Shown in pieces: positions 1 to 64,000 of a stretch of 64,000 bases of DNA (its first letter is position 1; each line of letters begins with the position of its first letter). This DNA is from Armigeres subalbatus (taxonomy: Eukaryota; Arthropoda; Insecta; Diptera; Culicidae): the NCBI RefSeq assembly GCF_024139115.2, contig NC_085141.1, forward strand, positions 366,764,759 to 366,828,758, read 5' to 3'. Made by a program: the position numbers and the translations under genes. Under the pieces are notes generated by a model, which worked only from the letters and a program-made list of their open reading frames with translations, searched no databases and was not told the DNA's origin.

Positions 1-450
1 CAACTGTCGTCGCTCCAATTCTTGTTTGGCTTCCAGTGCTTTTAGCTGATGCTCACGTAATTTAACCGAGTGTTTGAAAATTTGACTCTTTTTTTCTGAG
101 AGCGATTTCACAGTTGGCACCGCCAATGACACATTTATCACACCGCCGATATTTACGTTTTTCTTTATGGCACCAGTGCATCGCTGTGGAGCTTTCTGTG
201 GAGAGCGGAGGGGGGGGGGGGGGTTGAAACGCTTTGTTGTGTAATTCAAGACGCTGTACAAGTACATGCATTTGCTTCTTTGCTTCTTGTGTTCTTCTCT
301 TTCAGCCGCAAGACGTTGTTCCAATTTTAACTGTGCCATCAAATCACGATTTAGATTCATAACATCATCTTGAGTTGGTGTCGATGTCACCGGAGTAATT
401 AACTTTGCTTGAGGATTATCAAAAGACTTATGCATGCAACTGTGACAATG
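1..450 (-). pseudogene. Gag-like, coiled-coil-rich retroelement remnant (runs off left edge)
   Basis: Read on the minus strand from about 435 there is an open stretch (start MHKSFDNPQAKLITPV) rich in E, K, Q, R and L. After a run of 14 G/C at 210-223 it changes frame and continues as a Lys/Glu/Gln-rich helix ending KALEAKQELERRQL at the window edge. This composition resembles the coiled-coil part of BEL/Pao or other insect retroelement Gag proteins, but no zinc knuckle or protease is visible. The homopolymer run is the likely site of the frame break. The family is an inference; a non-transposon coiled-coil protein cannot be excluded. Confidence 0.3.
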
Positions 451-508
451 GTTGCAACTCTATATGACTCTATCTTTTTGTCTTCCGCAACCGGTAACCG
501 AAGGTAAA

Positions 509-892
509 CTACCTGCATGCCAAAACAGACCGCCTCTTAGGCGTACAGAGTTCTTGTCGACCTTTGTACCGCACTGGTCTCTGACAGCAGAGACGACGAC
601 GTCCTTGCTTGCACTGGAGGGTCACTTCCGCCCCCAATGACCTCACCTCGGCGTCGTCACTCAAGACCTCTTGGGCCAGCTTCATGTAGTTAGTCCCATT
701 AGTTCTACTGACCAGCTGCCAGGGATTTTCAGTCCAGGCTGGCTTGTACCCTCTTGCGGCCCGGCGACTTGCGCCTGGTTGGTGCCTTTCGCCTTTTTGG
801 GCCGAGAATTCCCTTCGGGCTCCTCTGCACCCCGATCTGCTCCGTCCAGACGACGTTTGGCCTTTATGGTCGCACGTCATTTGGCTTTGCAC
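509..892 (-). pseudogene. Probable LINE ORF1 (Gag-like) fragment
   Basis: A 127-residue minus-strand ORF contains the segment NYMKLAQEVLSDDAEVRSLG, resembling the 'YAEVL..M..DDKL..LG..V' block of ORF1 proteins of Jockey/I/R1-type non-LTR retrotransposons. After that block the frame degrades; a neighbouring frame (SKDVVVSAVRDQCG onward) looks more like the expected continuation, so at least one frameshift is likely. The N-terminal part is basic and Pro/Arg-rich, as usual for ORF1. No matching ORF2 lies next to it. Assignment rests on motif resemblance only. Confidence 0.35.
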
Positions 893-1024
893 TGAGCGCC
901 TTCACCGGATTGCTGCCTGAGCCGTTTCGCGCAGTCTTTTCTTCATTGGCCGTCAAGGCGATATAAATCGCCTCTTGGGCCATGGTCGCTCCTCCAAGGA
1001 AGGAGAAGGCATCGGCTTGAGCAC

Positions 1025-1433
1025 ATTTGTCGGCCTTCTTCTTCCTATTGGCATTACATCCCCACAGTGGGACAGAGCCGCCTCGCAGCTTAGTGTTCAT
1101 TAAGCACTTCCACAGTTATTAACTGCAAGGTTTCTAAGCCAGGTTACCACCCAAGTAACCAAAAGTTCCTTTAAGAGTACGTTTTTCGTTTAATCAGATT
1201 CACTGAGCTGCTTAAGCGAAAAATGTACTCTTAAAGAAATTTTTGGTTACTTGGGCATTTTTGCATTCGTATATCATGAGGCTAGCACGATGATACTTTT
1301 ATGCCCAGGGAAGTCGAGACAATTTCCAATCCGAAGATTGCCTAGACCGGCACCGGGAATCGAACCCAGCTACATGGTCAGCATAGTCTTGCTTTGTAGC
1401 CGCGCGTCTTACCGCACGGCTATGGAGGGCCCT
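1025..1433 (-). mobile_element. Feilai-type tRNA-derived SINE, copy A, interrupted by a MITE
   Basis: On the minus strand the element starts near 1430 with a tRNA-like head: a box A-like TAGCCGTGCGG and a perfect box B, GGTTCGATTCC, at about 1362-1372. A body follows and the GAA-rich tail lies near 1030. The same body recurs at 25,680-25,945 and 61,115-61,398 and as a remnant at 15,735-15,815, always in this orientation. The two internal boxes would direct RNA polymerase III. The body is split at about 1150 by a palindromic MITE. The name Feilai is from memory of the Aedes family; the tRNA-derived SINE class is clear. Confidence 0.75.
1150..1255. mobile_element. Palindromic MITE inside SINE copy A (CCCAAGTAAC ends)
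   Basis: Inverted ends CCCAAGTAACCAAAAG and CTTTTTGGTTACTTGGG flank about 105 bp, with further complementarity (TTTAAGAGTAC / GTACTCTTAAA). It separates two SINE halves that are continuous in the other copies, so it inserted after the SINE. The element at 34,783-34,878 shares the CCYAAGTAAC terminus and is probably a relative. There is no coding capacity. Confidence 0.7.
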
Positions 1434-1723
1434 TCCCACCACCCGCCTGTTAAACGCATCCTGTTCTTGTCTTGCGACTCGAACAGCCTGGCGGAGCATC
1501 CGAAGGATCTGTTTCAGTTCCTTACTAATGTTTTGCCTTGCGTTCGCGAACTCGATGTTATCATCGAGTTGCTCCACCCGCTGCTAGTTGCAGCCTCCGT
1601 CACTCCGCTCTCCGCCTCTCTGGGAGTAGACCTGTGCGCTGACGCACCACGCCGCCGCCGATATTTATTGATATACATCGACGCCGGTCAAGGTGTCGGC
1701 GCCGCGCTATACCCGGTAAAAAT

Positions 1724-1912
1724 CGTTTACTCATTAATGGGTACTTTTTGTCTGCTATCTCTTTCTCTCTGCTGAAAAATTTACCCATTTTGGGAGAATA
1801 AGTGGATTTACTCATTTAAATGAGTAGATCCACTTATTCTCTCAAAATGGGTAAATTTTTCAGCAGAGTGAAAGAGATAGCAAAGAAAAAGTACCCATTA
1901 ATGAGTAAACGT
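1724..1912. mobile_element. Fold-back MITE 1 (near-perfect 190-bp palindrome)
   Basis: The two halves, centred on TCATTTAAATGA near 1817, are reverse complements over roughly 90 bp, beginning CGTTTACTCATTAATGGGTA and ending in its complement. There is no ORF. Such a structure would fold into one long hairpin if transcribed. It abuts fold-back MITE 2. Confidence 0.75.
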
Positions 1913-1923
1913 GTTTCTCCGTG

Positions 1924-2109
1924 TAGGGCACTGCACGAACGAATCTCTTTCTCTTTTCTTCTTCAGGGAATTTGACGTTTACTGGCCTTGTTGTTTTCAA
2001 ACTTCTTTGCAGCGCGAAAGAGACAAAGAAATTAGAAAACAACAAGGCCAGTAAACGTCAAAATTTATGAAGAACGAAAGAGAAAGAGATGTTTCCGTGC
2101 AGTGCCCTA
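1924..2109. mobile_element. Fold-back MITE 2 (TAGGGCACTGCAC ends)
   Basis: Inverted arms of about 75-80 bp start TAGGGCACTGCAC and end GTGCAGTGCCCTA. Both arms carry the block GACGTTTACTGGCCTTGTTG or its complement. TA at both outer ends suggests a Tc1/mariner-type TA target, but it could be part of the repeat. It has no coding capacity and lies only about a dozen bases from MITE 1. Confidence 0.7.
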
Positions 2110-2260
2110 TACGCCGATTGGCTCCACGCCACCGAATTTCGTATTTCACGCCGATGATTGGCCAAACACAAAAATCACAGTGTGCAGTACGTTTGCATCT
2201 GCCGAACAAAGGCAACCTATCGGCATTAATTATTGTGCCTTGCAAAAAAAGACATCTTTT

Positions 2261-2286
2261 GTAATAATTTTCCAAGGCTCTCATAG
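2261..2286 (+). repeat. 26-bp direct repeat, left copy (target-site duplication)
   Basis: The sequence from GTAATAATTT to CTCATAG is repeated exactly at 2912-2937, immediately flanking the SINE-like insert 2287-2911. A long perfect direct repeat is what LINE-mediated target-primed insertion leaves behind. Confidence 0.8.
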
Positions 2287-2911
2287 AGCTTGAGCTTGAG
2301 CTTGAGCTTGATTGACTGCTCGTAGTTGCTTTTCCATTATGACCAGATCAGCTGTTCTTGCACAGGGAACCAACAGATGTTTGCTTGGGACTAGCAAACA
2401 TCTTCAATGTACAAGTACTGGTGATCTCATTTGTTAGGTCATACTGGCGCCTGCCACGTCAGAATGCAAGTCAATGTAGGGAAGGGGGAGGAAATGATGA
2501 TGCAATCACTTGCCCACTGCAAGCCGAATATACCTCTGCACTTGCCACGAGTTCATGCGGAATTTGTTGGAATTTCTGGGTTAGGTTGAAGAGGCAGAGG
2601 TCCGTCTTGGTTAACGAGCTGCCAATGTGATAGATAGGAGAAGGTAACTGATGGAATTTCTAATTGGATGTAGGAAACGAGCTCTATAGTTCATTTCCAA
2701 TTCTAGCAGATTACTGATAGAATACTCAAGTTGAACATATAGGAATAGTAATGGAAACGGTATGGAAGTCCATTTCCAGTTCTAGCGATTGCTAGAACAT
2801 GAGAAATAAAGAGAAAGATACAAAGTAGGAGAATGGAACGGACCTGGGATTGAACCCACGACCTCCTGCGTATGAGGCAGAAGCAGTAGCCATATGACTA
2901 CCAAGCCCGCA
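2287..2911 (-). mobile_element. Second tRNA-derived SINE family, full-length copy
   Basis: On the minus strand the element begins near 2911 with a tRNA-like head: box A-like TGGTAGTCATATGG and box B-like GGTTCAATCCC. It ends at 2287 in a (TCAAGC)n tail, visible on the plus strand as four copies of GAGCTT at 2287-2311. Perfect 26-bp flanking direct repeats mark both ends. A partial copy of the body, without head, is at 25,985-26,232. The uninterrupted duplication suggests a fairly recent insertion. Confidence 0.75.
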
Positions 2912-2937
2912 GTAATAATTTTCCAAGGCTCTCATAG
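2912..2937 (+). repeat. 26-bp direct repeat, right copy (target-site duplication)
   Basis: Exact copy of 2261-2286, at the tRNA-like head end of the SINE insertion. Confidence 0.8.
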
Positions 2938-3440
2938 ATGTGAAAAATTTCTCCGCAGTAAAAAAGAACGTGCTATCAAAGCATTCATCGCCACAATCCA
3001 CAACGTGGTGACCAAATTGTTAAAAATATCAAAGTAACTTTTTTTTCTGCAGGTATGTTTTTCTTTGCGACTAAAAAGGAGTAAATTTTTGTATGCGTGG
3101 GACAATAAATAGCTATTATACCTTTAGCACATTTGTTTACTTTTATCTCTGTCACTTTTACCCGCATTGGCGTGTTAAATGTTAGGTCATCCAAGAACTT
3201 CCTGGTTACAGACCTACAAATAAGCGAGCGTATCGATGAACTTCTAATCTCATATATAACTTCATGCAGAAAACCCTAATTTTGGTCGCATTGGATGGTT
3301 CATCATCTTTGAAAGGTTTGAAACATATAATTAAAGCTTCTGGAACTGAAGCACGATAGGGCACGTGACCCACCAAATTGAGCATTTCCTTCATTCCTCC
3401 TTGTACTTCAATTGCCAGGATTGTTCTGAATAAATTTTCG
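2938..3440. other. Gene-free stretch
   Basis: AT-rich sequence with stops in all frames beyond about 70 codons. I see no domain, terminal repeat or RNA gene. Confidence 0.5.
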
Positions 3441-4350
3441 ATTTATTGTGATAAACCATTCCCAAAGAAATGTTTTTTGATTTTCTTGAAATAATTTCCG
3501 AAGAAAGTCCTGGAGGAAGTTCTGAACAAATACCTGAAGAAAATTCCTGAGGAATTTCTGGATTTATTTCCGTAGTAATTTCTGGAGGATTTTCTGAAGG
3601 AACGCCTGGAGAAAATTCCGGAGGAATTCTTGGAGGAATGTCCAAAGAAATTTTTCAAGAAATTTGAGAATGTTGATAAATCCTTTAGGAGTTTCTTTGG
3701 AAATTGCTCTAGGAATTCATAGATATCTGAAAATTCTTCCTAGAATTTTGGGAGGAAATGGCGGAGGAAATTCTGAAGGAATTACCAAATGAAATTCCGA
3801 GGAAATGGAATGTCTAATGGATACATGGAAAAATTTCAGTGGAATTTTTTAAAAGTATATATTTGTGCACGTAGTTATCCACCATTCTGGCTTGAGTCTT
3901 GGTCTGCATACGGCTTCACCCAGTAGTGTTATTAATTAATTATAGTCGAATTCAATTACCATTCTGCTTTCAATGCACTGCTGCGTGAAGGACAAAAATC
4001 AGAGATGGCAACCCGTAAGCAGAGACACTTACGCGATGTCCGCGGGATAGAGGGAATCTCCTTTCAACAGTGTAATCCAACAGACTAATAAATAGATTCG
4101 CAATTCTTTTTGAGCTTTCCGAGGGATGGCTTTTTTGAGGAAAGACGCGTCAAATCTATTACAACTGTGATGAAGTTTACTCATCTACATGGGTAGATAT
4201 TTTTAAAAGTATTTCAAAAAGAATTTCTGAAGGAATTGTCAGAATTGATCTTAGAAACATTTTTGAAGCAATTTCCAGAAGAATTCATTAAGAAAATTTC
4301 GAAAGCCCCATGAAGTTTCGAAGCAATTCTTGAGGGAAATTTCAAAGAAT
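3440..4350. repeat. Degenerate GGAATT/AAATTTC-type short tandem repeats
   Basis: Imperfect repetitions of GGAATTTCTGGAGGAATT-like words with a 12-18 bp rhythm run from about 3440 to 3860 and again at 4200-4350, with unrelated sequence between. The same degenerate word family recurs at 13,390-14,350 and resembles the units at 39.5-45.6 kb. Short ORFs here (e.g. PPEFSPGVPSENPP) are by-products of the repetition. From 4350 to 4720 I see only AT-rich sequence. Confidence 0.6.
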
Positions 4351-4723
4351 AACCTGGTTTTATTTGTGGAGGTTTTTTGAATCTATGTTGGCTTCGTAGC
4401 TAATTAATAGTTTGAAAATGAAACTATGCTTCCAGAAATCAAAGGAGAAAGCACTATGTGTGGGGGAACCCTTCTAGAAGAATTTCTTGAACGATTTTTC
4501 AAAGAGATGAACATAAGTATTTTCAGCAAAACTTGAAAATCAAAGACTTCATAGTATTTCATGTTTTTTCAACAATACATAAATTCATTGTTTGAAGAAA
4601 TGCGATAGAGTTCATTAACCTTAACGAAAAGAATGTTATTTTCCTTCAACTTCACATTCAATAAATTATGTGAGTAATACACTGCAGGGTTTAGAAATTT
4701 GTTGCTTCTGATGATTTTTCAAA

Positions 4724-4728
4724 CGTCC
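4724..4728 (+). repeat. 5-bp target-site duplication CGTCC (left)
   Basis: CGTCC precedes the 5' LTR and is repeated at 12,779-12,783 directly after the 3' LTR, as Ty3/Gypsy integrases generate. Confidence 0.85.
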
Positions 4729-4888
4729 TGTTGTCATATCGGCATACCCCTCGTATTCTGGTTAGATCACACACACAGACTGAGAAGAGAGATGGAATCA
4801 TTGTACTGCAGTCCGTCGCGTAGTTAAGTTCGCTAAAATATAATTCTCGTAAATCCATAAACGTGCGTTTTATTATAAGACGAGAACA
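4729..4888 (+). repeat. 5' LTR of the Mag-like element (160 bp)
   Basis: Starts TGTTGTCATATCGG and ends GACGAGAACA, the usual TG...CA. It is identical to the 3' LTR at 12,615-12,778 except for lacking four bases (GTCA) after ACTGAGA. It would contain promoter and RNA processing signals; I do not assign a TATA box. Confidence 0.93.
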
Positions 4889-4906
4889 TGGTGTCAGAAG
4901 TGGGAT
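4889..4906 (+). other. Primer binding site, tRNA-Leu type
   Basis: TGGTGTCAGAAGTGGGAT directly follows the 5' LTR. Its complement equals the 3' end of insect tRNA-Leu (acceptor and T-arm side ending TTCTGACA) plus CCA, over 18 bases. It primes minus-strand DNA synthesis. Confidence 0.8.
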
Positions 4907-5061
4907 AACTATTAGGTTTACGTTTTTTCGGCGTTAATTTCTTGAAATCGCGGAAAACGGAAAAAAAAACATTTTCGGTTCAATCATTAAATAGTGTGGG
5001 CAGCGGCGGCCATTTTGTTTTTTTTTTTCATTCGAGTGATTGGTTTTGGATCCTCATCGAT

Positions 5062-6468
5062 ATGGATCAAACGCAGTTCCAACAGTTTTTAAATTACCAG
5101 ACGCAGCTATTTACAAAGCTGATGCAGGACATGGTGGCACAGCAGCCGTCATCTTCCAGTATTCCCGTTCCTCAACCTTCACCGCTAGCCATAGAGGGCG
5201 ACATGGAACAGAATATGGATTTCTTCGAGCGGAGCTGGAACGAGTATACGAGAGCAACGGGAATGGACGATTGGCCACAAGGAGATAATGCAAAGAAAGT
5301 CAGTATTCTTCTGTCAGTAGTCGGTGAAGCAGCCAGAAGAAAATATTTCAATTTCGATCTAACAGCGGCACAACAGGCAGATCCCGCGACTGCACTGGCC
5401 GCCATTAAAGCTAAAGTCATCACAAAGCGCAACGTCATTATTGATCGACTGGATTTTTTTTCGGCTGGCCAATATTCAGTTGAATCAATCGATGATTATG
5501 TTAGTCGTCTCAAGACACTGGCAAAAGTAGCTAAGCTTGGTGTGATCGAGGATGAGCTTGTTACGTTCAAGATCGTCACATCTAACCGATGGCCACAACT
5601 GAAGGCGAAAATGTTATCCATGGCTGACATCACGCTAATGAAAGCCGTGGATTTATGTAGAGCAGAAGAGATCGCGACCAAACGATCATTGGATTTGGCG
5701 ATCCCAGCACCCAAAGTGGTAGAGGTTAACAAGGTGAGTCAAGGCAAAGCAGCAGTGAGCTATCCCCGTTGCAAATTTTGCGGAGACCGTCACGAATTCA
5801 GCAAAGGAAGTTGCCCTGCCTTAGGCAAACGCTGTCATAAGTGCAACGGAAAGAACCACTTTGGAAAAGTATGCAAGGCCAACAGGAAACGGAAACAACG
5901 GGGATCACGACGAATAAAAGAGGTGAAGGACCAAAGCAGTGACTCAAACGATGAAACTTCAGGATGCGACGAATCTTCGGATGAATCGGACGCGGAATAC
6001 GAGATTGGGAAGATTTTCGACAACTCGGATCATGGAGGCAGTGTTCTGGCTGAACTCGATCTGAAATTCGCTAATGTTTGGAAGTCCGTAACATGTGAGG
6101 TGGATACAGGCGCCAACACTAGTCTGATTGGATTTGCAAGACTAGCAAAACTTTGTGAAATCGATCATCCTCCAATGCTGCCTTCGAAGCTACGCCTTCA
6201 AAGCTTCGGAGGAAATCCAATTAAGGTACTAGGTCAAGTCAAGATCCCATGTCGACGCAAAGGAAAGAAATACCGATTGGTGCTTCAAGTAGTGGACGTC
6301 GACCATCGTCCCTTGCTATCGGCAAAAGCAGCTCGTGAATTGGGTTACGTCAAGTTCTGTAAGACAGTCATGTTCAGCAAATCGAAGTCTATGAATACAT
6401 CCGATGAGCTTTTGAATATTTATCGAATTAAGGCACAGCAGATAATAGATAACCTTTGGCGTAAATAA
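5062..6468 (+). CDS. gag: Gag and protease part of the Mag-like gag-pol polyprotein (interrupted)
   Basis: The likely start is the ATG at 5062 (MDQTQFQQFL); the frame is open upstream to 4942 but without a better ATG. Gag has a capsid-like helical region (about residues 40-220). Two CCHC-type knuckles follow near 5,770-5,875 (CKFCGDRHEF... and CHKCNGKNHFGKVC), then an acidic Ser/Asp linker. A retropepsin has the active-site motif VDTGANTSLIG near 6,100-6,135. Codons after 6454 belong to the inserted DNA element and reach a stop at 6466-6468. The original frame resumes at 8111 in register, so host-element gag and pol were one ORF. Confidence 0.88.
   Translation: MDQTQFQQFLNYQTQLFTKLMQDMVAQQPSSSSIPVPQPSPLAIEGDMEQNMDFFERSWNEYTRATGMDDWPQGDNAKKVSILLSVVGEAARRKYFNFDLTAAQQADPATALAAIKAKVITKRNVIIDRLDFFSAGQYSVESIDDYVSRLKTLAKVAKLGVIEDELVTFKIVTSNRWPQLKAKMLSMADITLMKAVDLCRAEEIATKRSLDLAIPAPKVVEVNKVSQGKAAVSYPRCKFCGDRHEFSKGSCPALGKRCHKCNGKNHFGKVCKANRKRKQRGSRRIKEVKDQSSDSNDETSGCDESSDESDAEYEIGKIFDNSDHGGSVLAELDLKFANVWKSVTCEVDTGANTSLIGFARLAKLCEIDHPPMLPSKLRLQSFGGNPIKVLGQVKIPCRRKGKKYRLVLQVVDVDHRPLLSAKAARELGYVKFCKTVMFSKSKSMNTSDELLNIYRIKAQQIIDNLWRK
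6446..6454 (+). repeat. 9-bp target-site duplication TAGATAACC (left)
   Basis: TAGATAACC recurs at 8102-8110 on the other side of the nested DNA element. A 9-bp duplication is typical of Mutator-like elements. Confidence 0.85.
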
Positions 6469-8101
6469 GGGGGGGCTAGGGGGGGCTTAGCCCTCCCTAG
6501 AAAAAAATTAGCCCCCCCTAGGATTTGATAAGTTAGTTAGTAGTGATATCAGTTTTCAACATATAGCATAATGAATTACCGAAAAAGTTTGAAGACTAAA
6601 GAGTTATCTCTCATATTCATTCTATCATACTTAATGAAATGAGTGGAAAAAATTAGCTTCTTTCTGAATTCTGAGAAAGATTCCTATCAGCATCCGAGAA
6701 GGATTCTCATCAGAATCCGAGAAGAATTCTTACTTCAATCTCTAAATAATTCTTTTCGGATTCATCGAAGTATTCCAATCGTAATCCAGAAGAATTCCTA
6801 CTGGATTCTTTCCAGTATTGTTAAGCAATACCCTTGGGAATCTGTGAAAAATACCCTTTAAAATCCATGGAAGATTTGCTTTAGAATCTCTCGTTGATTT
6901 GCTCCGGAAGATCTCCAGATTCGTTTTAAGATTGGTTTAGGAATTCCTTGACAAATCAGAATCCTTCGGCGATTTGCTTCGTAATCCTTTGAAGATTTAA
7001 TTCGGAGTCTCTCGACGTTTTGCAAATGATCTGCGTTGGGATCTCTAGACGATAAGGAATCCGGCTGACGATTAGCTTCGGAATCCCACGAAGAATTGCT
7101 TCAGAATCATTCGACGTTTCGTTTCGGAATACATCGACGGTTTGCTTCAGAATTTCTCATAGATTTTGTTCAGAGTCCCTAAATGATTTTTTTTTGGAAC
7201 CATTCGATGATTTGCTTCGAAATCCTTTGATGATTTGCATCGGAATCCCTCAACGATTTGCTTCAACATTCTTGGAGGATTCCCTTCGGGATCGCTGGAG
7301 GATTCTTTTCGAAATAACTGAAGGATTAATTCGGAGTCGCTCGACGATTTGCTTCGAAGTCCTTCGACGGATTGCTTCGGAATCCTTCGACGATATGCGT
7401 CTTCATCCCTGGAACATTGCTCACGAAATACCTGGAACCATCATATTGGAATTCCTGGAGGGTTTTCGACGAAATCCCGGGAATATTCCCCTTCAAATTC
7501 CTGAAATATTCCCGTCGAAATTCCTGGAGGGTGAAGAATCCCTGCTACATTCTCGTCGGAATCTCTGAAATTTTTCCGTTGGAATTCCTGAAACATTCCC
7601 TCCGAAATCTCTAGTGGATTCCCTTCATGATCCCTGAAGGCTCCCATCGGTATTCTCGTCGAAATATCTAGAGATTTCCGTCAGAGTCCCTGGAACATTC
7701 CAGTCAGCATCACTAAAGGATTGTCATCAGAATTCTTGGAAGATTCTCGGTGGAATCCATGGAAAGTTGCACTATTTTTTTTCATTTGAGATAGATAGAA
7801 TATTTATGAAGTATGCAAATCTATCCACTGCCTGACGCTAGTTGAGCGCAATTAAACATAGACTGTGAGTTGTTGCTCACACGTGCACACGTGCACGTGC
7901 TTGAGAAAAGAGAATAATATGAATGAGTGTGATGGATCCGCAATTGCCTTAGGTGGTTGGACTGCATTTGTCACATTACCGCTGATAACTTGATGATGAG
8001 ATGTTAAAATGTTCGAGAATTTTCAAAAAGAGGGTCAATTTTGAGAAAAAATATAAAGGGGCTATAGCCCCCCCTAGGCATCGGAGGTAGTTACGCCAAT
8101 G
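6455..8101. mobile_element. Nested non-autonomous DNA transposon, Mutator-like by TSD length
   Basis: The ends are inverted: TTTGGCGTAA at the left and TTACGCCAATG at the right. Subterminal blocks also pair (TAGGGGGGGCTTAGCCC / GGGCTATAGCCCCCCCTA). Flanking 9-bp duplications are perfect, and excision on paper leaves the gypsy frame continuous, which confirms both boundaries. The interior (about 6,650-7,760) is a degenerate tandem array of about 24-bp words like TTCGACGATTTGCTTCGGAA. No transposase is present; ORFs up to 124 residues (7194-7568) are products of the repeat. Superfamily assignment is inference from the duplication length. Confidence 0.85.
6650..7760. repeat. Degenerate minisatellite inside the nested Mutator-like element
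   Basis: Repeated variants of GAATCCCTCGACGATTTGCTTC follow each other with a period near 24 bp, drifting into GGAATTCCTGGA-type words after 7,430. Individual units differ at many positions, so the array is older than the LTRs around it and was carried in by the element. Confidence 0.7.
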
Positions 8102-8110
8102 TAGATAACC

Positions 8111-10401
8111 ACAAAAGTTTGTTCACCGGTTATGGGAAATTTTCCGATACGGTTTCGTTGGAAATCGATGATAGTGTTATTCCGTCGATCCAGCCTCCTA
8201 GACGGATACCGATCGCGATGAGAGAAAAGCTCAAGAAGGAACTCGTACAGCTGGAGAAGGATGGAATGATAGTCAAAGAACCATCACATACGGACTGGGT
8301 GAGTAATTTGGTTATTGTTCGTCGCCCCGGATCCGATGGGATTCGAGTGTGTTTGGATCCTGTCATGCTGAATAAAGCGTTGAAAAGACCAAACTTGCAA
8401 TTTGTGACACTGGACGAAATCCTGCCAGAACTTGGGAAAGCCAGAGTATTTTCCACTGTGGACGCTAGGAAGGGGTTTTGGCATGTAGTATTGGACGAAA
8501 CAAGTAGTAAATTGACTACATTCTGGACACCCTTCGGTCGTTTTCGTTGGACACGATTACCCTTTGGCATTTCATCAGCGCCGGAGATTTTCCAGCTAAA
8601 GCTACAGGAAGCCATCGAAGGCTTGGAAGGCGTGGAATGTATAGCAGATGACGTGCTAATATACGGAATTGGCGATACATTTGAAGAGGCATTAGTTAGC
8701 CACAACAAATGTCTGGAAGCACTCCTGGTCAGGCTGGAGCAAAAGAATGTGAAGCTTAATTTATCGAAACTCAAGCTGTGCCAAACTTCAGTCAAGTTTT
8801 ACGGACATGTGCTCACCGATCATGGATTGAAGCCAGACGAGAGCAAAGTTTCTGCCATCAGAGATTTCCCCAGGCCGACCAACAGAAAGGAGGTGCACCG
8901 TTTTGTTGGGATGGTAAATTATCTGAGCCGTTTCGTTAAAAATCTCAGTATGAATTTGGTCAACTTACGAAGCTTAATATCCGAGGAAGTGCCATGGAAG
9001 TGGTCGAAGATTGAAGAAGACGAATTCACCAACGTAAAATCATTGTTTGCGGATGTCGGTACTCTGCGTTACTACGATCCCAATCTACCACTGACAATAG
9101 AGTGTGATGCCAGCTGCTACGGTTTGGGTGCGGCAGTCTTTCAACAGGATAGTGTTGTTGGTTTCGCATCTAGAACCCTAACAACAGCAGAAAAGAACTA
9201 CGCTCAGATCGAAAAAGAGCTACTAGCAATCTTGTTTGCCTGTCTACGATTCGACCAACTCATCGTCGGCAATCCGAAAGCTGTTGTCAAGACGGACCAC
9301 AGACCACTAATCAACATCTTTCAAAAACCACTCTTATCGGCTCCGCGCCGGCTACAGCATATGCTTTTAAATTTGCAGCGATACAGCCTAACGATAGAGT
9401 ACGTGAGCGGAAAAGATAATGTCGTCGCGGACGCTCTTTCTCGAGCTCCGATGGTCAGCGAACCTGAAGATCAATATAGAAAGATGAACATCTTTAAGGT
9501 GCTTAAGGAAGTCGAGGACGTTAATCCGACAATCTACTTGAGCATTTCGCACCAGCGCCTAAGTGAAATAATCCAAGAAACGGAAAAGGATTCAACGATG
9601 CAGACAATCATTAAATTCATACACCACGGGTGGCCGAGGACAGTCGATAAAGTGCCAGATACAGTTCGAATATACTACAACTATCGAAACGAATTGAGTA
9701 CTGTTGATGGAGTGGTTCTGCGGTATGATAGAATAGTGGTCCCGTACGTGTTGCGTCGCAAAATGATTGACTGCTGTCATGTTAGTCATGGTGGCGTGGA
9801 AGCAACGCTGAAGCTAGCAAGAGCCAATCTTTTCTGGCCTGGCATGAGCTGCCAAATAAAGGACGTGGTTAAGGAGTGTACTGTTTGTGCAAAGTACGCT
9901 GCATCTCAAGCAAATCCTCCAATGATGAGTCACAGCATACCGGTATTCCCTTTCCAAATGGTGAGTATGGATGTTTTTCTCGCAGAATACCGTGGGCGTA
10001 AGCAGAAATTTCTTGTCACGGTCGACCACTACTCTGATTACTTTGAGGTTGACCTTTTGGAAGATTTGACTCCGGACACCGTCATTCGGGTGTGTAAAAG
10101 AAATTTCGCTCGTCACGGTGTACCACAAACGGTCTTGACGGACAACGGCACAAATTTCATCAACCGCAAAATGGTCCAGTTTGCTCACGATTGGGACTTT
10201 GAGCACATAACATCTTCACCGCATCATCAGCAGGCAAATGGAAAGTCGGAGGCGGCGGTGAAAATTGCAAAGCGAATGATGAAGAAATGCGAAGACACAG
10301 GTGAAGATTTTTGGTTCGCCCTTCTTCATTGGCGCAATGTGCCGAATAAAATAGGTACCAGTCCAACAGCACGGCTCTTCTCGCGATCAACTCGTTGCAG
10401 T
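8111..10401 (+). CDS. pol: Reverse transcriptase, RNase H and integrase part of the Mag-like gag-pol (interrupted)
   Basis: Open from the insertion junction. The reverse transcriptase contains RLPFGISSAP (near 8,550) and the catalytic IADDVLIYG (8,640-8,667). RNase H starts near IECDASCYGLGAAVF (about 9,090), with TDHRPL at 9,294. The integrase has the HHCC zinc region (HVSHGGV...CTVCAKY, about 9,780-9,900), the catalytic Asp in SMDVF, LTDNGTNF near 10,138, and the catalytic Glu in QQANGKSEAAV (about 10,228). All key residues are present. After 10,401 the frame enters a hAT-like insert and reads foreign codons to a stop at 10,659. True pol resumes at 11,931 in the same frame. Confidence 0.9.
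10394..10401 (+). repeat. 8-bp target-site duplication GTTGCAGT (left)
   Basis: GTTGCAGT is repeated at 11,923-11,930. Eight bases is the hAT hallmark. Confidence 0.85.
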
Positions 10402-11922
10402 CTGGGACGGGACTTGCAAAGAGGAAAAAATGTAACTTCAGCTGCTGCCAGCAGTGTTGCCACATTTTTATCTGTACCATGGGCTCAAAAATCTTTTTCA
10501 TCTGTACCGAAATCTTCAAAAATCTGTACTATAATCTGTACCAGACAGTATGATGAATTTGTGATATTTAAAAATCTAAAAATTATAAGACATATATGCA
10601 ATGCAACTCAATTTATTATTGAAATAGTTTTTTTTTTTAATTTGGATGGTTTCCTATGAGAGCGTAGATAACAAAATTCTTGGTCAACTTTTGAAATGTA
10701 TCTATAAGTAATTTTTTTTCACAATATCTTAAAATGGATGATTTATATGTATATTTCCTTATTTGGAGCACTGTTTCAGAGATGAGTCAGCCGAGGACTG
10801 CAAGTCTCTTCAATAACGACAATAATATTAATTATCATTATTTGGAGCAAATACCTGTACAAGAATTGAAACCTAAAGCCCCTGAAGCCCTACCTTGCTT
10901 ATGGTTACAAACGATAGATCAAGAATATATGAACCGATAACTTCTGAGTCGGAATCTTACGCGTTCAAGATGATAAGCTTTTTGATAGTTGACGCAAAAT
11001 CCATTTTAACTTATCATAAAGACTGAAAGAGCCGAAAAAATACCGTCGTCGTTAAATAAGTGAGTTATATAGCAAATTGGACTCGATTATCCAGAAATTT
11101 GACAAATAAATTGTCAAAGAACATCATTTTTTTACGAATTCCATGTTTATTTTGCATCTGTTTCTTATTGTCATCATATACAATCAAATATAAATGTAGA
11201 TTTACGAATCTGGAGTGGTTGCTTTAAAAAGGTCACAATATTAGCGATATAATCGTGTCTTTTTTTTACGGATAATTTAGTCTTTGAATAATCTAGACTG
11301 AAATGTCGTTGGAACGAACTTTTTGATTTCACCTCCATGATTTAAATATTTTTTATAGCAGAAGCATCTATTCGATGAAAACTGAAACAAAATATTTTTT
11401 TGTAAAGCTTGGTTTGTAAAAAATCTGTACCAATCTGTACTTATTGGAGAAAATCTGTAATCTGTACCGGACAGAATCTGTACCACAATTAGTCAAAAAA
11501 TCTGTACCTTTCCAGATAAATCTGTACTTGTGGCAACACTGGCTGCCAGTCAACTGCTGTCACGAACTGTCAGGTGCAACCAGCAGCTTTTTGTGTGAAA
11601 GTATTGGTATCCCAAATAAAATATTCCGCATGAATTTTGTTTTACGAAGACTTTTTCACTTAAACGAGTATTCCAAATCATCCGTTTAGCTTATTAAAAA
11701 TCAGATAGAAACTTGTGTTTTGTTCCCGGTATAAAAATGCTTATGAAAATGAATTTACTAATTCGTGAATTGTACACACTTTTATTGTGCTCAGAAGAGT
11801 CCACCCGGGGCTTAGGTGAAACAGTCAAGGAAACAGTTGAAACTCGATAATCAACTGTGATAAAAAGAAGAACAAGTGTCAAAACAAGGAAAAAGAAGCT
11901 GTCTTTGCCGGTCTCGTCTCAG
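10402..11922. mobile_element. Nested hAT-like non-autonomous element (level 2)
   Basis: Terminal inverted repeats CTGGGACGGGACTTGCAAAG and, from the right end, CTGAGACGAGACCGGCAAAG match at 16 of 20 positions, and an 8-bp duplication flanks them. The gypsy integrase frame continues in register across it, so the boundaries are secure. Of its 1,521 bp, 1,098 are a later insert and its duplication, so the element proper is only about 420 bp with no transposase: a MITE. Confidence 0.85.
10452..11541. mobile_element. hAT-like element nested within the nested element (level 3)
   Basis: Ends CAGTGTTGCCACA and TGTGGCAACACTG (the left has ...CCACATTT, the right GTGGCAACACTG) are inverted. The 8-bp duplication GCTGCCAG lies at 10,444-10,451 and 11,542-11,549. 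Several copies of ATCTGTACC or its variants cluster just inside both ends (10,476-10,545 and 11,425-11,530), as expected for subterminal transposase-binding repeats of hAT elements. The interior is AT-rich; the longest sensible ORF is 68 residues at 10,734-10,940, unrecognised. It is non-autonomous. Confidence 0.87.
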
Positions 11923-11930
11923 GTTGCAGT

Positions 11931-12587
11931 GTACCATCATCCATTGAAAATTTGCTTCCAAAGGTCGTGGAAAATGTACCTGCGTCAATCGAGAAACAGC
12001 GTAAACGTTCCAAATTCCACTATGATAAGAAATCACGGCACTTACCAGAATTACAGGTGGGCTCTGCAGTGTTTGCTCAACTAAATCCAGAAGAGACAAA
12101 AGTGTGGACACCAGCAATCGTTAGCAATCAGCTGAGTGAACGCTCATATGTGGTGGACGTCGGTGGCTCTAAATATCGTCGAAGCTTGGTACACTTGAAG
12201 CCGCGAAATGTAAACACTCATCGAAACATCGAATCATCAACAACAACGGGGACAAACGGAACAACGTATCGTTGTGATCAACCCGATCAACCGCCACCCA
12301 ACGGATCAAATGCAAGGACGAAAGATGTATCAACAACGCTTAATTCTTCAGCGAGCTGTGTGGCAGTACATAATTTTCAAAACAATCCGCCTCCTGTGAT
12401 TCAATCATCTGATGATACACCGTTGATGACAGTTCCAGAGGTAACGTCTGATCAATCGTCTGAAAAGCAGCCACGCAGCAATAGAGTGACCAAACCACAG
12501 GTGACTCCCATTTCAACATCGATCCGACCCAGACGAGAAAAGCAGTTGCCCAACAAGCTGAGAGATTATGATTTAAGTTTTAAGTAA
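11931..12587 (+). pseudogene. pol: C-terminal part of the Mag-like integrase / pol
   Basis: Resumes the gypsy frame after the level-2 insertion. It encodes the integrase C-terminal domain (around YDKKSRHLPELQVGSAVFAQ and VVDVGGSKYRRSLVHLK), then a Ser/Thr/Pro-rich low-complexity tail ending with RDYDLSFK and TAA at 12,585-12,587. It has no start of its own and is stranded from the rest of pol. The stop lies 27 bases before the 3' LTR. Confidence 0.85.
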
Positions 12588-12600
12588 AATACATTTTTTT

Positions 12601-12614
12601 GAAAATGAGGAGGA
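12601..12614 (+). other. Polypurine tract of the Mag-like element
   Basis: GAAAATGAGGAGGA immediately precedes the 3' LTR. It is all purine except one T and is the expected plus-strand primer. Confidence 0.75.
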
Positions 12615-12778
12615 TGTTGTCATATCGGCATACCCCTCGTATTCTGGTTAGATCACACACACAGACTGAGAGTCAAGAGAGATGGAATCATTGTACTGCA
12701 GTCCGTCGCGTAGTTAAGTTCGCTAAAATATAATTCTCGTAAATCCATAAACGTGCGTTTTATTATAAGACGAGAACA
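12615..12778 (+). repeat. 3' LTR of the Mag-like element (164 bp)
   Basis: Same as the 5' LTR apart from four extra bases, GTCA, after ACTGAGA. The target duplication CGTCC follows at 12,779-12,783. Confidence 0.93.
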
Positions 12779-12790
12779 CGTCCTTTAATT

Positions 12791-12831
12791 GCCTTGGTGA
12801 TTGATTTAAAATATCTAAATCAACCACCAAG
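12791..12831. repeat. Short hairpin-forming palindrome
   Basis: CCTTGGTGATTGATTTA pairs with TAAATCAACCACCAAGG around a short AAATATC loop. There is no T run beside it that would suggest a polymerase III terminator. From here to 13,380 I see no gene. Confidence 0.6.
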
Positions 12832-13389
12832 GTCTTCCAATTTGTTATGTCCAAGCCTAGAATAGGTAGGTATATAAGACATTATACAAATAATAAATTT
12901 AAAAGTAAATCACAACTGGAACTATTTTCCGATGCCACCAAATGTGGATGGCATTTATTTATTTACTTCAAAACTAATCATTGAATCAAGGCATACTAGA
13001 TGAGTTCCAAATGTTTTCTATAGGTGTACCTCTTGAACTAGATTTGTTTGATGTGATGTGATGTGACAACTCAATTGAGACTGCCTTGTTGTTTTTTATT
13101 CGGTTGCTCTGACGAGGTGGTCGCCAGTGCAGCAAAAGTAATTTGGTACAAAATATTCCAAATATCATGTATCAAAACTTGATGTTTTTCTTTCCGTTTC
13201 ATCCATTATTTATGTAAGAGAAGCGAAAATATCAACTTTACAAACCTGCAATAACATGCTGCCCTACGAAAAACGCGCTGCCACCAATCGAAGTAATCGA
13301 TTGTCATTTTCATCCAATCAGCAAACGGTACGATTGTGACAGCAAATCGGTACGATTTTTACTGACTACTTGACACATCCTATCCTAGG

Positions 13390-14350
13390 GAAAACTCATT
13401 GAAAGTTCCTTCATAAATTCCTTTCAGAATTCCTTTTTTTATTCCTTCAAAAAAGTCCCCAGGAATTATTTTAGATATTCATCCAAGAATTTCTTCAGAA
13501 AACTCTCCGGAAAGGGTTTTTTCACAATTTATGTAACGCTAAATTTGATGATTTTTCAGCCCCACCCTCCCCCACATAACTTTTGTATGGAAGGTTTATT
13601 TTCTTTGTATGGATCGTAACGCTCTTCCCCTACAGCGTTACGTAATTTGTGAAAGGCCCCAAAAGGCTCTGTATTTTTTTAAGAAAATCCATTGGAGCTT
13701 CCTCCAGTAAGTCCATAGGAATAAATTTTCAAAGGTTTACAGGAATTTCTGGAAGAGTTGCTGAAGGAATTTTTGGAGGAATGTCTTATAGGAAATCAGG
13801 AAAGAATTTCTGGAGAAAGTTCTAAATAAATTCCAAAGAGAAATTTTGAAATACCAAAAATATCTTCGTAGAGTTTCCAAAGAAATTCTTTGAGGAATTA
13901 CTGGAAGAATTTCTATTAGAAATTTCTAGAAGAAATTCCTGAAGGAATTAAAAAAAAATACTAAATTGATCCTAACGGGATTTCCGAATGTATTCCTCAA
14001 ACAGTGTCCGTGAGTATTCCTATGGAAATTTTTGAAGGATTTTCCATGAGTATTTTCTTGAGCAATTTTCAAAGTAATTCTCAAGGAAATTTTCGAATGA
14101 ATTTCTGAAGAAATTCCCAAAAGACTCGGTAGAGGAATTTCCAAAGAAATGATTTCCAAGGAAATTCCTGAAGGAACTTTTGGAGAAATTTCGGAAAGAA
14201 TTTCCAAAGAAATACCCAAATATATTTTCAATTCTTCGAGGAAGTTCTGAAGGAATTCATTAGGGAAAATCTAAATTAATTCTTGGAATTCCTTTTTCGA
14301 TTTTCTGAGAAACATATTGAGCGATTTCTAAACGAATTTCTGGATTTATA
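13390..14350. repeat. Degenerate GGAATTTC-type repeats with an embedded MITE
   Basis: Loosely repeated words such as GAATTTCTGGAAGAATT and AAGGAATTCCTGA, same style as 3,440-4,350. It is interrupted by the small inverted-repeat element at 13,516-13,655. Confidence 0.6.
13516..13655. mobile_element. Small MITE with TTCACAA..GTAACGCT ends
   Basis: TTCACAATTTATGTAACGCT at the left pairs with AGCGTTACGTAATTTGTGAA at the right, about 140 bp apart end to end. It is non-coding. The flanks are T- and C-rich, so I cannot fix a target duplication. Confidence 0.65.
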
Positions 14351-15734
14351 TACGAAGTACTTTCCAATAAACTTATGCGGCGTGATGCGGCAATGTCCTA
14401 GTGGAGGATGTAATGTACACTTTTTCTGTGGAAATACAAGCTATAGCTGTTAGGATGTTCACACCATCAGTTTGACTGTAGCTAGCAATTGTACAAAAAA
14501 AAAATCAAAATTCATAAAATGCATGATATGCCATGCCAGGTGATTTTGTTTGACGCCGCCGCCGTCGGTGTAAAAATGGCCTTACGCCGCCGCCGTTCAC
14601 AAATACTTCGGCGCACAGGTCTATCTGGGAGGAGACCTCACTAAACCCCCCTTGTAAGAGGGGTCTACCAAAAATTGTTTCAATCCTCAAAATTCATTAA
14701 TCCATAATAGGAACGCATGCACCAGTTGTGGCACTATTCTTAATTTTGGTTCCTTATATGGCAAATCCCATTGTTTTTTTATGGGATTGGCCAAATCGGG
14801 ACCACTAGTGCGACAACTGGTGCAAAGGACGTCAAAAATTAAGTAAAATCAATTTTTACAATTCAGCTTTACTTGTTTTGGAGATCAAAGGTTTTATCGT
14901 ATCATATGAATATACCTAATAGATATGAACTTGGTTTGCGGTGATTTGATTGGCCATTTGGCATATAAAGCACTAGTGCGGCTACTGGTGCTATAGCCAC
15001 GACTGGTACATCTAGCCTAATTGTTTTTTGTACCAACTAGATTTTTTTACAAGAACGATCATTTGAAGTAAATACAACTGGATAATTTTGGTCACGATTT
15101 ATCATATTAATGCTCATTTTGCGTCATTGCAAGAAATAGTGTGTGCATCTCGTTGCAGAACTCGATTTTTCCAGTACTCGTAGTATTTATTCCACTCGGT
15201 ACAACATGTGCTGAAAAAAAAACAACTTTTATAACATTATTTATCTTATTTTAATCACATATGTTGCCCCATAATTCCATAAACATAAGCTTAAATGCCC
15301 TCCCTTATCGGTTTACCACCCACTTTTCTCACTGTTCATATTACTACGTCTCCTTGTTTGTCTCAGAAAGCTCAACGCTCTCACAATTTTCACGAAGTGA
15401 AATTGAGAGACTCTCTCGTTGCCATACCGCGCGGGCAATGCTCGCACTGAGTTTTCCGATGCATTACCTACTATCGCTTGTCGAATTCGATGCACGTGGA
15501 TGCGCGGGCGCGGGCATCACGATGTTTTGTATTCGCGTGCTCTTGTCTTCTCTTTCTTCTGCTTCTCGCCGTTTTATGAATGAGCGTACACGCGTCGTGA
15601 GACGCGCGTATGATCAAAACAATAATAAAAAATCTCCTTTGCTGTCGAGGTGCGGATAGTGCGGACACAGTGTACCAAAACATCGATTATTCTTCTTCTG
15701 TGGTACTGGAATAGCATTCCACAAGTGCAACATT
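14351..15734. other. Non-coding stretch with short inverted repeats and a GC-richer island
   Basis: No convincing gene. GCACCAGTTGT at about 14,719 and ACAACTGGTGC at about 14,813 are inverted about 105 bp apart, with a degenerate third version near 14,980, suggesting a decayed transposon. At 15,300-15,660 the sequence is GC-richer with many CpG (GCGCGGGCGCGGGC); its 132-residue ORF at 15,261-15,659 has no recognisable domain. It could be an old LTR or promoter. Confidence 0.4.
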
Positions 15735-15815
15735 GTCGCCACCCAGCTTAGCGTTTCATTTATAAAGCACTCCAGCAGTTATTTACTATATGTACAAGGC
15801 TTCCTAGTAGGGGAT
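15735..15815 (-). mobile_element. Feilai-type SINE remnant, copy B
   Basis: CAGCTTAGCGTTTCATT...AGCACTCCAGCAGTTATTTACT matches the tail-proximal body of SINE copy A (CAGCTTAGTGTTCATTAAGCACTTCC...). No tRNA head remains. Confidence 0.5.
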
Positions 15816-16313
15816 AATGATCCAAAATATGCCGGAACTTTATTTTTGAACGAATATTACCATTGTTTTATTACAATTCAATTTTATTTATTCATTATCG
15901 AGCTGTAACGAAAAGATTGAGAAAAATTTGCGATTTTTTCACCTCTTTAAACCCCTAAGATGAACAAACAACCATGCGTTCACCCTTAATTTCTCATGCA
16001 ATTGAGTCCATTGTTTAGTTTTGCCCAAGGCCCATTTGAAGAATACATTTCAGAGTCTACTGAATATCCATTCCTCCGAACATTTACCACATTCAGCGAC
16101 CACTGTGTGCACTGTGCTTGACCGGACGCTTGGGTTGGGGTGTGAGGGCAGAATGAGTAGCGCGCTTGTCTCTCCACGCTTGAAAGCCCATATCATCCAA
16201 GAGCTTGCTCTGCTGCGGGAGGCACTGCTGAGAGTTTGGCTGAGGCTGGTGCGCTCCCCATTTTGGGGGCAGCCCGTCGGGTATTCTCACATCTGGAGAC
16301 ACTTGCTTCCGAC

Positions 16314-17255
16314 AGTCATCGTTTGACGTACGGTCGGTTCGGTTCGGTTTGAATGCTGGTGCGAACGACGGTCCTGGATATCTTAGTGGATATTGAAGTG
16401 TTTTTTTGGGCTTGAAAAATAGACTTCAGCTCCAGACTTCAAAACGGATTTAGAATTTTGCGGTACAACACGAAGAGTTTGTGGAATTTCGGATAGATAT
16501 TGGGCGTTGGGATACCTTTTTCGATATTTGACTGGTGGGAAAATCATCAGTGGGAGTGTTATCCTTCGCCAAAACAAACTTGCGTTAGTCTGCAGAGGGA
16601 GCGGAAGTGATACTTGAATTGCAGAGAATCTCTAACCTTAGCTTTCGAGGAATGGATTAATGAGTGTTGTGTTTACTGAAAATTAATGCTAGAAAATCCC
16701 AACTTGATACAGAACTGACCTTTCAGATCATCCGATGCGAAAGGAAGGACGAGGTATTGTGGGCAGAAAATCGATTAGAAGTGTTTCGTTCATATATCGA
16801 TGCGTGTTTGTGACTATGTGCGTAGAGGGTGAGTGGTGAGCAGCAAGTCGCGGGCAATTTCAAACCACAGATTATCAATCAACATGTATTGAAGTGAATC
16901 TCGGAGCTGCAAAATCCGGATTCAGACGAAGAAAAAAAATAGTGTGGGCCAGTGGGGAAGAAAAATTGGCTGAGGTTCGATATTCCGCAGATGCTGCGAA
17001 AGCTGCACTTGTAAATGTAGTGAGTAGTGAGAAACTTGCCACCCGCGGTGAGAAAGAGCGGGGGTTGCGATTCTGAGAAGATTCAAGGGATGGTGTTAAA
17101 GCTCCAGAGCCGGTGGTGCTGCAATTAATCAAACATAAATGTCAGGCATCCAGCCTGGATGTCACAGTCGACTGGAAATTGTCAATTCCAGTGATAGAAG
17201 AATAAATAATTAATCTAGGTGTGATTGGATGTTGTAGCAAGGACCCATTTCACAG
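16314..17255 (+). other. Candidate non-coding first exon with splice donor
   Basis: The region begins at an initiator-like TCATCG followed by GACGTACGGTCGGTTCGGTT, a style common just downstream of insect promoters. It then shows many short frames and no ORF above about 85 codons. It ends in the strong donor CACAG|GTAAGAAC, exon end at 17,255. Base composition is richer in G and C than the flanks. I infer a long 5' untranslated first exon of a plus-strand gene whose coding exons are not identifiable here. The transcription start is approximate. Confidence 0.35.
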
Positions 17256-19680
17256 GTAAGAACTATGTCGAGTTCTGCTTCAGACGACGGCAGAGGAGAG
17301 AATGCGTGCAGTGTGCTGCTGTGATTGTGTGAGTAAGTGGGTGCATGAGTTGGGAGCTTCTGTTTATTGTAAATGTGCATGTGAATGCGTGCAAGCGCAG
17401 CGTTGTAAATAATGAATATTACAAATCTCACCCAAATTACTTATGGTTTTCCCGGTTGTCCTATTCGTTCTGGTATGATAGGTAGACCATCGGAAGCTTT
17501 TTAATAAAATATAAATAACCAAATTCGGAGCCATAGGATTTCCTTCGCTGAGGTTGGAGAAATAATCCAAGTGTGTTACGTTCACTCTAGATCTGGATCA
17601 TGGTTTATGGTTATGGATGGTTTATCAAGAGTCTACGTAGACTCTTAATTTTTTTTGTTGACAACACACCTAATGTAACAATTTTTTTTTCAATTTTTTT
17701 TATTTTTCCTGATTTTTTTGCAAGACTTTAAGATGAAACATCTAACATTTTGGCGAGGTAAACGCCCTAGGGGGACTAGGCGTCTCTACGCACCAGAATG
17801 CTGATTCACCGACGCGTGGTGCTTTGTTCCCAAAGAGCTGCCAGCTAGAAGGCCTCATGAATATTATCAATATGATTGAGATTTTTTTTACCATTTTGAA
17901 ATTGCTTCAGCCAACTATATTGTTTAACTATTGCATGAGGTAAAAATCGATACAGCTAAAACATTAAAGCCATCTTTCCTAACCCACTTCATACTGCCCC
18001 TCCTTCCCCTAATTGTTCGTTATTTCCACGGAAAATACTTAGGAATTTCTGCACCATTTTACTGTCAATAGAAATTATTTGGAATTTCCAAAGGAAATTG
18101 TTAAAAATTTCAACGGAAGTTTTCATAACAATCCCCGCAATTTTCGCCTTTGTAATTTTTATGGAACGGGCTTGCTCGGAATTGCCAGTCTGATTTTTCA
18201 CAATCGGAAAATGAATAATCCAATTAGTCAACAGGATAATTGTGTTTTCTTATTGATACTTCACCATTTGATTAAAAGAAGGCAGATTTCATTTGAAAAC
18301 GTTGACTGATTTTGAAGAAGGGAACAAACCCATAATCGTCTTATTCCGGGGAAACGTCTATTTCTAAAGAAGGAAAAAAATCCAATGCCTTTCTCCGGGA
18401 AAACGTCTATTTTTAAAGAAGGGATCATATTCATATTCTATCAAGAAGGAAACACATTAATCATTGCTTTTCACTGGGCAAACCATGATCTCAATAAAGG
18501 GTTGCATCGAAGACCACATTATCAAGAAGACTGGCAACACAGTCTGAAATCGGGCGACACTGTTAGCAGCGCTTTCGGTGAGCCGAGGTGGTACTATGTT
18601 CGTTTGTGTGAGTGAATTGCAACTGAGACGGAATGCTTATTTACATGTTTAATCGAAACTAAACAAAACCGCATTTATATAATGCTGACTCAAAGGAGGT
18701 ACACTGAGAATAAATGTATTTCAATTTTATGAGATCAATATCCCGCATAAATCCAAACAATAGCCGAACTATTTTTAGAACGGTTTACGTTCCATGTTGA
18801 ACCGAAACGATGATGGTACTGGACCATAATCGTACTGTAGTCTGGAATAGTTTTGACCATTGTGCCTACGGTTTTCGTAGACCGAACTGTAAGAGGAACG
18901 GGTTGTTGAGAATGTTAACCGTAAGAAAACACGATTTTATTCATACATTTTTGGAGGAAAGATTTTATCAGCATTATATTGATTATGGTTCGAATACTGT
19001 AAACCTCATTGATTAAGGTTGAGGTAATTGTTTTATCATAGATATGTATTGTTCGAAGAACTTATGCTACATTTAGACAAGGCAAGTGAATTGAGCAAGT
19101 CGCTTGAATCGAACGCGAATTGAATGTGTAAACACCTTAATTCAATTCACTTGAACGGAGAGAAAGTTGAACATGTTCAACTTTTGGTAAGTCAATTGAA
19201 TTCAACTGAGCTGTTCAACTCACTTAATCTGTCAAAACATAACATTAATATTAATGGATAACGATATCAACTATGTCAATGTTATATTTGCAACTGTACG
19301 AAGAACGGTAAATGATTATGCGGGATAACTTTAAGGCGAATAATATTCGGGATTTGCTCTTGATTTGATGATAAAAGGGCCGACCTCAACACTGATGAAA
19401 GTAAAGTAGATCAATTTTTAGGCTAAAATCATATTAAGTATATCCACTCATTGCAAATATTAATGTGGTGGTAAGTTGTAACTGCTTAATTGAAGTTTAA
19501 TCTTTTGAATGCTTTTTTCGCTTTCGATCGATGAAAGATTAAAGTTTGTGATGATGTGGTCTTCGGTTGAATTTAAACCCCTCACACCCTATCAGGTATA
19601 TCTACAGCTCATCGAATTGTACCCCTGTATCAATATATTTTTATATATTTCTTTGGTTCTTTTCAATAAACATCTTTAAA
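17256..19680. other. AT-rich stretch, possibly intron; no gene seen
   Basis: It contains a perfect 20-bp palindrome at 17,627-17,646 and, at about 19,070-19,240, a TE-like patch with repeated CAATTGAATTC-type words. ORFs are at most 80 codons without recognisable content. Confidence 0.4.
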
Positions 19681-20270
19681 AAATAGAGAAGATGTGTACC
19701 AAATCTGGTTGAAATTGATCCTGGGGAGAGTTACACTGAATTGCTCGTTTTCTAAAGACAACGCCTCCTCCTTACCCTCCCCTTTTCCCAATGATCATCC
19801 CACTCCTTTGTTATTTTCTCCTTAGGAAAGAGAATGTGTGTACATACCAAATTTGGTTAAAATCGGTCCAGGGGTTATACTGAATTGCCCGTTATTTGAA
19901 AAATACCCCTCCCTCCAGACCCCTCCCCCTTTCCAAAATTACGCTTTCATATGATCGCCTCCTCTTAGTGAATATGTGTACAAAATTTGGTTGAAATCGG
20001 CAATGGGGGTTGGGAGTTACACTGAATTGCTCGTTTTCCAAAGACAACCTCTCCCCCATACCCTCCCCCTTTTTCCAATGACAGAAGTTACACTGAGTTG
20101 ATCGATAACTGAACAATACTCCTCCCCACACACCCTCCTTTTTTCCAAAAAATATTCCTAACACCCCCTATAGTCGTCTCCTTAAGATAAAGAATGTGTA
20201 TTCCAAATTTGATTGAAATCGGCCAAGGGGTTCAGAAGGCATGCTGGAACATACACACAAACATACCAAC
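19681..20270. repeat. C-rich tandem array, first block
   Basis: Units of about 130-160 bp share the order GTGTACCAAATTTGGTTGAAATCGG, AGTTACACTGAATTGCTCGTTTTCC (in variants), then a C-rich run such as CCTCCCCCTTTTTCCAATGA. Four or so units are visible. The ORFs here are artefacts of the repeat. Confidence 0.7.
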
Positions 20271-20283
20271 ATTGAGTTATATA

Positions 20284-20532
20284 TATCAGAGCATTAGTGA
20301 TAAATCATAGATTTAATCATGATAATGGTTTTTTTAAATCATTATTCATAATCATAGAATTTTATCGTTAATCAATCATACTCCAACGGTTTTTTTTTTC
20401 ATTATTCATAATCGTTAATCATTATCAAAAATGAATAAATAATTAATCATAATCTTTAATCATAGAGTTGAATGATTTAATCTTAACAAATTTAATCATT
20501 CGTTGGAAGCTTTTTTCATCAACGCTCTGATA
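20284..20532. mobile_element. MITE with TATCAGAGC ends inside the C-rich array
   Basis: TATCAGAGC at the left and GCTCTGATA at the right are exact inverted repeats flanked by TA-rich sequence. The interior is built of ATTCATAATCATTAATC-like words. The array flank TTTTCAATAAACATCTTT occurs both before the first block and after this MITE, so the array was duplicated or split around it. Confidence 0.6.
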
Positions 20533-20554
20533 TAAAGATTTCTATTGCGCTTCT

Positions 20555-21060
20555 ACCTTTTCAATAAACATCTTTCAAAAATAGAGAATATGTGTACCAA
20601 ATATGGTTGGAATTGGTCCTGGGGGTTGGGAGTTACACTGAATTGCTCGTTTTCACCCTCCCTCCCTATACCCTTCCCTTTTTCCCAATTACCATCCCAC
20701 CCCCTTTGTTATCTTTTTCTTGGGATAGAGAATGTGTGTACCACATTTGGTTCAAATCGGTCCAGGGGTTCATAATTTACACAGAATTGCCCGTTTTCTG
20801 AACAATACCCCTCCCACCATGCCCCTTCCCCTTTTCCAAATTACCCTTCCATATGATGGTCTCCTCATAGTGAATATGTGTACAAAATTTGGTTGAAATC
20901 GGTCCTGGGAGTTGAAATTTACATAGAATTGTTAGTTTTCCAAACAAAACCCCTCCCACCACCCCTCCCCCTTTTCCAAATGACCATCCCACTTTGTTAA
21001 CTTCCTCAGAGGATAGAGAATGCGTGTACCAAACAGAGTGTAAAATAATCGAAATTTTTT
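20555..21060. repeat. C-rich tandem array, second block
   Basis: Same 130-160 bp units as 19,681-20,270, three to four copies, again preceded by TTTTCAATAAACATCTTT. A single further unit piece (GGTACCAAATTTGGTTGAAA) is at about 21,463. Between 21,060 and 21,460 I see no gene. Confidence 0.7.
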
Positions 21061-21529
21061 GGTGAACTCCACCTTTCTTCACTTGTCAACTCACTTCCAG
21101 ACACATTCGTAGTCGGCTCTGGACTGTCAATATTCAGTTGAATATTAGTCATTGAATATTTATGCACATTATATAAATTGATAAATTATCTGAAATCTGA
21201 ACACGTTGCAAATCAGTAGAGTAATGTATTACATAGAACTGAATCCGATTTTCATCCGTGAGGCACTTTTAACGGTAAACATCAACATAAACAATGCTAA
21301 TTATGTTTTTTTCTGCACATAGTTAGCACACTCAGTGACAGAAGAATGAATGAGTTTGTGGAGTAGTCGTCTGACTATGTCATTCTATGTTTTGAATATT
21401 CATGCGATGTTTGTCAAAATTCGGACCGGAGTTGCTTCATGAAGATGAATATTTCATGCTCTGGTACCAAATTTGGTTGAAATCGGCCAAGTGGTTCAGA
21501 AGTAGTTAGCACATACATATGTACATATT

Positions 21530-22858
21530 TTCTTTTTTATTTTTCGCTTTCTCCCGTTTTCCCTCTATCTTTTTTCGCTTCTCTTTTGCTTTTCTTTTCT
21601 TCTCCTCATCAACAGCTTTGTGGTACATCAACTTTCGACGGGAAGTAAGAACAGCTGGACTTGCGGCGTTTCTGGCTTTTCCAAGAATTCGGAAAGCGAT
21701 AGACAGAGTCGTTTAGATAGGGATGACGTTAATTGTGGTGCATCATATTCCGGTGCATTATAGACAGTTTGTGAACAAGCTTGATTTTTGAGAAGTAGTT
21801 CCTGTCCGTCTTGTCGTTTCGTTCTGGAAAGCTGCAGAAGTGCAGAGTCGATTTCCAAAGAACAGCTATACTGAATCTCGTAGCTGGATTATGATGCTCT
21901 CAATATTTCCTTCACTGGTTCAAAATTAAAGATAGGCAGATCTGCATCTACAGAATATATTTCAATTTCGTGTTGATTATTTGTACAAGACTCGAAGGTT
22001 CAAGAAGCTTGAAAACACGTGCGAGGATCAATTCATCAATCGATTCGAAATCATTAATATTACAGGTCTGGAACAATTTCTGTCGTTCAGATCCCATCAT
22101 TTGAAGGATTTGTTCAGCTTCTGATCGAATAACCGGAAATGTTTCGACATCACAAGCATGTCCTTCATTTTTCAGTAATCAGATAATCGTTTTCCGGTTG
22201 AGCATGTCGATGGACATCGTTCGTCTCAGCTTTTTCCTGCTGTGGCGATTCAGGCACTCGTAGCGCTTTTTCCAGTCCTATCACTGGAAACAATTTTTTA
22301 TCTGGTTGCGACAACTATGATACTTGTACTCGTCTCGCTTGAACCAGTCTTTCCGTTAGCGCCAGTCCTAATACTGGAAACAATTGTTCTTCCGGTTTTG
22401 GTACTGTGCTAGCAATTCATTTACTGCAGTCAACGTTTTTTTCGTCGAATGGTAATTGTCCGCTGCATTCGAAATCGTTCCCTATCAAATTAGGATTTAG
22501 AGTATCCAAAGCTTTCTCAAAAAGTTGGGTAATCAGAATCAGAATGAGCAAGTTTGGAATCATTGACTGTCGTATCCCAGCCGAATTTGTTGGTCCATTA
22601 AGTTTTCAGTGATTTGAGAACTGTCACTTCAAGGAATTGAAAGATTCTCGTGCAATAAGGGTACAAACAAACCAAACAAATACCTAGCCTCCGGCACACA
22701 TCTGTGGTGTGCGATGAATATCCATCAGTAAAGTAAACTGCTGGAAGTGCTTTTTTTTTTTCAACCAGTTGCAGAATTTTTTTTTGTAACGGAAAAAACA
22801 CCATAGGTGGATATATTTTTCCGTCAGCGGAACAGGTCGGAGAAGGGGGGGAGGTCAA
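21530..22858 (-). pseudogene. Pogo-like DDE transposase relic
   Basis: At 22,598-22,858 the minus strand encodes a segment with YFTDGYSSHTTDVCRRLGI followed by LYPYCTRIFQFLEVTVLKSLK. This matches the layout of the DDE core of pogo/Tigger transposases (second catalytic Asp in the DGH-like motif, then the 'TH.LQP.DV.VF.PLK' block). Downstream sequence to about 21,530 is frame-broken but reads in pieces like the C-terminal tail (SLSEFLEKPETPQVQLFLLP, then a Lys/Arg-rich end). The N-terminal DNA-binding half is missing. The gene is dead. Confidence 0.6.
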
Positions 22859-23790
22859 TATACCCTAGTAACCCTCTGCGCGTTTCGAACGGACTCGAGA
22901 ATGCCCCTGAAACTTGAACTACGCACATTACCCGATCCATCTTCGCCTTGATCAACCGTATCAGTTTATCCAGAAATCCGTGTTCGTGCATTAGCTGCCA
23001 TAGCTGGTCCCGATAGATTATATCATATGCGGCTTTGAAGTCGATAAATAGATGATATGAGCACGTTGTATTCGCGGCATTTCTGCAATACCTGACATAC
23101 GGCGAACACCTGGTCTGTGGTAGAGCGTTCACCCATAAATCCCGCCTGGTACTGCCCCACGAACTCTCTTGCAAATGGTGTTAGTCGGCGGCATAAAATT
23201 TGGGAGAGTACCTTGTAGGCGGCGTTCAGCAATGTAATTGCGCGGTAGTTGCTATAATCCAGCTTATCGCCCTTTTTGTAGATGGGACACACGACACCTT
23301 CCATCCACTCCTGCGGCAGAACCTCATCCTCCCAAACCTTGGTAATGACTCAGTGCAGCGCTCTAGCCAGTGCCTCACCACCGTGTTTAAACAGCTCTCC
23401 TGGTAGTTGGTCAACTCCAGGGGCTTTGTTGTTTTCCAGCCGGCCGATTTCCTCCTGGATTTCCTGGAGATTCGGAGCCGGAAGTCACGTGTCCTGCTCG
23501 CGTGCTCTTAGGTTCATTATCATACCGCCACCGTTGTCTGCCATATCGCCATTCAGGTGCTCTTCGTAGTGCTGCCGCCACCTTTGGATCACCTCACGCT
23601 CGTTTGTGAGAAGGTTCCCGTTAATGTCCTTACACATATCGGGCTGTGGAACGTGGCCCTTATGTGAACGGTTTAACTTCTCATAGTACTTTTGTACGTT
23701 ATCAGCGCGCAACAGTTGCTCCATCTCTTCACGGTCTCGATCTTCCTGCTGGCGCTTTTTTCTCCGAAAATTCGGAGTCTTTATTCACCG
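22858..23790 (-). pseudogene. LINE reverse transcriptase fragment (RTE/JAM1-like)
   Basis: Minus-strand pieces in shifting frames give, in order, a linker (QRWRQHYEEHLNGDM), YKKGDKLDYSNYRAITLLNA, QAGFMGERSTTDQVFAV, FIDFKAAYD and MDRVMCVVQVSGAFSSPFE. This is the finger and palm region of a non-LTR reverse transcriptase. The YADD box and C-terminus are absent, and the 5' endonuclease is missing. The RTE/JAM1 affinity is from memory of mosquito families. A second copy of the same family is at 31.7-32.1 kb. Confidence 0.75.
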
Positions 23791-23829
23791 AAAACCACAT
23801 CTTTCTAATAATCAGTAGTCGATTCTGAT

Positions 23830-25290
23830 CTATCTCGTAGTCTCGCGCAAAAATGCGGTACAGAAAAATTTAGGATAATATAGTGTATTGCACTTTTTAG
23901 AGTAGCCACCTGCGAAGTTTGATCATCATGGCCTAAGATTCGCAACCTGGAATAAAATCAAATACTGAACTACCAATCCATATGTGATTCCTATAGAGTT
24001 AAAATTCATGATTATTAAGCCAATTAATTGGAGCACACCCAAAATGTGGAGCAGAATCGACTGAGCGTGGCGAAGCAAAATTTATTTTTAGAGCCACCCT
24101 AATTTTTTGTTTGCTGTCACCGGTGCTGGAGTTTACATTCGCTCCGCGATCAATTTTCAGTATCTTACTGACTGATCTTCAGTATCTTATTACTGACTAA
24201 TATCGAAAACTTATCCAATTCTGAACAATTAAAAAATAGATAAAGTACCCTGCCTACAGCCGGCATTAGAGAGATATGAAAAAGTAATTTTAGGAAAAAA
24301 CAAATTACAAAAGACAAATGCGAATAGAGTAATTGGGTGGGATTATTGGTTTCCCGTGTTAAAAGTCTTTTTCATGAAATAAGTAAGGGACAATTTGCAA
24401 AATGTAATTTTATTTATTTCCATGAATATGTTTTGCGCATGTGAATAAATAACTAATCTAATCAATTCACAGTCTTTTTTGATCGAAATTGATTTAAATG
24501 ACGCTAAAGGTATAGCCTTATACCTCGGGAATTTTGTCCATTGGTTTTGTTTCCATGTGCTTCTAATTTTCCGCTGAAATGGAATCGAAATTTGCAGACA
24601 AGCTCATGATCTGTAAACTAGCATTAAAGTACGTGAGGACCAAAATCCGAACAAAATTTTCCACGGTTTGAAACTGCCTTACTTGCTTAGCTAATTTATA
24701 AATTATTTTCGTTCTCGTTGTTTTTTTACAGTGGATGATTTCGAAATACTCAAAATTATTCAGAAAAGCTTTGGATGGTTCTTAATTTTTTGAAAAGAAA
24801 AAACGATTGAAAAATATGTGGTAAAGCAGATTTGAAACAAAATAGAACTACCAACTTCTCGAGCAAAAAAATCGTAATGACCCTAATCTGGAAATTTGAA
24901 TGTCTGTCCCTGCACTTCATTTTATTGACGTTGAGGCATGACCTGATTGTTAGGATATACTTCCCTACAAAGTTACCGGTCTACTAATGAAATTAGCCAA
25001 ATGTTAATGCCTTCGGAAGAAGCAGAAAAAAGTCATTGAAATAAAAAGTATGAAAAAAATGTCACCTGTTGTCATCAACTGTTGAAAACCTTAAGAAAAG
25101 TCGATCTATGCAAAATAACGGCATAGATAGCATTCTTTTAAAAGCAACACTAATAACATAACATCTCACACTTTTGTTTATGGGTTTTGTCCAATTTCTA
25201 TGTATTTAGTTTTAGATTACGGCCTAAAATATTGGATTTGTTAAAATAATATTTTGGAAAATATCTTGGCTGTGCATATGCACATGTTTC
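23830..25290. other. AT-rich gene-free stretch
   Basis: No ORF above 60 codons with recognisable content, no terminal repeats and no tRNA-like boxes were found on either strand. Confidence 0.5.
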
Positions 25291-25319
25291 GAACAAATTG
25301 ATATGAAATTTGCAAAAAG

Positions 25320-25410
25320 AAAACAACAAACAAACGTGTCTTGGAGGGACTCGAACTCTCAACCTCCTACTAGATAGGCGTGATAATAAGACCACTTAAA
25401 GGTCACGATT
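25320..25410 (-). mobile_element. tRNA-like head of a degenerate SINE
   Basis: On the minus strand a box B-like GAGTTCGAGTCCC follows a weak box A (TTTAAGTGGTCTTATTATC). The acceptor ends do not pair into a proper stem, so I read it as a SINE head and not a tRNA gene. Confidence 0.45.
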
Positions 25411-25679
25411 GGGGAAAAACCATCAGCATCCGAGTACCAACCTCCACCGCAGTTAGCTCTTTTTTTGCAAATTGAATATCTTAGGGATGCTTGATTAGTC
25501 CAATCTTTACATGTGCTTTACTGTTGTATATCCACATTCAAGTACGTACGGCCGAGTTGCCGAATAATATGCAATTAATTGTTAATATTTTGCAGCTATT
25601 TGGAATAATGAGCATGAGCATGATGACCGCGCATTTCGTAGTTGCTGCTCCGTGATTGACCTGAACAATCGCAATTGCT

Positions 25680-25945
25680 CTTCTTTATTGGCATTACATC
25701 CCCCACTGGGACATTGCCGTTCATTAAGTACTTCCACAGTTATTAACTGCGAGGTTTCTAAGCCATTTCTGCATTCGTATATCATGAGGGTAACACGATG
25801 ATACTTTTATGCCCAGGGATGTCGATACAATTTCCAAACCGAAAATTGTCTAGACCAGCACCGGGAATCGAACCCAGCCACCCTCAGCATGGTCCTGCTT
25901 TGTAGTCGCGCATCTTACTGCATGGCTAATTAAGGAGTGCCCCCA
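25680..25945 (-). mobile_element. Feilai-type SINE, copy C
   Basis: Collinear with copy A without the MITE: tail side CATTACATCCCCCACTGGGA, body, then on the minus strand the box B GGTTCGATTCCCGGTGC and box A region (TTAGCCATGCAGTAAGATGC). It shows scattered substitutions and small deletions relative to copy A. Confidence 0.75.
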
Positions 25946-25984
25946 TACTATCAGAATAAAGTTATTCCGAGAGCTTTAGTTTTT

Positions 25985-26232
25985 TTTAAATGGCTACGTC
26001 CTCACTGTCTATCGGGGATGGGAAGGAATTGATGATGCAATCACTCGCCCACTGCAAGCCACACGAGTTCATGAGGAATTTTATTGAAACCTGGGGTAGG
26101 TTTTATGGCAGAGGTTCATCTTGCTTAACGGGTTTGCCAATGTGATAGTTTAATGAAAGAGTGGCAATTCTAATTGGATGCCGAAACGAGATTTATAGCG
26201 CTCATTTCGAATTCCAACAGTTATCTGCTAGA
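25985..26232 (-). mobile_element. Partial copy of the second SINE family (body only)
   Basis: Shares GATGATGCAATCAC..GCCCACTGCAAGCC, the GGCAGAGGTTC motif and CTAATTGGATG with 2,470-2,700. It lacks the tRNA-like head and the TCAAGC tail. Confidence 0.6.
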
Positions 26233-26239
26233 ACTTACA

Positions 26240-28640
26240 GGGGATGGACAAAATAATTAGGATAGGCAAATTTTGCGTAAAATTAGATGTGTTGTAACTA
26301 TCTTAGTTACCATCCGATTTTGACAATTCAGGCATGCCCGAACTAGAAAATTATTACAGTTTGACGGTATGTCCTTGGCACCGACTATGGTCACCGGATT
26401 CCAGAGATATTCCGGGTCTTTCGGAGGTAGGTTCAAAACCGTATTTTTTAGGTGGATATTAGGAGAAGTTGTGATTGAAAAGTGAATAATATTAGTAACC
26501 ACAAATGAAGTAGGGCTCTTGTCAATTGGAATCATATATTGAGATTTGGACTCGGACCAGAATCATGTGAGATATGGCCATTTATTTATAATCGGTTCCG
26601 ATCGATACTTATCAAAGGGGTCAGGCCACAACTTCATTTGAATCTCGCTTTTTGATAGATCGTCCACTATGATTTTATTCCAGAAGGCTTCTAATGTGTC
26701 AAGAATCAAAAAGCAATTGATTAAACGGGTGAATGGGGACATTTTAGTTTTACCACCAAAACCAGTCATTCGACGGATCTTTTTTTCATGGTTTTCGATC
26801 AGGAAGCGAAGTATGAATATAAAATGGTCCATTGACAGCTCTGACCGCTTCCAGGTTGCCTGGTTGCCTCCGAGGAACCTGTGGAAGAGGACATTTTATT
26901 TTTAGCACTAAAACCAGTCATTCGATTTTCGATCAGGAAGCGAAGTATGAATATAAAATGGTCCATTGACGGCTCTGACCACTTCCAGGACCCACGGATT
27001 GCCCCTGGGGAATCTGTGGAAGGGGACATTTTATTTTAAGCATCATAACCAGTCATTCGACGGCTCTTTTTTCATGGTTTTCGATCAGGAAGTGAAGCAT
27101 GAATATAAAATATTCCATTGAAGGCTCTGACCGCTTTCAAGACCTACGGCTTGGCCCCGGAGAACCTGTGGAAGTCCCCTTACCACCAAAACCAGTCATT
27201 CGACGGTTTTTTTTTTCATGGTTTTCGATCAGGAAGCGAAGTATGAAGTAGGCAGTAATAAAACTGAAAAAAAAAATGATTCGGGTAATATTTTTAAAAT
27301 GATTCTGGTATTTCATATTTATACCTCGTTTCCTGATCGAATAACGATTATTTTCACAGAAAACCCCGGGGCAATTAGTAGTTCCTGAGAGCAGTCAGAG
27401 CCGTAAATGGTCCATTTTATATTCATACTTCGCTTCCTGATCGAAAACCTTAAAAAAGAGCCGTCGAATCACTGGTTTTGATGCTAAAACTAAAATGTTC
27501 CTTTCCACAGGTTTCCCTTGAGCTATCCGTAGGTCCAAAAAGCGGTCAGAGCCGTCAATGGTCCATTTCTTGTTCATACTCCACATTCTGATTAAAACCC
27601 ATGAAAAAAGAGCCGTCCAATGATTGGTTTTGGTTTTAAAACTAAAATGTTCCCTTCCACAGTTCCCCTGGGGCAATCCGTAAGTCCTGGAAGCGGTCAG
27701 ATTCATTAATGGTCCAATTTATACTCATACTTCGCTTTCTGATCAAAAATCACGAAAAAAAAGCAGTCGAGTTATTGGTTTTGGTGCTGCAACTTAAATG
27801 TCCCTCTCCACAGGTTTTCCAGGGGTAATCTGTAGGTCCGGAGAGCAGTCAGAGTCATCAATGGTCCATTTTATATTCATACTTTGCTTATATGAAAGAA
27901 GAGCTGTCGAATGATTGATTTTGGTGTAAAAACTAAAATGTCCCCTTCCACAGGTTCCTCGGGGGCAACTAGTAAGTCCTGGAAGCGGTCAAAGCCGTTA
28001 ATGGTCCTTTTACATTTATACCTACTTTGCTTCCTGATCGAAAACCATGAAAAAAGAGCCGTCGAATAAGTGATTTTGGTGCTAAAACTAAAATGTCCCC
28101 TTCCACAGGTTCCCCGGACCAATCCGTAGATCCTGGAAGCGGTCAGAGCCGTCAATGGACCATTTTATATTAATACTTCGCTTCCTGATCGATAACCATG
28201 AAAAAAAGAGCCGTCGAATGACTGATTTTGGTGCTAAACCTCAATGTCCCCATTCACAGGTTCCCCTGGGACATCCCAGCGACTCCAGGATTCGTTTATT
28301 CAATTGGTTTTTCATTCTTGACACAAAAGAAACCTTCTGGAATAAAATCATAGTGGACGATCTATCAAAAAGCGAGATTCAAATGAAGTTGTGGCCTGAC
28401 CCCTTTGATAAGTATCGATCGGAACCGATTATAAAGAAATGGCCATATCTCACTTGATTCTGGTCCGATTCCAAATCTCAATATATGGTTCCAAATGACA
28501 AGAGCCCTACTTCATTTGTGTTTACTAAAATTATTCAAATTTTAACCACAACTTCTCCTAATATCCAGGTAGCATACCTTAGAATTTCAGAGGTAGGTTC
28601 AAAACCGTAAATTTTAGGTAGAGTTGAGAGTGTTTAGACT
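26240..28640. mobile_element. Fold-back element with mirrored tandem arrays
   Basis: Outer arms at about 26,460-26,720 and 28,290-28,620 are inverted copies: both carry GATCTATCAAAAAGCGAGATT or its complement and TAAGTATCGATCGGAACCG. Inside, about four units of roughly 150 bp (26,770-27,260) point one way and about six (27,395-28,280) the other, built around AAATGGTCCATTGACGGCTC and CTTCCACAGGTTCCCC. The left edge starts GGATGGACAAAATAATTAGG, reminiscent of Tc1-like termini; the right edge lacks it. No transposase is seen. Confidence 0.7.
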
Positions 28641-29500
28641 AAAAAAAAATAATTCAATCTTTTTGAACATTATATTGTTGAACATTGGGATATATGTATT
28701 GCATGAAAATGGTGATTATTTCCATTTATGATGCGATTTGTAGAAAACTCGGACAAAAAAAGAAAAAAAAACGCTGTCTCATTCGTCATGTCCCCTTCCC
28801 ATATTATATTGAATTCTCTGAGCCGTGCGGTTTTAATTCATAATATCATTCATAGTATAAATTTATTTTCGAATCACTTAAGTAAAAAGAGCTAGCGACG
28901 CAATTGCAACGAACTGGATGGGACAGAAAGTGTGACAAATTTGGTAGTCCATCGAGGCACCCCCAAATAACTGGAATCAGTTGTTCTGTTCTACGGTTGT
29001 TCAGACTAACTAACTGGACAAAATGCTCAATACCGTTTACGGGGACTATTTGATACTTGAAGTTCCGGTGCTACAGATTGCTGTCTGATTCCGCAACAGA
29101 TTCTGTTTAGAAAAATTTCATACCGAATTAGATAAATCAATAACTTCTTTGTGATTGGGAAACAAGCTTCGCATTAGCTCGGTTTCCAATATTTGGATTA
29201 AATCGCTTTCCATGAATATTTTTCCATAGGCAATTCGTTGTTTTCCACGGAAAACTCTCACCTATTTGTGAAGCCTACACATTTCAATCCGAGCCATGCG
29301 TTTTGCGGGAGTGTGCGTGCATATAAATAAAATCCGACTATATGAAGCGTTTGATTTTCCATGGTTGTTTTTCCTTTTTCTCTTTCCAGCGTTTCCGTTC
29401 GGCAGAGTTTTCCTCCTGCCACCGTACACACATATATTACGTAGGTACATCGGTTTTATCGAGAAAAGGCAGTCGCATGTGACAAATTGGTTGTTCGTGT
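28641..29500. other. AT-rich stretch upstream of a promoter-like region
   Basis: No gene is seen to about 29,270. Beyond that the sequence becomes promoter-like, with a TATA-like CATATAAATA at about 29,319. Confidence 0.35.
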
Positions 29501-29509
29501 GTTTCCTCC

Positions 29510-29891
29510 GAGCGATTATTCATACGCTGCTTGTGGCGCGGTCGTCGGTCGGTTTGTCGGCGAGTGTGTGTTCCGATTAATAAGGAAAGGTGGAAAAATT
29601 ATTACCATTGAAAGCTTGCGTTCAGCGTTTTTTTTGCCCCCAGGGGAGAAGATTATCTGGAGAAGAAACCTCGCGCCTGGTTCGATGGAGGAAACCCAAG
29701 AAGTGCATAATCCCACCCATTAGCCTGATGGTGGTGAGCCGGTGAGCCGAATCGGTGGAGGATTAGTGAACGGAAAACTGGGTCGAGGTGGCGGTGTGGT
29801 GGACTGAAATAGACGAAGTAGTTTGGAACGGCCGGTCAGTGGACGTAATTTCGCTGCCGTGGTGAAGAGAATCGAATTAGTCAATGAGAAG
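29510..29891 (+). other. Candidate 5' exon with splice donor
   Basis: A G/C-richer block starting around GCGGTCGTCGGTCGGTTTGT has stop codons in every frame and ends at the strong donor GAGAAG|GTGAGTAG, exon end 29,891. An ATG at 29,884 lies eight bases before the donor, so it could supply a start codon continued in a later exon. Together with 16,314-17,255 this could be an alternative first exon of one plus-strand gene, or a separate gene. No downstream coding exon is recognisable. Confidence 0.35.
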
Positions 29892-30863
29892 GTGAGTAGC
29901 GGATATGTTTAGTCTGGGCTATTATTAGGAAAGGATATTTATATGAAGGGTACATTAAGGTAAAAGCTGTTGCGTGCGTGAGGGGGATTATCAAGATTAG
30001 CGTGGGTGAGGATTGTTCTTGGAGCAAAAGAGCTTAGTGTTTTGTTAGATGTCAATATTTTTTTGCTATGAATATAACGTGTGAAATCTTTAATACAATA
30101 GAGATATTGTATTGCGTGTGATATGTCGAAATCTGCACGGGTTGCAGAAAAGTAATGAAACGAAATAGGGTTTGAAAGGTCTGAAAGATATTTTAGAACA
30201 GTACTTTTAATCAACTAAGGCAGACAACATTTATATCTCGTCTTAACAAATAGCAAAGTAGAGGAGATGTTAAATTTAATTTTAGTTGATTTAACTATAG
30301 TTATAGTTGGGCTTTGAAGGCGGTTTTTAGAATGTAATTGTAAATGTAACACAAATAGGCAAACTAGACACATTGATTTTGTGGTTCGTGTTTAAGCACA
30401 CTTGAAAACTTGGATAAACTGAAGTAAAAGGACTGAAAACCGCGCAGATTTAAAATAATGAAGTAGGGAAGTATGGCAGGACAGTCACCTTTTTAAAGCT
30501 CAAAATAACTTGTTTTGAACTTCATTTAGAAAATGGATTTTTACCAAATACAAAGCAGATGCGCGCCCATTTGGTTTTATTTTATGCCCAGAGCTTCCCA
30601 AATTGGACGCATAGTCAAATCACTCGCAATCCATTTCTCAAGCCAATACTTCCACATGTGTATTGTACACGTCCACATTAGAGGAACGTGAGTATTTAGA
30701 ATGTCTGGCGGCTATACACATTCTTCATCAGCAACGGTACTGATCAAGTGAGGTTGTGTAAGGTATTTGCCAGTCGGTCGTCAAGCTCAGACCCGACCGC
30801 ATTGCGTAGGCAAGAGCACGCAACTCAAGTTCAGTTCAATCAAAGTCCTTTGGCCGACGGAGG
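29892..30863. other. Probable intron or intergenic sequence
   Basis: AT-rich; ORFs stay at or under about 91 codons and are unrecognised. Nothing else is supported. Confidence 0.35.
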
Positions 30864-30938
30864 TCCTTCGTAGCTTAGTTGGTTAAAGCACCAGTCTAGC
30901 GTACTGTAGGGTCATGGGTTCGAGTCCCATCGAAGGGA
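30864..30938 (+). tRNA. tRNA-like locus (AGC in the anticodon position); SINE head possible
   Basis: A cloverleaf can be drawn: acceptor TCCTTCG/CGAAGGG, D stem GCTT/AAGC, anticodon stem CCAGT/ACTGT with one C-U mismatch and loop CTAGCGT, T stem ATGGG/CCCAT with loop TTCGAGT. Both internal promoter boxes (TAGCTTAGTTGG and GGTTCGAGTCC) are intact. The anticodon position reads AGC (Ala), but the acceptor is not Ala-like and the variable loop is long, so isotype is doubtful. No T run follows closely. It may be a tRNA pseudogene or a SINE head. Confidence 0.4.
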
Positions 30939-31199
30939 AAGTGGTTACCTCCAATACATTTTCCAAATCAATATCTTCCACATAACGTACATATTCACAT
31001 ATGAGTTTTCATACCATTGTAAATTAACGTCCAAGTCGGGTGGTTTAATCCCCGGAAATAGGCAATTACCTTTGATTGAACCAATGACAATTGTCAGAAT
31101 GACACATGAAATATCGAATTTGTGGCCAAATAGACTTCAGGAACTGGCCACTTTTCGAGATAAATATCTATTTTGCACAAACTTGAATACTTAGCTATA

Positions 31200-31735
31200 T
31201 ATAGATTTCATAGTTATCACGGGCGGCTCAACATAATGAACCCCGGTGGAAACTATGGTCGTATGCAGTTAGGGAAGGGGTTGTTTGCCCCTCTCCGGGG
31301 GTGCATATCCGATCGAGCGTCTGTTCTTCATGATGGACACGGCTGTTCATCGTCCGAGTGCCAGCGAGGGACTTTAGGCAAAATTGTGCACTATGGTTCA
31401 CAGGAAATTCAGGCGGAATAGGCCTCCGGAATTTTAGGGAGTAGGTGTCAGGCTCTGTAAGCTAGCTTTTAAAAAATGCAATGAATAATAAGCGAGATAA
31501 TGCGAACAGGAAAAATCGGCGAAGACCACAGCGACGAAAAGGGACTAGCGATTGGAAACTTGGTTCGTGGAACTGCAAATCTCTCATCTTCATCGGGAGC
31601 ACATTCATACTCGCCGATGTGCTCAAGGACCGTGGATTCGGCGTCTTAGCGCTGCAGGAGGTTTCTTGGAAGCGATCAAAGGTGCGAACGTTTAGAGGTA
31701 AACATATCATCTACCAGAGCTGTGGCAACCGTATC
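31200..31735 (+). pseudogene. 5' end and endonuclease start of an RTE-like LINE
   Basis: After a 5' leader (31,200-31,480) the frame at 31,481 reads SDWKLGSWNCKSL, LADVLKDRGFGVLALQEVSW and VRTFRGKHIIYQSCGN. This is the N-terminal part of an apurinic-type endonuclease; the E of 'QEVSW' is a usual catalytic residue. At about 31,735 plus-strand coding stops and the sequence continues as the opposite strand of a reverse transcriptase, so this is a head fragment joined to an inverted piece. The rest of the endonuclease is missing. Confidence 0.7.
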
Positions 31736-32104
31736 ACTTCATCCGGAAATCCATGTTCGTGCATTAGCTGCCATAGCTGGTCCCGATCGATTGTATCATA
31801 TGCGGCTTTGAAGTCGATAAATAGATTATGTGTGGGCACGTTGTCTTCGCGGCATACCTGACGTACGGCGAACATCTGGTCCGTGATAGAGCGTTTGGTC
31901 ATAAATCCCGCCTGGTGAATCCTGCCCCATGAACTGTCTTGCAATTGGTGTTAGCCGGCGACACAAATATTGGGAGAGTACCTTGTAGGTGGCGTTTAGC
32001 AATGTGATTGCGCGGTAGTTGTTACAATCCAGCTTATCGCCCTTTTTGTAGATGGGACGCACGACACGTTCCGTCCACTCCTGCGTCAGAACCTCATCCT
32101 TCCA
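31736..32104 (-). pseudogene. LINE reverse transcriptase fragment, inverted next to the endonuclease piece
   Basis: Minus-strand frames give RPIYKKGDKLDCNNYRAITL, then TKRSITDQMFAV and FIDFKAAYDTIDRDQLWQLM. They match the fragment at 22.9-23.8 kb closely, so same family. Small indels break the frame. It ends at the junction with 31,735. Confidence 0.75.
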
Positions 32105-32885
32105 ATTTATTTATTTATTACCAGACTAAGGCCGGAGTTGCCTGTGCAATGCATAGAAGTCTTCTCCATTCAGCACGGTCCATTGCTGCACGTCGTCAAC
32201 CCCGCAGTCTGCGGATGCTCCGCAAATCGTCCTCCACATGATCGATCCACCTTGCTCGCTGTGCACCTCGCCTTCTTGTTCCCGTCGGATCGTTGTCGAG
32301 AACCATTTTCACCGGATTACTGTCCGACATTCTGGCAACGTGCCCGGCCTGTCTTCCGATTTTCGCCGTATGAACGATGGATGGTTCTTCCAACAGCTGA
32401 TGCAACTCGTGGTTCATTCGCCTCCTCCACGTGCCGTCCGCCATCTGCTCACCACCATAGATGGTATGCAGCACTTTCCTTTCGAAAATTTCCAGTGCGA
32501 TTTCGTCCTCCACGAGCATCGTCCAGGTTTCGTGTCCGTAGAAAGCTACCGGTCTAATAAACGTTTTGTAGATAGTCAGTTTGGTACGGTGGCGAACTCT
32601 ATTCGATCGAAGCGTTTTAGCGGAGTCCACAGTACGTACGATTTCCTGCCATGATGTGTCCCTGAATTTCTCTGCTGGTATCGTTATCGGAGGTCACCAG
32701 TGAGCCTAAGTACACGAATTCTTCAAACTCATCGATTTCCTCACCACAAATACAAACTCGTGGTGGCTTACCTCTCTTGAGTCTCTTCCTATCATGTATT
32801 TCTTCTTAGACGTGTTGATGATTAGTCCAATTCTTTTAGTTTTGCTTTTCAGTCTGATATAGGATTGCTCCATCTTCTCAAAGAT
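32105..32885 (-). pseudogene. 3' end of an RTE-like LINE, 5' truncated
   Basis: Minus-strand reading gives SKTKRIGLIINTSKKKYMIG, then TLRSNRVRHRTKLTIYKTFI, YGHETWTMLVEDE, GHVARMSDSNPVKMVL and GTRRRGAQRARWIDHVEDDL, the C-terminal region after the palm. A short 3' tail of TAAATAAATAAAT units ends at 32,105, as in RTE-type elements. The 5' edge lies inside a different LINE (32,890-33,250), showing truncated insertion into it. Confidence 0.75.
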
Positions 32886-33250
32886 AGACAAGGCATCGAG
32901 GCGAACGGAATCCAAAGCCCCCTTGATGTCAAAAAGTACAGAACCCAATTGCTCTTTTTGAGAGAAGGTAAGTTGAATTTCTGAAGTGAGCAACGCAAAA
33001 CAGTCATTCGTTCTTTTGCCTTTCCGGAAACCAAACTGTGTATCTGACAACAAACCACTAGAATCAACCCATTCGTCTAGCCGACGAACAAGCATCTTGT
33101 CCGAAAGCTTCCGAAGACACAATAGCATCGTGAAAGGACGATACGAATTACAATCGGACGCGAGCCACAACATTTTAGGGAGGCTGATCATCGCCAGAAT
33201 TCCAGCAAGGGAATCTAAACATAATTGTAGAAGTCGCTGGGAGTAAGATG
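32886..33250 (-). pseudogene. Reverse transcriptase fragment of a second LINE lineage (I/Jockey-like)
   Basis: Minus-strand ORF segment with SYRPFTMLLCLRKLSDKMLV, LLSDTQFGFRKGKRTNDCF and LFDIKGALDSV. This is the block with the first catalytic Asp (here in 'DIKGA'). It is distinct from the RTE-like fragments. It is fused in frame by chance to the inserted RTE-like 3' piece, making a hybrid 161-residue ORF. Confidence 0.7.
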
Positions 33251-33384
33251 ATTGTTGTTATTGTTATTATTGTCTTTATTTAAGAAAAGTAGCAAACGGG
33301 AAGTAGCATTACGTGTCATTGTTATTCTAATTATTTTCATTGCAGGTTCTGTTGGGATTCCGGTGGCTGTTTGGTAGGGTGCCA

Positions 33385-34995
33385 ATGAAAATGACATTTT
33401 TTAAACAACGACATTGCTCACAAGTTTCATTACCCCAAAATATGACCCCATGCAAAATTTGAGCTCAATCGGACAAGTTTTGAAATTTTTACCCATGAAA
33501 ATATCCCCAGGGGTGTCCAAAGAAAAGTCGAAATTCGAATTTTTGTTTTGATGCCAAATGACTTAAAAATGCATTGAACGGCGGGATCTGAAGTTATTTA
33601 AAAAAAATCGAACATTTTTGGGACTTTTTTCAGATGATGACAATTTTTTCATCGAATTTTAACACCGGACGATACGCAATCATTTTCGTAGCCAAAAATA
33701 TCCCTTTATGCAAAATTTGAGCAATCGTACATGATTTAGGAGGGCTTAAAATTAATCAAAACTTTTATTTTCTCGCAAGGGGGGAAATATTGTTTTTGTT
33801 TTCTGATACCAAAGGACTCAAAATGCATGAAACTTTGAGAATTATTTTTTTGAAAAAAATCAACTGTTTTTGGACTTTAAAAAAATCTTATGGCGAAAAC
33901 AATTTTTCATCGAATTTAAAAACCGGACGTTATGCAAACATTCTCTTAACCCTAAAATATGCCCCTATGCAAAATTTGAGCTTCATCGAACACAATTTGA
34001 GGGTGCTCAAAATCTTGCTATCAAAATTTTGATTTTTTTTGTAGCTTGATCTTTACACGTTGTGTTTTTAATTCATGCAGTACCACGTAATAATATCCGC
34101 GTAAAAATAAACCTCAGTGTAATAAACATTGCCAATCTGACATTTTTCTCCGAAAATATGATCTCAAAAGTTTTCAAAGTTACAAAAAATTCAAAATTTT
34201 GATTGCAAGATTTTGAGCACCTCTAAATCATGTCTGATGGAGCTCAAATTTTGCATAGGAACATATTTTAGGGTTAAGAGAATGTTTGCATAACGTCCGG
34301 TTTTTAAATTCGATGATAAATTCGTTTTCGCCATAAGATTTTTTTTAAAGTCCAAAAACAGTCGATTTTTTTCAAAAAATTAATTCTCAAAGTTTCATGC
34401 ATTTTGAGTCCTTTGGTATCAGAAAACAAAAAAAATATTTCCCCCTTGCGAGAAAATAAAAGTTTTGATTAATTTTGATCACCCCTAAATAATGTCCGAT
34501 TTAGCTCAAATTTTGCATCGGGGGATATTTTTGGCTACGAAAAAGTTTGTGTATCGTCTGATGTTAAAATTCGATGAAAAAAAGTCCCAAAAATGTTCTT
34601 TCTCTTTCTTTCTCTCTTTTTTCAAAAATTATTTTTTTGAAATACCATCAGATCTCGACGTTTCATGCATTTTTGAGCCATTTGGTATCAATACCAAAAA
34701 AAATCGATTTTCGGCTTTTCCTTTGGTCCCCGCTTGGGAATATTTTCATGTGTAAAAATTTCAAAACTTTGATGAATTTTACCCTAGTAACATTTTAATT
34801 TTATACTGGTTTTATCACACTCTTGTAGAGTAAATTATGGTCTTCAAGAGCTTTATAAAACTTAAAATGTTACTTGGGTAGGCACCCCTAAATCATGTCC
34901 GATTGAGCTAAAATTTTGCATGGGGTCATATTTTGGGGTAATGAAACTTGTAAGCAATGTCGTTTTTTGAAATTCGGTGACAAATTTTTTGCCAT
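33385..34995. repeat. Large inverted repeat (fold-back), arms about 600-700 bp
   Basis: The left arm (33,385-34,035) and right arm (34,155-34,995) are reverse complements with moderate divergence. For example, CATTACCCCAAAATATGACC at 33,430 pairs with its complement near 34,935, and AACCCTAAAATATGCCCCTA pairs near 34,270. Within each arm the word ATGCAAAATTTGAGCT recurs, so arms are built from older tandem copies. The spacer is about 120 bp. The right arm carries a small MITE. No gene. Confidence 0.75.
34783..34878. mobile_element. MITE with CCYAAGTAAC ends in the fold-back arm
   Basis: CCCTAGTAACATTTTAATTTT and CTTAAAATGTTACTTGGG are inverted, flanked by TA on both sides. It shares its terminus with the MITE at 1,150-1,255. 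The pairing arm lacks it, so it post-dates the fold-back. Confidence 0.65.
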
Positions 34996-35668
34996 ATGTA
35001 CATACTGTAGTGTAAAGTGGGCGTCTTCTAAGAAGATTATGATGTTCCTCTTGTCCAACGGGTTGTTTTGTAGGGCGTTGTAGATGTTGTTGTTAATGCG
35101 GTCTGTGTGGTAGTATTGGCATGTGCTGAGGATATGGTCGATTGTTAGGCTGCAATCGCACTCCTCGCACATGTTATGGAAGCATTCGACAGAAATTTCG
35201 TCGTTTGCCCATGCTGCCGGGACTTCTCTGCTCAGAAAACCGTCGTTTCTTCCTGAGATTAGCTAGTGCGTCTGGGTATTCTGTTGCCTCGTATTCCCTG
35301 CATGGTACCCAGATGAGCGTGATGTTGTTGTTGACTTCGGACCTCGATCAGCAGACAACCATGGTTGCCATTGCTAGGCTGGCGACGCCAGGGCCGTTAA
35401 GACACTAGCTGAGTCAGATACGATGATGATTGGAGGGGTGCTGGGTATGGCCTTGGTCCTTAAAATGGCGACAGCTTCGGCTGAAAAAAAACCGTCCAGC
35501 AACGTTACGACAGTCGATGGGATTCGTTGTTGGTAGACGAATATATCTCCAGAAGCCGACTTTGTCGGTATTTTGAGCCAAATATCTGTGGACTGGGTAT
35601 ACCCTGTTAGCGTTAAACTGTGAGTACGTTAGGAAGCACTTAACGGACGTTAGTATAAAATGACCCAA
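34996..35668 (-). pseudogene. RNase H and C-terminal zinc motif of an I-type LINE ORF2
   Basis: Minus-strand frames read FSAEAVAILRTKAIPSTPPI, VSDSASVLTALAS and ITLIWVPCREYEATE, an RNase H domain as found in I/LOA/Outcast-type LINEs. Then CEECDCSLTIDHILSTCQYY gives the usual C-terminal Cys/His cluster. Frameshifts and stops separate the pieces. The reverse transcriptase itself is not adjacent; the fold-back lies downstream. Confidence 0.7.
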
Positions 35669-35690
35669 AGAACAGCCTATTACATAAAGA

Positions 35691-35815
35691 AGGTTGAATT
35701 ATGCCAAACGTCCATTATGCCTAACGTCCGATTATGCCTAACCTCCATTATACCTAACGTACTTATGCCTATCAGTCACTTATGCCTAAAGTACTTATGC
35801 CTCAACGTCGCGGAC
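35691..35815 (+). repeat. ATTATGCCTAACGTCC minisatellite
   Basis: About seven imperfect copies of a 16-18 bp unit, e.g. ATTATGCCTAACGTCC, ATTATACCTAACGTAC and CTTATGCCTAAAGTA. Confidence 0.75.
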
Positions 35816-38380
35816 CCTTGCATCACTAAAATCCACACATTTATTGGCAAAAACTATAGATTTAACTTCTATGATATATCAAAGTACTGGTTACATAACC
35901 ATTCTTCACGCGAGCTACTAATAAAATATATATCCAAATAAACTTTATGTGTGGTCTCAAATTAGCAATTATTTAATTTATGTGTGGTTATATATCTTTT
36001 ATATTAGGGTGGAGCTATTGCAAAAATTTATAACGGCGACACATATATCTTATATAGATATTTTTGGCAGTGTATGGACTAGATGCCATGATTCGGGTAC
36101 TCTTCCCGGTTGTGGTTCTTGAAGCTTTCCTGGGCTTTGGTTGGGTTCGGGTTTCTTTTCATGTGTCCTTTTAGCATGAGGTCTATTTTGGTTTCTCGAG
36201 CCAAGACGTCACAAACCCGAAAATCTTGAGATGTAAGTTTTCCACACAAAAGGTTTTGGAAGGCCTTATTGGCTTTATCGTTTGAGGTGTTCGGGGTTTT
36301 GGCTTCGCTTTCTTGTGTTCGGTGTAACGCCATTAGCCTTTGTTGCAGAGGGCGGCGCGACACCTCGAGGGCTTAATCGCGACACCTCGACTTTCGATGA
36401 TTATGAAACTGATGACTGTTCAAACTGATGATTTCATTCCAATGCGGCCATCTGGGGTGACAATGGGGTCTGGGGAGAGAAATTTGTCATTGCTCTCACC
36501 GGCAGTCTGGAGGTCGTAAGAGGCAAAATCGTTCAAAAGGTCTCTTTATATTTAGTCTTTCTGGCCCTCAGATACATTACAATCTATTCTACAAGCATCT
36601 CAAGTAGTTGAAACAGTTACCCATTCTCACCCATTTGACCCATTGCCCTCAATGACGATGCGTATATTCATTTCAATTATTACTCTGAAAAATTTTACAG
36701 ACATTCCATCATCCAGATCAACACGTTATTTTCTCCGTAAACATTACTCGAGGCTTTGATTTTGAAAGATTTTTTCTTCAGCAGAAATCGACAAACGTGG
36801 CTGGTCTGGTGCTATATTGAGCATTGAGTTTCGACCGTCAATTTTAACATAGAAACAGCCCACTATATCCTTGATTAAGGAGCTGACTGGGGTAGGTTGA
36901 GCCTGCACTGACTCCGACTTCGAGTCGAGTCCAGTATTTATACCGAAGACGGCATTCTTTACTTTGAGGTCGAAATACGTTATCTGCCATAGATAATCGA
37001 GCTGCTACGAGATACAATTAAGTGGATGGAACTCACCGGGATTGTATAAACTCGTCTTTATGACAGGTAAAAACATTCCACCAAAAAGCTCAAAATAATT
37101 TTCTTATAGGAACGTTACTATATGAGAAATGAATGGGATTGTATTAACCGACCACCGTACACAATTTATGACAGGTGGAAATATCCAGTAGATTGCTCGT
37201 AACGCATAATATAAAAAGCACGTCGTTGTGACGGAATTCTTCTGATCGACGTCTCAAATTCACCGTGACATGCAACTACATTTTTATGTGCGATTTTGTA
37301 ACGCAATCCATTATTAGGTAAAAAGCACTGCTAGTGACGGAATTTTCCTGGCAATGTCTAATTATTGGCATACATATTTCTTTTTGGTTCTGGCAAGCGT
37401 TGACCGATTTGTTGGTCCAAAATGTCAAATTATGCGAAATTCGTCAATAAAACTTCCTCAAATTGTCGAAATCAATAATATATTTCTTTTGCCAATAGTA
37501 GAGTCATTTGTCTAGGCTTTCCACGGTATACACAAATATCGGCATAAGGTCGACTAGGCCAAAGTTATAGACCAAAGACAAAAGAGTGCCTACAACTGAA
37601 TCCTCCTCCCCTACTATTATTCAAAGGTGAGATAATGGTCATGCCTGAAATCTTCTTAATTAGTTTAAGTGCTATCATATTCGTTTTATGGTGTATACAG
37701 TTGTGATAACTGTCTATAAGTTACACCAGTGAACTGTTAAAAAATCATTTTGACTCGTAATTAATTTTATTACAAAAGCAGGAATAACAAAAAATATAAC
37801 ATGTACCAAACACTGCAGCGTGTAGTCGTTAAATGGAGTATCAAAAGACTTGGATCCTGTAACAAGCCAGAAAAAATATTGCTTATCGTCATTTGCGTTC
37901 ACACACATGTACAAAATTTACTCAAAACAAGACTTATGTAAAATTTCGACTCATATAAGAAACAACAAATTTGAACTTTGTTTTACTAGTTAAAAGTGCT
38001 GTTTTTCTTCCGCTAAAGCTATAAAATCCTCTACCTGTTACCCAGAGACGCATTCACCCATATCACATTCTTTTTTTGCTGGATCATCTTCTCTGATTAT
38101 TACCGACACTTGAAAGGCAAAATTTTCTTGGATAACATTCGACCAACTCAATAAGTAAGCAACCCTCAATTCAACGGTGGCTGGTAAATAGACACTCAAA
38201 AACACCAACTCAAATTACTGTTTCTGGGAAATGAAACCCGTTTGACGTTCCGCTTGTAATTGCTTGGAGTGAAAAGAGTCATACACAGGGAAAAATATCA
38301 CCAACATAGAACGACAATAACCAGTGAACTGCCAAAATTTAATTCCGGAAGCAGCGGGTAAGGATTTATGAGATGATATT
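35816..38380. other. AT-rich stretch without a recognisable gene
   Basis: A 94-residue minus-strand ORF at 36,079-36,363 (MSRRPLQQRLMALHRTQESE) is Lys/Arg/Asn-rich and unrecognised. Nothing else stands out. Confidence 0.4.
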
Positions 38381-38386
38381 TATCAT

Positions 38387-38731
38387 TCAGACATTGTAAA
38401 TGGGTCTCTCTAGGCTGTGCACCGACGCTGCGCGCTGTAGAAAAGCCGCACTCGTAAACAATATCACGCCTGGGCTTGACTCAAAAACAGGAAGGCTAAA
38501 TAGAAATTTCGGCACTTGAGTTTCGCACCACCCACCTGATGCCAAAACAACAGCATCGCACCTTGGGGTACCTTTGCCGCCAGATTGTTGTGTGAAAGCG
38601 TCGCGGTCGCTCGTAGCATCTATCGGGATGCGGGGATGGAATGGGGAAGCCGGGACATATTTGCTCTGGTTGGAGAAGAATATTTTTTTAGGCCTGGCTT
38701 TCGGCAGCACCCGGACCACCACTGGATTCAT
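38387..38731 (-). CDS. Unrecognised ORF in a GC-richer island
   Basis: 114 residues starting MNPVVVRVLPKARPKKIFFS, within a block clearly richer in G and C than its neighbours. No domain is recognised. A donor-like ATCAG|GTGGGT in the middle (about 38,543) suggests that, if real, only the first 60 or so residues (to VVLASG) would be exon. The plus strand carries a 62-residue shadow ORF. It could be an exon of an unknown gene or simply an open CpG-rich island. Confidence 0.2.
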   Translation of the reverse strand: MNPVVVRVLPKARPKKIFFSNQSKYVPASPFHPRIPIDATSDRDAFTQQSGGKGTPRCDAVVLASGGWCETQVPKFLFSLPVFESSPGVILFTSAAFLQRAASVHSLERPIYNV

Positions 38732-39494
38732 GGCCAGGCCACCCTACAATATGACAAAATGACTAAATAAAAATTGAAAATAGGTCGTTTTTCATTAGGG
38801 GTGTGTATGAGAAATGAGGTTAGGATTTCTTCCGGAAAGTTTATTGTTCCGTTGGGAGAAAAATTGATTGCACTGGAGAGGAAGAAGCCTGTTACGCGAA
38901 AGTTACGATAACGGTGCGGAAATATGGTAAGCAATATCCAGCACCGAGGCTCATAATGATTAAATTATGTTATTTGTGAATTTGTTTATAAAGAGCTCAA
39001 TAAATTTTGGGTGAATGCTGATTGTTGGCATTGATGGTAAACAAATTGAAAATAGAAATCTCCACGCGATTTTATTATTTTACCGCTTGTCAAGCATCGA
39101 GTGTAAAAAAATGTAATCTAAGCTTTCACGTCTTCGAAGAAAATCCATCAAGCGGATACTCTTAGCCTTCCCTTCGAACACAGAAGCTTAGGTCATAGAT
39201 GGAAGGTCAAAAGTGATTTATATCGTAATCCAAAATTATCCTCCTGCAAGTTTTCTTCAAATCCACTCCTATATGAAAATATTCATGCCTGCCGTATTCC
39301 AACAGAACTACATTAAAGTTCTATTTTAAGCACATTTTTTTTTTCCTAATTTTCGCAATACTGAACACTATTCTGATATAAATTAATGCTGCTTGAGATG
39401 GACAACGGTTCTGTCATTCATAGGGACAAGAGCGGAACGTCGGATGTAGGAGCAACAAAGTATTTCATATATTGATTAAGATCACTATCGCCAA

Positions 39495-42400
39495 AAGAAA
39501 TTCCTTTAAAACTTTTCTAACTGAATTTCTTTATGAAATTCCTCTCCAAATTCTTTTTGGAAATTTCTCCGAATTTCTTTAAATTCCACCGAATTCCTTT
39601 TGGGAATCTTCCGATGAATGTCCTTGGGAAATTCTTCCGAATTTCTTGAAAAATTCTTCCGACTCCCTAAAATTCTTCCGAATTTCCCCGGGAAAGTTCT
39701 GAATTCCTTGCTGGGGGAAATCGAATTTGTTGGGAAAATTCTTCCGAATTTCAGAAGTTCTTCCTTGAATTTCCTGGAAATTCTTCCGACTTCCTGGGAA
39801 TTTTTCCGATTTCCTGGGAAATTCTTCCGACTTTGGGAATTCTTCAATTCCTTGGGAAATTCTTCACACTTCGGGAAATTCTTCCGACTTCCTTGAAATT
39901 TTTCGATTTCCTGGAAATTCTTTCTGACCTCCTGGGGAAATCTTTTCGACTTCGGGGAAAATTCTTTCTGAATTTCGGGGAAATTCCTCTGAATTTCATT
40001 GGGAAATCTTCGATTGTTCTTCGAATTTCCCCGGGAAATTTTTCTTATGAAATTCCTCCAAATTCTTTGGGAAATTCCTCCACTTCCTGTAAATCACCGA
40101 ATTCCTTGAGAAATTCTTCAATGTCCTTTTTGGGAAATTCTTCCGACTTTCAGAAAATTCTTCCGATCTCCTTTGGGAAATTCTTCCGACTTCTCGAAAT
40201 TTGAATTTTTCGAGAATTTTTCATTCGTTGGGGAAATTCTTCCGAATTTTCAGTTCTTCTGAATTTTGGGAAATTTTTTCCGACTTTTTGGGAAATTCTT
40301 CCGAATTTCCTTGGGAAATTCTTCCGATTTCTTGGGAAAATTTGACTTCCTTGGGAAATTATAATTTTAAATTCTTCCGACTTCCTTGGGAAATTTTTCG
40401 ATATCTTTGGGAAATTTTTTCGATTTCCTTGGGAAATTCGATTTCCTTGGGAAACTTTCGAATTTCCTTTGGAAATTCTTTCGACTTCATTGGGAAATTT
40501 TCGAGATTTCCTTTGGGAAATTTCTTTCGACTTTGGGAAATTCTTCAAATTTCCTTGGTACCCTTCCGAATTTCCTGAGAAATTCTTCCTTCCGACTTCT
40601 TTGGGAAATTTTCCGATTTCTTGGGAAATTTGAATTTCCTTTGGGAAATTCTTCCGAATTTCCTTGGGAATTCTTCCGACTTCCTTTGGGAAATTCTTCA
40701 ATTTCCTTGGAAAATTCTCCTTCCCGACTTCCTTGAGAAATTCTTCGACTTTCTTTGGGAAATTCTTTCCCGACTTCCTTGGGAAATTCTTTGAATTTCC
40801 TTGGGAAATTTTCCGATTTTCTGGGAAATTCTTCCGAATTTTTGAAATTCTTCCGAATTTCCTTTTTGGGAAATTTCTTCCGACTTCCTTTGGAAATTCT
40901 TCCTGAATTTCCTTTGGGGAAATTTCTTCCGAATTTCCTTGGGAAATTCTTCCGAATTTCCTTTGGGAAAATTCTTCCGAATTTCTTGGAAATTTTCCGA
41001 ATTCCTTTGGAAATTATCTTCCTTGGGAAATTCCTCCGAATTTCTTTTGGGAAATTCCTCCGAATTTCCTTGGGAAATTCTTCCGACTTTCCTGGGAAAT
41101 TTCTTCCGAATTTTGGGAAATTCTTCCGACTTCCTTTGGGAAATTCTTCCGACTTCTTGGGAAATTCTTCCGAATTCCTCCTTGGGAAATTCTTCCGAAT
41201 TTCTTTTGGGAAATTCCTTCCGAATTTCCTTGGGAAATTCTTCCGAACTTTCTTGGGAAATTTCTCCGAATTTCTTTTGGGAAATTCTTCGAATTCCTTT
41301 GGGAAAATTTCTCCTGAATTTTGGGAAATTCCTCCGAATTCCTCCTGGGAAATTCCTCCGAGTCTCCTTTGGGAAATTCTTTCCGAATTTCCTTGGGGAA
41401 ATTCTCTGACTTTTGAAATTCTTCCGAATTTTGGGAAATTCTTCCGAATTTCTTTGGGAAATTTTCTTCCGAATTTCCTTTGGGAAATTCTTCCTGAATT
41501 TCCTTTTGGGAAATTCTTCGAATTTATTAGAAATTCTCCTCTGAATTTCCTTCGAGAAATTCTTCGACTTTCCTTTTTGGGAAATTCTTCGAATTTCCTT
41601 GGGAAATTCCTTCGAATTCCTTTTTGGGAAATTCTTCGACTTCCTCTTGGGAAATTCCTTCGACTTCCTTTTTGGAAATTCTTCGACTTCTTGGGAAATT
41701 CCTTCGAATTCCTTTAAAATTCGACCTCCTTGGGAAATTCTTCGAATTTCTTTTGGGAAATTCTCCGACTTCCTTTTGGGAAATTTTCTTCGAATTTCCT
41801 GGGAAATTTCTTCCGAATTTCTGGGAAATTCTTCCGAATTTCGACTTGGGAAATTCTTCCGACTCTTGGGAAATTCTCCTGAATTTCCTTGGAAATTTTT
41901 CGAATTTCGGGGAAATTTCGACTTCGGAAATTCTTCGAATTCTTTTTGGAAATTCCTTCGAATCTTTTGGGAAATTCTTTTCGAATTTCCTTGGAAATTC
42001 TTTCTTTGAATTTCTTTGGGAAATTCCTTTTTTCGAATTTCCCTTGGGAAATTCCTTTTCGAATTTCTTTGGGAAATTTTTTTCGAATTTCTTTGGGAAA
42101 TTCCTTCGAATTTCCTTTAAATTTTCTTCAATTTCTTTTTAGAAATTCCTTCACTTTGGGAAATTCTTTCGAATTTTGGAAATTCTTCGAATTTCCTTTT
42201 GGGAAATTTCGAATTTCTTTTTGGGAAATTCTTCGACTTCTTGGGAAATTTTCGAATTTCCTTTGGAAATTTTCGAATTTCTTGAAATTCCTTCGAATTT
42301 CTTGGGAAATTCCTTCGAATTTCTTTTGGGAAATTTCGAATTTCCTGAAATTCTTCTGACTTTCTTGGAAATTCTTCGACTTTTTTTGGGAAATCTCTTC

Positions 42401-45400
42401 GAATTTCCTTGGGAAATTTTTCGAATTTCTTTGGAAATTCTTCGACTTTTTGGGAAATTCTTCGAATTTCTTGGGAAATTCTTCGAATTTCGAAATTCTT
42501 CGAATTTCCTTGGGAAATTCTTCGAATTTCCTTTGGGAAATTTTCGAATTTGGGAAATTTTTCGAATTTCCTGGGAAATTTTTCGAATTTCCTTGGGAAA
42601 TTATTCCGAATTTGGGAAATTCCTTCTGAATTTCTTGAAATTCTTTCGAATTTTGGGAAATTTCTTCGAGATTTCGGGAAATTTTTCGAGATTGGAAATT
42701 TTTTCGACTTCTTGGGAAATTCTTCGAATTTCCTTGGAAATTTTTTCGAATTTCTTTGGGAAATTCTTCGAATTTCCTTGGGAAATTTTCGAATTTCTTT
42801 TGAAATTTCTTCGAATTTCTTTGGGAAATTCTTCGAATTCTCAGAAATTCTTCGAATTTGGGAAATTCTTCGAATTTCTTGGGAAATTCTTCAATTTTTG
42901 AGACTGAATTTCCTTGGGAAATGAATTTCCTTAAATTCGAATTTTTGAAATTCTTCGAATTTCCTTGGAATCGACTTTCCTCGAAATTCTTCGATTTCTT
43001 GGGAAATTCTTCGAATTTTGGAAATTTCTGAATTTCTTGGAAATTCTTCGAATTTCCTTGGGAAATTTCTTCTGAATTTCTTGGGAAATTTTCGAATTTC
43101 AGTTGGGAAATTCTTCGAATTGAATCCTTCGAAATTGAATTTTGGGAAATTCCTTCGAATTTCTTTGGGAAATTCTTCGAATTTCTTTGGAAATTAATTT
43201 CGGGAAATTCCTCGAACTTCCTTTAGAAATTTTTCTGACTTTATTGGAAATTCTTCGAATTTCTGGGAAATTCTTCGAATTTCCTTGGGAAATTCCTTCT
43301 GAATTTCCTTGGGAAATTTTCGAATTTGGGGAAATTCTTCGAATTTTTAGAAAATTCCTTCGAATTTCTTTAGAAATTTCTTCGAATTCTCCTTGGAAAT
43401 TTCTTTTCGAATTTCCTTCGAAATTCTTCGAATTTTGGGAAATTTCTTTGAAATTTCTTCGAATTTCTTGGGAAATTCTTCTCGAATTTCCTTTTGGGAA
43501 ATTCTTCGAATTTCCTTTGGGAAATTCTTCGAATTTCCTTGGGAAATTTTCGACTTTCCTTGGGAAATTTCTTCGATTTTCCTTAGAAATTCTTCGAATT
43601 TCTTGGGAAATTTCTTCGAATTTCCTTTGGAAATTCTCGAATTTCCTTGGGAAATTCTTCGACTTTTGAAAATTTCCTTCAATTTCCTTGGGAAATTTCT
43701 TCGAATTTCCTTTGGAAATTTCTTCGAATTTTTTCGGGGAATTCCTTCGAATTTCCTCGGGAAATTCTCGAATTTCTTGGGAAATTCTTCTGAATTTCCT
43801 TTTGGAAATCTTCGAATTTCCTTCGACTTTTCTGAATTTCTGGGAAATTCTTCGAATTTCTTTGGGAAATTCTTCGAATTTCGGGAAATTCTTCGAATTT
43901 CCTTGGGAAATTCCTTCGAATTTTTTTGAAATTCTCTGAATTTCTTTTAAAACTCGAATTTCCTTTGGGAAGATTTCTTCTAATTTTAAATTCTTCGAAT
44001 TTCTAGGGAAATTCCTTCGAATTTCTTTTGGAAATTCCTTTCGAATTTCCTTGGAAATCTTCGATTTTCCTTGGAAAATTCTTCAAATTTCCTTGGGAAA
44101 TTCTTCGAATTTCCCTTGAAATTCCTTCGAATTTTGGGAAATTCTTCGAATTTCCTTTGGGAAATTTCTTCGAATTTCCCTTGGGAAATTCCTCCGAATT
44201 TCTTTTGGGAAATTCCTTCTGAATTTCCTTGGGAAATCTTTTTCTGAATTTCCTTGGGAAATTCCTTCGACTCTCCTTTGGAAATTTTTCGAATTTCCTT
44301 TGGAAATTCTTCGAATTTTTTGGGAAATTTTCGACTTCTTTGAAATTCTTCGAATTTCCTTGGAATTTTCGAATTTCAAATTTTCGAATTTCCTTTGGGA
44401 AATTCCTTCGAATTTCCTTTTTGAAATTTCTTTCGAATTTCCTTGGGAAATTTTCTGAATTCTTTGGGAAATTCTTCGAATTTTGGGAAATTCTTCGAAT
44501 TTCCTTGGAAATTTTCGAATTTCCTTGGGAAATTTCGACCTTTTAAATTGAATTTTTGGAAATTCTTTTCGAACTCTTCCTTGGAAATTCTTCTGAATTT
44601 TGGGAAATTCCTTCGAATTTCCTTCTTGGGAAATTCCTTCGAATTTCGGGAAATTCTTCGAATTTCCTTGAAATTCCTTCGAATTTCCTTGGGAAATTCC
44701 TTCGAATTTCCTTGGGAAATTCCTTCGAATTTCTTTTGGGAAATTCCTTCTCCGAATTTCCTTGGGAAATCTTCGAATTCCTTAGAAATCCTTCTGAATT
44801 TTGGAAAATTCCTTCGAATTTTGGGAAAATTTTCTGAATTTCTTTGGGAAATTTCTTTCGAATTTCCTTTGGAAATTCCTTCTTTAATTTCCTTTTTGGG
44901 AAATTCCTTCGAATTTCCTTTAAAATTTTCTGAATTTCTTTTAGGAAATTCTTCTGAATTTTCGACTTCAGAAATTCTCACTTTGGGAAATTTTCTGAAT
45001 TCTTAAATTTCGATTTTGGGAAATTCTTCGACTTTTCCTTGAGAAATTCTTACGAATTTCCTTGGGAAATTCCTCCGAATTTTCTTGGTAATTTTCAATT
45101 TCAAATCAAATTTCCTTTGGAAATATTTTGAATTTCTTGAAATTTCTTCAATTCTTCGAATTTCCTTGGGAAATTCTTCAAATTTCCTTGGGAAATTTTT
45201 CTGAATTTGGGAAATTCCTTTCGAATTTCCTTGGGAAATTCTTCGAACCCCTTTCTTATGAAATTCTTCGAATTTCCTTGTGAAATTTTCGAATTTACTT
45301 GAAATTCTTCGAATTCTCTTTGGATTGAATTCTTCGAATTTTTTTGGGAAATTGTTACCGAATTTCTTGGGAAATTCATTCGAATTTCCTTAGAAATTCT

Positions 45401-45560
45401 TCGAATTTTGGAAATACCTAATTCCCTTTGGAAAATTCCTATCGAATTTCTCTTGGAAATTTCCTTTCGTATTTCCTTGGGAAATTCTTTCGAATTTCTT
45501 TGGAACCTCTTTCGACTTCTTGGAAATTTCGAATTTCTTAGAAATTTCGAATTTCTCTGA
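39495..45560. repeat. 6-kb minisatellite of about 22-bp dyad units
   Basis: Continuous repetition of TTTCCTTGGGAAATTCTTCGAA and variants, some 270-280 units. The unit core is a near-palindrome (GGAAATTC, 3-base spacer, GAATTTCC). Left of about 41,900 most units read TTCCGAATTT or TTCCGACTT; to the right TTCGAATTT dominates. Unit length wobbles by 1-4 bases at the T, C and G runs. Phe-rich ORFs up to 320 codons on the plus strand and Lys/Arg-rich ones on the minus strand are produced by the array and shift frame at unit-length changes; none is a gene. Confidence 0.95.
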
Positions 45561-46349
45561 ATTTCCTGGCTAGAAGTTACGTATTGCTATGGCTGAGTAA
45601 AATGTGATGACAGCAGCTATCCGTAGGTGTATCCCTGCCATATAGCTGATACGCAACACTACGAGAACCTAGTTCTGCGTTGGTCCTCCACGAGCATTGT
45701 ACAGGTCTTGACCATAAGGATTATCATTTGGCCAGTCGGCCACACACAACGTATGAAAGACGAAGTTATCAACTTGAGCATCCCATCAACAAAAGGGGAG
45801 TTTAGAAACTCGTTCACAGGTCTCAAAAACTTTTGAGGGTTTTGACCACCCCGTCTAGGCTCAAACAAAATCAAATCAAGCTCGCCAACTGTTAAAAGTT
45901 GCTCCACATCTTCGTCAAATCGAAGCTTTTTGAGTAGGCAGAGTTAATGTTGAACAACATACTTTTGAGAGGTTCAGCCTAATAAATTATCAACTAAACC
46001 TAATTCCTCCTGATTTTAAAACTATTCATTAAATGTTTCGTTAAGCGGTCAACTGATGCACCAAAGTGGCTGTTGCTAACAGACCATTTCTTCACCTTAA
46101 ATTGGAAGGAAAAAAAGCTGATGTTTTGTTTAAGTATTGTTTTTGTAGAATAAATCATCAGTCTTTTAACCCTAATGTATATTAATAGGATATAATTAAT
46201 TAAAATCGCTCGATGTGTTACATGATGGTATCTAGATGCTCTAATTAAATCTACCAAGAGAAAAGGATTGGAATTCGTGGCGAGTGTTTGACTTAAAGTA
46301 TATCGAAGAGAACGGTTGAATGTTCTCTAATTCCAATAACTGCTCCATT
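45561..46349. other. Mixed sequence between the minisatellite and a LINE
   Basis: The minus strand at 45,659-45,907 contains KTCTMLVEDQRR, resembling the TWTMLVEDE motif of the RTE-like LINE C-terminus at 32.5 kb, so a short LINE scrap is likely. The rest is featureless. Confidence 0.35.
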
Positions 46350-49300
46350 CATTCTGCACCAAAGGGACGGTATGATGAGTCTTAAGGAGCCACTCCCTAC
46401 GGAATCCAAGTTTCAGTGGCTCGCGCTTCGAGCACACCACTCGATTACGCTAGGCGGCACAACTGTCAGTTGTTGTTGATTTGCTTTGCTTGATTCCGTG
46501 AGGAGTGATCCTAACATCTGCTGCGTTCTCAGGAGTACGAGGCTGCACGTTGATATTGATCTGCTCCAGGATGGCTCGATCAGTCTATTCTGTCGCTTAT
46601 CACGTCAGCGACAAACATCGCTGCAGTGTCTCTTCGTGAAGAGAGGTGTCAGGTGAATGCGGCTATTCGGTGTTCGTAGCGGGTAGGCGATAAGTGATCT
46701 GCCATGTAACGCCGAAGGGACAATTTAGGAACTGTCGCTGAACAGATTTCAATCTTTCGTACCATCTCGTCGTAGTGAGGAAAAATTCAGGGTTGACCGA
46801 ATACTGAAGGGTAGATCGACTTCAGACAACAGGATATATCAAAAAGTTTTTTTGCCATGCGGAAAATAGCCAGCGTTCTGTGCGCCTTTAGTGACTATAG
46901 TAAAATGTGCTGGCTAAACTGGAGCTAAAGTTGGGAATTTGGTAAAACAACTCCAAGGTCTTTTCACATAGTTATAGATCGATTATCTGTCTCAGTAACT
47001 GTACGAAAATATATTGCCGTTCTTTTTCCCTTGTAAAGATGGAGCCTGGTTTTCCAGGACTGATTACCTATACGATTGAGGTGCACCAGCTCGGCGAAAC
47101 TTGAAGCTGTTATTAAGATTGTGGTGAGTCATTAACGGATCGTACTTCGGAGCAACATTTTAGGTCGTCGGCATAAGATAAGCGTGATCCTTAATTACAA
47201 GATTTGGCGTCGTTAAAACTACAGGAGGAAAACCAACGAACCTAAATGGCTTCCTTGTGAATACCTGAAGTTGCAGAAGAATTGAAAAGAGTCTCCAATA
47301 GTAACCGTTAGTTTCATACTAAATAAGTGAGTGGTTCCAGCGTGCAGACTGCGGATACCCAGTCTGTCCAATTTTAAAGCGATAGCTATAGCAGATTCAG
47401 CTTGTCGAAGGCTACTGGATACTTACTTACTTCTGGATCTCTGTACATACCTCCGGTGGCAAAGGGCCGACTTGAAAGATTCGCCCATCCTGACGCGATG
47501 CCGCGATATCGCTTTAACCTGTTGCCAGGTTAATTTCGGTCGACTTCTTTATGTTCTTTATTGAGGCTTTCCGCATGATTGCTCTGGGTCTGCCTCTGCT
47601 GCGATGTCCGCCTGGGTTCCAGTCTAATGTCTTGCTTCAGATTTGTCTTCGCCCCACGTAGTATTGTCGCGACCCAGCCCCACTTCCGATCCCGAATTTG
47701 CGTGTTATTGATCTGTGCACAACGACGATGGAGCCTGTTGTTTGAGATCCAGTCTGTGAGGCCACAGGCCTGAATTATATACTCTCGCAGCATCTGTCTC
47801 ATGAAACACCGCATGCGTTGAGTGTCTCCACTGATACACGCCATCTTCGCTAGCGTATAACAGCACAGATTTCACGTTAGAGTTTGAAATTGCATTGTGT
47901 GCGTTCACTTATCTGCCTGTTCCAGATATTTAAACTCGCAAAGCGGCCCCTTGCTTTTTGGATCCGTGCGTTTATGTCGATCTTGGTACCGCTGATGCTA
48001 TTTGGATACCAAGATATTGGAAGCTTAACATTTCCACTGGTTGCCCGGCTACCTGTGGAAACTAAGGAGTCACCGTGTTTACATCCAACGATTTGTTTTT
48101 TGTTAAGTTGATACTAAACCTGCCGAGGAGGAGCGATCGGCAAGGTCGTTGAGCCATTATTCGGTATTAATCAGGCTACTGAAGGTCAGTGTAAATTACA
48201 TTGGTCTGTTCTCGATCTATCAGCACCTGTATGTACGGTGTAAGACATATAGAGGTTGAGGTTGTCGTAGAGCGTCCAGCGACTGAAGCCGTGTTAATCA
48301 ACGCTTAAATATTGTTTACAGTGATGCAAGCGGACCCAAGCACCACTATTAGATAGACTTTCAAAGTACGTACACTCCATGGTTACTGACTTCATGCTTG
48401 TTCCTTTTGTGGACAGGAAATTGTGAGCGCAAGCCTTCAGCAAGCTGGGAATTCTCCAGCAGAAAGTGATAGTTGGAACAGTTTTTGAAAAGGGCCGCAA
48501 GGTACTCGATGTTTTCGGAGGAACACAGATGGGATTGGGATACCTGTCGGGTCCAGGATTGTAGGAGGTTTTTAATTGGTTAGCAGCATCAACGATTGAT
48601 TGACATAGGCCCAAAATGATTTTGGATTAGATTTCAATTTGCGCTTGTGGGGAATAAAGTGAGTCTGAAAATAAACGATCATGATTCAGTGTTCTGTTTT
48701 TGAGGCGTGAACATGCAAATTATCCTTCGGTGTTCTGCGCTTGTTTTCTAAAAGGTAATGGAAGACGGATTTGCTTGGCTAGCGACAGCTCTGAATACCT
48801 TGTTGGTAGCGCAAAAAACAACGTTTACTTGTTCGCCTTATACAGATGGTTTAGGTAGTATATCGTCCTTTGAGCAGCGTTTTATGCTTCGTACTTCGTA
48901 AAGCAGCCGCTTCTTTGATTTCAATAGGCGGCTCCTCGGTTGGGTCATGGGATCCGTTGCTTCGTCCGAAACTCTCTTCGGAATCGGTCGTCATAATGGT
49001 GATATGAGTACGTTTGTGAAGGTATTAGTGCAGATTCTGGCGATGCGGTTCTCCCAGTTTAGGGATTACTATCCTTGTCTCAAGGTAGAGAGCAGATTAG
49101 TTGATGAACGGTAGTCAATGCTCTGAAGTCGTGGTAGACCGCTCGCGGGACAGGGCTTGAAATCACAGGAAGTTGGTTATCGAGGGTGGCGACTAGAGGA
49201 GGGTGAGCCACGATCTCACCAGCGAAATGGAGCACGGCAGATCGATGGAGCCACGTCTGGTAAGGTAACGAAAGCTAAAGATTCAAGAGTCTGTTGTTTC

Positions 49301-49960
49301 CTGCTGACCATCATTATTGATTTGCTTCACGTTGCTAGTGTAACCTGTCTTGCGGTCTGCGCGCCGGATGCATGGAATTCGGTCAGAGAAAGCTCATTAC
49401 CACAGGTTCTCCACGATATACCGGGCAAATTGAAATCGCCAAAATGATGATCTCGCTCGGTAGCGTGCGCTTACTTTAATTTCAGAAACCGATCGACAAT
49501 GAGTCCACATCTCCTTTGTCACGTGCGATCTGGTGGTAAGTATACTGCCAGATAAATAATTTGTGGTCTACTGTCGATTGTGCCGTCCATACTTCTCAAA
49601 CAGCTCCAGGAATATTCTTCAATCGGGCGAGTTTCTGCTTTGTGTCAGCTATACACGCCACTTAGTGGATTAACTGACTATTAGTCGTTGTGATCACATC
49701 GGGAATTACTTCGTACCCAATTGCGCCAAAGACTGAATATGATTTGTTCGTAGGTAGAGCCAAGTGTGAGAACGACGACGTCATAGAGCTCATCAGAGAT
49801 TGATAGGATTGCGTACTCATCGATGAGGTACTATTCATACCTAGAAATACTAGGAATAAGAGATCGGCGAAGACGCCATCTTGTTTCCAATCGAATTCCG
49901 TCAAAAAGTGGTTCGCTTCGACTTGTTTACTTTTTGCATCCATAAGAAGCAAGCAAAAGT
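46350..49960 (-). pseudogene. Decayed Jockey-like non-LTR retrotransposon
   Basis: Read on the minus strand the order of fragments is that of a whole ORF2. Endonuclease traces (a dispersed GDFNLP-like region, 49,950-49,100) come first. RT entry (ANQLKTSYNPGPDRYPN, 48,560; then pieces of the FP.HK..NK..V.NYRG block, 48,430-48,330) follows. The post-palm region and C-terminus (FRMAKKLF, then LIAYPLRTPNSRIHLTPLFT, about 46,850-46,600) come last. Stops and frameshifts occur every few dozen codons, so it is very old. A different LINE fragment sits inside at 47,420-47,910. The clade is inferred from fragment resemblance. Confidence 0.6.
47420..47910 (-). pseudogene. C-terminal fragment of another LINE inserted in the Jockey-like relic
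   Basis: Minus-strand ORF with LTDWISNNRLHRRCAQINNT, QIRDRKWGWVATILRGAKTN and SLNKEHKEVDRN. This is the typical 'LHRRC...I..RKW.W.GH.LR' end region of a LINE ORF2. It ends near 47,420 in CTTACTTACTT, possibly its tail. It is less decayed than the host element, consistent with later insertion. Confidence 0.65.
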
Positions 49961-50370
49961 TCAGCTGCTGCCAGTATTATTTTTACGATTTCTGCATTTT
50001 CATACGTGCATTTCGACAGTTTTTCAATCTCGCCGGTCTCTGATTATAGGTTGCTATTCATACCGCCTATATTCTGGTTGTTACACCGCAAGTGGCTCCA
50101 GGTAGCCTACCTATGCCTAGAACAGTAGGTAGAAGATAGCTGTTGGCATACCGTTTGTTTGGCTCACTTGTATCGTTTGTTGTTGCACTTCTGAAAGAGA
50201 AGATGATGTAGAGGAAGCATTGAATGAAAAAGTAAAAAACAACTTATATTGAGATAGTGAAAATTATTAGTGCTGTTTCTGAATTTTAAATTAATAGGAG
50301 GAAGGAAGAGGTAACATAAACTGGAGAATATTTTCGAACAAAGTAAAAGATTTCAATGTTTGTAGATAAA
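49961..50370. other. Gene-free stretch
   Basis: AT-rich; no exon, repeat or element boundary recognised. Confidence 0.4.
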
Positions 50371-50375
50371 TTGAT

Positions 50376-50431
50376 TTATAATTGAAATTTGTCATTTAAG
50401 GTTACATAGTACAATTGGCTCGGCACTGGAC
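50376..50431 (-). CDS. Candidate short last exon
   Basis: A strong acceptor (TTATTTTCTATTGCAG|G) on the minus strand precedes an open frame reading PVPSQLYYVTLNDKFQL to a stop at 50,376-50,378. It could be the 3' exon of the gene represented at 50,931-51,153, but a matching donor is not certain. Confidence 0.2.
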
Positions 50432-50576
50432 CTGCAATAGAAAATAATTATTATTCTGAACTATTACAAAGTAAAAATAGCATAAATGAAATGCGAGAAT
50501 CTAATAATGGTATTGTACACAGGAACGGAAGCTTTGTTGCAAACAAGGGCCGAGGAAGTGTGCAGAAAGGGTTGCA

Positions 50577-50769
50577 ATGAATTCTAAGGAAACTGTTGTT
50601 GTGGAAAGGGGAGGAACCAAATGTTGTAAGTTATTTAAAATATGAAATTGAGTTTCACAATAAAAAATATAAATTTGTTTTAGATGCTACCAAAAAGGAT
50701 CGCTTAAAAAAACTGGTTTCTATCCGAACACTGGTAGTAAATTGCAAATGTCAGCGCTGGACGTCGTGA
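50577..50769 (+). CDS. Candidate small two-exon gene (44 residues)
   Basis: ATG at 50,577 opens exon 1 (50,577-50,625, starting MNSKETVVVERGGTKC). A 58-nt intron, 50,626-50,683, has GTAAGTTATT at its start and TTTGTTTTAG at its end. Exon 2 continues in frame (YATKKDRLKKLVSIRTLVVN) to TGA at 50,767-50,769. The product is basic and unrecognised, without a signal peptide. The intron is what makes it believable; it may be the visible part of a longer transcript. Confidence 0.3.
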
Positions 50770-50930
50770 TGATTGTAAGAGGTTCAGATTAGCCACTCCG
50801 ACGGGCGAATACCGGACGAAGAGTCTAAAAGCGGACGTGTCCGGGATGATTTGATGGAACTGGGTAGTAAGTTTATTATCGTGCGGTCATCGTAATTGAC
50901 AGGAGGTTGCTGGTTTACGAAAAATGGCCG

Positions 50931-51153
50931 TTAGGAGTCGATGGAGGTCTCGTGAATGTAGTCGTATCTGCCGTCGAAGCTGATTCGGAAGATTCCCCAA
51001 GCCCCTTCTAACTTCAGGACCAGGTAGACTGTGCTGAACGCTGGATCGTAGCTCGCACTGGTGAGGACTAGGGGCTTCCAAAATGCTTTCGTCTGTGCGT
51101 CCTGGGTGGCATTGTGTATCGAATCGAATCCACCTGATTCGTACGTTTTGTAT
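50931..51153 (-). CDS. Candidate host exon, unrecognised protein
   Basis: Acceptor TTTTTGAATCAG|ATAC at 51,154 is followed on the minus strand by a 74-codon open frame with balanced, protein-like composition (ending around GRYDYIHETSIDS) and TAA at 50,931-50,933. The same frame stays open for another 48 codons past the TAA (RPFFVNQQPPVNYDD onward) to a TGA at 50,784. No domain is recognised. It may be a terminal exon, a readthrough case, or an exon with a mutation. Confidence 0.4.
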
Positions 51154-51159
51154 CTGATT

Positions 51160-53628
51160 CAAAAATTCGTGGTATTATGTATTTCCTCTCGACTTCATTC
51201 AGTCGCAGCAAAAGATTTCGAAATGGTGCTGTACTAGCTCAACGAGTATGTTCTGTCAAACGAAATGTAAAACGAGAGAGAATAAGAGATAGCTGTCTCG
51301 TAAGTTTAGTATGCTGCCCGCTGAGAGCACAACCTTCAGCGCATGGCGAATGTGAGTAAACAGAGAGAACAAGAGTATTTATCGTGTGTAGTCATGTTGC
51401 CTGTTGAAAGGCATCCTTTAGGACATGAATTAAGTCAAAGTTAATTTATAACAGCAAATTGTGTCAATGACTATTCGCAAAAGGAATATTATTTACTGAG
51501 CAGCTAACTCGATTAGAAAATTATGCCGATATGATATATGTTTTGTAAATTGAGATATTGACACAAATTTTAAGCTTTATGTTTACTCGAATTTGCATTA
51601 CAGATCCAATTTTCAGCTAAATAATTTAAAAGCAAGAAAGCTTCGAGCTTAGTTACTTTGATGTATCCATGTGTTTTTAGTTAAAGCACTTAAGGTTACT
51701 CTCTTTGGCGTTTTTATTCTTATTTTTATTTAACTTAACTATTTTAACGTAGATTTTAAAAGGTACACCATCGATTTTCGACGTCGTGACGTGATCGACG
51801 AAAACCGCCAGAAACAAAGATTTTAGTTGGAAGTCGTTTTTACGCGGATTTCGATAATTAGAGAGTAGTACTGTCTGGGAAAATCCTAGAAAGTAGGTAT
51901 ACAATAACATTGTTTCTCTAAGATACAAAATGAACCACTTACTTTCTTCCCTAAAGAAAGTAATAAAATAATTAAAAACTTTTAGTGAACAAATCGCCCT
52001 CGAACAACATCTCTCGAAAGCCAAAAGGTGATCGAGTCTTTCATTGACTTGAGCCGTTTTCCAGTGTGCTATCCAGTATCCATAATGCCAAAACTATCTC
52101 GTTATTTGTACTTCTCGAGCATACTGAACGAGAGTCGTCGAGATCGAATCGAAAGCTGCAATGCCAAACATATTCGACTCGATAGAATACGTCGAATCGA
52201 GATGCGCTAATGCCACATTCTGGTTGATGATAACACTCAAGCGAAAGTGTGCCAACGATAAAACTCCAATATTCGTTGAGAGTTAAATACAGTGATTTGT
52301 CACACATTAGGCAGGAGGAGTGGGTCATTGGGTTGATACTTTGCTTTAGTAGGGTAATTGTTCCATTTTCCATCTTACTGAACATATATGCATCTCATCA
52401 CAAAAACAAAGAAATGCATCAATTCGCTGTTGCTTATTTTTGCTAAAAATCTGTTGAAAAATCACAAAAATAAAGAATGAATCAAACCATTTTCATTGCT
52501 TTTTTTTCGTGGATGAATATCGAGCTTATGAAGGATGTTAGAGTGTAACTACTTACTTATGAGAGACCCCTGGATCTTAGGACACCCTCATAGAGCACCA
52601 CATGAAGTTGGATATTGGGAACGTTTGCTGAGTCAGGATTTGCCAGAAGCGAATTATGGCATGTCAGTATTACAGCATGGTAACACACACACAGAAGCGT
52701 TCACCAGCAGTTACGGGGAATTTCTGATCTTGGCATAAATCATGAACATAACAGAAGGTTTGTGATATGGTTCAACTGAAACAACTAACACTCACATCGA
52801 TCAGGAAACGAAATATGTAACAACTGAACTACTAGAGATTTAATTTTATTAAAACTTAGAGATCTTTTCTTGCGCCTTCGTACAGCCAAGCACTTACCCG
52901 GGGGACATGTAGTTCTTAGTACATTTAAAATACATTCTCTTTTTCTATCGCTTCTCGAGCCTTTTGTCCTACTTGTCTACATCTCAGCTTCTCGTATAGT
53001 ATAAATAAATACATCAACGCTTGCAGTATATTTGTCTGTGTCAGTTATTTCCTCAGTTATATTCTAGTTTACTATTACTTTTTCGATTTACCTTCGAATT
53101 TCAAATCTCGGAACACAAACGGTCAGCCATTGTCGTTTTGATTTTTTATTGCGAAATTACTTCGCTATAACTGTTAAGAATTGTGTGCATCACTATCGTC
53201 AAGTTAGTTTTAGCCATTTGTTTTGTTCTCTTGTTTGTTTTGGTTTACTTTTTGCTGATACGGTTTTCAGTCTCGTTTGAGTTTGCGTCTCGTCGCATTG
53301 CTGCAGTTTTATACAGCCGTTTATTCACTTGTTTGCACATTTTTTTGTTTTGCTTCGCTTTTGATTCCCTACTGGACAATGATCAATTGTTTTTTTTGTT
53401 TGCTTGCTCAAAACGTTTGCACTTTTGCTAATCGCTTTTAGGTTAGGACTTGATTTGGCCGCTACTTCGCTCATCTGGTCAGACATTCCAAGCGCGCTAG
53501 TTGTGGAGTTTTGTCTCACGTCAGCGTGTGAGTAGTAGCAGCGTTGGATGGCAAACGGACGAACTTGGTTGGGATGGCTGCTGCCTTCCATACAGCTTTA
53601 CTTAGATGTTGGTATGGCGTCACTTTGG
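51160..53628. other. AT-rich stretch, probably intron or intergenic
   Basis: ORFs to 115 codons (51,677-52,024, 52,041-52,385, both minus) show no recognisable motifs. The pyrimidine- and T-rich part at 52,950-53,450 has no clear function. Confidence 0.35.
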
Positions 53629-53688
53629 CTACAGCCTGCGGCATGGCAGGGTGACTTGATTCAGTTCGGATTTGTCTTCTTCTAGATC
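53629..53688 (-). CDS. Last coding exon of a compact minus-strand gene
   Basis: Acceptor TTTACTCTTTCGCAG|GATC lies at 53,689. The exon reads DLEEDKSELNQVTLPCRRL and stops at TAG, 53,629-53,631. It follows the exon at 54,240-54,355 in phase 0 across a 551-nt intron with GTAAGTG donor. Acidic then basic C-terminus; no known motif. Confidence 0.5.
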   Translation of the reverse strand, partial: DLEEDKSELNQVTLPCRRL

Positions 53689-54239
53689 CTGCGAAAGAGT
53701 AAATATATAAATATAAACGTTACAATGGATAGGTTAAGCCATATTTTCGATCGTGGCTCTGAATTAATTTCCAAAATCTGTTTATTCTAATTTTCAAGCA
53801 AACAAATTTTCGAATTTGAGAGAGCAGTCATACTCGTCGTTATAAATCGACAGGCAAGCCAGCCATCTCCTAAGCACCATCACGATCGGTGACCCTTTGC
53901 TGTTGAACCACAAATACGTATTGTGTATCCGTACAAAGTGTGATCGACATTTTCCAAAGATGGATACTAGAGAAACAGGCAAATTCTAACCAAATTCAAT
54001 AAGTAGTGTGCTGGGTCTATATAAAGACGCGTTACAATGCATCAATTAGTTAATAGATGAAACCTTAAAAGAAAGTTCTGTTCAAAGTCCCATTACGATG
54101 AAGCAGGAAACAAATTTAGTATTCCTTCAAACTCATAGCGCATAATATTCACCGGCCACGCCTACTCTAAAAGATCAGATCAACAGTTTTCGCCACCGCA
54201 AAGCAAGCAGTAAGCTCATAATATGTGAAAATCACTTAC

Positions 54240-54355
54240 TTTCTTCTCATAGATGATGAGCAACGTTCCTTCCTCCGCTGCAGGATCCGTTCCGCTCTTC
54301 GAACTCTTCGAAAACCGATCACCAGCGGCACGCTCATCGAAACGTCGTCCCGCAG
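54240..54355 (-). CDS. Exon of the compact minus-strand gene
   Basis: It runs from acceptor GTAACCCTAG|CTGCGG to donor GAGAAGAAA|GTAAGTG. It encodes AGRRFDERAAGDRFSKSSKS and ends EEGTLLIIYEKK. The 63-nt upstream intron (54,356-54,418) contains a consensus branch point, TACTAAC. The split codon (G|CT) keeps the frame with 54,419-54,595. Confidence 0.5.
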
Positions 54356-54418
54356 CTAGGGTTACTTCCAAATCAAAATGTTAGTATTCTTTCCACCTCG
54401 TAGCCAAGTCGCCGCTAC

Positions 54419-54595
54419 CGGTCGTAGTGAGCGTAGACAGATTCGAGCCCGTGTAGTGGTCTGCTCGGATCGAATTCGTCCGCATTGACGGAAATAGCTG
54501 TTGGCGGCAGATGGCAGGAAAACCATCATTGGCATCCGGTGCTCTCGGTGGACTGCTGTTGAACCGCTGTTGCTGCTGCGATGGTACCGCCGCCA
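54419..54595 (-). CDS. Gln/Ser/Pro-rich exon of the compact minus-strand gene
   Basis: Acceptor GGCGAACAG|TGGCGG, donor ACGACCG|GTAGCG. It encodes a Gln-rich start (AAVPSQQQQRFNSSPPRAPD), then RTNSIRADHYTGSNLSTLTT: polar, probably disordered and cytoplasmic. It joins upstream exon 54,672 through a 76-nt intron (54,596-54,671) with an ACTAAC branch-like motif, again in frame through a split codon. Confidence 0.5.
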
Positions 54596-54671
54596 CTGTT
54601 CGCCATTACTGTTGGCGTGTCGCTCGTTGACTGTTAGTTGTCGTTGGATGTCATCGTCGAGAAGCGTCAAC

Positions 54672-55018
54672 CGGTGGTTCGGTACCCGCAGGCGTCCTTC
54701 AGAATGTTGCCATCGTACTTCGATCGATCGGGAAATTTGTAGATCAGCGATCAATGTGGACAGCTGGAAAGCGTGGAATACTTTCCTGCACGTGGCGTGC
54801 CATATTCCGGGATTTGCGAGGTATGATTGACCGCTGTGTCGCGAGGACTTGGTTCGTTGAAGTAACCGAATGATGTGGGTCACCCCACGGAGAAGTTTGG
54901 CAACCAGACATATCGTGATCCATTGAAGTGAAAAAGGATTGTTGGCGGTACGCCCTGGTGGCTCCAATGTCGTCAATGCGATCTCGTTCGGCAAAAGACA
55001 TCGCACGTGTTGTTGTGA
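54672..55018 (-). pseudogene. Upstream exon region of the compact gene, with an apparent frame break
   Basis: The part nearest the donor reads SLIYKFPDRSKYDGNILKDA in the frame required by the downstream exons. The part further upstream reads a protein-like frame (MSFAERDRIDDIGATRAYRQ ... RFPAVHIDR) that stops at 54,744-54,746. Moving between them needs a one-base indel near 54,744, so either the assembly has an error, the gene is decaying, or an unseen splice resolves it. A 304-codon ORF on the same strand (54,362-55,276) is in a third frame and I regard most of it as a shadow. Confidence 0.3.
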
Positions 55019-55319
55019 ACACTCAATCCCAAACGGCAAGTTGACAGCTGGTGTTCCTGCTCCAACCACGACTGCAGACATGAACATGCAAAAACGCTTA
55101 TTAAATCCTACTCCTGAATGGATACGTGCGGGTGGTTCCCCACCACTTGTAAAAAACAGATGAACATGGAAGCTTCCGCGCCGTTTCGCATCTTTTCCCA
55201 GCAAGTGGCAGTTGTCGCAGTTCTGCTTTGAGATTCTCCTGTTAGCGGTGTACGCTCTTTCCATGTGATTGAGCACCCACAGATAATTGCGATGCTTCTG
55301 AATTCTCGTTGGATTTCAG

Positions 55320-55533
55320 TTGATCAGATACAGCCGAGTATGATGATTACCAGGCTAGCCATCGAGAGGAAAGATATTGCTCCACAGAGCACGTGCAGAT
55401 ACGACCAAAGTCTATGACCAGTGCGGCACTCAAAATCAGTTCTATGTAGACCCACATGCCCCCAGTTTGTCCAGGAAATTGTGCTTGAGAATAGAACAAG
55501 ACAAGTGAGGAAGTTGACGATTAACACGTTTGT
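55320..55533 (-). CDS. Exon with two membrane-spanning segments (claudin-like layout)
   Basis: Acceptor AATCCTCCCTTAG|AATAC opens a minus-strand frame. It holds a hydrophobic segment (VLIVNFLTCLVLFSSTISW), a short loop with WGHVGLHRTDFEC, and a second hydrophobic segment (LHVLCGAISFLSMASLVIII). The 'W..GLHR...C' loop between helices recalls claudin/PMP22-type four-helix membrane proteins, but the family is not established. The frame meets TGA at about 55,321; a donor at AGCCTG|GTAATC with acceptor GAATTCAG would remove it by a 53-nt intron. It probably belongs to the same gene as 53,629-55,018. Confidence 0.35.
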
Positions 55534-55794
55534 ATTCTAAGGGAGGATTTATCTCAATGGGTGAATAGGAATCGGTTTGTTATCCACAATGCTTTTGCGC
55601 TTGAGATATTAGGCCAGGTGCAACCAAGATTCAATGTTGGTAGTCGCATTCGATAGTTGAGAGAATTAATCTCAATGTTCAACATTTACTTTGATTTGAA
55701 ATGAATGTTCAACTTTATTTCATAACTATAAGTATGTAATAGGCATTTATTAGATCGAAGTTTTTCGCATGGATTTGTTCTCAGTACTTACTTC

Positions 55795-55880
55795 ATGGGT
55801 ATTCTAACTTTGTCGCATATCGTACAGGAACATTGCATAACGTATCAGGAACGTGCAGGAGTGTATCGACAACAGAACAC
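55795..55880 (-). other. Candidate upstream exon with strong splice sites
   Basis: On the minus strand TTGTTTTCTTCATTTCAG|TGTTC and CCATGAA|GTAAGTACTG bound an 86-nt segment. Every frame contains a stop, so it is either untranslated 5' exon sequence or damaged. Its position fits a 5' exon for the membrane-protein exon 260 bases downstream. Confidence 0.3.
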
Positions 55881-55989
55881 TGAAATGAAGAAAACAATAT
55901 AAAAAATATATTATTTGGTGGAAGTAAAACTTATTACACCTTAATTACATTTTATGAGTTGAAAATATCAACTTATTAAATGTGGTTAG

Positions 55990-56100
55990 ATGTCCGGGTC
56001 AGAATGTTTCCAACCTGAAACATCCGTAGCCCCGGACCCAGAATCGAATTCGACATCTCTGGGATCTGCAATCCATAGCGCTTTACTCAAAGCAAGGTAA
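55990..56100 (-). mobile_element. tRNA-like head of a degenerate SINE
   Basis: Minus strand: TTTGAGTAAAGCGCTATGG (box A-like) and GAATTCGATTCTGGGTCCGGG (box B-like), followed by CCGGGGCTACGG. The acceptor stem is not conserved. Confidence 0.45.
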
Positions 56101-58420
56101 CTGAAATTTGTTTTGCAAATCCACTTTATTCCTATTGTCTAGAATATCTAAGAAAATTGGGCTAAATGGACGTTTGCATGAAGAAGGGTTCAGATTACAT
56201 GCTAAACTTTCATCTACTCAGTGACTGAGTAAAGTTGCATTACTTCCCTTTAATTTGTACTACTCAATTTCCGTCAAAAGCAAACTATCGTACTGAGTAA
56301 AATTTCCGTGGGAAACAAAAAAACAGCAATACAATACTAGATGAAAGTTATAGAGTGTAGAGTGGCTTCTCGAGCAAATAGAAAACATATGTTGATATCG
56401 AAGAACTGAAAACTGAGATATAAGAGACCTTTTTGAACGATTTTTACCCGCTTCCGTGGTCATCGGTGTAGCTTTGATTAATTCCTTTCACGAACCCATT
56501 GTCACACCTGACAAGCGAATCAAAATAAGGATTCCAAAACATCAAAACATCGATTTGAGCTTCTTCCATTCGGGTTCACTGAGAAGAAGTTTTAAAAATC
56601 ACTTATGAGTTCGTTCAAGTATATGTGGAAACTCGAGTTTCAAATATGATGCTATTTTCGGCTAGGGCTGACCATAAACCACGCCGTAGGGTCCTGTGTC
56701 ACATTTCAACTCTCCCCTGCCCTCCTAGTAGACTTCTCGTTGACTTTTCTAGACCCCTCCTCTCTTGAAGTCAGACGAAAACTTCCTGTTATCAACAAAA
56801 TATCAGTTATTTTACGTTAATCCGTGTTACAATTCAGTTATTTTAATCCATTTATGTATATAAAGAACAAAATTAACTTATACAAATAAAATCTAATAAA
56901 ACAAAGTCAAATTAATACAAAATAAAATAATTCTTCTGAAAATGCTGAAAGTAGATCTCGAAGGAACTAGTGGACTTTCCGATGGACCTCATTCTTCAAT
57001 GGTAAATGGAGGTCATGAAAATAGGAAGTAGGATCTGCTGAAAAATCTATCACCCAGAGATCATGACGATAGACGCACGTCATTTTATTGTAAGGGAATT
57101 CACCGATTTCTTCTGAATCATGTTTGGGGCCTTCGTTGTGGTTCATTTAATTTATTTTATTTAATTTTATTCGATTTCGAATCAATTGGATATATAGTTT
57201 ACATAATTTACACAAGTACCATTGGAACTGCCAGCGTAAACGCCACTAACGCCGAAAAGTATTTGACACCCTGCCTTCTTGCGAGTTTTTTGCATCCTAC
57301 GGCCTCTTTTTAAAAATCACGCACCTGCCGCTGAACTATAATTTTAATTTCTCATGATTCAAATTTGTAGAATAATCCTCCGAATAATTCATCCCAGAAA
57401 TTTCAAAATTTACGAGTCGAATTTTCATACACTATCCGTGAAAATTTCATAAAATTCTTCCGTTTTATATCTCTAAACTTCCTGTTACTACATTAAATTT
57501 ACAATTTTAATCAAAATTTCCATGTGAATACCCTTTACCATTCATGAATAATAGTTTACCTAAGCACACCCAAAATACTGCTGTAACTTTGTAACGCAAA
57601 ATGAGATAAAAAAGTTGAAAAATTTGACTTTTTCTAACTTTTGAAAGTAAGATTCTTGAGAAACAATGTTTGAGGACATCTACCTTGGTCCCCGGGGAAC
57701 CTGTAACTAAAGAGGTACGTTGAGCTTCTCAATTTGGCACCAAATTTTGAGTTTCTGTTGGGAAACATAAATTGTTGCAAATATTGCTCTGATGATCCCA
57801 ACTGTATTTGTTATATTGTACACGCTTTCTTGTGAAATTTATCCCTCTCGCATTATGAAAGTTCTGAATCCAAGGAACTTCCTGTAAATTGATGTTTCAG
57901 ATTTGATAATGCGAATATCTGGGATGAATTTTGAATTGACTATGGATTTTGGATGTTCAATTCCAAGACTGTTTTTGGAGTATTTTGGTCCTGAGCACTT
58001 CACTATTGAACATACACAATTCGCCAGAGAATGGTCAGGAAAACTGAAGCGCCATTATGATTCTTGGAACGCCATTTTTTAACTGGATTTTCTCGAATAT
58101 CGAATACCGTCTTAACATTTGGGGGCTGACAGACTTATTCTTCTATTGGGACTTACATTCATCAACTTTCCAGCAACGATGGTATCAAAACCGATTATTC
58201 CTAGCGGTGATGGTGCCTTTTCGTTCGTCAAAGTGGAAAATCTCAAATAACACTAATATGTGGATTGGTCTTATTTTTTCATATTTTTATATGCATAAAA
58301 AAAATTCCCAAACGCAAATTTGTTGAAACAAATCGGATGAGCATAAGAGCAAAAATGGCATTTATTTTGTAGTTTTAAAATTAGATTATTTTCGCCAAAA
58401 AACTTTGACCCAATTGTCAA
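56101..58420. other. AT-rich stretch without recognisable genes
   Basis: Two CT-rich patches (56,700-56,770) and otherwise AT-rich sequence; ORFs reach 89 codons (58,057-58,326) without recognisable content. Confidence 0.4.
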
Positions 58421-59904
58421 GGCAGATCATGGCCATCCAGTTTCAATATAATTCACGTCAGTTCATCGAAAGTGGACGCTCATTGACAGTTATTGGAGCT
58501 CTGTATTCTGGCCCTAATGCCCCATATATTGCGAGTTCCAAACTATTTGTCATTTATCTTTAAGACATTGTTCTAAAATTGTGTTTATCTCTTCTTCACT
58601 GTGGATCCACAGATGGCCACTGAATATATTTTTGTTGGTAAAAGTTGGAAATTTAGGGTTTTAAATAAATACATCAAGTGCATTTATGCAATTTTCAGTA
58701 TATTGTACAAAATAGTAATATCTACAGATAAGTGTTGATATTATTGTCTCAAAGTGTGAACAGATGTTACAAATTTTCGCCAAACAAAATCAATTAAATA
58801 AATCGTTTCACAAATGTTTTATTTGGTTATTTATTGAGTAAAAACGATTTTAAAAATTTTTGAATAGCACGATGCCAAACATTTAATCCATACCCGATAG
58901 CACAACTAGACAAGAATAGCTCATATGTTTGAGTTCTAATGTGATCTAGATAGGGAGGTGATGGAGATACTTTTTCTTACTCATTTGTCCAAATTCCCTA
59001 TGAAATAATATAGCCTCAATGATTCTGAACAAGAAAAATGATGTAGAAGTATTAATTAATTGATATTTTCATGATAATGAAAATAATAATCATATAATTC
59101 ATTAAAAATATTGATGATTTAGGTCATACAGCTCATTTAATGTATTTTTTTATCTAAATAGGATAACATTTTCACGGACGACGCACATAGAATAAGGGCT
59201 TATTCGAAAGGGAGTTTTCAGAAATTCAGTGAGAGATGTTTTATAGACGTGAGACATTCTGTATATAGTCATTGAGCTCGTTTCCCAAGTCCAGACATCA
59301 AGTTTATCATATTTTTCGTGCTTTATCTTAAGTATTAGTACTAAAATGTCTCCTCCACATTATAGATCCATAGAAAAGCAATACATGCTTGTTGGTAAAA
59401 GTTGAAATTTAAGGATTTTGTCAAATAAGTATTAAATTGCACTTTACGTGAATTTTCATGTATTCTGTAAAAATTAATAAAAATATTATACTTCTCCCAA
59501 ATGTTCTAAGACATTGATAAAGTTTGAATGATTTATGGAACAATTACTAATGAAGTAAATAATTTCGCAAATGTTTTGTTTTGTGATTTATTGGGTAAAA
59601 CCCGATTTTAAATGCATCTGAAAGTGCCGATGCCAATATTCCCAAACCATACCCGTTTGCACAACTAGAAGAATCAATATATTAGTCGATGTGATAATAG
59701 ATAGGAATAGATAGGAAATATTCTTTCTCATGACGTTTCTTTACCCAAATCTTCAGAAAAATATAGCTCAAAGATTCTGTTAAGAAATGATGGAGTAACA
59801 TTGATTCAATTATAATTTGTCAATAATACTATAAAAATAACAAATATTCGTAGATTGCATTGGAAAAAATCTAGGTTCAGGGCCTCAGAACAATTTTTTT
59901 AAAT

Positions 59905-60423
59905 AGGTGAAATGTCAATAGTGGACCTCAACCAATAGTGGACCTCCAGACATTTTTTCATTATTACACAAATGGAAAATTTTGCTAAGTGAATCCATCG
60001 AGAACCTACCTTACAGTCCTATGATTTGATTACATGCATTGAAATGCTCTGAAAAGTGAAATTAGTTAATTTTTACAATTCTATAAAAATAAACACAAGA
60101 GTGTCATTATAGGAATATTTGGGGGTCCAATAGGGAAGAAGAACGTCCTGAAACGAAACATGAAAATCAAATGAAGTGTCGACTATAGGGTAATACCTCT
60201 CATTATGGACCCTCAGGGGGTCTACTATAGGACAAGTTTAGTCCAACTTACAATGTTAATTTCAAAGAATAACGTCGAGTATGAGTGTTTTAAGTATGCG
60301 TGAAGAGGAGATGCAGAGCTTGATATTAGATATCACGCAAAGTTAATATTTGAAAATTTCCACTCCTTATACCAGAAAGAGCAAAATTTTCCAATTAGGG
60401 GTCCACTATTGGGCATTTTACTC
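59905..60423. mobile_element. MITE with AATAGTGGACC ends at the centre of the fold-back
   Basis: GTGAAATGTCAATAGTGGACC at the left and GGTCCACTATTGGGCATTTTAC at the right are inverted with few mismatches; GGAAAATTTTGCT and its complement follow further in. The TGGACC motif recurs inside. It is non-coding. Confidence 0.65.
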
Positions 60424-61114
60424 CACATAATTAATGAAGTTACTTATTTGTCCCAAAATGCCTTAAAATCCATTTTTGATGTAATATGATATATTTGTTT
60501 TTTTATGGTATCAATTTCTGTTGAAAAATTATGACTAATATTAACTGAATAATCAATAGGCTATAGATTCTGACAAAATTGACCATATGCAGAGATACAT
60601 CAATGCTATAAGTCTTAAATCATCGTATATAAACCCTAAATGATCATTCGGCGTATATATAGCGTAAATTATTTCTCGTTATTATTATTTTTTACAGAAT
60701 ACATGAAAATTCACATAGATGCAGTTTGATGGTATTTGACCCCAAACTCCTAAATTTCCAACTTTTTCCAACAAAATATGTATAGTGAAGTTCGGTGATA
60801 TGTATGGATCTACACTGAAGAGGAAAACAGAATTTCAGTGTAATTTTTAAAGATAAAAGTATCAAAATATGAAAAATTTTGATGTATGGGACGATTAAAA
60901 CCAGCTCAATAACTACACACAGAAGTGTATCATGTCTGTAAACATCACCACTGAATTTCTGGAAAATTTGCTTTCGAATAAGCCTAACCTTATCTGTGAG
61001 TCGCTCGTAGAAAAGTTATCCTATTTTGTATAAAAAGTACATTAAATGAGCTATGACTCCCTAAAACTATAATTCAATATTTCTAATGAATTATATGATT
61101 ATTTTGCCATTTTC

Positions 61115-61398
61115 ATTACCTTCTTCTTCTTTTGGCATTACATCCCCACACTGGGACAGAGCCGCCTCGCAGCTTAGTGTTCATTAAGCACTCCACAGTT
61201 ATTAACTGCAGGTTTCTAAGCCAGGTTACTCATTTTGTATCTGTATATCATGAGGGCTACACGATGCATGTTTCTTTTATGCCCAGGGAAGTCGAGACAT
61301 TTCAATCCAAAATTGCTCTAGACCACACGAATCGAACCTAGCCACCCTCAGTCATGGTCTTATGCTTTGTAGCATCGCGCGTCTCCACTGCACGGTAC
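61115..61398 (-). mobile_element. Feilai-type SINE, copy D
   Basis: Collinear with copies A and C, with tail GAAGAAG on the minus strand near 61,125 and a degraded box B (GGTTCGATTCG) near 61,327. It has more small deletions than the others. It interrupts the right arm of the 58.4-61.8 kb fold-back. Confidence 0.75.
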
Positions 61399-61800
61399 AA
61401 GATTTTTTAAAAATCGTTTTTACTCAATAAATAACCAAATAAAAAATTTGTGAAACGATTTATTTAATTGATTTTGTTTGGCAAACATTTGTCAACATCT
61501 GTTCAACACTTTGAGACAATAATATCAACACTTATCTGTAAATATTATCATTTTGTACAGAATACATGAAATTGCATAAAATGCACTTTGATGCTTATTT
61601 GACCTCAAAATCTCTTATTCCAACTTTACCAACAAAATATATTCAGTGGCCATTCAGATCCGCAGTGAAGAGATAAAACAATTTTAGAACAATGTTTAAA
61701 GATAAAATGACAAGAAGTGAAACTCAAATATATGGGGCATTAGGGCAAAACGAGCTCAATAACTACATACAGAAGCGTCCCACGTCCATGAAACAGCACT

Positions 61801-63600
61801 CACTAATTCTTTGCAAAATTCCTTTCGAATAAGCTCTTGATCTCTTCTGTGTTATTCGTGAAGAAAGTTATAAATTTTTTCCACCTTTGAATCGGATTTT
61901 CATTGTGCAATGGGACAAGATTCTGCGTCGAATGCAATCTCGAGCGACCTGAGAAGCACATATATAGCATCAATCACAGTCACTTATATATGACCGATTC
62001 AGTCATATATGGTACTGCAACCAGATTTGTTGAACTTGTGCTGCTTTGGGGGAATAGATGAAGTCTAAGGCCAAAAATGAGCTAGACTTTTTGAACTCTT
62101 TTGCGTTGTGTTGCGTTGTAACGAGTATTTCGTAGATTGATACCAATAGCTGTCATGTATTCTTAAATTTGCTCTCCAACTGCTTATAGATTACTACTTG
62201 GGATTTAATAGCAACCCAATTGAGGTCCAAATGATAAAGCATGAAAGCTACCATTGCCGCCACGCCTATCTTCTCCGTTACTAGGAAAGGAAGGAATGAT
62301 GATGACATCTAATAACGAGAGGCCAGGCGACTCACCGACGCCCTCATAGATGTCAAGGAGTTGGATGGTTGGTAGGGTATAGTTAAGGAGTATCATCATA
62401 AGCAGATATAATAAGTTTGAATGGACGTTGGGAGTGATCATGCTAAGAAATTTATGTCACTCCATTGTTGATTTCTGGGATGGGCAGCTATTAAGCTTGC
62501 CCTGGCTAATTAGCCCAGGTTTAAGCGCCATTGTTCGCTCTCTGAAACGAGAATAAAAATATGTTAAATGTCCCTTCCCCCAATTTTTTCAATTGAGATT
62601 TTTTATATAGAGAGAAGTTTTATATATACCCTCAATAATAAGCGGAATGAAATCATGTAACCTGAAGGAATTATTTTTTCTTAAAGTAGGAAAAAAAACT
62701 AGATTGCATTTATTCAACGAGAAATATTGTTTAAAGATCTGTCAGGCGATTAAGTCTGTATGAGCAAACAACTAAATTCAAGCTGATTCAACCCTAGAGA
62801 TGAATTGATTCACATATTTTATTGAACAATTTCAATGTGAAAATATGCAATAAATTACTTGTCCGAGCTGAATTTAGCTATAAATGAAAGGTAATAAAAC
62901 CGGAGAGTAATTAAATAAAGAAATGTTTGTGTTACACTGAAATGATACAAAATAATGGAAATATGACGGAGACGAGCCATCTAGGGCTGAAAGTCTCCTT
63001 AATAAAGATACAAAAAATGTAAATAAAAAGCTAATTAATTCTTTTTTCAGGGAAGAGTTTAGCTTATGGTTTGTTTGTTGTGTCTTTGGTTTTAGGCATA
63101 CAACAAGAAAATGCTAATACAAGGCAAAACCCACCATTTCCAAATCTTAAATCAAATCGTAGATCTTAATGTGGTTGAAATCGAATATCAAAGACAAAAA
63201 TAACGGAGAACTAAAATGGCAAATGGATGATAGGATAATCGGAAAGATCTCACCGAATTTTGAAGCCGTTTATCGTGGAAAATCAGGAAGCATTTGTTTG
63301 AGATATCCGAGGTCCATCTTCTTGTTTGAACTGATAAATACATAAAAATGTCATTTTGAGGAGGAAATGGTTGAGTTCTTGTGCACATATTATAATTCTG
63401 TGTAAAGCGCCCCATAATCTCAAAGATCGGAAAGCCAGTCACTTTTCACTATCATTGAAAATTAGTTCACTTTTTAAAAAAATCACTACTGATTTTTCGA
63501 CATATTGTAGAACTTGCGGAGAAATATTTCACCTTTTTCTCAAATTTCCAAAGATTCAAAAAATAATGGCAGCGAAATGCTGCTGTCCAGAAACACCGCT
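61801..63600. other. AT-rich stretch with one scrap of the right-edge repeat
   Basis: The piece at 61,895-62,110 (GGGACAAGATTCTGCGTCGAAT ... AAAAATGAGCTAGACTTTTT) belongs to the tandem repeat at 63.6-64 kb and is split by other sequence. No gene is seen. Confidence 0.45.
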
Positions 63601-63614
63601 AGATCTTTTTGAAC

Positions 63615-64000
63615 TCTTTTTCACAATAAATAGTATGACCATAAATCTAATCCCATAGTCCGATCTGGCCAATTTTCAATAAGAAAATAAGACATTCTGC
63701 GTCGAATATCTTAATATGCAAATCGGTTGAGGATAAGTGCCCGAAAATGAGTGACATTTTTAGCGATTTTCCATAAAAAATGGTATAATTTTTGATCTCA
63801 GTCCGATATGGCCAATTTTCAATAGGAAAAAGGACAGGATTCTACGTCGAATGCAACTTGTTGTGAGCAAATCGGTTGAGGATAAGTGCGAAAAAAGAGC
63901 CGTCATTTTTACGCGATTTTTTCGTAGGATTTTTGTATTTGGCCATAACTTTCGATCCCATAGCCGATCTGCCAATTTCAAACAGGAAATAATGGGGGAT
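63615..64000 (+). repeat. Tandem repeat of about 160 bp running off the right edge
   Basis: Successive units carry CCGATCTGGCCAATTTTCAA, TTCTGCGTCGAATGCAA (with variants) and CAAATCGGTTGAGGATAAGT at 63,660, 63,800 and 63,965. The array continues beyond the window. Confidence 0.7.

What the first reader, a model, noticed from the sequence alone, without database searches (positions are those of the whole stretch)
4729..12778. Three-level nesting: hAT-like element inside a hAT-like MITE inside a Mag-like gypsy, beside a Mutator-like insert
All boundaries are visible at base level: CGTCC (5 bp) for the gypsy, TAGATAACC (9 bp) for the 6455-8101 element, GTTGCAGT (8 bp) for 10402-11922 and GCTGCCAG (8 bp) for 10452-11541. 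The gypsy frame is in register across both first-level insertions, an independent check on the boundaries. The order of events is fixed: gypsy first, then the two DNA elements, then the innermost one.
Basis: seen in the sequence. Interest (0 to 1): 0.75.

Follow-up and report, generated by a model that had tools for sequence, protein, structure and literature searches.

The report
Transposons nested three deep in mosquito
A young jumping gene of a mosquito was hit by two smaller DNA transposons, one of which holds a third, and a public gene model appears to treat one of these inserts as an intron.

Summary
The nesting is real. The window lies on C3 of a 1.34-Gb genome that matches Armigeres subalbatus. 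A Mag-type gypsy (4729-12778, TSD CGTCC) carries two DNA inserts, TE1 and TE2. TE2, a 423-bp MITE, is itself split by a 1090-bp hAT-like element, TE3. Unoccupied sites were found for all three inserts: two other gypsy copies lack TE1, two lack TE2 (three copies in all), and none of the 29 other TE2 copies read holds TE3. Each insert belongs to a dispersed repeat family with its own TSDs elsewhere.

Corrections: TE1 is 6454-8101 with an 8-bp TSD (TAGATAAC), not 9, so the Mutator label loses its main support. The order is only partly fixed: TE1 cannot be dated against TE2 or TE3.

Extra: an NCBI protein that must be this locus skips exactly TE2+TE3+one TSD. One GT-AG intron fits, with GT from the TSD and CAG from TE2's end. 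TE2's target preference makes this common: 23 of 70 exact right ends in the genome are followed by GT. The donor is weak and no RNA was seen, so I read the intron as an annotation product. Nested transposons are ordinary (general knowledge); interest is modest.

The parts
4724..4728 (.). 5-bp TSD CGTCC, left copy
4729..4888 (+). gypsy 5' LTR, 160 bp; lacks 4 bp present in the 3' LTR and in a solo LTR elsewhere
   Evidence: solo LTR L003 identical to the 3' LTR at 164 of 164 bases
4889..4905 (+). primer binding site TGGTGTCAGAAGTGGGA; tRNA-Leu type (assignment recalled, not tested)
   Evidence: for the sequence
5062..6453 (+). gypsy frame, first piece (gag to protease region), open; no Pfam match
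6446..6453 (.). 8-bp TSD TAGATAAC of TE1, left copy
6454..8101 (+). TE1, 1648-bp non-coding insert, about 11-bp TIR (family end CATTGGCGTAA), G-rich subterminal repeats, degenerate 23-bp repeats inside
8102..8109 (.). 8-bp TSD TAGATAAC of TE1, right copy
8113..10401 (+). gypsy frame, second piece: RT, RNase H, integrase zinc-binding and integrase core
10394..10401 (.). 8-bp TSD GTTGCAGT of TE2, left copy; its GT is the donor of the apparent intron
10394..11922 (+). stretch skipped as an intron by the NCBI protein P0001 (GT-AG, 1529 bases)
10402..11922 (+). TE2, a 423-bp MITE (TIR CTGRGACGRGAC) in two parts, 10402-10451 and 11550-11922, around TE3 and the second copy of its TSD
10444..10451 (.). 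8-bp TSD GCTGCCAG of TE3, left copy
10452..11541 (+). TE3, 1090-bp hAT-like non-coding element, TIR CAGTGTTGCCACA, 11 subterminal ATCTGTA repeats
11542..11549 (.). 8-bp TSD GCTGCCAG of TE3, right copy
11923..11930 (.). 8-bp TSD GTTGCAGT of TE2, right copy
11931..12584 (+). gypsy frame, last piece (end of pol), open; no Pfam match
12615..12778 (+). gypsy 3' LTR, 164 bp
12779..12783 (.). 5-bp TSD CGTCC, right copy

Best explanation
A recently inserted Mag-type gypsy (one gag-pol frame, 5-bp TSD) was later hit by two DNA elements that carry no gene of their own: TE1 (1648 bp) between the protease and RT parts, and TE2 (423-bp MITE) near the end of pol. TE2 also took an insertion of the hAT-like TE3. 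Shown: boundaries, TSDs, repeat families, frame register, and unoccupied sites for all three inserts. Inferred: integrase made the 5-bp TSD, and transposases supplied from elsewhere in the genome moved TE1, TE2 and TE3. An NCBI protein for this locus skips TE2+TE3 as an intron because the TSD starts with GT and TE2 ends with CAG; I take that as homology-guided annotation, not proven splicing.
For: Boundaries and TSDs. Dispersed copies: TE2, 25 of 30 loci read (this one included) have perfect 8-bp TSDs; TE3, 18 of 20 other regions read; TE1, 8 of the 9 copies whose left end was found, out of 18 fetched. Empty sites: TE1 in L090 and L131, TE2 in L129 and L130, TE3 absent from 29 of 29 other TE2 loci read. 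Frame in register. P0001 equals two window pieces letter for letter, and the window alone matches the last piece in full at 100%.
Against: No unoccupied site for the gypsy itself was seen; no other strain was available. 5 of 30 TE2 loci, 2 of 20 TE3 regions and 1 of 9 TE1 copies lack a perfect TSD, and in 9 of 18 TE1 copies the left end was not in the fetched stretch. No autonomous partner was found for any insert.
Confidence: 0.96

Rival explanations
1. TE2 is introner-like. Its ends carry a 3' splice site (pyrimidine-rich, CAG), its 8-bp target preference supplies GT, and the spliceosome removes TE2+TE3+one TSD from the gypsy RNA.
For: P0001 skips exactly that stretch. Of the exact-removal registers tested for TE1, TE2 and TE3, only one in TE2 gives GT-AG. 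23 of 70 exact TE2 right ends in the genome, this one included, are followed by GT, p 2.6e-13 against a GT frequency of 5.05% in the window. Both ends read outward are pyrimidine-rich (14 and 13 of 20) and end CAG. Some introners use the same layout (PMC9860276, passages).
Against: The donor matches 3 of 9 consensus positions; 967 of 3232 GTs in the window score as low or lower. The intron is known only from a database protein whose support I could not see. No RNA data. The GT preference is explained by the target motif alone.
Confidence: 0.1
2. TE1 and TE2 are standing parts of a gypsy subfamily, carried along when it moves.
For: The window copy is the only full-length 100% match to its pol piece, so a subfamily of close copies cannot be examined.
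Against: 4 of 4 informative sites in three other gypsy copies are empty. No insert-sized gap in database relatives: 93 of 120 aligned on both sides of the TE2 site and 50 of 120 at the TE1 site.
Confidence: 0.01
3. TE3 sat inside TE2 before TE2 moved into the gypsy, so the composite arrived in one step.
For: Nesting alone does not exclude it.
Against: None of the 29 other TE2 loci read holds TE3, and none of the 20 other TE3 regions read has the TSD GCTGCCAG. Only part of both families was read.
Confidence: 0.06

Closest known systems
Mag-lineage Ty3/gypsy elements of Culex quinquefasciatus, e.g. cqgypsy_8, _9, _32 (PMC3286476, passages)
   Same: Short LTRs (145-190 bp there, 160/164 here), one ORF, 5-bp TSD, Leu-type primer site, element of 4.6-5.0 kb (backbone here 4865 bases by subtraction)
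   Different: This copy is split by two DNA inserts; no tree against named Mag elements was made
hobo and Hermes, hAT superfamily (PMC3276498 and PMC2803484, passages)
   Same: 8-bp TSD with preference GTNCGNAC (hobo) or nTnnnnAn (Hermes), like the TSDs of TE2 and, more weakly, TE3
   Different: TE2 and TE3 code for nothing; TE2 begins CTG; no transposase was linked to either
P elements and P-MITEs (PMC3276498; PMC1562414; passages)
   Same: 8-bp TSD; P-element target motif GTCCGGAC also resembles TE2's GTYNNRAC
   Different: No P-like ends or protein found for TE2; not tested by sequence comparison
Introners (PMC9860276, passages)
   Same: Small DNA element with TIR and TSD; 3' splice site at its end, GT taken from the TSD, as described there for Symbiodinium microadriaticum
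   Different: Splicing not shown here; donor weak; TSD 8 bp here, 4 bp in that example
Muta elements, Mutator-like, of Aedes aegypti (PMC5225508, passages)
   Same: 8-9-bp TSDs, short terminal motif and subterminal repeats recall TE1
   Different: 12 of 14 Muta families have TIRs over 100 bp; TE1 has about 11 bp

Membership tests
Ty3/gypsy, Mag lineage | LTRs, 5-bp TSD, RT-RNase H-integrase order | tested here: met
Ty3/gypsy, Mag lineage | primer site for tRNA-Leu or tRNA-Ser | not tested
   Sequence TGGTGTCAGAAGTGGGA seen; the tRNA-Leu assignment is recalled
Ty3/gypsy, Mag lineage | place in an RT/RH/IN tree with Mag | not tested
   No tree made
hAT superfamily (TE3) | 8-bp TSD | tested here: met
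   18 of 20 other regions read; this copy
hAT superfamily (TE3) | TIR of the CAGTG type (type recalled) | tested here: met
   CAGTGTTGCCACA at both ends
hAT superfamily (TE3) | T at position 2 and A at position 7 of the TSD | tested here: inconclusive
   T 13 of 18, A 8 of 18
hAT superfamily (TE3) | related hAT transposase with the same ends | tested here: inconclusive
   The one long copy read (L075) shows no long transposase-like ORF by eye; no genome-wide search for one
hAT superfamily (TE2) | 8-bp TSD with preference like hobo | tested here: met
   25 of 30 loci; T at 2 in 16 of 25, A at 7 in 18 of 25; P elements share it
hAT superfamily (TE2) | ends beginning CA (recalled) | tested here: not met
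   Begins CTG
Mutator-like (TE1) | 8-10-bp TSD | tested here: met
   8 bp; shared with hAT and P, so not telling
Mutator-like (TE1) | long TIR (over 100 bp is typical) | tested here: not met
   About 11 bp; two of 14 Aedes families have TIRs under 60 bp
Introner (TE2) | splice sites at the element/TSD edges allow exact removal | tested here: met
   GT-AG at 10394-11922 only
Introner (TE2) | spliced from RNA, at many genic sites | not testable with these tools
   No RNA data; only P0001

The most novel reading that the evidence does not exclude
TE2 is an introner-like MITE of a mosquito. Its target preference (GTYNNRAC) puts a GT at the upstream edge of about a third of its insertions, and both of its ends carry pyrimidine-rich CAG acceptors. 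In either orientation it could therefore be spliced out of a gene, and here out of a retrotransposon RNA that could then be copied back without it.
Probability: 0.1. Interest if true: 0.7.

Novelty: new member of a known kind. Interest (0 to 1): 0.3.

Why it matters
As it stands it is a clean example of nested transposition, with an unoccupied site for each DNA insert in the same genome. It also shows how a TSD that starts with GT and an element end in CAG can make a transposon pass for an intron in a gene model. If TE2 really splices, intron gain by a DNA transposon could be tested in a mosquito.

Tried and rejected
Rejected: a 9-bp TSD for TE1. Inserts as standing parts of the gypsy family. 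Exact-removal introns for TE1 or TE3: no GT-AG or GC-AG register. P0001 as another gypsy copy: only the window matches the last piece in full at 100% among 5 matches, the contig length given for P0001 is that of C3, and P0001 begins at the first ATG in frame after TE1.

Led nowhere: a viral-contig scan with the pol piece (6 stretches matched a pattern, none a relative). A paper search with TIR strings (22 papers hold one; the 12 listed were seen as titles and abstract starts and are not about these elements). A paper search on spliced-out hAT insertions (listing only, nothing used). The gag piece gave 70 proteins, none an Armigeres protein above 62% identity. The gypsy copy C1:225984912-225992006 cannot test the TE2 site because that part is gone. 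No autonomous partner of TE1, TE2 or TE3 was found, and no genome-wide search for one was made.

Not done: a tree of the gypsy against named Mag elements; a test of the primer-site tRNA; any RNA analysis.
Full report
WHAT IS THERE. The window is C3:366764759-366828758 of a genome of 1,335,692,571 bases. The pol piece of the gypsy matches an NCBI protein of Armigeres subalbatus at 100% over 95% of its length (P0001), and the contig length given for P0001, 430,149,658, is that of C3. The source is therefore inferred to be this mosquito. At 4729-12778 lies a Ty3/gypsy element. Its LTRs of 160 and 164 bp differ by one 4-bp gap and no substitution, its TSD is CGTCC, and its single gag-pol frame lies in three open pieces. 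Pfam finds RT, RNase H, the integrase zinc-binding domain and the integrase core in the middle piece and nothing in the other two. The best solved relative is Ty3. LTR size, one ORF and the 5-bp TSD match Culex Mag elements (PMC3286476, passages). The Leu-type primer site is recalled, not tested, and no tree was made.

THE INSERTS. TE1 lies at 6454-8101, TE2 at 10402-11922, and TE3 inside TE2 at 10452-11541. Net inserted lengths are 1656, 1529 and 1098 bases.

EACH INSERT IS A DISPERSED FAMILY. A first look in the genome gave 1326 candidates for the TE2 right part, 1154 for the TE1 right part and 542 for TE3; 40 were scored in each case, and the rest are not counted as copies. For TE2, 30 loci were read, this one included. 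25 of 30 have a perfect 8-bp TSD. None of the other 29 carries TE3: 28 run straight through its site, and one (L029) has a small internal deletion. Divergence from the majority sequence is 0.2 to 3.8%, and 0.7% for this copy. For TE3, 20 other regions were read and 18 have perfect 8-bp TSDs. For TE1, 18 other copies were fetched. The left end was found in 9, and 8 of those have a perfect 8-bp TSD.

CORRECTION TO TE1. In the 9 copies with a left end, the element starts CATTGGCG, and the right end reads CGCCAATG, its mirror. The C at 6454 is therefore the element's first base. The host happens to have a C there too, which made the TSD look like 9 bp. With the 9-bp argument gone and a TIR of about 11 bp, 'Mutator-like' is not supported. 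It is not excluded either, since Aedes MULEs make 8-9-bp TSDs and two of 14 families have TIRs under 60 bp (PMC5225508, passages). I leave TE1 unclassified.

UNOCCUPIED SITES. TE1: the gypsy copy on C1 (junction 225986669/225986668) reads TAGATAACC, then ACAAAAG. A copy on C3, 37-46 kb upstream of this one, reads TAGATAATC, then ACAAAAG. TE2: what I take to be the same C3 copy reads CTCGTTGCAGT, then GTACCATC, and another copy on C1 (254302671/254302672) reads CTCGCTGCAGT, then GTACCATC. Of the 120 listed protein relatives, 93 aligned on both sides of the TE2 site. 83 of these (P0001, which is this locus, among them) have no extra residue, and the other 10 lie between -35 and +3. At the TE1 site 50 aligned. 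15 have exactly the one expected residue, and the rest lie between -55 and +11, as the linker is poorly conserved. No insert-sized gap appears.

ORDER AND AGE. The gypsy came before TE1 and TE2 reached it. TE3 entered TE2 after TE2 existed. TE1 is not ordered against TE2 or TE3, and arrival of TE2 with TE3 already inside is unlikely but not excluded. A solo LTR on C2 (TSD ACTAT) equals the 3' LTR at 164 of 164 bases, so the 4-bp gap is most likely a loss from this 5' LTR, and the gypsy is young. The family is sparse: 8 LTR matches, this copy's two included, and 5 matches to the last piece. The pol piece has 47 matches, of which only the window's is full-length at 100%.

THE APPARENT INTRON. 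P0001 (946 aa) is letter for letter the window frame from 8218 to 10401 followed by that from 11931 to 12584. It starts at the first ATG in frame after TE1 and skips TE2+TE3+one TSD. Only the window matches the last piece in full at 100%, so I take P0001 to be this locus. Of the exact-removal registers tested for TE1, TE2 and TE3, one gives GT-AG: 10394-11922, where GT is the start of the TSD and CAG the end of TE2. The coincidence has a cause. TE2's TSDs follow GTYNNRAC: 8 of 25 start with GT and 8 of 25 end with AC. In the whole genome, 23 of 70 exact right ends, this one included, are followed by GT, p 2.6e-13 against the window's GT frequency. Such palindromic preferences are known for hobo (GTNCGNAC) and P (GTCCGGAC) (PMC3276498, passages) and for Hermes (nTnnnnAn; PMC2803484, passages). 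Both ends of TE2, read outward, are pyrimidine-rich (14 and 13 of 20) and end CAG. Some introners share this layout (PMC9860276, passages). Against real splicing: the donor matches 3 of 9 consensus positions, no better than 967 of 3232 GTs in the window, and no RNA was available. I hold the intron to be a product of homology-guided annotation, with about 10% for real splicing.

VERDICT. A well-read observation of an ordinary kind of event, with one boundary corrected, one class label withdrawn, the claimed order loosened, and one side finding that RNA data can test.

Noticed in passing
40369-44534: About 4 kb of degenerate tandem repeats, period about 22-23 bases (190 copies by TRF at 71% matches). 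TE1's interior also has degenerate 23-base repeats; whether the two are related was not tested.
   Followed up: no
27364-28270: Tandem array, period 151, 6.1 copies.
   Followed up: no
30864-30938: tRNA-Ala (agc) found by Rfam and ARAGORN. ARAGORN alone also lists a tRNA-Met at 2834-2910, minus strand.
   Followed up: no
32706-33191: A 161-aa ORF on the minus strand that looks like a piece of a LINE reverse transcriptase by eye; no family search was made.
   Followed up: no
10452-11541: TE3's 11 subterminal ATCTGTA repeats (4 near the left end, 7 near the right) all point the same way, not as mirror images.
   Followed up: partly
L012 and L030: Two other TE2 copies sit inside longer open frames that look like LINE proteins by eye; no GT-start TSD there in the sense of the frame.
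   Followed up: partly
L129, L131 (C3:366723050-366732341): A second gypsy copy of the same family, broken by gaps that suggest inserts of its own, lies 37-46 kb upstream on the same strand, outside the window.
   Followed up: partly
L032 (C2:133307499-133308299): Two TE2 copies lie next to each other head to tail.
   Followed up: no
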